DNA from: an uncultured Faecalibacterium sp.
Lineage (GTDB): Bacteria; Bacillota; Clostridia; Oscillospirales; Ruminococcaceae
Length of the DNA: 39,657 nt
Assembly: GCA_900539945.1 (NCBI GenBank)
Contig: UQDV01000024.1
Coordinates: 1 to 39,657, forward strand
Reading direction: 5' to 3'
The notes under the pieces are model-generated. The model ran no database searches. It had not been told where the DNA came from and saw only the letters and a list, made by a program, of their open reading frames with translations. Below, piece after piece: positions 1-39,657 of the stretch; positions within the stretch are counted from its first letter, which is position 1, and the number at the start of each line of letters is the position of its first letter. The position numbers were made by a program, and so were the translations under genes.

Positions 1-169
1 ACAACCAAAATATTTTTTTCGTATCTTAAAGCAGCAAATTGCTGTCCAATATATTTGTTCATAGCGGCACCATTTGTTCTGAGCGTAGTTTTATATCTTA
101 TTATATCACAGCACCCCTTCAATGAAAATATTTTGTTGGAAATGCTAATGAAAAATTTTTGTGAATTTG
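1..169. other. AT-rich stretch without a gene
   Basis: No open frame with a ribosome binding site is visible here. On the minus strand there is a TATAAT at 100-105 with a weak TTTTCA 17 bases upstream (123-128). It could drive a left-facing gene outside the window, but this is speculative. Confidence 0.35.
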
Positions 170-502
170 TTAAGGCGCAGGGGCTGTTATCTCCATAGTG
201 TCTGGATGGATCAGAGTGATTACTTTTCCCTGATGCAAGGCATAGTTGACGGTCTGTGCTGTACCTGAGCGCAGCTTTTTCTGATTATCAAACACACCGA
301 TAAGGTACTCTGCATGATCGACCATATAATAATTTCTTTTTTTATAACTGGAAACATCCGCAGAGTGTGAAATAACAATAGAATCGTTTGCGTTTTGGAT
401 CAGCTTTTTCAATCTATGTTTACTCTGATCCGGCCATTTAGAGTCATAGCCGATGAAGGGAACTACAACGATAATTTTAATATAAAAGTCAATATGCTTC
501 AT
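170..502 (-). pseudogene. Truncated SLOG-family (YpsA/DUF1273-like) fragment
   Basis: The readable protein (about 110 residues from the ATG at 502) matches the second half of the SLOG/DUF1273 (YpsA-like) Rossmann-fold family. It has a 'PFIGYDSKW' strand, then 'KKRNYYMVDHAEYLIGVFDN', then 'RSGTAQTVNYALHQGK', the usual order of that family's C-terminal half. The N-terminal half, which begins with a GHR-type motif in full members, is missing. Upstream the frame runs into the C-terminal codons of the DUF975 gene: the ATG at 502 lies inside that gene and overlaps its TGA. No separate ribosome binding site is evident. I read it as a gene fragment left by recombination. A short translated product coupled to the DUF975 gene cannot be excluded. 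The family's function is poorly defined (nucleotide-derived ligand binding is proposed). Confidence 0.6.
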
Positions 503-1277
503 CCGGTTCGGTAGGTGCTGCGGTAATATCGCGGTAGAAAGTAGCCCATGCAGCTTCCTCATAGGGGTGTACAAAAAAGAAGCCAATGCTCAATGGAATT
601 GTCAGCAGAAGAACAAGAGAAATCGCCAGAGCCTCTGAACCGGTGAAATATTTGAGAACCAGAAAACCCTCGGCATACAGTGGCACCGAACAGAGCAGCT
701 CCCAGCCAATGAAGCTGAAATCCAGACAGAACAGCCGCCATTTGTTGCCATTCATGATCCGCCGGGATTCTGTGATCGCTTCATTTGCGGTCAGCGAAGG
801 ATGCTCGGACATGATGTAAGGTGTCATCGCATAGCTGTATGTTTTCACGATTCCCGGAATCACCAACAGCAGCGACCAGAGGGCGATGTACAGACCCTGC
901 AGGAATTTCATGCAGAAGCCATCCCACAGACGGTCTTTCTGAGAGAACAAGTCCGAGATGGCAGCATCATTTCCATCTACAAGGTTCAGATTAAAATGAG
1001 CATATCCCAGTTGAACTGCACCGCCCACGATCAGTTGGAGGACTGCCCACAGAACAATGCCGGCAAGCAGAACAGCAAGCAGCCGACCGCCGTTGGGCTG
1101 GGAGAACAGTTCAAAATGGATGTCCTTTGCCTGATTGGAATTGGATACGGCACTGTTGGAACTGCTCACAATGGTAGCACCGAGCGCACTGGCGGCAATA
1201 CCTGTCAAAACAGCAGTTTTCCATTTTCCGCGCAGGGCATCGAGAGCGAGCATACGATAGTCGGCAGATACTTTCAT
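489..1277 (-). CDS. DUF975 family integral membrane protein
   Basis: The 262-residue product has the DUF975 pattern: an amphipathic N-terminus ('RMLALDALRGKWKTAVLTG'), several hydrophobic segments, and the signature around 'PGIVKTYSYAMTPYIMSEHP' followed by 'ITESRRIMNGNKWRLFCLDF'. At least four membrane spans are likely. Start: the ATG at 1277 is chosen because AGGAGG sits seven bases upstream; a longer frame reaching 1337 has no comparable site. The function of DUF975 proteins is not established. The gene lies downstream of the coiled-coil gene (1469-1804), with a terminator-like hairpin between them, so it is probably transcribed separately. Its last codons overlap the truncated SLOG fragment. 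Confidence 0.85.
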   Translation of the reverse strand: MKVSADYRMLALDALRGKWKTAVLTGIAASALGATIVSSSNSAVSNSNQAKDIHFELFSQPNGGRLLAVLLAGIVLWAVLQLIVGGAVQLGYAHFNLNLVDGNDAAISDLFSQKDRLWDGFCMKFLQGLYIALWSLLLVIPGIVKTYSYAMTPYIMSEHPSLTANEAITESRRIMNGNKWRLFCLDFSFIGWELLCSVPLYAEGFLVLKYFTGSEALAISLVLLLTIPLSIGFFFVHPYEEAAWATFYRDITAAPTEPDEAY

Positions 1278-1383
1278 AAAAGCAACCTCCTGTCTGAAAA
1301 CGGCAAGGATTTGTGAAATAGGAAGATGATATACCACTTTAATTTAGATACGTTTGAAAAGCTGAAAAAATTGCAGCATGAAT

Positions 1384-1427
1384 GAAAAAGAGGCTGTTAC
1401 ACCGGTTTTATCCTTGTGCAACAGCCC
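1384..1427 (-). terminator. Rho-independent terminator of the coiled-coil gene
   Basis: Read on the minus strand, GGCTGTTGCAC pairs with GTGTAACAGCC around a 13-base loop and is followed by CTCTTTTTC. It lies just after the end of the 1469-1804 gene and before the DUF975 gene. Confidence 0.7.
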
Positions 1428-1468
1428 CTTCCTTTACTTCAGCAGCTTGTCCAGTTCATCATATTGCA

Positions 1469-1804
1469 TTACTGGAGCTTTGCAAGGATTTCTTCAGCCG
1501 TCATACCGCTGGCAAGCAGCTTCTTCAGCACATCTTCTGCTTCGCCCTTCTTTGCTTCTTCTGCTGCTTTTGCTTCGGCGGCAGCTTTTTTGTTTTCGGC
1601 TTTGGCAAGTTCCTTGGTGGCGGCTTTCAATTCTGCTTTCTTGGCTTTCAGCTGCGTCTTCAGATCATCGAGATTTGCAGTCAACGTAGCAACCTCAGAT
1701 TCGATTTTCTCTTTTTTTGCGGCCTTTTCTGCAATGACTGCTACATAATCAACGCTGGCCTTTACAGTACGAGCCTTATTCTTGCTTCCCTTGGGTCTTG
1801 CCAT
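1469..1804 (-). CDS. Small Lys/Glu/Ala-rich coiled-coil protein
   Basis: I do not recognise a named family. The 111-residue product opens with 'MARPKGSKNK', a basic AT-hook-like start common on small mobile-element proteins. A long heptad-like Lys/Glu/Ala/Leu region follows (about residues 25-90), then a short 'AEDVLKKLLASGMTAEEILAKL' tail that resembles a small helical hairpin. No cysteine, membrane segment or signal peptide is present. A soluble DNA-binding or scaffolding protein is a guess from composition. Start: the ATG at 1804 with GGGAGGA about eight bases upstream. A promoter (1846-1874) lies upstream and a terminator (1384-1427) downstream, so it is probably a single-gene unit. Confidence 0.75.
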   Translation of the reverse strand: MARPKGSKNKARTVKASVDYVAVIAEKAAKKEKIESEVATLTANLDDLKTQLKAKKAELKAATKELAKAENKKAAAEAKAAEEAKKGEAEDVLKKLLASGMTAEEILAKLQ

Positions 1805-1845
1805 AATAATTTCCTCCCATAAAGTGAAATAATTTGATACTTACA

Positions 1846-1874
1846 AGTATATTTCCAAATAGTCAGAATTGCAA
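1846..1874 (-). promoter_or_regulatory. Promoter for the coiled-coil gene
   Basis: On the minus strand TTGCAA (1869-1874) is separated by 17 bases from TATACT (1846-1851). It lies about 40 bases upstream of the ATG at 1804. Confidence 0.55.
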
Positions 1875-2020
1875 TAGGTAACATGAGCCGTCTTCAACTG
1901 CCAATGCAAATCTTATTCGGTATGCCCGAAGATCGTCGCAAATGTATTCCTTCAATGGTAACAATCATGGAGATTAGTGTTTATCTGGAGATTACCAAAG
2001 GATAAATAGAAGCAGTATTA

Positions 2021-2067
2021 AAGCCGTTCACCACGCAGATTTTCCAGCGTGGCGAACGGCTTTTTTG
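2021..2067. terminator. Strong hairpin terminator
   Basis: AAGCCGTTCACCACGC (2021-2036) pairs with GCGTGGCGAACGGCTT (2047-2062) around a 10-base loop. A run of T follows on the plus strand; the minus side has only TTTAAT. It may also end the left-facing XRE gene at 2080. No convincing plus-strand gene precedes it. Confidence 0.65.
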
Positions 2068-2079
2068 CTGCCCCTATAT

Positions 2080-2283
2080 TTACAGGTAGGAGGAATCGAA
2101 GAAGTCTTTTAATGTAATTCCTAAACCCTGACAAATTCTTTCAATCGTCTCTACGCTTAACTGCCCTCCCCGACGGGCGGTGGTTTGAATCGTGGAGTAC
2201 GATATTCCGCATTTCTTTGCCAATACACATAGATTCATATCACGCACTTGCATCAAATCCTGAACACGCTTGATCGTATCCAC
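2080..2283 (-). CDS. Small XRE-type helix-turn-helix regulator
   Basis: A 67-residue protein consisting almost only of an HTH_3/XRE domain: 'VQDLMQVRDMNLCVLAKKCG', 'SYSTIQTTARRGG', 'SVETIERICQGLGITLKDFF'. This is the five-helix Cro/CI fold of compact phage and transposon repressors. Start: I choose the GTG at 2283, because GGGAGGAG lies five bases before it. The upstream ATG (2298) overlaps that ribosome binding site and has none of its own. It lies 19 bases downstream of the S24 repressor gene on the same strand, so the two are probably co-transcribed from the promoter at 3164-3192. It likely helps set the element's quiescent state, but its operator is not identified. Confidence 0.8.
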   Translation of the reverse strand: MDTIKRVQDLMQVRDMNLCVLAKKCGISYSTIQTTARRGGQLSVETIERICQGLGITLKDFFDSSYL

Positions 2284-2302
2284 AAAAACTCCTCCCATCT
2301 TT

Positions 2303-3130
2303 TTAGTTCAAAACTTTTCCAACAACCTCGAATCTTTGCTCTGGAGATATAAGGATCGGCGAATATTTGGTGTTAAGAGAAACCAAAACCGGTTGGTTAT
2401 GCACCACGCCATAGCTGTCGGTAAGGAACTCTGCTTGGGATTTGTCTGGGGTATGTTCATCGTATTTTTTCAGATATCCACAGTCATCATATACGAATAT
2501 CCCGATATCCCCGCACTCAAGTTCTTCGCAGCGCTTCACCCATACAATCTGTCCGTTATGATAGCGTGGCTCCATACTATCACCGCTAACATATATCCCG
2601 AACTCGGCACCAGCCGGAACGCTACTGGCAGGCACTTGTATCTGCTGGAACATTTCACCCTCAAGAAAAGCTCCTAGACCTGCCGATACTGGCAACTCTG
2701 ATACAGGCATCATTATGTAGTCGATTTCCGCGGGCTCTTCTGCGTCTGGCTGGTAGCGTCGGGATGCAATCAAGTCCATTTCGTACTCAGCGACTTTTTT
2801 TTGCCCGATGTCATTTAGAAGGGCGGGTTTCTGGAAGTTCTTTGTAAAGTAGGAAGGACCCTCCTTGATGTTCAATGCGTAGCAGATTGCAACTAGTTGG
2901 TAGATGCTAGGAGTGGTATAGCCTTTTTCCCATTTGCTGATTCCTTTATCACTGACATCGACGCCATAGTGACGGAGAAGTTCAGAGAAAGCTACAAGTG
3001 AATAGCCATTTCTTTTTCGTGTGCCTGCGAGAATCTGACCAACCTCATTGCTATCCCTCGCAGCGACTGCATCATAGCGCACTGTGGATGGGGCTATGTG
3101 CATTTTGGTGAGCGTGGTTTTCTTTTTCAT
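2303..3130 (-). CDS. S24 (LexA/CI-like) self-cleaving repressor
   Basis: A 275-residue repressor. Residues about 29-95 form a Cro/CI helix-turn-helix ('GTRKRNGYSLVAFSELLRHY', 'DKGISKWEKG'). Residues about 148-275 form an S24 peptidase domain: a likely Ala150-Gly151 cleavage site ('VSAGLGAF'), nucleophile Ser185 in 'VSGDSMEP' and a catalytic Lys at 221 or 222 in 'CGYLKKYD'. In this family RecA-stimulated self-cleavage inactivates the repressor after DNA damage, so SOS induction of the element is expected (inference). Start: the ATG at 3130 with AAGGAG upstream. The gene faces away from the rightward operon and shares a short control region with it (3131-3340), the usual layout of a lysogeny switch. 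Confidence 0.9.
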   Translation of the reverse strand: MKKKTTLTKMHIAPSTVRYDAVAARDSNEVGQILAGTRKRNGYSLVAFSELLRHYGVDVSDKGISKWEKGYTTPSIYQLVAICYALNIKEGPSYFTKNFQKPALLNDIGQKKVAEYEMDLIASRRYQPDAEEPAEIDYIMMPVSELPVSAGLGAFLEGEMFQQIQVPASSVPAGAEFGIYVSGDSMEPRYHNGQIVWVKRCEELECGDIGIFVYDDCGYLKKYDEHTPDKSQAEFLTDSYGVVHNQPVLVSLNTKYSPILISPEQRFEVVGKVLN

Positions 3131-3163
3131 AACAAGAACACTCCTTTGTGATCCGGTAGCTCT

Positions 3164-3192
3164 ATTATAGTATAGAAAATATAAGAAATCAA
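3164..3192 (-). promoter_or_regulatory. Promoter of the repressor operon
   Basis: On the minus strand TTGATT (3187-3192), a 17-base gap and TATAAT (3164-3169). It points to the S24 repressor and then the XRE gene. It is back to back with the rightward promoter at 3226-3254; the 33 bases between them are the likeliest place for operators. Confidence 0.75.
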
Positions 3193-3225
3193 CAGGAAAT
3201 CTCTAAAATGGCGACAAATGCGCAA

Positions 3226-3254
3226 TTGACATCTCCATAAAGTGGGTGTATAAT
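3226..3254 (+). promoter_or_regulatory. Consensus rightward promoter of the element
   Basis: TTGACA (3226-3231), 17 bases, TATAAT (3249-3254): a perfect sigma-A promoter. It would transcribe the zinc-ribbon/ImmA operon. Such a strong promoter next to a repressor gene is probably repressor-controlled. Confidence 0.85.
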
Positions 3255-3340
3255 CAAACCAAATCCACAAATAACAGCCTTTTGGTGTTATTTTCGCATG
3301 GGATTGTGTTTGTTTGGCGTTTTTTTTGCGAGGTGATACT

Positions 3341-3538
3341 ATGAGAAAAGAAAATGTAAGATGTCCAATGTGCGGAACCATGAATTATGATGTGGATCTT
3401 GATGAAACCGGTGGCTGGACAAAATGCCGTCTGTGCAAAGCAGTGACCTGCTCTATGGATGAGTGGAAAAAACATACAGTGTCCGTTCCGCTGTTGAACG
3501 AAAAACAGCTCGTGGCACGCAGTATGATTCGCAAGTAA
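3341..3538 (+). CDS. Small zinc-ribbon protein (65 aa)
   Basis: No named family is recognised. Two CxxC pairs (Cys8/Cys11 in 'CPMCG' and Cys29/Cys32 in 'CRLC') separated by 17 residues form a typical zinc ribbon, followed by a basic C-terminal tail. It probably binds zinc and acts as a DNA- or RNA-binding adaptor (inference from fold). Start: the ATG at 3341, preceded by GAGGTG; an in-frame ATG at 3314 has no ribosome binding site. It is the first gene after the consensus promoter at 3226-3254, so it would be the first product made when the repressor is lost. Confidence 0.7.
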   Translation: MRKENVRCPMCGTMNYDVDLDETGGWTKCRLCKAVTCSMDEWKKHTVSVPLLNEKQLVARSMIRK

Positions 3539-3581
3539 TGCACGCCGTGTTTTGATAAATCCGCAAAAAGGAGGAATTCTG

Positions 3582-3863
3582 ATGTGTGGTGATTACAACC
3601 TTCGCCGTGAGAAAAGATACGTCGAAGTGGACGTTCGTTTTACTCCTGACGGTAAGATCCGCCCTCTTGCCATAAACTATGACAAGGCTCACACTTATGG
3701 AATTGATCGTGTCTTGGCAGTCAAACATGGGACATCACGCCTAGGCGGAAAAGGTCACTGCTTCACCTGCCTGATCTGCGGTCAGAAGCGGAATCTTTGG
3801 CTTGAACGGGGCAAGTGGTTCGTGGAAGCCTACTGCTCCGTGCCGGAAAGCTGTGCTTCGTAA
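3582..3863 (+). CDS. Hypothetical 93-aa element protein
   Basis: The family cannot be named with confidence. The protein has an N-terminal beta-rich half ('KRYVEVDVRFTPDGKIRPLA'), a 'YGIDRVLAVKHGTSRLGGKG' segment, then 'CFTCLICGQKRNLWLERGKW'. That order suits a small beta-barrel or ribbon protein, of a type I associate with Clostridia integrative elements. Start: the ATG at 3582 behind AAAAAGGAGG. The stop codon overlaps the ImmA/IrrE start (TAATG at 3861-3865), so the two are translationally coupled. Confidence 0.7.
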   Translation: MCGDYNLRREKRYVEVDVRFTPDGKIRPLAINYDKAHTYGIDRVLAVKHGTSRLGGKGHCFTCLICGQKRNLWLERGKWFVEAYCSVPESCAS

Positions 3864-4570
3864 TGGCAAGATACTTATCCCGCGCAGATCTTTCGCACAT
3901 AGCGGGTAAGTATATCGACCAGTACTATACCCGTTTCGGGATCAGTAAAGATGACCCAGAACCCATTGACCCTGAACGGCTCGCAAGTTCTGTTCTTGGG
4001 CTGAATGTGAAAATGCTGCCGCTATGCAGCGATGGAAGTATTCTAGGACTGACTGTTTTCCAGAAATGCGGTTTTACCGTAACCTTGGGGGACGGGACAA
4101 AGCTTGTGGAGGTGTTCATGCCGAAGGACGTTGTAATCGATTCCGCCCTTGCGTCAGACAGCTGCACCGGATGCCGGAATTTCACGATAGCGCATGAAGC
4201 GGCGCACCATATACTGGCTGACCTGTTTCCGAACGACTACGGAAAAGCAGTCAAGTGCCGTGGGCACATTGCCTATCGGGAACGAAACGGACAGCCCTCA
4301 TGGGAAGAATGGCAGGCGAATACCCTTGCAGCGGAGCTGCTGATGCCAACATTTCTGGTCAACGCCGAAATAGAACGTGCAGCGCTGTGCCTGCCAAATG
4401 GAATCCTGTACAAATCCGCATCGGACCCGAACTATGAAAGAATTCTGGAGATGGCTGCACGGATCGGGGTATCGTGGTCTGCGATCAGGATCAGATTACA
4501 GCAGATGCAGGTCATCAACGGAAAACCCATCCACTGCCATCCATTGGACGTCATTCGATTTGGAGAATAA
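3863..4570 (+). CDS. ImmA/IrrE family metallopeptidase
   Basis: This 235-residue protein carries the zinc-peptidase motif 'HEAAHH' (His111, Glu112, His115), followed by 'WEEWQANTLAAELLMP'. There a Glu supplies the third metal ligand, as in ImmA and IrrE/PprI. ImmA-type proteases cleave the repressor of their own mobile element and so trigger excision (known for ICEBs1). Here the substrate could be the S24 repressor or the XRE protein encoded just to the left (inference). Start: the ATG at 3863 overlaps the previous stop codon. It replaces an upstream in-frame start lying inside the preceding gene. The C-terminal 60 residues, after 'GVSWSAIRIRLQQM', form a short helical extension. Confidence 0.85.
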   Translation: MARYLSRADLSHIAGKYIDQYYTRFGISKDDPEPIDPERLASSVLGLNVKMLPLCSDGSILGLTVFQKCGFTVTLGDGTKLVEVFMPKDVVIDSALASDSCTGCRNFTIAHEAAHHILADLFPNDYGKAVKCRGHIAYRERNGQPSWEEWQANTLAAELLMPTFLVNAEIERAALCLPNGILYKSASDPNYERILEMAARIGVSWSAIRIRLQQMQVINGKPIHCHPLDVIRFGE

Positions 4571-4571
4571 T

Positions 4572-4775
4572 ATGACTTGGTCAAATAATCGCTCTTTTAA
4601 GAGTAAACCGCTGAACAATATACAGCAGGCACAATTCAGCATTGGCTGGAGGTTTTGTCCGGTTTGCGGACACAAGCTCTACCAAAAAACCGAGAGCTGT
4701 TCAGGCTCTATCAGCATAAAGTGCCTCAAGTGCGGTAACATAGCAACAGTTGACTTAGCCTACCGCAGACGCTGA
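4572..4775 (+). CDS. Small Com-like zinc-ribbon protein (67 aa)
   Basis: A 67-residue protein with paired CxxC motifs at Cys29/Cys32 ('CPVCGHKL') and Cys51/Cys54 ('CLKCGNIATVDL'). The spacing and the 'IKCLKCGNI' end resemble the phage Mu Com family of small zinc-finger translational regulators (resemblance by eye). Start: the ATG at 4572, one base after the ImmA/IrrE stop, with GGAG inside the end of that gene. It is the last gene of the 3341-4775 operon, and the structured intergenic region follows directly. Confidence 0.65.
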   Translation: MTWSNNRSFKSKPLNNIQQAQFSIGWRFCPVCGHKLYQKTESCSGSISIKCLKCGNIATVDLAYRRR

Positions 4776-4887
4776 CTTTTTTAGACAAACCACAATTTCA
4801 AAAATCGGGTGCATTGCACCCTGAATATGGACTGTTCGTCACCGAGCAACGGGCCATTGCCGCAAGGCAATGTATGAAACGCGCACC

Positions 4888-4962
4888 AAATAGCCGGGCA
4901 ACAGCTGATAGAGTGATTCTGCTTTAGAACCGCTCTGTTAGTTGGTTGTCCGGCTATTTTTT
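4888..4962 (+). terminator. Large terminator-like hairpin
   Basis: AAATAGCCGG (4888-4897) pairs with CCGGCTATTT (4950-4959), with a further CAAC/GTTG pairing inside and an AGAG/CTCT stem in the loop. Six T follow on the plus strand. It probably ends the 3341-4775 operon. Confidence 0.55.
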
Positions 4963-4973
4963 AGCCTTCAGGT

Positions 4974-5006
4974 AGCCTGCTCCCGTAAAAAGGAGCAGGC
5001 TTTATG
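4974..5006 (+). terminator. Second hairpin, possible terminator
   Basis: AGCCTGCTCC (4974-4983) pairs perfectly with GGAGCAGGCT (4992-5001) around an eight-base loop; TTATGTTTG follows. The short T-run makes termination less certain. Confidence 0.4.
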
Positions 5007-5055
5007 TTTGTCCGTTTTTCGTGGATGCCCCAAGCGGCGAAATATCCGTAGCCTT

Positions 5056-5096
5056 CCAAATTTTCGACTTTTTACGATTTATCGAAAATTTGGAGG
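5056..5096 (+). promoter_or_regulatory. Stem-loop partly masking the ribosome binding site
   Basis: CCAAATTTTCGA (5056-5067) and TCGAAAATTTGG (5082-5093) form a perfect 12-bp stem with a 14-base loop. The final GG of the stem are the first bases of the GGAGG ribosome binding site (5092-5096) of the sigma-like gene at 5103. It could act as an RNA switch or as a DNA operator. Confidence 0.6.
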
Positions 5097-5102
5097 TTTA
5101 CG

Positions 5103-5576
5103 ATGTCTTTTAATAAAGGCTATGAGTTGAAGAAGTTTGAAGCACACTGGGAAAAGTTGCGCATCGAGTACGCAGTTGCGGGAATGACGGAAGAGGCCAT
5201 CCAGAAGATGTACGACTATGACCGTCAGCAGTTCAATTCGAAACGTACCTTCGTTGAGCGGACGCAGGAATTCACGGCTCCTGCGTATGAAGGTTCCGAG
5301 GAAGAAGCATCTCCCTTGATGTTGCGCTATCAGGAGGTCATTACCACAACGGATACCTATCACGAAACTAAGAGCAAATTTGCATGGATCGGTGAAATCG
5401 AGAACGAACGGTTGCTGTCTGCTCTTGAAAATTTATCGGAAGATGACCTCAAACTTTTGACGCTCTACGCCTATGAAGGTTACAACGAGAGCGAAATTTC
5501 TAAAGTTTTTAATATCTCACAGCCTGCAATTCATAAGAGAATAATGAAAATCACTATTTTTTTGAAGAAGTTTTGA
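5103..5576 (+). CDS. Sigma-70 region 4-like regulator of the element
   Basis: A 157-residue protein. The C-terminal 54 residues ('LENLSEDDLKLLTLYAYEGY', 'NESEISKVFNISQPAIHKRI') are a sigma-70 region 4 helix-turn-helix that would contact a -35-like site. The N-terminal 100 residues are helical ('FEAHWEKLRIEYAVAGMTEE') and lack a recognisable region 2, so it may not be a full sigma factor. Proteins of this build are common in Tn916/Tn1549-like elements of Clostridia, where they are annotated as sigma factors. It probably activates element genes. Start: the ATG at 5103 behind GGAGG, whose exposure is limited by the hairpin at 5056-5093. A promoter for the next RNA begins inside its last codons. 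Confidence 0.75.
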   Translation: MSFNKGYELKKFEAHWEKLRIEYAVAGMTEEAIQKMYDYDRQQFNSKRTFVERTQEFTAPAYEGSEEEASPLMLRYQEVITTTDTYHETKSKFAWIGEIENERLLSALENLSEDDLKLLTLYAYEGYNESEISKVFNISQPAIHKRIMKITIFLKKF

Positions 5577-5590
5577 TTTTTGGTTATAAT
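5562..5590 (+). promoter_or_regulatory. Promoter of the structured RNA region
   Basis: TTGAAG (5562-5567), 17 bases, TATAAT (5585-5590). The -35 lies in the last codons of the sigma-like gene. Transcription would begin near 5597, at the left edge of the folded region. Confidence 0.55.
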
Positions 5591-5596
5591 TTGACC

Positions 5597-5906
5597 ATTT
5601 TCGTCGGCTACCAAGTGAGAGGACAATTTCCCAAGCGGCACTCACCGCAGGGCGAAACGTCCGACCTCAGGGACCTTGAAAACTGAATAGTTCCGTCATC
5701 TGGTACTCCGATAATGATACTTCCGTAATTCGCGGCCCGGTCACAAAGCAGACGGGGTGGCTGAAATGCCAATGAAGCGGTACAAGTCCGCTGCCAGATG
5801 TTCATGCCCCACTCGCAGGGAGCCGAGGGCGAATATGCGAGACCTTTAATCATATTGATCCGGGAACTGCCGGGTACGTTCCACGCATCCGGCAGTTCCC
5901 GTTTTT
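5597..5906 (+). ncRNA. Candidate structured RNA with boxA-like motif
   Basis: About 310 bases between a promoter (5562-5590) and a strong terminator (5861-5906) with no credible open frame. Nested pairings are visible: GTCGG (5603) with CCGAC (5661); GTGAG (5615) with CTCAC (5641); GGGG (5754) with CCCC (5807), enclosing TGGC (5758) with GCCA (5793) and AGCGG (5776) with CCGCT (5788). At 5671-5690 the sequence GGACCTTGAAAACTGAATAG closely matches the boxA-like motif of the rRNA leader at the right end of this window. The RNA could be a regulatory RNA, or a leader that makes polymerase antiterminate through the hairpin into the genes downstream. I recognise no named family. Confidence 0.5.
5861..5906 (+). 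terminator. Strong Rho-independent terminator
   Basis: CGGGAACTGCCGG (5861-5873) pairs perfectly with CCGGCAGTTCCCG (5889-5901) and is followed by TTTTT. It closes the structured RNA region and precedes the 75-aa gene. Confidence 0.85.
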
Positions 5907-5966
5907 ACGTATTCTTATTTATTCTTTACCCGAATATCCACTTTTGATACATAGGAGGACACTTTT

Positions 5967-6194
5967 ATGGACGAGTTGAACCCCACGGTGCGCGAGCAGG
6001 AGATCTACGAGGAGATGGAGCTGACCCCTGAGATGGTCAAGTCCATCCGAACTCTCTGCGGTACCTGTCTGCGGCACTTTGTGGATGCAAAGGCTTTCAA
6101 AATCGCGCTTGTACCCAGCCCAGACCGGAGCATGGACACATGCACCGTCTGCCAGATGCGGCGCGGCTATGATTATGTGGTCATGCACCGCTGA
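5967..6194 (+). CDS. Small CxxC-pair protein (75 aa)
   Basis: Unknown family. The protein has an acidic N-terminus ('EQEIYEEMELTPEMVKSIRT') and two CxxC pairs, Cys31/Cys34 and Cys59/Cys62, which suggests a zinc ribbon. Start: the ATG at 5967 with AGGAGG nine bases upstream. The MazF-like gene follows after 86 bases. It could in principle be a neutralising partner for MazF, but it has no resemblance to known MazE folds and I do not claim this. It is the third small four-cysteine protein in the element. Confidence 0.65.
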   Translation: MDELNPTVREQEIYEEMELTPEMVKSIRTLCGTCLRHFVDAKAFKIALVPSPDRSMDTCTVCQMRRGYDYVVMHR

Positions 6195-6280
6195 CCCAAC
6201 CATACCACCATACCTTGAACGAAGCTCGTTGCGGAACATCCGGCAGCGGGCTTTGCACATAACAACATGGAGGTACAATT

Positions 6281-6955
6281 TTGCAGCAAAACTGGAAATT
6301 CCAACGCGGAGACATCTTCTTCACCCATTTCGGGGCGAGCACCGGCTCGGAACAGCACGGTGACCGCCCGGTGGTCATTCTTCAGAATGACGTGGGCAAT
6401 TATCACTCTCCGACCCTGATCGTTGCGACCATGACAAGCAAGGCGGAAAAGAAAGTAAACCAGCCGACCCACTGCCTGTTGGAAAACGCAGGGTTGAATA
6501 TGCCGTCCGTTGTGCAGGCAGAGCAGATCTTCACCATCGACAAAAGCCGGGCACTGAAGTATCTGGGGCATCTGACCCCAGAGGAGATGCGCCGGGTGGA
6601 TGATGCGGTTCGCATCAGCCTTGCACTGAACCCTATGGGCAGCATCCAGCAGATAGAGCCTATCCGGCGCTCTACGGCGGTTTATGCGCCGCCTGAGGTG
6701 GTGGATGGCAAACCGCCTGTCTACCCCTATACGCCCATCCGGTCGTCCTTTGAGAACGCCGGAAGCATCGAGGAAATGATGCTGTACACCGAACTGCAAT
6801 CCGCGGTTCATGCCATGATCCAGCGGCTCGAATATAGCTTCACCTTCAATCCCAGCCTGCTCACCAGCCCGAAGCGGAAGCAGCAGGTGACTGAGATCTT
6901 AGAGGAAGCCGAGAAGTACATTTGGAGAATCAAGGAGGAAATGCGATGCGCCTGA
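6281..6955 (+). CDS. MazF/PemK-family endoribonuclease-like toxin with C-terminal extension
   Basis: Residues 1 to about 115 form a MazF/PemK domain: 'RGDIFFTHFG', 'GDRPVVILQNDVGNY', 'PTLIVATMTSK' and 'PSVVQAEQIFTIDKSRA' occur in family order. They include the conserved Arg of the RPVV segment and the Thr/Ser of the ATMTSK segment linked to catalysis. MazF enzymes cut single-stranded RNA at short motifs. The remaining 110 residues, rich in Pro then helical ('SIEEMMLYTELQSAVHAMIQ'), are not part of a usual 110-120 residue MazF. Start: a TTG at 6281 with GGAGG upstream. The end overlaps the ParB-like gene by 10 bases. No classical MazE gene is adjacent, so the regulatory partner is unclear. Confidence 0.8.
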   Translation: MQQNWKFQRGDIFFTHFGASTGSEQHGDRPVVILQNDVGNYHSPTLIVATMTSKAEKKVNQPTHCLLENAGLNMPSVVQAEQIFTIDKSRALKYLGHLTPEEMRRVDDAVRISLALNPMGSIQQIEPIRRSTAVYAPPEVVDGKPPVYPYTPIRSSFENAGSIEEMMLYTELQSAVHAMIQRLEYSFTFNPSLLTSPKRKQQVTEILEEAEKYIWRIKEEMRCA

Positions 6956-7755
6956 ACGACAACAATACTTTCATTGGTATCAACCCGCCGTACCAGCTTT
7001 CGGTCATCCACAGCAGCAAGCTGATCTATCCCCGCGAGATCTACCAGCGGGGCGTAGAGCGCAAGAGGGTGGAGCTGATTGCAAGGGACTTCAACGAGTA
7101 CATCGTTAACGAGCCGAAGGTCAGCTTCCGCAACGGCAGGTACTATGTAATGGATGGGCAGCACACCATCGAGGGCTGCATCCTCCTCAACGGCGGCGAG
7201 GACCGCCCGATCCTCTGCAAGGTCTACACCGGTCTGACGATGGAGCAGGAAGCCCTGCTCTTTGCCGAGCAGAACGGTCACGCCGCACCCCTGTCGGCGG
7301 GCATCAAGCTGCGCGCCAAGGTGGTGGGCGGCGATGCGCCTTCCAAGGCGTTTGTCGCAGCCACTAACCGGGCGGGGCTTTCCCTCAACTACGACAGTAT
7401 GCAGCTGAGCGACTACCGCATCGGCTGTGTGGGCACGGCGCTGAAGCTGTACGACCAGCTGGGCGAAGAGATCTACTGCGAAGCTCTGCGGCACATCGTG
7501 GAAGCGTGGGAGGGCAAACCGGATTCCTTCCGGGCGGCTGTCCTGCGGGGCGTGATGTACTTTGTGCAGCTGTATCATGGGCAGTACAGCGAGGAGCGGC
7601 TTGTCCGTGCGCTGAGCGGCGTCCATCCCATGGAGCTCTACCGTGTCAGCCGGGATAACCCCGCCAAGCTTCCGGGCTGGCGGCGGTACGTTTACCCCAT
7701 CTACACCACCTACAACGGCAAGTGCAGGAAAGACGCACTGCCGATGAAGTTCTAA
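6946..7755 (+). CDS. ParB/Srx-like domain protein (DGQH motif)
   Basis: The 269-residue product has the start of a ParB/sulfiredoxin-like fold: 'ELIARDFNEYIVNEPKVSFR' leading to 'YYVMDGQHTIEGC' near residue 70. There the DGQH stretch occupies the place of the ParB GERR/nucleotide-binding motif. A helical region follows ('MEQEALLFAEQNGHAAPLSA'), as in DUF6551/DGQHR-type proteins. Members are often on plasmids and integrative elements, but their biochemical role is not settled; DNA partition or a nucleotide-dependent switch is possible. Start: the ATG at 6946 with AAGGAGG upstream, overlapping the end of the MazF-like gene, so the pair is translationally coupled. The final 60 residues show no known domain. 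Confidence 0.65.
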   Translation: MRLNDNNTFIGINPPYQLSVIHSSKLIYPREIYQRGVERKRVELIARDFNEYIVNEPKVSFRNGRYYVMDGQHTIEGCILLNGGEDRPILCKVYTGLTMEQEALLFAEQNGHAAPLSAGIKLRAKVVGGDAPSKAFVAATNRAGLSLNYDSMQLSDYRIGCVGTALKLYDQLGEEIYCEALRHIVEAWEGKPDSFRAAVLRGVMYFVQLYHGQYSEERLVRALSGVHPMELYRVSRDNPAKLPGWRRYVYPIYTTYNGKCRKDALPMKF

Positions 7756-7808
7756 GCTCAAATATCTCCTTTGGCAAGTGAGATGGTTCCCGAAAAAGAC
7801 CATCACAC

Positions 7809-7837
7809 TTTACATATAGTATTTTCTGCTGAATAAT
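7809..7837 (+). promoter_or_regulatory. Possible promoter for xis-int
   Basis: TTTACA (7809-7814), 17 bases, AATAAT (7832-7837), about 30 bases before the excisionase start. The -10 is imperfect. It fits separate expression of the excision genes. Confidence 0.4.
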
Positions 7838-7868
7838 CGACATATTGAACTAGAAAGAGAGGACAGGA

Positions 7869-8234
7869 ATGAGCGAGATCGCAGCCTGCACTTTGATTCA
7901 GGAAGAGCCTGACCGAAAGACGGAGAGGTATCTGACGATGTTCAAGGACTACCCGGATGTGGTGACGGTGGAGCATCTTCAGGAAATGCTTGGCATCTGC
8001 CGGAAGAATGCGTATCTGTTGGTCAAGCAGAATAAGATCCACTCGGCGCGTGTAGGACGCAGCTATAAGATACCAAAACTCTGCGTGGTAGAGTACCTGC
8101 TCGATCAGGATCGGCAACTTGGAGGGATGCACCTTTCAAACTCCCTTGTGCCATCCTTGCAAAACACTCCAGAATCTTCTAAACTTATGATGCCTAAGCA
8201 AAGGACGTTTGGCTGCGAACAGAAAGGAGCATAA
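7869..8234 (+). CDS. Excisionase-family helix-turn-helix protein
   Basis: A 121-residue protein with a MerR-like/excisionase winged helix in the middle (residues about 33-75): 'VVTVEHLQEMLGICRKNAYL', 'KQNKIHSARVGRSYKIPK'. This is the pattern of HTH_17 excisionases. Such proteins bend DNA at the attachment site and steer the integrase toward excision. The N-terminal 25 residues and the C-terminal 40 (polar, after 'EYLLDQDRQ') are longer than in Tn916 Xis. Start: the ATG at 7869 with GAGAGG upstream; an internal Met (residue 24) would give a more standard length. It ends two bases before the integrase gene, so the two are one unit. Confidence 0.8.
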   Translation: MSEIAACTLIQEEPDRKTERYLTMFKDYPDVVTVEHLQEMLGICRKNAYLLVKQNKIHSARVGRSYKIPKLCVVEYLLDQDRQLGGMHLSNSLVPSLQNTPESSKLMMPKQRTFGCEQKGA

Positions 8235-8236
8235 CT

Positions 8237-9733
8237 ATGACAAATGTGGCCGGACATTTAAGAGAACAAAACGGTATGTATCAGATGATTCTGAGCTGGA
8301 AAGACACAGATGGAAAGCGCAGAACCAAATCCATCAGCACAGGACTTCCTGTTAAAGGAAACAAAAAAAGAGCTGAATCTCTGTTGCGTAAAACACAAAA
8401 AGAGTTTAACCCTGAAACGATGCAGCAGGTTTCCGACCTGCCGGTATCGGAATATCTGAACCGCTGGCTTCGGGAAAGCGTGATGAACCTTCCGCCCGAA
8501 ACCTATGGCAGATATGCTTATGATCTGGGAAGAGTAGTTGTCCCATACTTTGAAAAGAAGCGGCTGTCTTTGAAAGCACTCTCTCCGCGCGATCTGGAAA
8601 CGTTCTTCCGCTATGAGCGTCAGCAGGAGGAGGCCAGTGTACAGCAGCTTCTGGATTGGCACAAGGAGTTGACCGATGCCCTACAATATGCCGTTGACAA
8701 TAATTGGCTGAAGGTCAGCCCCATCAAAGAAGTTGACCCCTGCCTTGATAACTCCCCGGTACTTTTCACCGACTTCATCACGGACTGGTTGAAAATGATG
8801 AAGTCACGAGTGGAAATCACAACCTATACCAGCTATGAAAGAGCAATCGTTCACAAGATCGTCCCATATTTTGAACCGCTCCACTATACATTGCAGGATA
8901 TGGAACAGCATCCCAAATACATCCAAGACTTCTACCAGCATGAGTTGGATCGTGGCCTTACGGCAAACACCGTCATTCACTATCACGCCAACATCCGCAA
9001 ATGCTTGCAGTACGCTTTTCAAATCGGCATGATCCGTTCCAACCCGGCAGATCGCGTTGAACGTCCTCGTAAGGAAAAGTTCAAGTCGGAGATTTACAGT
9101 GGTGAAGAACTGGAGCAGCTTTTCAAAGCGATTCAAGGTGACCCTTCGGAGTTTGGCGTTATCATGGCTGCATTCTACGGCCTGCGGCGCAGTGAAGTTG
9201 TTGGCTTGAAATGGGATGCCATTGACTTTGAAAACAAGAAAATCAGCATTCAGCATACGGTTGTGACCGCAAAGGTCAACGGAACGCTAACAGAAATCGC
9301 ACGAGATAAGACAAAAACAAAGTCGAGCTGCCGGACACTTCCCCTAATCCCTGCCTGTGAGCAGATGCTCAATAAAATGAAAAAGGAGCAGGAGCAGAAT
9401 CGGAAGGTCTGCGGCAAAAGCTATTGCACCGATTATCTTGACTATATCTATGTAGACCCGATGGGAAAACGGATTCGGCCCGATTTCCTGAGCCAACATT
9501 TCCCGGATTTTCTGGTCGCACACCAGATGAAGCGTATCCGCTTTCACGATCTGCGCCATAGCTGCGCCAGTCTGCTCTATGCCAATGGCGTGAGCCTGAA
9601 GGAGATTCAGGAGTGGCTGGGGCACAGCGACATCAGCACGACAAGCAACATTTATACACATCTGGATTTCTCCAGTAAGGTATCTTCGGCGAATGCAATC
9701 GTCAATATCTTCCCAGAAAACGCCAAAGTATAA
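8237..9733 (+). CDS. Tyrosine recombinase integrase with two core-binding-like domains
   Basis: The 498-residue product has an Arm/AP2-like N-terminal domain (about residues 1-58). It then has two consecutive segments that each look like a SAM-like core-binding domain (about 68-165 and 175-272), and a C-terminal catalytic domain. Catalytic residues are all present: Arg317 ('YGLRRSEVVGL'), a Lys near 362, His437 and Arg440 ('FHDLRHSC'), His463 ('WLGHSD') and Tyr473 ('NIYTHL'). Related element integrases are usually about 400 residues, so the second core-binding segment explains the extra length. It would recombine the element at the adjacent tRNA-Leu(CAA) gene. Start: the ATG at 8237 behind AAAGGAG. 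Confidence 0.92.
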   Translation: MTNVAGHLREQNGMYQMILSWKDTDGKRRTKSISTGLPVKGNKKRAESLLRKTQKEFNPETMQQVSDLPVSEYLNRWLRESVMNLPPETYGRYAYDLGRVVVPYFEKKRLSLKALSPRDLETFFRYERQQEEASVQQLLDWHKELTDALQYAVDNNWLKVSPIKEVDPCLDNSPVLFTDFITDWLKMMKSRVEITTYTSYERAIVHKIVPYFEPLHYTLQDMEQHPKYIQDFYQHELDRGLTANTVIHYHANIRKCLQYAFQIGMIRSNPADRVERPRKEKFKSEIYSGEELEQLFKAIQGDPSEFGVIMAAFYGLRRSEVVGLKWDAIDFENKKISIQHTVVTAKVNGTLTEIARDKTKTKSSCRTLPLIPACEQMLNKMKKEQEQNRKVCGKSYCTDYLDYIYVDPMGKRIRPDFLSQHFPDFLVAHQMKRIRFHDLRHSCASLLYANGVSLKEIQEWLGHSDISTTSNIYTHLDFSSKVSSANAIVNIFPENAKV

Positions 9734-9750
9734 AAAATGGGCAAAAAAGA

Positions 9751-9786
9751 AAAACAGCCTAAAATCTTTCGTTCCTAAGCTGTTTT
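9751..9786. terminator. Bidirectional terminator between integrase and tRNA-Leu
   Basis: AAAACAGC (9751-9758) pairs with GCTGTTTT (9779-9786). On the minus strand it is followed by TTTTTCTTTTTT, so it mainly ends tRNA-Leu transcription. On the plus strand it can end the integrase transcript. Confidence 0.6.
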
Positions 9787-9795
9787 ATGATGAAG

Positions 9796-9874
9796 TGCCG
9801 ATGGTGGGACTCGAACCCACATGGTTTCCCGAACGATTTTGAGTCGTTTGCGTCTGCCATTCCGCCACATCGGC
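9796..9874 (-). tRNA. tRNA-Leu (anticodon CAA)
   Basis: A complete class II cloverleaf of 79 bases: acceptor GCCGATG/CATCGGC, D-stem GCG/CGC, anticodon stem AACGA/TCGTT with loop CTCAAAA (anticodon CAA), a short variable arm, T-stem GTGGG/CCCAC with TTCGAGT, and discriminator A. CCA is not encoded. It is the attachment site of the element: its 5' half (9835-9874) recurs at 10021-10060 and, diverged, at 10207-10246. Its own upstream DNA has no strong promoter, so it may be transcribed from the promoter at 10267-10295 through the repeats. Confidence 0.93.
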
Positions 9875-10020
9875 TTATATTCAATTTTGGGACATTAGTA
9901 CCGGTTTCTGGAGATTGGAGGGATGTTCAGGAGGGATGTAAGAAATCTCGCTCCGACAAACCCTCAAAACCCAACGTACACTCGTGAATTTCTCGCACAG
10001 ACACGGAAAATCACGAAGGG
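9835..10020. repeat. 186-bp direct repeat, copy 1 (contains tRNA-Leu 5' half)
   Basis: It starts with GATTTTGAGTC at the anticodon of the intact tRNA, runs through the tRNA 5' end, and ends with TCACGAAGGG. By eye it is identical over all 186 bases to the next copy. Beyond the tRNA part it holds no gene. An imperfect inverted repeat, CTCGTGA/TCACGA, lies near its right end. Confidence 0.9.
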
Positions 10021-10206
10021 GATTTTGAGTCGTTTGCGTCTGCCATTCCGCCACATCGGCTTATATTCAATTTTGGGACATTAGTACCGGTTTCTGGAGA
10101 TTGGAGGGATGTTCAGGAGGGATGTAAGAAATCTCGCTCCGACAAACCCTCAAAACCCAACGTACACTCGTGAATTTCTCGCACAGACACGGAAAATCAC
10201 GAAGGG
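10021..10206. repeat. 186-bp direct repeat, copy 2
   Basis: An exact tandem copy of 9835-10020, including a second 40-base tRNA-Leu 5' half (10021-10060). That half lacks a matching 3' half because the sequence beyond the anticodon is repeat DNA. The identity implies a recent duplication, probably by site-specific recombination at the anticodon-loop core. Confidence 0.9.
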
Positions 10207-10246
10207 GATTTTGAGTCCCCCTCGTCTGCCATTCCGACACACCGGC
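10203..10246 (-). pseudogene. Orphan 5' half of a different tRNA-Leu(CAA)
   Basis: Acceptor strand GCCGGTG, a D-arm and an anticodon stem GGGGA/TCCCC around CTCAAAA can be read, but no variable arm, T-arm or CACCGGC acceptor partner follows. It differs from the repeat copies at several stem positions, so it is a separate tRNA-Leu allele. It is probably the original chromosomal target that lost its 3' half. It sits just downstream of the promoter at 10267-10295. Confidence 0.7.
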
Positions 10247-10266
10247 TGATGTTCAGAACATTACTT

Positions 10267-10295
10267 ATTATACCGGATTCCCTGCCAAAAATCAA
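10267..10295 (-). promoter_or_regulatory. Promoter of the original tRNA-Leu locus
   Basis: On the minus strand TTGATT (10290-10295), 17 bases, TATAAT (10267-10272). Transcription would start about 15 bases before the orphan tRNA 5' half and run through both 186-bp repeats to the intact tRNA-Leu. Confidence 0.65.
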
Positions 10296-10353
10296 GACAA
10301 AAAATCAGAGGGGAAACCTGCCCCCGGCGGTCTGCTTTTTTTGCGCCGGGAGG

Positions 10354-10382
10354 TGGACAGAACCCGCGCCGGGCGGTATACT
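10354..10382 (+). promoter_or_regulatory. Promoter of the aminopeptidase gene
   Basis: TGGACA (10354-10359), 17 bases, TATACT (10377-10382), about 37 bases before the GTG start at 10419. Confidence 0.7.
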
Positions 10383-10418
10383 GGGGGCAGATGTTTTACA
10401 CCACAGGAGGGTTTAGCT

Positions 10419-11660
10419 GTGAAAAACTTTGACGAACTTCTCAAGAAATATGCCGATTTCATCGTCCGGGTGGGGGTCAACCCCCAGCCGGGCCAGGTGC
10501 TGATCATCAACTGTGCGCTGGAAGGTGCCCCGCTGGCACGGCTGTGCGTGCGCAGTGCCTTTGAGGCGGGTGCGCGGGATGTGCAGGTGAACTGGACCGA
10601 CGACGCCGTCACCCGCACCCGCATGGAGCTGGGCAGCGAAGAGGCCCTGACCGACCACAAGGGCTGGCAGCTGCGCCGCTATCTGGACTACGCCGAGACC
10701 GAGGGCGGCGTGTGCGTGCTGCACCTCATCGCCGACGACCCGGAGGTGTTTGCCGGGCTGGACGGGGCCAAGATCAGCCGGGTGAACAGCGCCAACCGCG
10801 CCTTCATGCAGCCCTGGCGCGAGTACACCATGAACGACCGGGTGCAGTGGTCCATCGCGGCCATCCCGTCCGCGCCGTGGGCCAAGAAGATGTTCCCGGA
10901 GCTGGACACCGATGCCGCCATCGAGGCGCTGTGGCAGCTGATCTTTGACACCTGCCGCGTGACCGGCGGTGACCCGGTGGGCGAGTGGCAGGAGCATCTG
11001 GCCCGGCTGTCTGCCCTGCGGGACAAGATGAACGCCCTGGATCTGGAGAGCGTGCACTTTGCCAGCAGCAACGGCACCGACCTGACCGTGGGCATCGCTG
11101 ACCAGGCCGTGTGGGAGAGCGCCGCGAGCAAGAACGAGAAGGGGGTCACTTTCCTGCCCAACATCCCCACGGAGGAGGTGTTCACCGCGCCCCATAAAGA
11201 TAAGGTGAACGGCATCGTGTACGGCACCAAGCCCTATGTGTTCAACGGCCAGCTCATCAAGGGCTTTCATGTGACCTTCAAGGATGGCAAGGTGGTGGAG
11301 CACGGTGCCGAGGAAGGTGCCGACCTGCTGGGCCAGCTGCTGGACACCGACGAGGGTGCCCGCCACATCGGCGAGGTGGCACTGGTGCCCGCTTCCAGCC
11401 CCATCAACCGCTGCGGCAAGCTGTTCTACAACACCCTGTTTGACGAGAACGCCGCCTGCCACATCGCCTTTGGTGACAGCTACCCCGGCACCACCGCGGG
11501 CGGCACCGGCCTGACCCGGGAGCAGCTGGACGCACGCGGTATGAACCACTCCTCCCTACACGAGGACGTGATGATCGGTGCCGAGGACAGCGAGATCACC
11601 GGCAAATGCCGCGACGGCCGCACCGTGCAGCTGTTCCAGAACGGCGTCTGGGTGCTGTAA
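10419..11660 (+). CDS. M29 family metallo-aminopeptidase
   Basis: A 413-residue member of peptidase family M29 (AmpS/PepS/AmpT type), a cytoplasmic enzyme that removes N-terminal residues using two metal ions. Family landmarks are in order: 'VGVNPQPGQVLIINC' near the N-terminus, 'NIPTEEVFTAPHKDKVNG', 'EEGADLLGQLLDTDEGARHI', 'GEVALVP', 'NAACHIAFGDSY' and 'NHSSLHEDVMIG'. The last four carry the Glu, His and Asp metal ligands. Start: the GTG at 10419 with AGGAGG nine bases before it; an upstream in-frame ATG at 10341 lies ahead of the promoter and was rejected. It has its own promoter and is separated from rimP by another promoter, so it is a single-gene unit. Confidence 0.92.
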   Translation: MKNFDELLKKYADFIVRVGVNPQPGQVLIINCALEGAPLARLCVRSAFEAGARDVQVNWTDDAVTRTRMELGSEEALTDHKGWQLRRYLDYAETEGGVCVLHLIADDPEVFAGLDGAKISRVNSANRAFMQPWREYTMNDRVQWSIAAIPSAPWAKKMFPELDTDAAIEALWQLIFDTCRVTGGDPVGEWQEHLARLSALRDKMNALDLESVHFASSNGTDLTVGIADQAVWESAASKNEKGVTFLPNIPTEEVFTAPHKDKVNGIVYGTKPYVFNGQLIKGFHVTFKDGKVVEHGAEEGADLLGQLLDTDEGARHIGEVALVPASSPINRCGKLFYNTLFDENAACHIAFGDSYPGTTAGGTGLTREQLDARGMNHSSLHEDVMIGAEDSEITGKCRDGRTVQLFQNGVWVL

Positions 11661-11694
11661 AAAGGCCGGAAATGCGAAAAATTCAAGAAAATGC

Positions 11695-11723
11695 TTGCAT
11701 AAAGCGCAAGAGTATGCTATATT
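11695..11723 (+). promoter_or_regulatory. Promoter of the rimP-nusA-infB operon
   Basis: TTGCAT (11695-11700), 17 bases, TATATT (11718-11723), followed by a leader of about 65 bases with a hairpin and then the rimP ribosome binding site. Confidence 0.75.
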
Positions 11724-11749
11724 CTAGTAGTACGATATAGTTTAACCTG

Positions 11750-11786
11750 AAACGTGGGCCGCAAGGTCCGCGTTTCTTGTTTGTCA
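11750..11786 (+). promoter_or_regulatory. Leader hairpin, possible attenuator of the nusA operon
   Basis: AAACGTGGGCC (11750-11760) pairs over 11 bp (with two G-T pairs) with GGTCCGCGTTT (11765-11775) around a GCAA tetraloop. T-rich sequence (CTTGTTTG) follows and then the rimP AGGAGG. It has the form of a weak terminator or mRNA-stabilising stem. Feedback by NusA, whose gene is in the operon, is possible but not shown. Confidence 0.5.
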
Positions 11787-11797
11787 GGAGGTTTTTT

Positions 11798-12283
11798 ATG
11801 GCGAAGCAGTCTGGCGGCAACACCGCCCAGAGAGTCGAAGCGCTTGTCCGCCCCACCGTGGAGGGCATGGGCCTGCGCCTGTGGGATGTCGTTTTTGAAA
11901 AGGAAGGGCCGGACTGGTATCTTCGCGTCCTCATCGACAAGGACGGCACCATGGACACCGATACCTGCGCAGATGTTTCCCACGCACTGGACCCCATCCT
12001 GGACGAGGCCGACCCCATCGACCAGAGCTACTATCTGGAAGTGGGCAGCCCCGGCCTGGGCCGCAAGCTGACCCGCCCGGAGCACTACGAGCAGCTCAAG
12101 GGCCAGAAGATCCGGGCAAAGCTCATCCGCCCCAACGCCGACGGCGTGCGCGAGCTGGCCGGCATCCTGACCGGCCGCGAGGGCACCACCGTGACCCTGG
12201 ACACCGACAACGGCCCCGTGGCCTTTGAGGTGAACGCCGCATCCAGCGTGCAGCTGTGCGACGACGAAGATCTGTTTGACTGA
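11798..12283 (+). CDS. rimP: Ribosome maturation factor RimP
   Basis: A 161-residue RimP (formerly YhbC/YlxS), which assists late maturation of the 30S subunit. The N-terminal domain carries 'VRPTVEGMGLRLWDVVFEKE' and 'WYLRVLIDKDGTMDTDTCAD'. 'DPIDQSYYLEVGSPGLGRKL' is the diagnostic RimP signature. The C-terminal SH3-like barrel follows ('GILTGREGTTVTLDTDNGPV'). Start: the ATG at 11798 with AGGAGG upstream. It is the first gene of the operon and is followed by nusA after 43 bases, the order usual in Firmicutes. Confidence 0.96.
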   Translation: MAKQSGGNTAQRVEALVRPTVEGMGLRLWDVVFEKEGPDWYLRVLIDKDGTMDTDTCADVSHALDPILDEADPIDQSYYLEVGSPGLGRKLTRPEHYEQLKGQKIRAKLIRPNADGVRELAGILTGREGTTVTLDTDNGPVAFEVNAASSVQLCDDEDLFD

Positions 12284-12326
12284 TCGGATTTATAATAGAG
12301 AGTAAATTACAGGAGGAACCCGAAAA

Positions 12327-13439
12327 ATGGCAGCAGCGAACAACGAATTTTTTGAAGCTCTCTCCATGCTGGAGCACGAGCGCGGCATCACCGCAGAGTA
12401 CCTGATCGAGAAGATCAAGGCCGCCATCATCATTGCCGTCAAGAAGAACTACGAGGTCGAGGAGGACCACGTCAAGGTGGACATCGACCCCGATACCGGC
12501 CGCTTCGATGTGGCCCTGATCCAGGACGTCGTGGCCGACGAGGACTGGTACGACGAGCACTCCGAGATCGGCATCACCGAGGCCCAGAAGATCCGCAAGA
12601 CCTACGAAGTGGGCGACCGCATCATTACCCCGCTCAAGACCAAGGACTTTGGCCGCATTGCCGCCCAGACCGCAAAGCACGTCATTCGTCAGGGCATCCG
12701 CGAGGCCGAGCGCAGCCAGCAGCTGAGCGAGATCCAGTCCCGCGCACACGACATCGTGCAGGCCACCGTCACCCGTGTGGACCCGGAGAAGGGCATCGTG
12801 GCCCTGGACCTGGGCAAGGGCGGCGAGGCCATCCTGCCCCGCAACGAGCAGGTGCCCGGCGAGGTGTACACCGAGGGCCAGAGCCTGCAGGTCTACGTGG
12901 TGGACGTGGTGAGCACCGAGCGCGGCCCCCGCGTCATGATCAGCCGCACCCACCCCGGCCTTGTCAAGCGCCTGTTTGAGCTGGAAGTGCCCGAGATCTT
13001 TGACGGCACCGTGGAGGTCAAGGCCATCAGCCGCGAGGCCGGTGCCCGCACCAAGATGGCCGTGTGGAGCAAGGACCCCAACGTCAACCCCGTCTCTGCC
13101 TGCATCGGCGAGCACGGCAGCCGCGTGGCCGCTGTGGTCGAGAAGCTGGGCGGCGAGAAGATCGACATCGTCAAGTGGAGCGAGGACATCTCCGAGTTCA
13201 TCTCCGCAGCCCTGAGCCCCGCCAAGGTGGTCAAGGTGGAGCTTCTGCCCGGCGAGACCCGCTCCTGCCGCGTGACCGTGCCCGACCAGCAGCTGAGCCT
13301 GGCCATTGGCAACAAGGGCCAGAACGCCCGCCTGTGCGCACGCCTGACCGGCTACAACATTGATATCCGCCCGGAGAGCGGCTACTACGGCGAGGACGAA
13401 GAGCCGAAGAAGAAGGAAGAAGCTGCCGACGCCGAATAA
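12327..13439 (+). CDS. nusA: Transcription elongation/termination factor NusA
   Basis: A 370-residue NusA. The RNA polymerase-binding N-terminal domain spans about 1-130 ('NNEFFEALSMLEHERGITAE'), the S1 domain about 143-200, KH1 about 229-300 ('IGEHGSRV' loop near 260) and KH2 about 302-350 ('IGNKGQNARL' near 327). A short acidic/lysine tail ends the protein. The C-terminal acidic repeats of proteobacterial NusA are absent, as is normal for Firmicutes. NusA binds the elongating polymerase and RNA, promotes pausing and intrinsic termination, and works with NusB/NusG at boxA sites such as the one at 39619. Start: the ATG at 12327 with AGGAGG upstream. Confidence 0.97.
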   Translation: MAAANNEFFEALSMLEHERGITAEYLIEKIKAAIIIAVKKNYEVEEDHVKVDIDPDTGRFDVALIQDVVADEDWYDEHSEIGITEAQKIRKTYEVGDRIITPLKTKDFGRIAAQTAKHVIRQGIREAERSQQLSEIQSRAHDIVQATVTRVDPEKGIVALDLGKGGEAILPRNEQVPGEVYTEGQSLQVYVVDVVSTERGPRVMISRTHPGLVKRLFELEVPEIFDGTVEVKAISREAGARTKMAVWSKDPNVNPVSACIGEHGSRVAAVVEKLGGEKIDIVKWSEDISEFISAALSPAKVVKVELLPGETRSCRVTVPDQQLSLAIGNKGQNARLCARLTGYNIDIRPESGYYGEDEEPKKKEEAADAE

Positions 13440-13472
13440 GCCCGGCACCGCATGCCAAAGGAGGGAAACCGG

Positions 13473-13772
13473 ATGGCACAGAAAAAGATCCCTGCCCGCC
13501 AGTGCATCGGCTGCATGACCAGCCGCCCCAAAAAGGAGCTGGTGCGTGTGGTGCGTGCACCCAGCGGAGAGATCAGCATTGATCTGGTGGGCAAAAAGCC
13601 GGGCCGCGGCGCATACCTCTGCCCGGACCCCGCCTGCCTGGCCAAGGCAAAAAAGAAGAAGGCGCTGGAGCGCTGCTTTGAGCAGCCGGTTCCCGCCGAA
13701 GTATACGAGGCGCTGGAAGCCCAGCTGACCGAAGCCGCAAAGGAGGCTGCCCGGAATGCCGAAAAAGAATAA
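13473..13772 (+). CDS. rnpM: YlxR/RnpM RNA-binding protein (DUF448)
   Basis: A 99-residue YlxR-family protein. The diagnostic start 'IPARQCIGCMTSRPKKELVR' is followed by 'GRGAYLCPDPACLAKAKKKK', the conserved basic RNA-binding face. YlxR is described as a modulator of RNase P (RnpM) and as a nucleoid-associated regulator; both come from family knowledge. Start: the ATG at 13473 behind AAAGGAGGG; an upstream in-frame ATG at 13452 overlaps no ribosome binding site. It lies between nusA and the L7Ae-like gene as in other Firmicutes. Its 3' end overlaps that gene by 17 bases, so the two are translationally coupled. Confidence 0.93.
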   Translation: MAQKKIPARQCIGCMTSRPKKELVRVVRAPSGEISIDLVGKKPGRGAYLCPDPACLAKAKKKKALERCFEQPVPAEVYEALEAQLTEAAKEAARNAEKE

Positions 13773-14133
13773 CACCCCCGCAAAACCTGCGCTGGCCCCG
13801 GAAGAAGCCCTGTTCCAGGCCGTGAGCCTGTGCCGCAAGGCCGGTGCGCTGACCATGGGCTTTGACGCCGTGGAGGAAGCCTGCGTCAAGGGCAAGGCCT
13901 GGCTGGTGATGACCGCATCCGACGCCAGCGCCAAGACCGTGCAGCGCCTGAACTACGCCGTGGGCGACCTGGTGGATGTGATCACCATGCCGCTGACCCA
14001 GGACCGGCTGGCCGACATCAGCCGCAAGGCGGTGGCTGTTTACGCGGTGACCGACCGCAACCTCGCAAAGCTCTGCTTTGACCGCCTGTCGGACTGCGGA
14101 GCAATCAAAAATGAGGAGGATATGAGCGAATGA
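13756..14133 (+). CDS. L7Ae/YlxQ-family RNA-binding protein
   Basis: A 125-residue protein with the L7Ae/L30e fold: 'ALFQAVSLCRKAGALTMGFD', then 'KAWLVMTASDASAKTVQRL'. This is the kink-turn-binding family that includes YlxQ (sometimes rplGB). The first 15 residues are a Lys/Pro extension. It most likely binds RNA kink-turns in ribosome assembly; its exact partner in bacteria is not settled. Start: the ATG at 13756 inside the end of ylxR, with AAGGAGG upstream. Its TGA overlaps the infB start (ATGA at 14130-14133), so translation continues directly into infB. Confidence 0.9.
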   Translation: MPKKNNTPAKPALAPEEALFQAVSLCRKAGALTMGFDAVEEACVKGKAWLVMTASDASAKTVQRLNYAVGDLVDVITMPLTQDRLADISRKAVAVYAVTDRNLAKLCFDRLSDCGAIKNEEDMSE

Positions 14134-16625
14134 TCGTAAAATATAAAGTGAGTGATTTTGCAAAGGACCTGAACCTCTCTGCCAAGAAGGTTCTGGACGA
14201 GCTGGCTGCCATGGGCAGCACCGGCAAGAAGAACAGCTCCAATCTGGAAGAGAACGAGCTGAACTACCTGCTGGAGAAGTTCAGCAAGGACAGCAGCGTG
14301 ACCGACCTGAACGAGTTCCTGAACAGCGCCAAGGCCCCCAAGGAGGAGCCGAAGCCTGCCGAAAAGAAGGCGGAGAAAAAGGCGGAAAAGAAGCCGGAAG
14401 CTCCCAAGGCCGAGGAAAAGCCCGCCCAGAAGCCTGCTGAAAAGAAGCCGGAGCAGAAGGCACAGCACGCTGCCCAGCAGAACCAGCAGGCAAAGGCCGG
14501 CAGCAAGCACGGCGACAAGAAGAACGAGCAGCACAAGAAGCGCGAGGAAAAGACCGTTTCCCTCAGCGAGCTGGCTCGTGAGACCGGTGCCAAGGCATCC
14601 ACTGCCCCGGCACAGGCCGTGTCGGTGCGCCGCGAGGACAATCAGGTGACCGTGGACACCCGCACCGTGGACATGAACGTGGATCGCTTCGACGTCCGTT
14701 ACGACGATCTGGCTTCCACCAAGAACACCGAGAACCGCCGCAAGCCCACCCCGCAGGGCAACAAGCAGAAGTTCACCCAGCGCGGCCAGCGCCAGCGCCA
14801 GCAGTTCCAGAAGGGCAAGCGCGAGACCGAGTTCGAGCGCCTGCAGCGCATCCAGCTGGAAAAGGCCCGCAACGCCCAGCTGAAGGTGATGATCCCCGAC
14901 GAGATCACCGTCGGTGAGCTGGCTGCCCGCCTGAAGCAGCAGGCCGGCAAGGTCATCGCCAAGTTCATGCAGATGGGCGAGATGCATGCCATCAACGACG
15001 TCATCGACTTTGATACCGCTTCTCTGCTGGCCGAGGAGTTCCACGCAAAGGTCGAGCACGAGGTGCATGTGACCATCGAGGAGCGCCTGTTCACCCAGGA
15101 AGAGGATTCGCAGGAGGATCTGGTGGAGCGTCCCCCGGTCGTCTGCGTCATGGGCCACGTTGACCACGGCAAGACCAGTATTCTGGATGCCATCCGCAAG
15201 ACCAACGTTACCGCAGGCGAGGCCGGCGGCATCACCCAGGCCATCGGTGCCTATCAGGTCAAGGTCAACGACAGCCTGATTACCTTCCTGGATACCCCGG
15301 GCCATGAGGCATTCACCTCCATGCGTGCCCGTGGTGCCAACATGACCGATATCGCCGTTCTGGTGGTTGCTGCCGACGACGGCATCATGCCCCAGACCAT
15401 CGAGTCCATCAACCACGCCAAGGCTGCCAACGTCAAGCTCATCGTGGCAATGAACAAGATGGATAAGCCCACCGCAAACCCCGAGCGCGTGATGGAAGGC
15501 CTGACCAAGTACGGCATCATCACCGAGGACTGGGGCGGCGATGTGGCCTGCATCCCGGTGTCTGCCCTGACCGGCATGGGCATCAACGACCTGCTGGAGC
15601 GCATCGCGCTGGAAGCTGAGGTCATGGAGCTGAAGGCCAACCCCAACCGCCGCGCCAAGGGTGCGGTGGTCGAGGCCCGTCTGGACAAGGGCCAGGGCCC
15701 CATTGCCACCATCCTGGTGCAGAACGGCACCCTGCACTCCGGCGATGTGATCATTGCCGGTACTGCCGTGGGCCGCGTGCGTACCATGCGCAGCGACAAG
15801 GGCAAGCTGCTGAGCGATGCCGGCCCCTCTACTCCTGTGGAGATCACCGGCCTGACCGCTGTGCCCGAAGCAGGCGACCTGTTCGAGGCCGTCGAGGACG
15901 AGCGCCTGGCCCGTGAGCTGGCCGAGCAGCGCATCGCTGCCGCCAAGGAGAAGCAGTTCTCCTCCTTCCAGAAGGTCACCCTGGATAACCTGTTCAGCCA
16001 GATGGCTCAGAACGACATGAAGGAACTGGCCATCGTGGTCAAGGCCGACGTGCAGGGCTCTGCCGAGGCCGTCAAGCAGAGCCTGGAGAAGATCTCCAAC
16101 GACGAAGTGCGGGTGCGGGTCATCCACGCCGGTGTCGGTGCCATCAGTAAGTCCGATGTGGACCTGGCCGATGCCTCCAACGCCATCATCATCGGCTTCA
16201 ACGTCCGCCCGGACAACGTGGCCAAGGAAGAAGCTGCTGCCACCAAGGTGGAAATGCGGATGTACCGCGTCATCTACGACGCCATCAACGACGTGACCGA
16301 CGCTATGAAGGGCATGCTGGCTCCCAAGTTCCGCGAGGTGTCTCTGGGCGAGCTGCAGGTCCGTCAGGTGTACAAGATCTCCAACGTGGGCACCGTTGCA
16401 GGCTGCCGTGTTACCAGCGGCAAGATCACCCGTGACAGCCAGGTCCGTGTGGTCCGTGACGGCATCGTCATTGCCGAGGACGAGATCGCATCCCTGAAGC
16501 GTTTCAAGGATGACGCCAAGGAAGTGGCCGAGGGCTACGAGTGCGGCGTGACCCTGGAGAAGTTTGCCGACGTCAAGGAAGGCGACGTGTACGAGGCCTT
16601 CAAGATGGAAGAGTACCGCGACTAA
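14130..16625 (+). CDS. infB: Translation initiation factor IF-2
   Basis: An 831-residue IF-2, the GTPase that brings initiator tRNA to the 30S subunit and promotes subunit joining. An N-terminal IF2_N module (1 to about 55) is followed by a long Lys/Glu/Ala/Gln-rich linker (about 65-230) and a second IF2_N-type module (about 250-300). The G domain follows, with G1 'GHVDHGKTS' at 342-350, G3 'DTPGH' at 388-392 and G4 'NKMD' at 442-445. Domains II to IV follow to the C-terminus ('[20 protein letters not shown]'). The linker length is variable among species. Start: the ATG at 14130, overlapping the previous stop, with GAGGAGGATATG upstream. Confidence 0.97.
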
Positions 16626-16639
16626 GATTTTTTGAGGAT

Positions 16640-16677
16640 TTCTCTGGCACCGGCAACGATGCCAGAGAAGTTTGTTT
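16640..16677 (+). terminator. Hairpin between infB and rbfA
   Basis: TTCTCTGGCA (16640-16649) pairs perfectly with TGCCAGAGAA (16660-16669) and is followed by GTTTGTTT. It is a partial terminator or processing stem inside the operon, which would reduce expression of rbfA and later genes relative to infB. Only 15 bases separate it from the rbfA ribosome binding site region. Confidence 0.5.
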
Positions 16678-16691
16678 AAAGGAGAAACCGA

Positions 16692-17081
16692 ATGTCTCAG
16701 AAAAATATGGGCCGTCTGGCGCAGGATATGAAGCGCGAGATCATTGCCATCATCGGGCGTCTGAAGGACCCGCGGCTGGAGGGCGGCCTGCTGACCGTCA
16801 CCCGTCTGGACGTGACCCCCGACCTGGATGTGGCCAAGGTGTATGTGAGCGTGATGGGCCGCGCGGACGGCCCCAAGCCCGCCATCGAGGCGCTGAACCG
16901 CGCCGCCGGTCATGTGCGCACCGAAGTGAGCAAGAAGATGCACATCCGCAAAGCACCCCGGTTCATCTTTGTGGAGGACGACGGTGCCGCCTATGCAGCC
17001 CACATCAATGAGCTGCTGCGCAGCCTGAACGTCAGCGGTGAGGCCGAGGCACAGCCCGAAGCCGGGGAGACCGAGGAGTAA
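16692..17081 (+). CDS. rbfA: 30S ribosome-binding factor RbfA
   Basis: A 129-residue RbfA, a KH-fold protein that binds the 5' domain helix of 16S rRNA during 30S maturation. Signature parts: 'RLAQDMKREIIAIIGRLKDP', 'VTRLDVTPDLDVAKVYVSVM' and 'RKAPRFIFVEDDGAAYAAHI'. The C-terminal 20 residues are acidic and disordered. Start: the ATG at 16692 behind AAAGGAG. It follows infB after a hairpin and precedes nrnA, the standard Firmicutes order. Confidence 0.95.
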   Translation: MSQKNMGRLAQDMKREIIAIIGRLKDPRLEGGLLTVTRLDVTPDLDVAKVYVSVMGRADGPKPAIEALNRAAGHVRTEVSKKMHIRKAPRFIFVEDDGAAYAAHINELLRSLNVSGEAEAQPEAGETEE

Positions 17082-17120
17082 AACACACTTTACAGCCTTG
17101 CGGAAAGGATGGAACATCGG

Positions 17121-18098
17121 ATGACGGAACCGTTGAGTGTGCAGCAGATGGCCCAGCGCCTGAAGTCTGCCGACAACATTTTGATCCTGTGCCACAAAAA
17201 CCCGGACGGTGATACCGTCGGCTGCGGCAGCGCCCTGTATTATGCCCTGAAAGCTCTGGACAAGAATGCAGCGGTGCTCTGCTCCGACACGATCCCGGCC
17301 CGCTATGCCTTTACCAATGCGCACCTGTTCAAGGGCGAGTTCGAGCCGGAAACGGTGGTTGCCGTGGACGTGGCCGGGCTGCAGCTGTTTGGCGAGGGCA
17401 ACGGCGTGCCCCGCTACAGCCGCCATGTCGATCTGTGCATCGACCACCACGCGGGCAACAGCGGCTATGCCGACTTTACCCTGCTGGACAGCACCGCGGC
17501 CGCAGCCGCAGAGCTGATGTACCGGGTCATTCTGGAAATGGGGGTGGACATCACCCCGCACATTGCCGACTGCCTGTACACCGGCGTAGCCACCGACACC
17601 GGGTGCTTCCGGTTCTCGGCCACCACGGCCAACACCCATCTTGTGGCGGCAAAGCTCATCGAGGCGGGCTGCCATGTGGAAGAGCTGAACACCCTGCTGT
17701 TCGACACCAAGCCCCGGGCCCGCATGGAGGCCGAGCGCATCGCCCGCAACCATCTGGAATACTATCTGGACGGCCGCTGCGCCCTGATCTACCTCACCCG
17801 GGACGAGATCGAGCAGACCGGCGTGGACCCGGCAGACCTGGAAGAGCTGACCAGCCTGCCGATCAGCATCGAGGGCGTGAAGGTGGGCCTGACCCTGCGT
17901 CAGCAGCCCGGCGGCAGCTACCGCATCAGCGTGCGCACCGCCAAGGGTGTGGACGCCTGCGCCATTGCGCGGCGTCTGGGCGGCGGCGGCCACAACCGCG
18001 CTGCCGGATGCGAGCTGCTGGGCAACCTGGAAAACGCCAAGAATGCGATCCTGGCCGAGGTGGAAGCCGAGCTGGACGCACCGCAGGAGGACGCATAA
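17121..18098 (+). CDS. nrnA: DHH/DHHA1 phosphoesterase, NrnA-like
   Basis: A 325-residue bifunctional oligoribonuclease/pAp-phosphatase-type enzyme. The DHH domain shows 'CHKNPDGDTVGCGSAL' (metal-binding Asp residues), 'VAVDVAG' and the name-giving 'IDHHAGN' motif (Asp108-His109-His110). The C-terminal DHHA1 domain ends in 'RRLGGGGHNRAAGC'. NrnA degrades 2-5 nt RNAs and dephosphorylates 3'-phosphoadenosine-5'-phosphate, closing RNA turnover (family knowledge). Start: I prefer the ATG at 17121, because AAAGGA lies 11 bases upstream; the ATG at 17109 abuts the same purine stretch and leaves no spacing. The stop is directly followed by the truB ATG. Confidence 0.9.
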   Translation: MTEPLSVQQMAQRLKSADNILILCHKNPDGDTVGCGSALYYALKALDKNAAVLCSDTIPARYAFTNAHLFKGEFEPETVVAVDVAGLQLFGEGNGVPRYSRHVDLCIDHHAGNSGYADFTLLDSTAAAAAELMYRVILEMGVDITPHIADCLYTGVATDTGCFRFSATTANTHLVAAKLIEAGCHVEELNTLLFDTKPRARMEAERIARNHLEYYLDGRCALIYLTRDEIEQTGVDPADLEELTSLPISIEGVKVGLTLRQQPGGSYRISVRTAKGVDACAIARRLGGGGHNRAAGCELLGNLENAKNAILAEVEAELDAPQEDA

Positions 18099-18869
18099 AT
18101 GCAGGGCATCCTGATCGTGGACAAGCCCATGGACTGGACCAGTTTTGATGTGGTGGCAAAGCTGCGCGGCGTGCTGGGCACCCGCAAGCTGGGCCACAGC
18201 GGCACGCTGGACCCCATGGCCACCGGCGTGCTGCCGGTGTTCTGCGGCGGTGCCAGCAAGGCCGTGGACCTGCAGCTGGATCATGACAAGGCTTACCGCG
18301 CCGTGCTGCGGCTGGGCCAGCGCACCGACACCGGCGACATCACCGGCACGGTGCTGGAAACGGCCCCCGTCACGGCAGGGGAGCGGGAACTGCGGGCCGT
18401 GCTGCCGCAGTTCGTGGGCAAACAGATGCAGGTGCCGCCCATGTACTCGGCGGTCAAGGTGGGCGGCCAGCCCCTTTACAAGCTGGCCCGCGAGGGCAAG
18501 ACCGTGGAGCGCAAGGCTCGCCCCATCGAGATCTACAGCATCACCTACGGCGGCAGCCCCGCCGAAAACGAATATGTGCTGGAGGTGACCTGCTCCAAGG
18601 GCACCTACATCCGCACCCTGCTGGAGGACATTGCCGACGCACTGGGCCAGAAGGGCACCATGAGCGCCCTGCGGCGCACCTGCGCCGGGCTGTACACCGA
18701 GGCCGACGCCCACACGCTGGAAGAGATCCTTGCGGCGAAAGAGCAGGGGCCTGCGGCCCTGGAAGCGCTGATGCTGCCGGTGGAAAGCGTGTTCACCCCG
18801 CTGCCGCTGCTGGTGGTGGAGCCCTGGGTGGAACAGCACCTGTACAACGGCTGCCCCACCAGCCCCTAA
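18099..18869 (+). CDS. truB: tRNA pseudouridine-55 synthase TruB, cut short by an in-frame stop
   Basis: TruB makes pseudouridine 55 in the T-loop of tRNAs. The catalytic core is complete: 'ILIVDKPMDWTSFDVV', 'RKLGHSGTLDPMATGVLP' with catalytic Asp38, 'RTDTGDITG', 'PPMYSAVKVGGQPLYKLARE' and 'CSKGTYIRTLLEDIA'. The frame stops at a TAA (18867-18869) after 256 residues. The same frame continues for 38 more codons to a TGA at 18981-18983, and the tail ('GRYRVRNAAGQFLGLANI') is clearly a TruB C-terminal PUA-like segment. A full-length protein would be about 294 residues. The truncated enzyme may still be active but would bind tRNA less well. A sequencing error is possible. Confidence 0.9.
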   Translation: MQGILIVDKPMDWTSFDVVAKLRGVLGTRKLGHSGTLDPMATGVLPVFCGGASKAVDLQLDHDKAYRAVLRLGQRTDTGDITGTVLETAPVTAGERELRAVLPQFVGKQMQVPPMYSAVKVGGQPLYKLAREGKTVERKARPIEIYSITYGGSPAENEYVLEVTCSKGTYIRTLLEDIADALGQKGTMSALRRTCAGLYTEADAHTLEEILAAKEQGPAALEALMLPVESVFTPLPLLVVEPWVEQHLYNGCPTSP

Positions 18870-18983
18870 CCCGCAGCGGATGGCCGCTACCGGGTGCGCA
18901 ATGCCGCCGGGCAGTTCCTGGGGCTGGCCAACATCACCGGGGGCGTGCTCCGGGTGGAAAAACTGTTCGTGGAACGGAATTGA
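18867..18983 (+). pseudogene. Remnant C-terminal tail of truB behind the stop codon
   Basis: It is in frame with truB and reads 'PAADGRYRVRNAAGQFLGL' onward to 'LRVEKLFVERN' before the TGA. No ribosome binding site or start codon precedes it, so it is not expressed separately unless the TAA is read through. Codon usage matches truB, which shows that the stop is recent. Confidence 0.75.
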
Positions 18984-19008
18984 CAAGAAAAAAAGGAAAC
19001 CAATACCC

Positions 19009-19926
19009 ATGCAGATCATTTCACAGTTCGTCCCGCTGCCGCTGGCAGACCCCGCACAGGGCACCGCCGTGGCCATGGGCTACTTCGACGGCATCCACAT
19101 CGGCCACCGGGCCGTCATCGACGGTGCGGTGCAGTGGGCCAGAGCCCACGGGGCTGCCCCGGCGGTGTTTACCTTCCGGCTGCCGGTGGACAACAAAATG
19201 AAGGGCAAGCGCCTGCTGTCCTCGGCGGACAAGCACGCGCTGATCGCCAGCCTGGGCGTGGAGTATTACCTCACGCCGGACTTTGAGGAGATCAAGGGCC
19301 TCAGCCCGGAACAGTTCGTGCGCAGCATCGTTGAAAACTGCCATGCAAAAGCCCTGTTCTGCGGCGAGAACTTCACCTTCGGGGCCAAGGCCGCCGGTAC
19401 GCCGGAGCTGCTGCGCAAGCTGTGCGCTCCGCTGGGCGTGGAAGTGGTGGTGGTGCCCATGGCACAGTTCGAGGAAAAGCCGGTGTCCTCCACCCGCATC
19501 CGCACTGCGCTGGAGGGCGGCGACATCCCGGCGGCCAACGCCATGCTGGGCATGCCCTACGCCATCCGCTTTGCGGTGCAGCACGGCGCGGGCCTGGGCC
19601 ACACGCTGGGGGTGCCCACCATCAACCAGCTGTACCCCCAGGGCTTCCAGATGCCCCGCAGCGGCATCTATATTACCCGCACGCTGGTGAACGGCACCTG
19701 GTATCCTTCGGCCACCGGTCTGGGCAGCCGCCCCACCGTGAACGATGACGCCACCAAGGTGACCTGCGAGACCTTCATCCCCGGCTTTTCCGGTGACCTG
19801 TACGGCACCGACCCGGTGGTGGAGTTCCACGCCTACCTGAGCCCCAGCAAGAAGTTCGATACGCTGGACGAGCTGCGGGACTGCATCAACAACGCCGCGC
19901 AGCGCGCACAGGAATATTTCAAGTAA
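19009..19926 (+). CDS. ribF: Bifunctional riboflavin kinase/FAD synthetase RibF
   Basis: A 305-residue RibF that turns riboflavin into FMN and then FAD. The N-terminal nucleotidyltransferase domain (about 1-180) has 'AMGYFDGIHIGHRAVIDGA', the HxGH motif. 'FCGENFTFGAKAAGTPELL' and 'EKPVSSTRIRTALEGGDI' (the 'SSTRIR' signature) follow. The C-terminal kinase domain has 'GHTLGVPTINQLYPQGFQMP', 'GIYITRTLVNG' and 'SRPTVND'. Start: the ATG at 19009 behind AAAAGGAAA; an upstream in-frame start lies inside the truB tail. It is the last gene of the operon and is closed by a terminator. Confidence 0.95.
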   Translation: MQIISQFVPLPLADPAQGTAVAMGYFDGIHIGHRAVIDGAVQWARAHGAAPAVFTFRLPVDNKMKGKRLLSSADKHALIASLGVEYYLTPDFEEIKGLSPEQFVRSIVENCHAKALFCGENFTFGAKAAGTPELLRKLCAPLGVEVVVVPMAQFEEKPVSSTRIRTALEGGDIPAANAMLGMPYAIRFAVQHGAGLGHTLGVPTINQLYPQGFQMPRSGIYITRTLVNGTWYPSATGLGSRPTVNDDATKVTCETFIPGFSGDLYGTDPVVEFHAYLSPSKKFDTLDELRDCINNAAQRAQEYFK

Positions 19927-19931
19927 AAGAA

Positions 19932-19970
19932 CAGGGAGCCTGTCCGGCTGGACAAGCTCCCTGCTTTTTT
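19932..19970 (+). terminator. Terminator of the rimP-ribF operon
   Basis: CAGGGAGCCTGTCC (19932-19945) pairs with GGACAAGCTCCCTG around GGCT, followed by CTTTTTT. It stands between ribF and the convergent nitroreductase gene. Confidence 0.85.
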
Positions 19971-19975
19971 ATGCG

Positions 19976-20710
19976 TTACTTGTACTGCTCTAAGTACTCC
20001 GCCACCGAGCGGCTCATCTCGCGGGCAAAGCCGGAGTCGTACTTGCGGTTGTGGAAGGCCGTGCACCACGCATCAAAACCGGAGGTGCTGGCTTTGTAGC
20101 CGAAGGCATCGCGCAGCTCGGCACCGTCCATGGTGCGGTAGCCGTTTTCGTGCACGATATGCTCCATGGCGCAGCGCTGGGGCTTCGGGCGGTCCTTCTG
20201 CTGCTGGGTGGGCCAGCCGAACACCAGCATCACAGCTGGGAACACATAGTCCGACAGGTGCAGCAGGCTGCGCTGGGTGTCGCAGTTTTCCATGATATCA
20301 CCGATGTAGCACGAGCCGATGCCAAAGCTTTCGGCGGCCACCACGGCGTTCTGGGCGGCAATGGCGGTGTCGGTGACAGCCAGCATCAAATCGCCCACGC
20401 CCGGCGTGCGGGGCGTGCAGCCCGCTTCCTTGTAGGCGTCGTACCACTTGCGGCAGTCGGCGCAGAACACCAGCACCAGCGGGGCCTTGGCAATGAAAGG
20501 CTGATGGTCGCAGCTGTCGGCCAGCGCGGCCTTCAGGGCCGGGTCGGTGATGTCCAGAATGGTGTACAGCTGCTGGCAGCCCGCAGAGGGGGCCTGCGCG
20601 GCAGCTTCCAGAATGGCCTGCTTCATTCCGGCCGGGATGGCTTTTTCTTCAAACACCCGCACAGACTTGCGGGCATACAGGCTTTGCAGGATGGGATTGG
20701 TTTCGGGCAT
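19976..20710 (-). CDS. Nitroreductase family (NfsA/FRP-like) flavoprotein
   Basis: A 244-residue FMN-dependent NAD(P)H oxidoreductase of the nitroreductase fold. 'LQSLYARKSVRVFEEKAIP' is the FMN-phosphate-binding Arg-Ser-Val-Arg start; 'ILEAAAQAPSAGCQQLY', 'AAESFGIGSCYIGDIMENCD' and 'VFPAVMLVFGWPTQQ' follow. The long C-terminal arm ('FGYKASTSGFDAWCTAFHNR') resembles NfsA/FRP-type enzymes, which use NADPH to reduce nitro- or quinone-type compounds; the real substrate is unknown. Start: the ATG at 20710 with AGGAGG upstream. It is convergent with ribF, and palindromic repeats separate it from tsaD. Confidence 0.88.
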   Translation of the reverse strand: MPETNPILQSLYARKSVRVFEEKAIPAGMKQAILEAAAQAPSAGCQQLYTILDITDPALKAALADSCDHQPFIAKAPLVLVFCADCRKWYDAYKEAGCTPRTPGVGDLMLAVTDTAIAAQNAVVAAESFGIGSCYIGDIMENCDTQRSLLHLSDYVFPAVMLVFGWPTQQQKDRPKPQRCAMEHIVHENGYRTMDGAELRDAFGYKASTSGFDAWCTAFHNRKYDSGFAREMSRSVAEYLEQYK

Positions 20711-20726
20711 GGTGAGTACCTCCTAA

Positions 20727-20881
20727 AACTCCCTCAGTCACGGCTCACGCCGTGCCAGCTCCCTCAAGGAGGGAGCCTTTGACAGGAGGGGAAACTTTAT
20801 CGTGTTACAGCAAGGTTCATCGCCGCGCGAAAGCCTCCCTCTGAGAGGGTGGTGCCGAACGAAGTGAGGCGGAAGGAGTTT
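20727..20881. repeat. Paired palindromic intergenic repeat (composite copy 1)
   Basis: A left unit (20727-20784) contains CACGGCTCACGCCGTG and CTCCCTCAAGGAGGGAG hairpins. A right unit (20829-20881) is a similar sequence in inverted orientation (AAGCCTCCCTC ... GGAAGGAGTT). About 45 bases lie between them. The same type recurs at 26363-26416 and 30298-30438, so it is a dispersed REP/MITE-like family. No protein is encoded. Confidence 0.8.
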
Positions 20882-20916
20882 GGCGCGCAGCGCCTGAGAG
20901 GGGTCTTTTTTGGTTT

Positions 20917-21924
20917 TTATTCGTAATCAATGGGCAGGGTGGGCAGGCCATTGAGCTCCAGCCCGGCGGTGTGGCCCGCGATGTACTGGTAGTAGCCCTG
21001 TGCGGCGATCATGGCACCGTTGTCGCCGCAGAACTTCAGCTCCGGCAGGTAGACCTTGGCCCCCAGCTTCTGGGCACCGTCGTTCACCAGCTGGCGCAGA
21101 CGGCCGTTTGCGGCCACACCGCCCGCCCGACACACCTGCTTTGCACCGGTGTCGGCGGCAGCCAGCAGCAGTTTTTCGGCCAGGATGCCCGCAATGCGCT
21201 CCTGGAAGCTGGCGGCAAGGTCCGGCACGTTGACCGCCTCGCCCTTCATCTGGGCCTTGTTCACCTCGTTGAGTACGGCGGTCTTGAGGCCGGAAAAGCT
21301 CACGTTGTACTTGCCCTCCACATGGGGCACCGGCAGGCGGTAGGCCTTGGGGTCGCCGGTCTTGGCGGCGTTGGCTACACTCGGCCCGCCGGGGTAGGGC
21401 AGACCCAGGGTGCGGGCCACCTTGTCAAAGGCTTCTCCGGCGGCATCGTCCACCGTGTGGCCCAGAATGTGGTAGTGGGTGTAGTCCTGCACTTCCACGA
21501 TGTGGCTGTGCCCGCCGGAGGCCACCAGGCAGAGGAACGGCGGTTTCAGCTCCGGGTGGGTCAGGTAGAGCGCGGCGATGTGGCCCCGCAGGTGGTGCAC
21601 CGGCACCAGAGGCTTGCCCGCCGAGTAGGCCAGCCCTTTGGCAAAGTTCACGCCCACCAGCACCGCGCCGATGAGGCCCGGCGCAAAGGTGACGGCCACG
21701 GCGTCCACGTCGTCCATGGTCTTGCCTGCGTCCAGCAGGGCCTTTTTGACGGTGGCGCTGATGAACTCACAGTGGCGGCGGCTGGCGATCTCCGGCACCA
21801 CGCCGCCGTACAGCGCCTGTTCTTTCACGCTGGTGGAGATGACGTTGCTCAGCAGATGCCGGCCGTCCTCCACCAGAGCTGCGGCGGTCTCGTCGCAGGT
21901 GGATTCGATTCCTAAAACGATCAT
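20917..21924 (-). CDS. tsaD: tRNA threonylcarbamoyltransferase TsaD
   Basis: A 335-residue Kae1/TsaD protein that transfers the threonylcarbamoyl group to A37 of ANN-decoding tRNAs, with TsaB and TsaE (not in this window). The N-terminus 'LGIESTCDETAAALV' is diagnostic. The metal-binding motif 'HHLRGHIAA' gives His111 and His115. The ASKHA nucleotide-binding parts 'LVASGGHSHIVEV', 'DDAAGEAFDKVARTLGL', 'AGGVAANGRLR' and 'CGDNGAMIA' follow. Start: the ATG at 21924, two bases after the polA stop. GGAGG inside the polA end is the ribosome binding site, so the two genes form an operon with coupled translation. Confidence 0.96.
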   Translation of the reverse strand: MIVLGIESTCDETAAALVEDGRHLLSNVISTSVKEQALYGGVVPEIASRRHCEFISATVKKALLDAGKTMDDVDAVAVTFAPGLIGAVLVGVNFAKGLAYSAGKPLVPVHHLRGHIAALYLTHPELKPPFLCLVASGGHSHIVEVQDYTHYHILGHTVDDAAGEAFDKVARTLGLPYPGGPSVANAAKTGDPKAYRLPVPHVEGKYNVSFSGLKTAVLNEVNKAQMKGEAVNVPDLAASFQERIAGILAEKLLLAAADTGAKQVCRAGGVAANGRLRQLVNDGAQKLGAKVYLPELKFCGDNGAMIAAQGYYQYIAGHTAGLELNGLPTLPIDYE

Positions 21925-21926
21925 GT

Positions 21927-24500
21927 TCAATGGGCCTCCAGCCAGTTTTTGCCTGCGTGCACATCGGTGCTCAGGGGCACGGCGTACTGCACGCAGCCCT
22001 CCATCTCCTCCCGCAGGATCTGCGCAGCCTTTTCGGCTTCCGCTTCCGGGGCTTCCACGATCAGTTCGTCGTGGACGGTGAGGATCAGGCGGCTTTCCAT
22101 TTTTTCGTCCTGCAGGCGCTTCCACACCCGCACCATGGCCAGCTTGATCACGTCGGCCGCCGTGCCCTGAATGGGGGTGTTGCGGGCCATGCGCTCCCCG
22201 CTGGAACGCACGTTGAAGTTGGAGCTTGCCAGCTCCGGCAGCGCCCGGCGGCGGCCGAACAGGGTGGATACATAGCCGTTCGCCTTGGCGTCGGCAATGG
22301 TCTTGTCCATATAACCGCTCACATTGGGGAAGGCGGCCAGATAGTTCTTGAGGAAGGCGTCTGCTTCCTTGACGGTCACCCCGATGTCCTTGGCCAGGCT
22401 GTAGGCACCCTTGCCGTACATGATGCCAAAGTTGATGGCCTTGGCGCTGGAACGCAGCCGGGGCGTCACCTCGCTCTGGGGGATGCCGTAAATTTTGGCG
22501 GCGGTGCTGCGGTGGATGTCCTCCCCGTTCAGGAAGGCCTGCTGCATGTGTTCGTCGCCGGTGATGTGGGCCAGGATGCGCAGCTCGATCTGGCTGTAGT
22601 CGGCGTCCACCAGCACACAGCCCGGCTTTGCGATAAAGTAGGCCCGCAGCTGGCTGCCCAGCTCGGTGCGGATGGGGATGTTCTGCAGGTTGGGGTTGTC
22701 GGAGGAGAGCCGTCCGGTGCGGGCCTCGGTCTGGTTGAAGGTGGAGTGGATGCGCCCATCTTCGCCGATGACCTTGAGCAGGCCCTCCACATAGGTGGAG
22801 TTCAGCTTCTGGTACGCGCGGTACTGCAAAACGTCCTCTACCAGCGGGTACTCCCGCAGGCTCTCCAGCGTTTCGGCGTCGGTGGACCAGCCGCGCTGGG
22901 TCTTTTTGCCATGGGGCAGGCCCATGGTGTCGAACAGCATCTCGCCCAGCTGCTTGGGGCTGTTGGGGTTGAAGCTGGTGCTGCCGGTCTCCATGTGGAT
23001 GCGGGCCAGCACCTGTTCCAGCTCGGTGCGCATCCGCACGCCAAACTGCTCGATGCCGTCCCGGTCCACCAGCACGCCGATGCGGGTCATGTCCGCCAGC
23101 ACCTGCGCCAGCGGGAACTCAATGTCGTTGTACAGGGCATCCTCGCCGCAGGCGGTGATCTCGGCTTTCATTTTGGCAAACAGGTCGGCCAGACGTCCGG
23201 CGTCCGGGTAGTCGGCGCAGGTGAAGGCCGCAGCGGCCTTGTAGCTGGGAACCAGCTCTCCCACCTGATACTTGGACGCCGAGGCATCCAGCAGGTAGGC
23301 GGCCAGCTTGCCGTCCCACCGGATGCTGCTGCCCCAGCCGCCTGCGGCCATGGCTCTGGCGTACAGGGGAGCCGAATTGAACACATCCAGCGTGACGTCG
23401 GCATTGTCCAGCAGACGGAGCAGGTCGGCGTCCTCCAGCGGGTAGACGGTGGTGTCCTTCACGGCGTACCAGCTCTCCGGCTGCAGCGTCACGTTGCGGG
23501 TGCCCTGCTTGCCCATCACGGCGGGGCGGGAGGCCACCAGATAGTTCCCGGACGGGGCAAGGGGCAGGGCGGCAAGCTCTGCCTCCGGCAGCTCCACGGC
23601 CTGCTCTTCCGGGGCGGCCTCCGGGGCCACACCGTCCAGCCCGAAGCGCGGGATCAGCGAGTGGATCTCCAGCTCCTGCAGCAGACGCACGGCGGCGGCC
23701 TTGTTGCCCTCGCCCACGGCGTAGCTGCCCTCGACCGTGTCGATGGGCGCATCGGTGCGGATGGTGCCCAGCGTGTGGCTCAGCTCGGCCATGGGCTTGT
23801 CCTCCATGAGGTGCTCCCGCTGCTTGGGCTTGATACGCTTGTCGTCGAGGTTGGCGTACACGCCTTCCAGCGAGCCGAAGGTCTGCACCAGACTCAGGGC
23901 GGTCTTTTCGCCGATGCCCTTCACGCCGGGGATGTTGTCGGAGGTGTCGCCCATCAGGCTCTTCACCTCAATGAGCTGTTTGGGCTCAATGCCGTATTTT
24001 TCGTGGATGGCGTCCACGTCCATGGTCACGGTCTTGCTGCGGCCCATCACGGTGGCGGCCAGCAGCACCGTGGTGGTGTCGTTCACCAGCTGCAGGCTGT
24101 CGCGGTCTCCGGTGGCCAGGAAGCAGTCATCCTGCCGGGCGGCGCAGGCAGCGGCCAGCGTGCCCAGGATGTCGTCGGCCTCCCAGCCCTCGGCGGTGAC
24201 GGTGCGGTAGCCCAGGTCTGCCAGCAGCTCCTTGAGCACCGGCATCTGCTGGGCCAGCTCCTCCGGCATGCCGTGGCGGGTGGCCTTGTAGCCGTCGTAC
24301 ATCTTGTGGCGGAAGGTGGGAGCCTTCAGGTCAAAGGCCACAGCCACCTCGTCGGGCTCGCACTCCTTCAGCAAGGAGAGCAGGATATTCAAAAAGCCGT
24401 AAATCGCATTGGTATAGCGGCCGTCCTTGGTGGTCAGCAGCTTGATGCCAAAAAAGGCGCGGTTGGCAATGCTGTTGCCGTCAATGACCAGTAAGCGCAT
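21927..24500 (-). CDS. polA: DNA polymerase I
   Basis: An 857-residue PolA for Okazaki-fragment processing and repair. The 5'-3' exonuclease domain (1 to about 290) has 'VIDGNSIANRAFFG', 'GWEADDILGTLA' and 'GDTSDNIPGVKGIGEKTA'. The middle domain (about 310-480) is a degenerate 3'-5' exonuclease in which I see no DxE catalytic motif, as in many Firmicutes, so proofreading is probably absent. The polymerase domain has motif A 'DADYSQIELRILAHITGD', motif B 'RSSAKAINFGIMYGKG' and motif C 'LTVHDELIVEAP'. Start: the ATG at 24500 with GGAGG upstream; an in-frame Met at 24530 has no ribosome binding site. It is followed directly by tsaD. Confidence 0.96.
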   Translation of the reverse strand: MRLLVIDGNSIANRAFFGIKLLTTKDGRYTNAIYGFLNILLSLLKECEPDEVAVAFDLKAPTFRHKMYDGYKATRHGMPEELAQQMPVLKELLADLGYRTVTAEGWEADDILGTLAAACAARQDDCFLATGDRDSLQLVNDTTTVLLAATVMGRSKTVTMDVDAIHEKYGIEPKQLIEVKSLMGDTSDNIPGVKGIGEKTALSLVQTFGSLEGVYANLDDKRIKPKQREHLMEDKPMAELSHTLGTIRTDAPIDTVEGSYAVGEGNKAAAVRLLQELEIHSLIPRFGLDGVAPEAAPEEQAVELPEAELAALPLAPSGNYLVASRPAVMGKQGTRNVTLQPESWYAVKDTTVYPLEDADLLRLLDNADVTLDVFNSAPLYARAMAAGGWGSSIRWDGKLAAYLLDASASKYQVGELVPSYKAAAAFTCADYPDAGRLADLFAKMKAEITACGEDALYNDIEFPLAQVLADMTRIGVLVDRDGIEQFGVRMRTELEQVLARIHMETGSTSFNPNSPKQLGEMLFDTMGLPHGKKTQRGWSTDAETLESLREYPLVEDVLQYRAYQKLNSTYVEGLLKVIGEDGRIHSTFNQTEARTGRLSSDNPNLQNIPIRTELGSQLRAYFIAKPGCVLVDADYSQIELRILAHITGDEHMQQAFLNGEDIHRSTAAKIYGIPQSEVTPRLRSSAKAINFGIMYGKGAYSLAKDIGVTVKEADAFLKNYLAAFPNVSGYMDKTIADAKANGYVSTLFGRRRALPELASSNFNVRSSGERMARNTPIQGTAADVIKLAMVRVWKRLQDEKMESRLILTVHDELIVEAPEAEAEKAAQILREEMEGCVQYAVPLSTDVHAGKNWLEAH

Positions 24501-24562
24501 AGCATACAGTCCTCCGTTCCATAATTTCACATCCTATAGTATAGCACAAAAGAATAAGAAGG

Positions 24563-24612
24563 AAAAGAAGCCGTTCCACCGGGGGCGGCCCCGACAGAAC
24601 GGCTTCTTTTTC
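24563..24612 (-). terminator. Terminator of the ferredoxin gene
   Basis: AAGAAGCCGTTC (24565-24576) pairs perfectly with GAACGGCTTCTT (24597-24608). T-runs flank both sides, so it can act in both directions. It overlaps the end of the ferredoxin gene and separates it from the polA promoter region. Confidence 0.75.
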
Positions 24613-24799
24613 ACGCCTCGGTGCGGATGGCGCTTACCGGGCAGGCGTTGGCGGCGTCCACCGCCTGGGGCACTTCCTCCGGCGGGATGGGGCCGGGCTC
24701 GGCCACGGCCAGCACGCCCTCCATGTGGAATACGGCGGGGCACAGCCCGGCGCACTGGGTGCAGCCGATGCACAGGTCCGGGTCAACGAATGCGATCAT
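24611..24799 (-). CDS. Single-cluster [4Fe-4S] ferredoxin
   Basis: A 62-residue ferredoxin of the Thermotoga/Desulfovibrio single-cluster type. Cluster ligands are Cys10, Cys13 and Cys16 ('CIGCTQCAGLCP') and the Cys of 'ANACPVSAI' near the C-terminus. Cys20 sits where such ferredoxins often have a second, disulfide-forming cysteine. It is acidic and carries electrons in anaerobic redox reactions; the partner enzyme is not encoded nearby. Start: the ATG at 24799 with AAGGAGG upstream, replacing a longer in-frame reading that lacks a ribosome binding site. It is divergent from the ArsC-family gene. Confidence 0.92.
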   Translation of the reverse strand: MIAFVDPDLCIGCTQCAGLCPAVFHMEGVLAVAEPGPIPPEEVPQAVDAANACPVSAIRTEA

Positions 24800-24861
24800 A
24801 AAATCTGCCTCCTTCGGATGATGTCTGCTGCCAGTATGGGCGGTTTTGGTGCGAAATATGC

Positions 24862-24890
24862 TAGGCACCTGCGGGCGGCTGTGGTATAAT
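24862..24890 (+). promoter_or_regulatory. Promoter of the ArsC-family gene
   Basis: TAGGCA (24862-24867), 17 bases, TATAAT (24885-24890), 24 bases before the ATG. The -35 is weak, the -10 is perfect. Confidence 0.6.
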
Positions 24891-24914
24891 GGAAGCTCAG
24901 GAGGACAGAGACCG

Positions 24915-25256
24915 ATGAACATTCAGATTTTTGGCACCACAAAGTGCTTTGATACCAAAAAGGCCCAGCGCTATTTCAAGGAGCGGGGCATCAAATTCCA
25001 GATGATCGACCTGAAGGAAAAGGGCATGAGCCGCGGCGAGTTCGACAATGTGGCCCGCGCCCTGGGCGGCTGGGAAAAGATGGTGAACCCCAACGCCAAG
25101 GACAAGCAGACCCTTGCACTGCTGGAGGCGCTCATCGACTGGCAGAAAGAGGACAAGCTGTTTGAGAACCAGCAGCTGCTGCGCACCCCCATCGTGCGCA
25201 ACGGCCGCAAGGCCACCGTGGGCTACCAGCCCGATGTGTGGAAGGACTGGGAGTAA
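24915..25256 (+). CDS. ArsC/Spx-family thioredoxin-fold protein
   Basis: A 113-residue member of the ArsC family. 'IFGTTKCFDTKKAQRYFKER' places a single Cys (about residue 10) at the thioredoxin-like active site. 'IKFQMIDLKEKGMSRGEF' and 'LLRTPIVRNGRKATVGYQPD', with the cis-Pro loop 'RTPIV', complete the fold. It could be a glutaredoxin-coupled arsenate reductase or an Spx/MgsR-like regulator. The 'CFDT' active site with one Cys resembles the YffB/ArsC group rather than the CxxC of Spx. No arsenic genes are nearby, so the function is open. Start: the ATG at 24915 with AGGAGG upstream. Confidence 0.85.
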   Translation: MNIQIFGTTKCFDTKKAQRYFKERGIKFQMIDLKEKGMSRGEFDNVARALGGWEKMVNPNAKDKQTLALLEALIDWQKEDKLFENQQLLRTPIVRNGRKATVGYQPDVWKDWE

Positions 25257-25297
25257 CCGCGCAGTGGGGTTTTCACAAAAAAACCATGGGCAGGGTT

Positions 25298-25326
25298 TTG
25301 CACTCTGCGCTGCCCTGTGGTATACT
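25298..25326 (+). promoter_or_regulatory. Promoter of the membrane-anchored protein gene
   Basis: TTGCAC (25298-25303), 17 bases, TATACT (25321-25326), 36 bases before the ATG at 25363. Confidence 0.7.
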
Positions 25327-25362
25327 GAAAGTCAGCAATAAAACCTTGGGAGATAAAAAACC

Positions 25363-26304
25363 ATGACAAAACATTATATCACCCCGGAAGAACACGCCCG
25401 GCTGCAGCGCCGCCGGGGGCGGCAGGCGCTGGGCCTGCTGATCACGATCCTGGTTCTGGTGGGGTTTGTGACCGTGCTGCGGGCCGGTGTGGGACTGGTG
25501 GCCAACCTGTTCGACGACACCGCCCAGAAGCAGGAATACGAGGACAAGCTGGAGGGTCTGGTGCTGTTTGACCCCATGCCCTTTGACGGCATCGAGAACA
25601 TCGACGACCTGACCCTGCGGGAAGCTGCCGTGTGGGGCTGCATCTACAACATCCAGGAGACGCAGGGCGGCTTCGATAATTACAACACCGACCCCGACAC
25701 CGAACAGCTGCTGCTGCCCTCGGTGGAAGTGGACGCCTATCTGGCCCGGCTGGTGGGCCCCAGCTTCAAGCTGACCCACCGCAGCTTCGAGATGGAAGAT
25801 ATGACCATCGAGTTTGACGAGAGCAGTCAGTGCTACAAGATCCCGGTCACCGGTACGGTGGGCTATTACCGCGCCGTGGTCACCCGGCTGTTCAAGCGCA
25901 GCGGCCAGCTGCACGTCACCGTGGGCTATATTCCCACCTCCAGCACCGATGACAGCATCATCAACCAGTCCTCGGACACGCCCACCAAGTATATGGACTA
26001 TCTGTTCGAGCGCCAGAGCGGCAGCTGGTATCTCACCGGCCTGACCGAGAGCGAGACCAAGCCCGACAGCACGGCGAGCACCGAGGCCGCCAGCCAGCCG
26101 CAGCCCATGGCCGAAAGCGATGTGCAGGATGCCATCCTGGCCACCGCCGGTTCCTCGGAGGCGGCTTCCGATGCTGCTTCGGACGCAGCTGCCGAGCCGG
26201 ACACCCAGAGCCTGGACGAGCCGGATGCTGACAGCACCGCAGCCGAAGCAGATGCCGCCGAAGCAGATGCCGCCGATAACGGCGCTTCCAGCACGGCTGC
26301 ATAA
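25363..26304 (+). CDS. Membrane-anchored protein with acidic low-complexity tail
   Basis: Unknown family, 313 residues. A basic N-terminus ('HARLQRRRGRQ') is followed by one hydrophobic span at about 24-50 ('ALGLLITILVLVGFVTVL'), so the rest lies outside the membrane by the positive-inside rule. Residues about 60-235 form a folded alpha/beta region ('LREAAVWGCIYNIQETQGGF', 'TVGYYRAVVTRLFKRSGQLH'). The last 75 residues are Ala/Asp/Glu/Ser-rich with a repeated 'AAEAD' unit, probably disordered. A cell-envelope or secretion role is a guess. Start: the ATG at 25363 with GGGAG upstream. It has its own promoter and terminator. Confidence 0.75.
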   Translation: MTKHYITPEEHARLQRRRGRQALGLLITILVLVGFVTVLRAGVGLVANLFDDTAQKQEYEDKLEGLVLFDPMPFDGIENIDDLTLREAAVWGCIYNIQETQGGFDNYNTDPDTEQLLLPSVEVDAYLARLVGPSFKLTHRSFEMEDMTIEFDESSQCYKIPVTGTVGYYRAVVTRLFKRSGQLHVTVGYIPTSSTDDSIINQSSDTPTKYMDYLFERQSGSWYLTGLTESETKPDSTASTEAASQPQPMAESDVQDAILATAGSSEAASDAASDAAAEPDTQSLDEPDADSTAAEADAAEADAADNGASSTAA

Positions 26305-26320
26305 TACCTGTAAAAACGAA

Positions 26321-26359
26321 CACCCGGCTGTGAAACATCACAGCCGGGTGTCTTTTTTT
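26321..26359 (+). terminator. Terminator of the membrane-anchored protein gene
   Basis: CACCCGGCTGTGA (26321-26333) pairs perfectly with TCACAGCCGGGTG (26338-26350), with T-rich sequence after. It lies just downstream of the gene ending at 26304. Confidence 0.9.
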
Positions 26360-26362
26360 GAG

Positions 26363-26416
26363 AAAGCCTCCCTCGCTGAGGGAGGTGGCACGGCGTAAGC
26401 CGTGACGGAAGGAGTT
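26363..26416. repeat. Palindromic intergenic repeat, single unit
   Basis: AAGCCTCCCTC/GAGGGAGG and GCACGGCGTAAGCCGTG hairpins followed by GGAAGGAGTT. This is the same unit as the right half of 20727-20881. Its right edge reaches the last codon of the glycosyltransferase gene. Confidence 0.75.
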
Positions 26417-27416
26417 ATTTCAGATCGAACCGCACGACCACCAGACGGTACCACAGGTAGGGCACCATGTTCCAGATCATCCACAGTTCCATGAGGAGGT
26501 AGTGGGGCAGGTCACGCCAGCGGAAGGGGCGCTTGCCCAGCCTGCCCTCTTTCAGCAGGGCAAAGGCCTCGTGCATGCCCTTGTCCCACGCCTCGCCAAA
26601 GCCCTGCTTGTGGAACTTGTAGCACTTGAGCAGGTAGCCCACGGCCAGCGGGATGAAGTTGAGCACCAGCATGAGCAGCGGCTCGTTCTTGAGGGGCAGC
26701 AGAATGCTGTTGCGGCCGCTCTGCTGGCTCTTGAAGGCGTTGTACCGCACGGCACCGGTGCTGGCTCCGCAGATGTGGTAGCACTTTGCCGTGGGACAGA
26801 GCACGTTTTTGTAACCTGCGTTGTTGGCACGCCAGCTCAGGTCCACATCCTCAAAGTAGGCAAAAAAGTTTTCGTCAAAGGTGCCGATCTCGTCCAGAAT
26901 GCGCTTGCGGTACAGCGCAGCCCCGCCGCAGGCCGAGAAGATACGCTTTTGTTTGGTGTAGCGGCTGACACGGCGGCCGTCGCCGGTCTTGCAGGCAAAT
27001 CCCATCCAGGTCACATAGTCCCCGGCGTCATCGGCCAGCTCCCGGTCAAAGTGGCGGATCATCAGGCTTTGCACCGCAAAGATCTTGGGGTCGGTTTCGG
27101 CGGTGCGGATGAGTTCGGCCAGCCACTGGGGCTCCGCAAAGGCGTCGTTGTTGAACAGCACCACATACTCGCTCTCGGCCATGGCGATGCCCTGATTCAC
27201 CGCGTGGGAAAAGCCGGTGTTGGTGCCGTTTTCGATCAGGGTGAAGTTGGCCCGGCTGCAGTAGCTGCGGGCCTGTTCCAGACTTTCGTCGGTAGAGCCA
27301 TTGTCCACCACGATGAGCTGGAAGTTCTGCTCGGTCTGGGCGTAGACCGACTCGATGGAGTCTTTGAGCCAGCCCTTGCCGTTGATGTTGGGGATGACGA
27401 TGGTTGCTTTATACAT
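26415..27416 (-). CDS. Family 2 glycosyltransferase
   Basis: A 333-residue GT-A fold enzyme. 'KATIVIPNINGKGWLKDSIE' and 'FQLIVVDNGSTDESLEQARS' form the nucleotide-sugar site. 'GFSHAVNQGIAMAESEYVVL' with 'NNDAF' is the DxD-like metal site. 'FFAYFEDVDLSWRANNAGYK' carries the ED catalytic region typical of rhamnosyltransferase-like GT2 proteins. The C-terminal 80 residues have a hydrophobic, membrane-associated stretch ('LLMLVLNFIPLAVGYLLKCY'). It probably adds a sugar to a cell-envelope polysaccharide, but donor and acceptor are unknown. Start: the ATG at 27416 with AGGAG upstream. No other envelope-sugar genes are adjacent. Confidence 0.9.
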   Translation of the reverse strand: MYKATIVIPNINGKGWLKDSIESVYAQTEQNFQLIVVDNGSTDESLEQARSYCSRANFTLIENGTNTGFSHAVNQGIAMAESEYVVLFNNDAFAEPQWLAELIRTAETDPKIFAVQSLMIRHFDRELADDAGDYVTWMGFACKTGDGRRVSRYTKQKRIFSACGGAALYRKRILDEIGTFDENFFAYFEDVDLSWRANNAGYKNVLCPTAKCYHICGASTGAVRYNAFKSQQSGRNSILLPLKNEPLLMLVLNFIPLAVGYLLKCYKFHKQGFGEAWDKGMHEAFALLKEGRLGKRPFRWRDLPHYLLMELWMIWNMVPYLWYRLVVVRFDLK

Positions 27417-27473
27417 AAAGGTTACTCCTGTAAAACTGCACGATTACCGGAACAGTATAGCACAACTGCGGGC

Positions 27474-27505
27474 AAAAAGAAACCGCACTCGCGGCGGAGT
27501 GCGGT
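27474..27505 (-). terminator. Terminator of the DUF4358 lipoprotein gene
   Basis: On the minus strand ACCGCACTC (27505-27497) pairs with GAGTGCGGT (27490-27482), followed by TTCTTTTTG. It lies just after the gene end at 27521. Confidence 0.75.
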
Positions 27506-27520
27506 AAATTTGTATGGGTC

Positions 27521-28078
27521 TTACGCGGCCAGTGCCTTTTCGATGTTGGTCAGCAAGGTGTCGTGGTTCTCGGCACACACCAGGATGACCTCGCCGGTGG
27601 GGGCCACGGTGACGGTGGCGGCCTTGGCAATCTGGTACTGATCTTCCAGATAGTGCTCCATGGACTGCTGCTCGCTGGTCACATAGGCTTCCAGTGCGCT
27701 CTTCACGGCGTCGGTCTTGCCCTCGGCGGGCTTGACGATGGCCACGGCATAGCTGCGCACCATCATGGCAGAGATGGAGGCGGCAAGGTCGGTGTACATA
27801 TCATCTTCCAGATTCAGCAGGGGCAGCAGTATGCTGCGCACCTCATCGTCCAGCTGGCCGGCCTCGTACTCGGCGCTGTAGCCGTCGATGGCGGTGAACT
27901 TGCCGTCCTCGCCTTTGGTGAAGATCATATCGTATTCGTTTTCCTCGTCGGTGCGGGCATCGTGGAGGATCTGGGAATAATCCTTCGGGGCGGCGGAGTC
28001 GGCCTTGCTGCCGGCGGAGCAGCCCACAAGGGCAAACAGGGTCAGCCCTGCCAGCAGGGCGGCGATGAGTCGTTTCAT
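27521..28078 (-). CDS. DUF4358 family lipoprotein
   Basis: A 185-residue lipoprotein. The signal peptide 'MKRLIAALLAGLTLFALVGC' ends in a lipobox with the lipidated Cys at residue 20, so it is anchored to the outer face of the membrane. The mature part ('DYSQILHDARTDEENEYDMI', 'SISAMMVRSYAVAIVKPAEG', 'KSALEAYVTSEQQSMEHYLE') matches the DUF4358 pattern seen in many Clostridia. Function is unknown. The start 'MKRLI' at 28078 is fixed by the signal peptide. It has a terminator of its own and lies between a glycosyltransferase and an Lrp regulator, which share no obvious function with it. Confidence 0.88.
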   Translation of the reverse strand: MKRLIAALLAGLTLFALVGCSAGSKADSAAPKDYSQILHDARTDEENEYDMIFTKGEDGKFTAIDGYSAEYEAGQLDDEVRSILLPLLNLEDDMYTDLAASISAMMVRSYAVAIVKPAEGKTDAVKSALEAYVTSEQQSMEHYLEDQYQIAKAATVTVAPTGEVILVCAENHDTLLTNIEKALAA

Positions 28079-28227
28079 AGTCGTGTAGTCCTTTCGTATC
28101 CAGTGCTTCGTGTGGCGGAGCTGCGCCGCAGTGCACGGCTAGTGTGCGCTGTTTTGCGGCTGGTATACCATATACGAACCAGACGCGCAGAGGATTGCAG
28201 GAAAATGGTAACAGTTTTATGAACGGC

Positions 28228-28668
28228 TCACAGCATCAGCGCATCCAGCTCGCCGTGATTCACCGGGGTGGAAAGGATGATCTGGGTGCTGGTGGTGCCC
28301 AGCTTCTGGAACTGCAGGATCAGGTGTTCCAGCTGGGGCATGCTGCCGCAGCTCACCTTGACCAGGAAGGTATAGGCACCGGTGACGTGGTAGCACTGCA
28401 GCACTTCCTTGCTGTTCTGCAGTAGCTCCAGAAAGGCGTCCTGCTTGGAGGGGGCCACCGACAGGCTGATGAGGGCATCCACATACACGCGGTCGGCCGG
28501 GCGGTTCAGGGTGACGGTGTAGCCGCTGATGATGCCGTCCGTCTCCAGTTTGTGGATGCGGCTGGACACGGCCGGGCTGGTCAGCGAGACCTGCTCGGCG
28601 ATCTCCTTGACCGGCATGCGGGCGTTTTTGGCCAGCAGGGAAAGAATTTTTCGATCCAGATCGTCCAT
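28228..28668 (-). CDS. Lrp/AsnC family transcriptional regulator
   Basis: A 146-residue regulator with the usual two domains. An N-terminal winged helix (1 to about 60) has 'MDDLDRKILSLLAKNARMPV', 'EIAEQVSLTSPAVSSRIHKL' and 'GIISGYTVTLN'. A C-terminal RAM (ligand-binding) domain has 'CYHVTGAYTFLVKVSCGSMP' and 'LEHLILQFQKLGTTSTQIIL'. Members respond to amino acids and often regulate their own gene. Start: the ATG at 28668 with AAAGGAG upstream. The AT-rich 340-base region upstream contains repeated GTAAAGTTTTA-like runs that suit Lrp-type binding (inference) and the candidate small RNA. Confidence 0.93.
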   Translation of the reverse strand: MDDLDRKILSLLAKNARMPVKEIAEQVSLTSPAVSSRIHKLETDGIISGYTVTLNRPADRVYVDALISLSVAPSKQDAFLELLQNSKEVLQCYHVTGAYTFLVKVSCGSMPQLEHLILQFQKLGTTSTQIILSTPVNHGELDALML

Positions 28669-28846
28669 GGGAGATGCTCCTTTGAAATATGTTGGATTGT
28701 ATAAAATTTTCTGAAAGTAAAGTTTTATTGTTGTCGCAAACGCACAAAGATTGAAAAACCTTGCTTTTGCTTCGCTTTGCGTTAATTATATAAAGTTTTG
28801 TGGGAAAAGTAAAGCATAATTTTAAAGTAAAATGAAAAAAATTGGT

Positions 28847-28874
28847 TTGACAAGAAAGAAAAAACGCGTATAAT
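28847..28874 (+). promoter_or_regulatory. Strong promoter of the candidate small RNA
   Basis: TTGACA (28847-28852), 16 bases, TATAAT (28869-28874). It points right, away from the Lrp gene and toward a convergent gene (hflX), with only a terminator in between. Confidence 0.75.
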
Positions 28875-28880
28875 ACATCA

Positions 28881-28995
28881 TGCAAGGCAGCGCCCCGCAC
28901 AAAGGCCTGCTGTGAAATTGAGATTCACCACTTTATATACTTTCCCACCCCTCTATACACAAAAACCCGCTGCCAGGCGGGTTTTTGTGTTTGTT
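28881..28995 (+). ncRNA. Candidate small RNA of about 110 bases
   Basis: A consensus promoter ends at 28874 and a 14-bp perfect terminator stem lies at 28957-28990, leaving about 75 bases without an open frame. Two more stems can be drawn: CAGC/GCTG near the start and GTGAA/TTCAC around 28913-28929. It lies between the divergent Lrp gene and the convergent hflX. I do not recognise a known family: there is no SRP GGAA/GNAR loop, and 6S RNA would be longer. The rest of the 28669-29011 gap is AT-rich control DNA. Confidence 0.5.
28957..28990. terminator. Bidirectional terminator between the small RNA and hflX
   Basis: ACACAAAAACCCGC (28957-28970) and GCGGGTTTTTGTGT (28977-28990) pair perfectly around TGCCAG. 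The stem itself carries A and T runs on its two sides, so it works for both the plus-strand RNA and the minus-strand hflX gene. Confidence 0.85.
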
Positions 28996-29011
28996 GGGGC
29001 TTTTTTATTTT

Positions 29012-30277
29012 TTACACGAGGTACCCTTCAAAGCAGTGCAGGTCCTCGGTCTTGACGATGCCCTCCAGATACAGGCCATCTTCCCGGTATTCTTCCACCT
29101 GCACGCTGCCACGCTCCCGCATGGGGGCGGCAAGGCCCAGCTTGTCGTAGGGCAGCAGCACCCGGATGGTGTGCACCCGGTCGCTGAGCAGTTCGTCCAG
29201 CTTCTGCAGCAGGGTGTCCAGTCCATAGCCGGTCTTTGCACTGGTGAGCAGGATGTCCGGGTCGAAGGACAGGGTGTTGGGCTTGTCGCACTTGTTGTAC
29301 ACGGTCAGGCGGGGGATGTCCGTGCAGTCCAGCCCGTCCAGCACCTCGTCGGTCACGGCCAGCTGTTCCTCGCGCTGCTCATCCCCGGCATCCGCCACCC
29401 GGATGATGACGTCCGACCAGGCGGCTTCTTCCAGCGTGGACTTGAAGGCCTCCACCAGATTGTGGGGCAGGCGGGACACAAAACCGACCGTGTCCACCAG
29501 CAGCACGGCCATGCCGCTGGGCAGCACCAGTTTGCGGCTGGTGGGGTCCAGGGTGGCAAACAGCATGTCGGCTTCGGCCACACTGGGGCCGCACAGGGCG
29601 TTCATCAGGCTGGACTTGCCCACGTTGGTGTAGCCCACCAAGCTCACCACCGGCATGCCGGTCTTGGCGCGGGCCTTGCGGCTCTCGCCCCGGCGCTTTT
29701 CCATCTCGGCCAGCTTCTCGGCCAGCGCGTCGATGCGGGCGTGCACATGGCGGCGGTCCAGTTCCAGCTTGGTCTCACCGGCACCGCGGCGGGCACCGCC
29801 GCCGCCGCCACCGCCGCCGCCCTGACGGCTCAGGGCCTCGCCCATGCCCTGCAGACGGGGCAGGCGGTAGCGCAGCAGAGCCAGCTCGGTCTGCAGTTTG
29901 CCCTCGTTGGTCACCGCACGGCTGCGGAAGATCTCCAGGATCAGCATGGTGCGGTCGATGACCTCCAGCCCGCCCAGCGCGGTGGAGATGTTGCGGATCT
30001 GGCTGCCGGTCAGCTCGCCGTCGAACACGGCGCATTCGGCCCCCAGCTCCTGCGCGGCAAGGCTGGCTTCCTCCAGCTTACCGCTGCCCAGCACGATGCC
30101 GGTCTCCGGGGTCTGGCGCTTCTGGCTGATCTGCGCCACGGCTTCCATATGGTTGGCCTCGCACAGGGCGGCCAGCTCGGCCAGACTGCGCTCACAGTCC
30201 CACAGGCCCTGGTCCAGCGCCAGCAGCACCACTTTGGTGGGCGGGGTCTCGGTCAGAATATCGTAAAGTTCGCTCAA
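29012..30277 (-). CDS. hflX: Ribosome-associated GTPase HflX
   Basis: A 421-residue HflX, a GTPase that splits stalled ribosomes under stress. The N-terminal HflX domain has 'ILTETPPTKVVLLALDQGLW', 'TPETGIVLGSGKLEEASLAA' and 'FDGELTGSQIRNIS'. After a coiled-coil linker ('RRHVHARIDALAEKLAEMEK') the G domain shows 'VSLVGYTNVGKSSLMNALCG' (G1), 'VDTVGFVSRLPHNL' (G3) and 'YNKCDK' (G4). Between them is a run of nine glycines encoded by a GCC-type triplet repeat. Start: a TTG at 30277 with AAAGGA upstream. Confidence 0.95.
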   Translation of the reverse strand: MSELYDILTETPPTKVVLLALDQGLWDCERSLAELAALCEANHMEAVAQISQKRQTPETGIVLGSGKLEEASLAAQELGAECAVFDGELTGSQIRNISTALGGLEVIDRTMLILEIFRSRAVTNEGKLQTELALLRYRLPRLQGMGEALSRQGGGGGGGGGARRGAGETKLELDRRHVHARIDALAEKLAEMEKRRGESRKARAKTGMPVVSLVGYTNVGKSSLMNALCGPSVAEADMLFATLDPTSRKLVLPSGMAVLLVDTVGFVSRLPHNLVEAFKSTLEEAAWSDVIIRVADAGDEQREEQLAVTDEVLDGLDCTDIPRLTVYNKCDKPNTLSFDPDILLTSAKTGYGLDTLLQKLDELLSDRVHTIRVLLPYDKLGLAAPMRERGSVQVEEYREDGLYLEGIVKTEDLHCFEGYLV

Positions 30278-30297
30278 AATAAGTCCTTTCTGTTTGG

Positions 30298-30438
30298 AAA
30301 CTCCTTCAGTCTCGTCGCTCTGCTCCTCGCCAGCTCCCTCAGGGAGGGAGCCTTTTGACAGAGAGGAAAACGTTCCGGTTTCGCCAAAGGCCCCATCTCC
30401 GAGGGGGCTGGCATCGTGCAGCGATGACTGGGGGAGTT
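30298..30438. repeat. Paired palindromic intergenic repeat (composite copy 2)
   Basis: A left unit (30298-30360) has CTCCCTCAGGGAGGGAG and a degraded outer hairpin. A right unit (30386-30438) is inverted and ends in GGGGGAGTT. The layout and the linker (GAGAGGAAAACG, compare GAGGGGAAACTT in copy 1) match 20727-20881. It occupies almost the whole gap between hflX and the acetyltransferase gene. Confidence 0.75.
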
Positions 30439-31033
30439 ATGCTGTCTCAAATGCTTTTCTCGTCAGCAGATAGCTCCGGCATTCCACCGGGGTGCCGTCG
30501 AATTTGTGGTAGACCGTGTTGTGGTGGTACACAAAGCCTGCTTTTTCCATCACCCGGCCGCTGGCGGGGTTGGCGGCGGCATGGCCGCAGGCCAGCCAGC
30601 GGCTGTCCGTGCGGGTGAACCAGTACGCCACGACGGCGCGGAGAGCCTCGGTGGTGAAGCCTTTGTTCCACCACTTCCGGCCGATGCAGTAGCCCGGCTC
30701 CCAGACGCCGTCGGTCAGGTCCAGCCCCGGCCACTCAGTCTTTTGCTGAGGCTCCCCCGGCAGGGAGTTGTACAGGCTGATGGAGCCGAACATCTGTCCG
30801 GTGGCCTTTTCCACCATGGCCCACTGGTAATAGTCCGGGTTGGGGTAGAGCAGTGCCCACGCGGCCAGCAGCTCCTGCGTTTCGGCGGGGCTTTTGTGGG
30901 GCTCCCAGCGCAGATAGCGGGTCACCTCCGGGTCGCTGGCCCAGTTGGCGTACATCTGCGGTGCATCCTCCGGCAGCAGGCGGCGCAGGAGCAGCCGCGG
31001 CGTTTCGATGTCTTGTGTGCCGGCATGGCGCAT
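30437..31033 (-). CDS. GNAT family N-acetyltransferase (RimJ/RimL-like)
   Basis: A 198-residue acetyltransferase that would use acetyl-CoA. 'DIETPRLLLRRLLPEDAPQM' opens the RimJ/RimL subgroup. 'WEPGYCIGRKWWNKGFTTEA' followed by 'RAVVAYWFT' forms motif A with the pyrophosphate-binding loop. 'AANPASGRVMEKAGFVYHHN' is motif B. The substrate is unknown; members acetylate protein N-termini, antibiotics or small amines. Start: the ATG at 31033 behind GGGAGGG. It is divergent from the methionine-synthesis gene at 31186. Confidence 0.9.
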   Translation of the reverse strand: MRHAGTQDIETPRLLLRRLLPEDAPQMYANWASDPEVTRYLRWEPHKSPAETQELLAAWALLYPNPDYYQWAMVEKATGQMFGSISLYNSLPGEPQQKTEWPGLDLTDGVWEPGYCIGRKWWNKGFTTEALRAVVAYWFTRTDSRWLACGHAAANPASGRVMEKAGFVYHHNTVYHKFDGTPVECRSYLLTRKAFETA

Positions 31034-31185
31034 GGCACATCCCTCCCTCATTCCATAAAGTATGCATAGGATAGCACAAAAACGGCGTTCCTGCAAGCGG
31101 CCGGGGCAGAAAACCCTTGACCGGACGCCCGTTCTGCATTAAACTGAAAGCCAAGTGCTTTTGTAGGAAAAGGAGAACCACCACC

Positions 31186-32973
31186 ATGAGCGATGTACGC
31201 ACGCTGCTGAAAAAACGCCCGCTGCTGTTCGACGGCGGCATGGGCACCTATTATAAAGGAGCCCCCGGCCGGGAATGCGAACAGGCAAACCGGCTGGACC
31301 CGGAGGGCATCCGGGCGGTCCACCGCGCCTATCTGGCGGCGGGAGCCGATGCCATCAAGACGAATACCTTCGGCCTGCCCCGCATGGCGGCGGCTCAGGA
31401 CCCGGAGTGGGAGGCACTGGCCGACGCAGGCTGGAGGCTGGCGGCAGAGGCAGCGGCCGGGACGGACGCCGCCGTGTTTGCCGACCTTGGCCCCGCCCCG
31501 GATACCGAGGGCCTGTCGGCGGCCCAGGTGTACACGGCGGTGGTGCGACGGTTTGCCGCCCTGGGGGCAAAGAACTACCTGTTCGAGACCCTGAGCAGCG
31601 ACATCGGTGTTCTGGATGCCGTGCGCGCTTTGCGTGAGACGGTGCCGGATGCCTTTGTGCAGGTGTCCTTTGCGGTGCTGCCGGACGGCTACACCCGCGA
31701 GGGTCAGCACTGCCGGGCGCTGGTGCGCCGCATGGCGGACAGCGGCCTTGTGGATGCCGTGGGCCTGAACTGTGTGTCGGCACCGGGCGCCATGCGCACG
31801 CTGGTGCAGCAGCTGGGGAGTGTGGGCATCCCACTGTCGGTCATGCCCAACGCAGGCTATCCGGTGGTCACCCGCACCCAGGTGCAGTACCGGGGCAAGC
31901 CGGACTATTTTGCCTCCGAGCTGGCCCGGCTGGCCGCTGAGGGGGTGCGCATCCTGGGCGGCTGCTGCGGCACCACCCCGGCCCACATCGCGGCCCTGCG
32001 CAAGGCACTGGATGCCCTGCCGGAGGGGCTGCCCATCGTCCCGGCGGCACAGATCTCCACCGTTTCCCGTCCGGAAGTGGAAACCGATGACGCCTTCCTG
32101 CGCAAGCTGCGGTCCGGCAAAAAGGTGATCGCCGTGGAGCTGGACTCCCCCAAGGACGCCGACCTGACCGCCTATCTGGAAGGGGCGCGCCGCCTGCAGG
32201 CTGCCGGCACCGACCTGATGACCGTGGCCGACTGCCCCATCGCACGGGCGCGCATGGATTCCTCGCTGGTGGCCTGCCGGGTGCACCGGGAGCTGGGCCT
32301 GCCCACCCTGCCCCACATGACCTGCCGCGACCGCAACCTGAACGCCACCAAGGCATTGCTGCTGGGCCTGTACGCCGAGGGGGTGCGGGAGGTGCTGGCC
32401 ATCACCGGTGACCCCATCCCCTCCGCCGAGCGGGACGAGGTGAAGAGCGTGTATCAGTTCAACTCCCGCAAGCTGGCCCAATACATCGTGTCGCTGGCCG
32501 GGGAGGGCCGGGAGATGCCCTCGCCCCTGACCGTGTTCGGCGCGCTGAACCTGAATGCCCGCAACTTTGACGTGGAGCTGCGCCGCGCCGTGGAAAAGCT
32601 GGAAAACGGCATGACCGGCTTCCTCACCCAGCCGGTTCTGTCGGAGCAGGCTGTGCAGAACCTGCAGCAGGCCCGGCAGACCCTTGGCCCGGAGGCAAAG
32701 ATCCTGGCCGGCATCCTGCCGGTGGTGAGCCAGCGCAACGCCATCTTTATGGAAAATGAGGTCAACGGCATCCATGTGGACGCCGCCATCATCGACCGCT
32801 TTGCCGGGCTGGACCGTGCCGCCGGGGAGGAACTGGGCATCGAGATCTCGGTGCAGGCGGCAAAAGCGGCCCTGCCCTATGCGGATGGATTTTACCTGAT
32901 GACCCCCTTCAACCGGGTGGCCCTGATGGAGCGGCTCATCGCCCGCCTGAAGGAAGAAGCAATAAAGGATTGA
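31186..32973 (+). CDS. Fused homocysteine S-methyltransferase / methylenetetrahydrofolate reductase
   Basis: A 595-residue two-domain protein. Residues 1 to about 290 are a homocysteine S-methyltransferase: 'LLFDGGMGTYY' at the start, then zinc ligands Cys196 ('VGLNCVSAPG') and Cys260/Cys261 ('ILGGCCGTTPAHI'). Residues about 310-595 are a MetF-type TIM barrel: 'VIAVELDSPKDADL', 'LPHMTCRDRN', 'VLAITGDPIP' and 'KILAGILPVVSQRNAIFMEN'. This is the YitJ-type fusion that links one-carbon supply to methionine synthesis. Start: the ATG at 31186 behind AAGGAG. The stop codon forms part of the -35 of the valS promoter. Confidence 0.93.
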   Translation: MSDVRTLLKKRPLLFDGGMGTYYKGAPGRECEQANRLDPEGIRAVHRAYLAAGADAIKTNTFGLPRMAAAQDPEWEALADAGWRLAAEAAAGTDAAVFADLGPAPDTEGLSAAQVYTAVVRRFAALGAKNYLFETLSSDIGVLDAVRALRETVPDAFVQVSFAVLPDGYTREGQHCRALVRRMADSGLVDAVGLNCVSAPGAMRTLVQQLGSVGIPLSVMPNAGYPVVTRTQVQYRGKPDYFASELARLAAEGVRILGGCCGTTPAHIAALRKALDALPEGLPIVPAAQISTVSRPEVETDDAFLRKLRSGKKVIAVELDSPKDADLTAYLEGARRLQAAGTDLMTVADCPIARARMDSSLVACRVHRELGLPTLPHMTCRDRNLNATKALLLGLYAEGVREVLAITGDPIPSAERDEVKSVYQFNSRKLAQYIVSLAGEGREMPSPLTVFGALNLNARNFDVELRRAVEKLENGMTGFLTQPVLSEQAVQNLQQARQTLGPEAKILAGILPVVSQRNAIFMENEVNGIHVDAAIIDRFAGLDRAAGEELGIEISVQAAKAALPYADGFYLMTPFNRVALMERLIARLKEEAIKD

Positions 32974-32998
32974 CAAATCGCACAAAAAACGCTATATT
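32970..32998 (+). promoter_or_regulatory. valS promoter
   Basis: TTGACA (32970-32975), 17 bases, TATATT (32993-32998). The TGA stop of the preceding gene (32971-32973) is inside the -35 box. Transcription would start near 33005. Confidence 0.85.
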
Positions 32999-33004
32999 CT
33001 TTCT

Positions 33005-33260
33005 ATAAATGCAATGAGAAAGAGTGCGCGCTGTTTTTGCCGTTCAGAGAGCCGGAGCCCTGCTGCGAATCCGGTACGGCCGTGCGGTGTGCTGTCGCTT
33101 TTGAGCAGGAGCGGTGAGCCGGAAGGGTAGCCGCTTTCGGGCCGGTCCCACGTTATCGGGACAACAAGCGGCACGGGAAGCATTCCCGTGCAATTTGGGT
33201 GGTACCGCGGTTATGTTTTTACAAGCCGTCCCATGGAACGTTCCGTGGGGCGGCTTTTTG
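33005..33260 (+). promoter_or_regulatory. T-box leader of valS
   Basis: A T-box riboswitch of about 255 bases. The conserved T-box GGGTGGTACCGCGG lies at 33197-33210, after a perfect GCACGGGAA/TTCCCGTGC stem (33171-33191). A Stem I region with an AGAGAG motif (near 33039) precedes it. The terminator AAGCCGTCCCATGGAAC/GTTCCGTGGGGCGGCTT with T-run (33223-33259) competes with the antiterminator. A GTC at 33094-33096 is the probable valine specifier, judged by position only. Uncharged tRNA-Val would stabilise the antiterminator and switch on valS. Confidence 0.9.
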
Positions 33261-33293
33261 CGTCCCACTTCATCACAATTTTGGGAGGACACC

Positions 33294-35999
33294 ATGAAAG
33301 AACTCGCAAAACAGTACGATCCCAGCCAGGTGGAAGACCGCATCTACCAGTTCTGGCTGGACGGCGGCTACTTCCACACGAAGGCCGACCCCGACAAGAA
33401 ACCCTACACCATCGTTATGCCCCCTCCGAACGTCACCGGCCAGCTGCACATGGGCCACGCCGTGGACAACACCATGCAGGACATCCTGATCCGCACCAAG
33501 CGGATGCAGGGCTACGCTGCCCTGTGGGTGCCCGGCACCGACCACGCTTCCATTGCCACCGAAGCCAAGGTGGTGGAGGCCATGCGTCAGGAGGGCCTGA
33601 CCAAGGAGATGGTGGGCCGCGACGGCTTCCTGGAGCGCGCCTGGGCCTGGAAGACCAAGTACGGCAACCGCATCGTCAGCCAGTTGAAAAAGCTGGGCAG
33701 CAGCTGCGACTGGGACCGGGAGCGCTTCACTATGGACGAGGGCTGCTCCGAGGCCGTCAAGGAAGTGTTTGTGCGCCTGTACGACCAGGGCCTGATCTAC
33801 CGCGGCAACCGCATGGTCAACTGGTGCCCGCACTGCAACACCTCCATTTCGGATGCCGAGGTGGAGTACGAGGAGAAGGACGGCAGCTTCTGGCACCTGC
33901 TGTACCCGGTCAAGGAGACCGGCGAGATGCTGGAGCTGGCCACCACCCGCCCGGAGACCATGCTGGGCGATACCGCTGTGGCCATCAACGGCGAGGACCC
34001 CCGGTACGCCCATCTCCACGGCTGCCATGTGGTGCTGCCCCTGCTGAACAAGGAGATCCCCATCGTCTGCGACGAGCACGCCGACATGACCAAGGGCACC
34101 GGTGTCGTGAAGATCACCCCGGCCCACGACCCCAACGACTTTGAGGTCGGCCTGCGCCATGACCTGCCCATCGTGCGCGTGTTCACCTACGACGGCCACA
34201 TGACCGGTGCCGCCGACAAGGCTGCCGCCGATGCCCTGTTCGCCTCCGGCAAGAACACCATCAACGAGCCCGAAGTGCTGGACTGCGGCAAGTATGCCGG
34301 TATGACCACCCTGGAGGCCCGCAAGGCCATCCTGGCCGACCTGAAAGAGGGCGGCTTCCTGAAGGAGATCGAGCCCCTGAAGCACGAAGTCGGCACCTGC
34401 TACCGCTGCCACTCCACCATCGAGCCCATGGTGTCCAAGCAGTGGTTCGTGAAGATGGAGCCGCTGGCAAAGCCTGCCATCGAGAGCGTGGAAAAGGGCG
34501 AGATCAAGTTCGTGCCCGAGCGCTTTACCAAGAACTATATGAACTGGATGAAGGGTACCCGCGACTGGTGCATCAGCCGTCAGCTGTGGTGGGGCCATCA
34601 GATTCCGGCCTGGTACTGCGATGACTGCGGCGAGACCGTCGTGGCCAAGACCGCACCCTGCACCTGCCCCAAGTGCGGCGGCAGCAAGCTCACCCAGGAC
34701 CCCGACACGCTGGACACCTGGTTCAGCTCGGCCCTGTGGCCCTTCAGCACCCTGGGCTGGCCCAACGAGGACAGCGAGGACCTGAAGTATTTCTACCCCA
34801 CCAACACCCTCGTCACCGGCTACGATATCATCGGCTTCTGGGTCAGCCGCATGATCTTCTCCGGTCTTGCTTACACCGGCAAGGCACCCTTCAGCACCGT
34901 GTGCATCCACGGCATCGTCCGCGACAGCCAGGGCCGCAAGATGTCCAAGAGCCTGGGCAACGGCATCGACCCGCTGGAAGTCATTGCCCAGTACGGTGCC
35001 GACGCCCTGCGCTTCATGCTGGTGGATGGTTCCACCCCCGGCAACGACATGCGCTATATCGAAAAGAAGGTGGAGGCTGCCCGCAACTTTGCCAATAAAC
35101 TGTGGAACGCCACCCGCTTTGTGCTGATGAACCTGCCCGAGGACTTTGAGCCGGGCCTGCCCAGCGAGGACAAGCTGGACATGAGCGACAAGTGGGTGTT
35201 GACCAAGCTGAATCAGGTGGCCGGTGCCATGACCGACAACCTCGACCACTACGAGATGGGTCTGGCCGCTGCCAAGATCAACAGCTTCATCTGGGATGTA
35301 TACTGCGACTGGTTCATCGAGATCGCAAAGCCCCGCCTGAACTCTGGCGACGCCGAGCAGGCCGACACCGCACGCCGCGTGCTGGTGTATGTGCTGGACA
35401 AGGCCCTCAAGCTGCTGCATCCCTTTATGCCCTTCATCACCGAGGAGCTGTATCAGGCCCTGCCCGGCTCCGGCGAGAGCATCATGATCCAGAGCTGGCC
35501 CACCTTCGACGAGGCTCACAACTGGGCCGCCGAGGAGGAAGCCTTTGAAAAGGTGATGGACTACATCAAGGCCGTGCGTACCATGCGCACCGAGATGAAC
35601 GTCCACCCGGCCAAAAAGACCAGCATGATCATCGAGACCGCCGACGCTGCCCCGTTCCGGAACGCACAGGTCTATCTGGCCAAGTTTGCCTTTGCCACCG
35701 ATGTGACCTTTACCGAGAAGTACGAGGGCAGCACCGACGGCATGGTGCAGGTGTCCACCCACGCCGCCCGCGGCTTCATCCCCATGATGGAGCTGATCGA
35801 CCGGGAAAAGGAGCTGGCCCGCCTGAACAAGGAAAAGGTCAAGGCCGAAAAGGAACTGGCCATGTTCGGCAACCAGCTGGCCAACCCCAAGTTCGTGGAG
35901 CGTGCCCCGGCGGCTCTGGTGGAGGATATCCGCGCCAAGTACGCCAAGAGCCAGGACAAGCTGGCCAACATCGAGCAGAGCATCCAGGCTCTGGGTTAA
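33294..35999 (+). CDS. valS: Valyl-tRNA synthetase
   Basis: A 901-residue class I ValRS. The HIGH motif is 'HMGH' (52-55, in 'PPPNVTGQLHMGHAVDN'). The editing CP1 domain follows ('ELATTRPETMLGDTAVAING'). KMSKS is present at 549-553 ('GRKMSKSLGNGIDPLEV'). The anticodon-binding domain and a C-terminal coiled-coil arm ('ELIDREKELARLNKEKVKAE') complete it. It charges tRNA-Val and removes mischarged threonine. Start: the ATG at 33294 with GGGAGG upstream; a longer in-frame reading would start inside the T-box and is rejected. The T-box leader controls it, and the VanZ-like gene follows after four bases. Confidence 0.97.
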   Translation: MKELAKQYDPSQVEDRIYQFWLDGGYFHTKADPDKKPYTIVMPPPNVTGQLHMGHAVDNTMQDILIRTKRMQGYAALWVPGTDHASIATEAKVVEAMRQEGLTKEMVGRDGFLERAWAWKTKYGNRIVSQLKKLGSSCDWDRERFTMDEGCSEAVKEVFVRLYDQGLIYRGNRMVNWCPHCNTSISDAEVEYEEKDGSFWHLLYPVKETGEMLELATTRPETMLGDTAVAINGEDPRYAHLHGCHVVLPLLNKEIPIVCDEHADMTKGTGVVKITPAHDPNDFEVGLRHDLPIVRVFTYDGHMTGAADKAAADALFASGKNTINEPEVLDCGKYAGMTTLEARKAILADLKEGGFLKEIEPLKHEVGTCYRCHSTIEPMVSKQWFVKMEPLAKPAIESVEKGEIKFVPERFTKNYMNWMKGTRDWCISRQLWWGHQIPAWYCDDCGETVVAKTAPCTCPKCGGSKLTQDPDTLDTWFSSALWPFSTLGWPNEDSEDLKYFYPTNTLVTGYDIIGFWVSRMIFSGLAYTGKAPFSTVCIHGIVRDSQGRKMSKSLGNGIDPLEVIAQYGADALRFMLVDGSTPGNDMRYIEKKVEAARNFANKLWNATRFVLMNLPEDFEPGLPSEDKLDMSDKWVLTKLNQVAGAMTDNLDHYEMGLAAAKINSFIWDVYCDWFIEIAKPRLNSGDAEQADTARRVLVYVLDKALKLLHPFMPFITEELYQALPGSGESIMIQSWPTFDEAHNWAAEEEAFEKVMDYIKAVRTMRTEMNVHPAKKTSMIIETADAAPFRNAQVYLAKFAFATDVTFTEKYEGSTDGMVQVSTHAARGFIPMMELIDREKELARLNKEKVKAEKELAMFGNQLANPKFVERAPAALVEDIRAKYAKSQDKLANIEQSIQALG

Positions 36000-36003
36000 T
36001 GCT

Positions 36004-36513
36004 GTGAGCAATTCAATCAAAAAGGAACAGCACCCGTCTCCGTGGCTGATCGCCGGGCGGGTGGTGTTTACGCTGGCCCTCATCGGCTGCATTGCGTTCA
36101 TCTTTTCCAATTCCATGAAGATCGCATCCGTTTCCAGCGTTTCCAGCGGCCGGGTGCTGCAGCTGCTGCAGGCGGTTCTGCGCCGTCTGGGCCATCCGGC
36201 CCTTGCCCAGCGCCTTACCATGCACATCGTGCGCAAGATGGCCCACTTCTGCGAGTATACGCTGGAGGGCTTTCTGCTCATGCTCTGCATACGGGTGTAC
36301 ACCCGGCGGTATGTCCGGCACATCAGCGTGCCCATGCTGGGCGGTGTGCTCACGGCCATGGCCGACGAGACGATCCAGATCTATTCCCCGGGCCGCAGCA
36401 GTCAGGTCACCGACGTCTGGCTGGACTCGGCCGGTGTGCTGGCCGGCATCCTGATCGCACTGGTCTTTATGGTCCTGTGCCGGATGCTGTTCCATCGTTG
36501 TAACAAGGAGTAA
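36004..36513 (+). CDS. VanZ-like family membrane protein
   Basis: A 169-residue VanZ-like protein with four likely membrane spans ('AGRVVFTLALIGCIAFIFSN' first). The family core is 'RKMAHFCEYTLEGFLLMLCI' and 'ADETIQIYSPGRSSQVTDVW' followed by 'LDSAGVLAGILIALVF'. VanZ confers low-level teicoplanin resistance in enterococci, but most chromosomal members have no known role, so resistance should not be assumed. Start: a GTG at 36004, four bases after valS; no strong ribosome binding site is visible, which suggests coupling to valS translation. The FolC-like gene follows after three bases. Confidence 0.82.
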   Translation: MSNSIKKEQHPSPWLIAGRVVFTLALIGCIAFIFSNSMKIASVSSVSSGRVLQLLQAVLRRLGHPALAQRLTMHIVRKMAHFCEYTLEGFLLMLCIRVYTRRYVRHISVPMLGGVLTAMADETIQIYSPGRSSQVTDVWLDSAGVLAGILIALVFMVLCRMLFHRCNKE

Positions 36514-36516
36514 CCA

Positions 36517-37782
36517 ATGACCATCGAACAGGCAAATTCTTACTTCGAGGCCCTGCCGGACGGCTTTGCCTCCACCGACCAGCTGCGCGCGGCCCTGCCG
36601 GCTTCTGCGCAGAAGGTGCAGTTCGTGGGCGTGGCCGGTACGGCGGGCAAGACCACCGTGGCGGCCCTGCTGGCAGCCACCCTGCGTGCGGCCGGCATCC
36701 ATGCCGGTCTGTACCATGCCGGTTGTGAGCCGCTGTCGGTCCGCGTCCGTGTGGACGGTGCCCCGGTGGACGAGGGTCTGCTCTGCCTGGCCGCAGAGGC
36801 ACAGGCAGCGGCGGAGCCCCTGCCGCAGGACGCCGCAGAGCTGGCAGCGGCCGCCTATGCCTTTGGCGAGGCCGGCTGTGCATTGGCTGTGGTGGAGCTG
36901 CCGGACGCCGGTCTGGCAGAGGCTCTGCCCCAGATGCCGGTGTGCGCCGTCACCTCTGTGGGCCCCGACGGCGTGAGCCGCTCGGTGGAGCGTCTGGCCG
37001 CACTGGCGGCCGGGGTCATGCGCAAGGGCTCCATCTGCGTCACCGCACCGGAGCAGCCCAAAGCGGTGCTCAGCGAACTCATCGTGGCCGCAGGCAAGTG
37101 CGACTGTGAGCTGGTGGTGCCGGACCCGGAGGACATCACCTTCCTGGAAGCGGAAAAGTTTGCCAGCAAGGTGGACTACGGCGGCTACACCGTGCCGCTG
37201 GCCTTCCTGGGCCGTCATGCGGCCGGGAACGCCGCCATGGCGGTGGAGCTGGCGCTGGCACTCTGCCGCAAGGGCTTCGACATCCCGGACGAGGCCATTC
37301 TGGACGGTCTGGCAGCGGTGGAAAACCGCAGCAGCATCCGGGTCATCTCCCAGCGCCCGCTGGTCATTCTGGACGCCTGCCGCACCCCGCAGCAGGCCTC
37401 TGCGCTGCTGCGCGTGCTCAACATGGCCAAGGTGCGCCATATGAGCGCTATCATCGGCCTGGCCGAGGAAGAGGGCGCCGAAGCCTTCTTCTCCGCACTG
37501 GAGACCGGCCTGACCCCGGAGGAGCAGAAAAAGGACAAGTCCACCATGCCCGGCATGAGCGACAACCCCTTTGATAAGGTCTACCTCGTCACCCCCACCG
37601 GCGGCGACGATGCCCTGACCGAGCGCCTGACCGAGAAGGCAAAGTTCCACTTTGACGCCGAGCTCTGCGCGACCCTGGCCGAAGCGGTGGAGCTGGCCCA
37701 CGCCAACACCCGCCGCGGTCTGCTGGTCTGCGGCAGCGAAGCCGCCGCGCTGGAAGCCGCCGCCCTGCTGGAAAACAGCTGA
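36517..37782 (+). CDS. Mur ligase/FolC-like protein with altered catalytic motifs
   Basis: A 421-residue protein laid out like folylpolyglutamate synthase (FolC), which commonly follows valS in Firmicutes. The P-loop 'GVAGTAGKTTVAALL' (38-47) has the Mur-type KTT ending where FolC has GTNGKGS. 'VTSVGPDGVSRSVERLAAL' stands where FolC has a conserved IxxIGxDH segment and lacks the His. 'PLVILDACRTPQQASALLRV' replaces the DGAHNP motif. 'GRHAAGNAAMAVELAL' keeps the central-domain shape. It may bind ATP but have lost or changed ligase activity. Start: the ATG at 36517 with AAGGAG upstream. Confidence 0.75.
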   Translation: MTIEQANSYFEALPDGFASTDQLRAALPASAQKVQFVGVAGTAGKTTVAALLAATLRAAGIHAGLYHAGCEPLSVRVRVDGAPVDEGLLCLAAEAQAAAEPLPQDAAELAAAAYAFGEAGCALAVVELPDAGLAEALPQMPVCAVTSVGPDGVSRSVERLAALAAGVMRKGSICVTAPEQPKAVLSELIVAAGKCDCELVVPDPEDITFLEAEKFASKVDYGGYTVPLAFLGRHAAGNAAMAVELALALCRKGFDIPDEAILDGLAAVENRSSIRVISQRPLVILDACRTPQQASALLRVLNMAKVRHMSAIIGLAEEEGAEAFFSALETGLTPEEQKKDKSTMPGMSDNPFDKVYLVTPTGGDDALTERLTEKAKFHFDAELCATLAEAVELAHANTRRGLLVCGSEAAALEAAALLENS

Positions 37783-37813
37783 GCGACACCCTTCCCTAAA
37801 AAATAAAATGAAG

Positions 37814-37850
37814 ATCCCGTACACTGAGACTATGTGTACGGGATTTTTTT
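37814..37850 (+). terminator. Terminator after the valS operon
   Basis: ATCCCGTACAC (37814-37824) pairs perfectly with GTGTACGGGAT (37834-37844), followed by seven T. It separates the valS operon from spoIIAA, which begins 25 bases later. Confidence 0.9.
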
Positions 37851-37875
37851 ATGAACAAAGGAGATGGACAAGGCA

Positions 37876-38193
37876 ATGGCAGCGGTACGTTTCAGCGCAG
37901 CAGGCGAGGTCCTGTATGCGTATCTTTCCGGCGAGGTGGACCACGATGCGGCCCAGAGTCTGCGCATCCAGCTGGACGATGCGCTGGTCAGCCGCACTCC
38001 GCAGACTCTTGTGTTGGATTTCAGCGGGGTAGGCTTTATGGATTCGTCCGGCATCGGACTGATCCTGGGGCGGCAGCGCAGCGCCCGCACCCTCGGCACC
38101 ACCCTGCAGATCCAGCATGCGCCCGCACAACTGCGCCGGGTGCTGCAGCTGGCCGGCATCCGGTGCACAGATGCATCCAAAACGGAGGAATGA
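37876..38193 (+). CDS. spoIIAA: Anti-sigma F factor antagonist SpoIIAA
   Basis: A 105-residue STAS-domain protein. 'LYAYLSGEVDHDAAQSLRIQ' and 'TLVLDFSGVGFMDSSGIGLI' match SpoIIAA, with the phosphorylated serine at 57 or 58 in 'MDSSG'. Unphosphorylated SpoIIAA binds SpoIIAB and frees sigma F; SpoIIAB phosphorylates it and SpoIIE reverses this. The C-terminus is about 10 residues shorter than in Bacillus. Start: the ATG at 37876 with AAAGGAG 12 bases upstream; the ATG at 37864 directly abuts that site and is less likely. It is the first gene of a three-gene operon. Confidence 0.93.
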   Translation: MAAVRFSAAGEVLYAYLSGEVDHDAAQSLRIQLDDALVSRTPQTLVLDFSGVGFMDSSGIGLILGRQRSARTLGTTLQIQHAPAQLRRVLQLAGIRCTDASKTEE

Positions 38194-38196
38194 CCC

Positions 38197-38637
38197 ATGA
38201 AAGCGGAAAACACCACAAAGATCCAGTTTGATTCCCTCAGCATCAACGAAGCCTACGCCCGCAGCGTCGTGGCGGCCTTTCTGGCCCGGTACGACCCCAC
38301 GGTGCCCCAGCTGGCAGACCTCAAGACCGCCGTATCCGAGGCGGTGACCAACTGCATCGTGCACGCCTACCCGGACCGCATCGGCCCGGTGACCCTCTGC
38401 GTGGCAGTCTATCCGGAGCGGGAGGTGCACATCACGGTCACGGACAAGGGGGTAGGCATCCCGGATGTCCCACAGGCCATGGAGCCGCTGTTCACCACCG
38501 GCAACCCGGAGGAGCGCTCCGGGCTAGGCTTTGCCGTGATGCAGAGCTTCATGGACCGGGTCAAAGTCACCTCACGGCCGGGTAAGGGCACCAAGGTGGT
38601 GCTGATCAAGCGGCTGTCTGCCCGCGCGTCTACATAA
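38197..38637 (+). CDS. spoIIAB: Anti-sigma F factor / serine kinase SpoIIAB
   Basis: A 146-residue GHKL-fold kinase. 'LKTAVSEAVTNCIVHAYPDR' (N box), 'HITVTDKGVGIPDVPQAMEP' (G1 box) and 'EERSGLGFAVMQSFMDRVKV' (G2 box) are all intact, so ATP binding is expected. It holds sigma F inactive and phosphorylates SpoIIAA. Start: the ATG at 38197, three bases after the spoIIAA stop, with CGGAGG at the end of that gene. The N-terminal 'TTKIQFDSLSINEAYARSVV' matches the sigma-contact region of family members. Confidence 0.95.
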   Translation: MKAENTTKIQFDSLSINEAYARSVVAAFLARYDPTVPQLADLKTAVSEAVTNCIVHAYPDRIGPVTLCVAVYPEREVHITVTDKGVGIPDVPQAMEPLFTTGNPEERSGLGFAVMQSFMDRVKVTSRPGKGTKVVLIKRLSARAST

Positions 38638-38658
38638 AAAGAAAGGCGGACAAGGCGT

Positions 38659-39333
38659 ATGGTATCGGACAAGACCCGGCGGGAAGCATTCATCACACAG
38701 AATCTGGGGCTGGTGCATGCCTGCGCCGGGCGATTCCGCGGACGGGGCATCGAATACGATGACCTTTACGGTGCGGGCTGTATGGGGCTGGTCAAAGCCT
38801 GCGACAACTTCGACCCGGAGCGCGGCGTGTGCTTTTCCACTTATGCCGTGCCGGTCATCCTGGGCGAGATCAAAAAGCTGTTCCGGGAGGGCGGCACCGT
38901 CAAGGTAAGCCGCTCTCTGAAAGAGCTGGGCATGCGGGTGCAGGCAGCGCGGGAACACACCATGAAGCTATGCGGCACCGAGCCCACCCTCTCCCAGCTG
39001 GCGGAGCAGCTGGGGGAGAGCGTGGAGAATGTGGCCATGGCCATCCAGGCGGCACAGCCCGCCATGAGCCTGACCCCGGAGGGCCGGGAGGATGCGGAAC
39101 ATCAGCTGGATATCCCGGTGGAATCCCCGGAGGAAGCACTGGCGGACCGCATCAGTCTGGAAGAGGTGCTCCGCGCGCTCCCGGAGCAGGACCGTCAGCT
39201 GATCCAGCTGCGGTTCTACGGCAACCGTACCCAGAGCGAGACCGCAAAGGTGCTGCATACCACCCAGGTACAGATCTCCCGGCGGGAGCGTAAGATTTTA
39301 GTTCTGCTGCGCAGACGTCTTTTGGAAGAATGA
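38659..39333 (+). CDS. sigF: Sporulation sigma factor SigF
   Basis: A 224-residue sigma factor of the SigF/G/B group. Region 2 is 'AFITQNLGLVHACAGRFRGR' and 'IEYDDLYGAGCMGLVKACDN', with 'FSTYAVPVILGEIKKLFREG'. Region 3 is 'KVSRSLKELGMRVQAAREHT'. Region 4 is 'LRALPEQDRQLIQLRFYGNR' and 'QSETAKVLHTTQVQISRRER'. In spore formers it directs early forespore genes, and the upstream spoIIAA-spoIIAB pair identifies it as SigF. All regions are intact, with no sign of decay. Start: the ATG at 38659, 21 bases after spoIIAB, with AAAGGCGG upstream. The rRNA-type promoters begin about 80 bases downstream. Confidence 0.93.
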   Translation: MVSDKTRREAFITQNLGLVHACAGRFRGRGIEYDDLYGAGCMGLVKACDNFDPERGVCFSTYAVPVILGEIKKLFREGGTVKVSRSLKELGMRVQAAREHTMKLCGTEPTLSQLAEQLGESVENVAMAIQAAQPAMSLTPEGREDAEHQLDIPVESPEEALADRISLEEVLRALPEQDRQLIQLRFYGNRTQSETAKVLHTTQVQISRRERKILVLLRRRLLEE

Positions 39334-39415
39334 GCGCAGAAATGTCAAAAGTGAAAGAAAAAACTGGACAAAAAGTCAAAAGCAGGATTTTACGCAAAAA
39401 ATATTGAAAAAAGTC

Positions 39416-39444
39416 TTGCTTTTTACCGGACCCTGTGCTAAAAT
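39416..39444 (+). promoter_or_regulatory. Upstream promoter P1 of the probable rRNA operon
   Basis: TTGCTT (39416-39421), 17 bases, TAAAAT (39439-39444). The AT-rich runs at 39370-39415 look like an UP element. Confidence 0.65.
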
Positions 39445-39555
39445 ACGTTACTGTCAGGCGGACGTCCGACAGAATGAAACACTTCAAAACGAACGTCCAA
39501 ACGCGAAGAAATAAGAAAGTTCGACAAGAACTTCAAAAAATCTTCAAAAAAGTGC

Positions 39556-39584
39556 TTGACAACTTATCACGAAAGTGATAAAAT
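39556..39584 (+). promoter_or_regulatory. Downstream promoter P2 of the probable rRNA operon
   Basis: TTGACA (39556-39561), 17 bases, TAAAAT (39579-39584). The spacer contains most of the palindrome TTATCAC-GAAA-GTGATAA (39564-39581), which also covers the start of the -10 box. A-tracts lie upstream. Confidence 0.85.
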
Positions 39585-39594
39585 AAACGAGCTG

Positions 39595-39657
39595 TCAGCC
39601 GCAAGGCTGAGGCGCACAGGACCTTGAAAATTGAACAATATCGAAAAACTTGTAACG
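39595..39657 (+). promoter_or_regulatory. rRNA-operon leader with boxA-like antitermination motif
   Basis: After P2 comes a CAGCC/GGCTG hairpin with a GCAA loop (39598-39611), then GGACCTTGAAAATTGAACAA (39619-39638). This is the leader motif that Clostridia carry just before 16S rRNA and in 16S-23S spacers, and it is proposed to act with NusB/S10. The window ends 19 bases after it, so the 16S gene itself is not visible. Confidence 0.7.

What the first reader, a model, noticed from the sequence alone, without database searches (positions are those of the whole stretch)
5671..5690. rRNA-leader boxA-like motif inside a mobile element
GGACCTTGAAAACTGAATAG at 5671 and GGACCTTGAAAATTGAACAA at 39619 share a nearly identical core. 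In the second place it precedes a probable 16S gene, where such motifs recruit NusB/S10-type antitermination factors. In the element the motif lies between a promoter and a strong terminator (5861-5906). It could therefore let polymerase pass the terminator and transcribe the toxin, ParB-like, xis and int genes. That would be a captured host antitermination signal.
Basis: partly seen in the sequence, partly recalled or inferred. Interest (0 to 1): 0.75.

Follow-up and report, generated by a model that had tools for sequence, protein, structure and literature searches.

The report
boxA-led antiterminator RNA in mobile element
The motif is the front end of a structured leader RNA that probably lets the cell's RNA polymerase run through stop signals into a mobile element's genes, and it links an orphan RNA family to an experimentally shown antiterminator in the well-known element Tn916.

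Summary
The motif (5671-5690) is far from chance: in the nearest held genome its 15-base core occurs exactly 16 times, 12 at rRNA genes and 4 upstream of pemK RNAs. A boxA (15-mer with at most 2 mismatches, or exact core GNNCYTTGAMAA) precedes 156 of 170 pemK RNAs examined; the core alone hits controls in 3/170, 0/165 and 2/161.

The Tn916-type antiterminator canT is itself a pemK RNA (55.0 bits). The published inactivating deletion removes it whole, and the inactivating 3-base change hits its first three bases. My searches found no paper making this link.

Best reading: a canT-class processive antiterminator whose boxA recruits NusB/S10, carrying polymerase past the terminator at 5861-5906 into the toxin/xis/int operon. 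Antitermination here is inferred by homology; NusB/S10 binding is untested. Against: the active published canT fragment lacks the first bases of boxA, and a 400-bp fragment was indifferent to the 3-base change. 'Captured from the host' is not supported: boxA is class-wide.

The parts
5103..5576 (+). sigma-70 region-4-like ORF upstream of the leader (the Tn916 relative Tn925 has a sigma-70-family ORF and an HTH ORF in front of its canT region)
   Evidence: PF08281 31.7 bits; Tn925 gene order
5562..5590 (+). sigma-70-type promoter TTGAAG-17-TATAAT overlapping the end of that ORF
   Evidence: consensus scan, 10 of 12 positions; no transcript data
5671..5690 (+). boxA: core GGACCTTGAAAA (5671-5682), 15-mer CTTGAAAACTGAATA (5675-5689)
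   Evidence: predicted partly paired in the full leader (5671-5674 with 5690-5693)
5697..5704 (+). 5' strand of closing helix P1 (CATCTGGT)
   Evidence: present in four folds of different lengths; class-wide re-pairing test
5711..5775 (+). pemK RNA core (RF02913), starting AUAAUGAUACUUCC
   Evidence: 72.7 bits, gathering score 34.8
5776..5792 (+). hairpin AGCGG...CCGCT following the core
   Evidence: folds
5793..5800 (+). 3' strand of P1 (GCCAGATG)
5812..5841 (+). possible 3' hairpin CUCGCA-GGGAGCCGAGGGCGAAUA-UGCGAG; the segment GGGNGYCGAGGRCRAAUA is exact in 8 of the 12 short-form leaders printed
   Evidence: forms in folds starting at 5660 or 5687, but in folds starting at 5596 the stretch pairs with 5615-5619 instead
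5861..5906 (+). intrinsic terminator (13-bp stem, then TTTTT) between the RNA and the first ORF
5967..6194 (+). 75-aa ORF, no family match
6281..6955 (+). PemK/MazF-like toxin
   Evidence: PF02452 99.7 bits
6949..7755 (+).
   Evidence: PF20188 464.4 bits
7869..8234 (+). excisionase-like HTH protein
   Evidence: PF12728; TIGR01764 below its cut-off
8237..9733 (+). tyrosine integrase
   Evidence: PF00589 88.7 bits
39619..39638 (+). boxA of the 16S rRNA leader (comparison copy)

Best explanation
The leader (promoter 5562-5590, boxA 5671-5690, P1-closed multi-helix RNA 5697-5800 with the pemK core) is a cis-acting processive antiterminator of the same RNA class as canT of Tn916. The nascent RNA folds and stays with RNA polymerase, while boxA, as in rRNA leaders and lambda nut sites, recruits NusB and ribosomal protein S10. 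The modified polymerase then passes the terminator at 5861-5906 and transcribes the 75-aa ORF, PemK toxin, DUF6551, xis and int genes, and perhaps on across the joined ends of an excised circle. Shown here: the boxA, its class-wide conservation, its place before a helix that covaries across the class, recurrent terminators after the RNA, and that canT contains this RNA. Shown in print for canT (PMC11658703): cis-acting processive antitermination, lost on mutating the pemK core. Inferred: that the window's copy works the same way, and that NusB/S10 bind its boxA.
For: pemK RNA begins 21 nt after the boxA 15-mer. 15-mer with at most 2 mismatches in 114 of 170 pemK loci, against 2/170 (reverse complement), 4/165 (further upstream) and 3/164 (downstream). 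Exact core GNNCYTTGAMAA in 128 of 170, against 3/170, 0/165 and 2/161; either criterion 156 of 170; 121 of 133 after removing loci with similar upstream sequence; of 5 hits fetched later, 3 had enough upstream sequence and all 3 have the 15-mer with at most 2 mismatches. A G four bases before the search motif, not part of it, is in 82 of 82 non-redundant boxA loci, while most flanking columns carry under 0.5 bit. P1 pairing over 115 loci: mean score 22.5 against 16.8 on re-pairing (sd 0.26, highest of 200 re-pairings 17.6). Terminators 20-270 nt after the core in 40 of 170 loci against 0-2 of 170 in ten sets of shuffles, and 2 of 164 at 700-950 nt. canT: RF02913 at nt 283-383 after orf8; deletion 229-390 removes it and S3 (ATA to TGC at 283) hits its first three bases. 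boxA and P1 letters also flank canT's core. First recognised gene type downstream in 164 loci: serine recombinase 55, PemK 41, ParA 16, Tn916-type integrase 8, none of these 44.
Against: No experiment on this leader. The active 452-bp canT fragment begins at TTGAAAACTGAATA and so lacks the first five bases (GTTCT) of the boxA core, so boxA may not be essential in that reporter; what the vector supplies upstream is unknown. A 400-bp canT fragment was active and insensitive to S3, and an inactive 291-nt fragment still held the sequences altered in the mutants. 14 of 170 pemK loci show no boxA by either criterion. Only 53 of 115 loci individually exceed the 95% level of the P1 re-pairings (22.8), and the window's own score is 20.8. 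Free folding shows P1 in 7 of 9 short-form leaders and the 3' hairpin in 6 of 9; in the window's full-length leader the 3' hairpin gives way to pairing with 5615-5619, and the first bases of boxA are predicted paired. Only 40 of 170 loci have a recognised nearby terminator, and that region is mostly non-coding, unlike the 700-950 nt control. The window's RNA is a short form (21 nt from boxA to core, against about 143 nt in canT).
Confidence: 0.6

Rival explanations
1. RNA-only antiterminator (put- or EAR-like): the folded RNA acts directly on RNA polymerase and boxA is dispensable or only fine-tunes.
For: The published active 452-bp canT fragment lacks the first bases of boxA; the canT authors suspect direct RNA-polymerase binding.
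Against: boxA core is conserved in 128 of 170 loci with a low background while flanks diverge; hard to explain if it did nothing.
Confidence: 0.25
2. Toxin-specific cis-regulatory element (riboswitch or attenuator) for pemK, as the Rfam name and type (Cis-reg) suggest.
For: Rfam type Cis-reg; PemK is the first recognised gene type in 41 of 164 loci, the window included.
Against: Serine recombinase 55, ParA 16, Tn916-type integrase 8 of 164 come first instead; the canT copy acts on heterologous terminators (passages).
Confidence: 0.06
3. A lone boxA recently copied from the host's rRNA leader into this element.
For: The 15-mer CTTGAAAACTGAATA is identical to the 16S-23S spacer boxA of G001.
Against: boxA accompanies pemK RNAs in many genomes and in Tn925; two different boxA prefixes occur in one genome; little beyond GGACC is shared with the rRNA leader around it.
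Confidence: 0.03
4. boxA as a protection signal: NusB/S10 shields the untranslated leader from Rho or helps it fold, rather than overcoming the intrinsic terminator.
For: E. coli rrn complexes are described as resisting Rho-dependent termination (abstracts in listings).
Against: Recurrent intrinsic terminators after the RNA; canT acts on intrinsic terminators.
Confidence: 0.1

Closest known systems
canT, processive antiterminator RNA of Tn916 (Wirachman and Grossman 2024, PMC11658703)
   Same: pemK RNA core, boxA upstream, P1 letters on either side, place between a sigma-like ORF and xis/int
   Different: Window form is short (boxA 21 nt from the core), several genes lie between RNA and xis, and a terminator follows the RNA directly; the paper's main text does not mention boxA, NusB, pemK or Rfam
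pemK RNA, RF02913
   Same: 72.7 bits over the whole model
   Different: The Rfam model covers a 61-position core, without boxA or P1, and is typed only as Cis-reg; one paper lists pemK among RNAs near defence genes (passage of PMC11061315)
dinG RNA, RF03082
   Same: Shares the 5' AAUGAUACUUCC segment; an exact boxA lies 147 nt upstream of the core in 2 of 4 loci, which are near-identical to each other
   Different: Window matches it at 21.8 bits only, below its 46.9 cut-off
rRNA leader boxA (rrn antitermination) and lambda nut boxA
   Same: GNNCYTTGAMAA core; in E. coli described as bound by NusB/S10 (passages)
   Different: Here followed by a folded RNA with a conserved core; no N-like protein was looked for
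conAn of pLS20 (ConAn1 protein plus conAn2 RNA)
   Same: RNA-based processive antitermination in a Gram-positive conjugative element (PMC8955417, part 1 and passages)
   Different: No pemK match and no boxA match with 3 or fewer mismatches in pLS20 1900-6200
HK022 put, EAR, LoaP leader
   Same: cis RNA elements of processive antitermination (passages)
   Different: No Rfam family other than pemK and tRNA matched the window at gathering score; put and LoaP hairpins not tested directly

Membership tests
pemK RNA (RF02913) | covariance-model score above gathering | tested here: met
   72.7 against 34.8 bits, full model
canT antiterminator | pemK core with boxA and P1 flanking it | tested here: met
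   Both have boxA, P1 letters and core; canT letters read from Tn925 on pCF10, where the numbering agrees with the paper's ATA at nt 283
canT antiterminator | cis-acting, processive readthrough of intrinsic terminators | not testable with these tools
   shown in print for canT only (sections read)
boxA (NusB/S10 site) | match to rRNA boxA of the host and its nearest held genome | tested here: met
boxA (NusB/S10 site) | binding by NusB/S10 and effect on transcription | not testable with these tools
   none
conAn | relationship of the RNA to conAn2 of pLS20 | tested here: inconclusive
   no shared pemK or boxA in pLS20 1900-6200; exact conAn2 coordinates not available here
EAR (an Rfam family, recalled) | covariance-model match | tested here: not met
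   no such match in the window at gathering score

The most novel reading that the evidence does not exclude
pemK and dinG RNAs and canT form one large class of boxA-initiated antiterminator RNAs in mobile elements of Gram-positive bacteria: a hybrid of a nut-site boxA and a put-like RNA in which the host's rRNA antitermination factors NusB/S10 are loaded at the 5' end, so that activation of integrative elements may be coupled to ribosome-synthesis status.
Probability: 0.5. Interest if true: 0.85.

Novelty: new variant of a known kind. Interest (0 to 1): 0.74.

Why it matters
It gives a likely function to an orphan Rfam class (pemK RNA) by matching it to published mutations in Tn916 canT, suggests that canT-type control is widespread in mobile elements of Bacillota, and makes a specific, testable claim that the host's rRNA antitermination factors are used by them. 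[quoted passage not shown] the conserved boxA, P1 and core supply a comparative frame.

Tried and rejected
Significance inside the window alone is not there. Membership in conAn: no shared element found in the stretch scanned. A toxin-specific riboswitch is unlikely from the variety of downstream genes. The tool's terminator scan missed 5861-5906 because its loop limit is 8, so I wrote a scan with loops up to 16. The left end of the element was not found: no repeat of 15 or more bases of the tRNA end in about 60 kb of G001 to its left. The link to dinG RNA rests on 4 loci, of which 2 are near-identical.

Counts and drops: one search lists 137 RF02913 hits; 132 went into the statistics, the other 5 (three in G180, one each in G127 and G176) were overlooked at first and fetched later. 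All 40 hits outside G001 were used. With the window that makes 173 entries; L111, L123 and L142 had under 200 nt upstream, leaving 170. In three of the fetched loci (L155, L158, L160) the match does not begin at the usual AATGATAC. L008 and the window are near-identical copies and G001 alone gives 8 entries, so entries are not independent; one search repeats the boxA count on 133 dissimilar entries. The 15 motif positions are inflated because loci were chosen by that motif. Gene types rest on short sequence motifs of my own, recalled.

Full report
1. The observation. In the window alone two such matches are not unusual (19 of 100 shuffles). The genome-wide view settles it. The window's own assembly is not held; the nearest held genome, G001, was searched. 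YTTGAMAAYTGAAYA occurs there exactly 16 times: 6 about 140 nt before 16S genes, 6 between 16S and 23S, and 4 just upstream of copies of Rfam's pemK RNA; the reversed pattern occurs 0 times. With one mismatch there are 14 more: the other 4 pemK RNAs found in G001, 6 antisense immediately beyond 23S, 4 unassigned. The motif is therefore a marker shared by rRNA operons and pemK leaders.

2. What it belongs to. cmscan finds pemK RNA (RF02913) at 5711-5775 with 72.7 bits (gathering 34.8), 21 nt after the 15-mer. A search of 197 genomes of the nearest genome's family found it in 70; of 398 genomes of its phylum in 26 (G001 counted in both); of 14 control genomes in 0. Of 137 hits, 132 were used at first, and all 40 hits outside G001; with the window, and after dropping three with short upstream sequence, 170 were examined. 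The 5 hits overlooked at first were fetched later: 2 have only 36 nt upstream, the other 3 all have the 15-mer with at most 2 mismatches.

3. Conservation of boxA. Best match to the 15-mer in the 420 nt upstream: at most 1 mismatch in 90 of 170, at most 2 in 114 of 170. Controls at 2 or fewer: reverse complement 2 of 170, 480-900 nt upstream 4 of 165, downstream 3 of 164. Many of the remaining loci keep only the 5' half: GNNCYTTGAMAA is exact in 128 of 170 (86 of the 114 and 42 of the other 56), against 3 of 170, 0 of 165 and 2 of 161. By either criterion 156 of 170, and 121 of 133 after removing loci with similar upstream sequence. In 82 non-redundant loci the G four bases before the search motif, which was not part of it, is invariant, while most flanking columns carry under 0.5 bit. 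I recall, from no call, that E. coli boxA has G and C at the matching places.

4. Structure. In most boxA-bearing loci a helix (P1) begins a few bases after boxA and closes some 15-20 nt after the pemK core. Its letters differ from locus to locus but stay complementary: mean score 22.5 against 16.8 when 3' strands are dealt out among loci (sd 0.26, highest of 200 deals 17.6; 115 loci). Singly, 53 of 115 exceed the 95% level of the deals (22.8); the window's own helix scores 20.8 and does not. In the window P1 is 5697-5704 with 5793-5800 and appears in four folds of different length; free folding shows it in 7 of 9 short-form leaders. The stretch 5596-5920, terminator included, folds better than its shuffles (z -4.2). 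A 3' hairpin at 5812-5841 is less sure: its segment GGGNGYCGAGGRCRAAUA is exact in 8 of 12 short-form leaders and it folds in 6 of 9 pieces, but in the window's leader folded from 5596 this stretch pairs with 5615-5619 instead, and the first bases of boxA pair with 5690-5693.

5. The experimental link. Wirachman and Grossman 2024 (PMC11658703; abstract, sections 9, 10, 12, 16, 20, 27, 30, 41 and passages read) show that canT of Tn916 is a cis-acting, orientation-specific, processive antiterminator, most likely RNA, between orf8 and xis. I read the equivalent region of Tn925 on pCF10 (L177). It has a boxA (GTTCTTTGAAAACTGAATA), P1 letters on either side of the core (AATCGAA and TTCGATT), and a pemK RNA at 55.0 bits. 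Counting from the orf8 stop, the pemK RNA is nt 283-383. The published deletion (229-390) removes all of it; the published 3-base change (ATA to TGC at 283) falls exactly on its first three bases, and the letters there are ATA as the paper says. Both mutants were under 5% of wild type in the reporter. The paper mentions neither boxA, NusB, pemK nor Rfam in its main text.

6. Results against. The active 452-bp canT fragment starts at TTGAAAACTGAATA, without the preceding GTTCT of the boxA core. A 400-bp fragment was active and insensitive to the 3-base change; an inactive 291-nt fragment still held the altered sequences; the boundaries of the shorter fragments are in figures not held. 14 of 170 pemK loci have no boxA by my criteria; some of these show near-misses. 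So boxA's necessity is open, while the pemK core's role in canT is shown.

7. Terminators and genes. Within 20-270 nt after the core, 40 of 170 loci (the window and its near-identical G001 copy both counted) have an intrinsic-terminator-like hairpin (33 of 114 with boxA, 7 of 56 without), against 0-2 of 170 in each of ten sets of shuffles and 2 of 164 further downstream, where most DNA is likely coding. The window's is CGGGAACTGCCGG...CCGGCAGTTCCCG-TTTTT at 5861-5906. First recognised gene type downstream in 164 loci, by my own sequence motifs: serine recombinase 55, PemK 41, ParA 16, Tn916-type integrase 8, none of these 44; on the reverse strand the motifs hit once. Pfam on eight such genes: one ParA-like, one PemK, three serine recombinases, one Tn916-type integrase, two without a match.

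8. The element. Window 1-10064 is 99.88% identical to G001 near 0.82 Mb, while 11.7-19 kb is 86% identical to G001 at another place, 2.20 Mb, as expected of recently moved DNA. The leader itself has no match in the plasmid collection and five in the phage collection, all unannotated contigs from human faecal samples named Bacteriophage sp..

9. Mechanism and novelty. The best-supported account is a canT-class antiterminator with boxA as its 5' landing site for NusB/S10. Searches for papers linking pemK RNA, boxA or Nus factors with such elements showed none in their listings; these cover only the held open library and capped lists. Weinberg 2017 and Miguel-Arribas 2021 are not held, so a remark there cannot be excluded. 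One paper names pemK as an example of RNAs near defence genes (passage of PMC11061315). Of conAn I saw part 1 of PMC8955417 and passages; of LoaP, passages of PMC12691694.

Noticed in passing
9835-10064 and 10021-10250: A 230-bp stretch carrying the 5' part of tRNA-Leu recurs with a 186-bp offset; only one complete tRNA-Leu (9795-9874) is found, and G001 has one copy fewer. It may be a scar of repeated integration at the tRNA.
   Followed up: partly
1-10064: 99.88% identical to G001 although DNA at 11.7-19 kb is only 86% identical to it, pointing to recent transfer; the left end of the element was not found.
   Followed up: partly
L119 and L122 (G256, G283): dinG RNA (RF03082) shares the AAUGAUACUUCC start with pemK RNA and has an exact boxA 147 nt upstream of the core in 2 of 4 loci; the two Rfam families may be one class.
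   Followed up: partly
G001 328834, 684057, 1306562, 2519684, 2822603, 2885581: The strand just beyond each 23S gene carries the reverse complement (one mismatch to the pattern) of the boxA 15-mer before 23S, so the spacer boxA may be paired in the 23S processing stem.
   Followed up: no
G001: One genome carries eight pemK leaders, each with a boxA; whether they respond together is unknown.
   Followed up: no
5967-6194: 75-aa ORF with a CGTC...CTVCQMRRGYDY pattern directly after the terminator; by eye, similar ORF starts follow some other short-form leaders; no family match.
   Followed up: no
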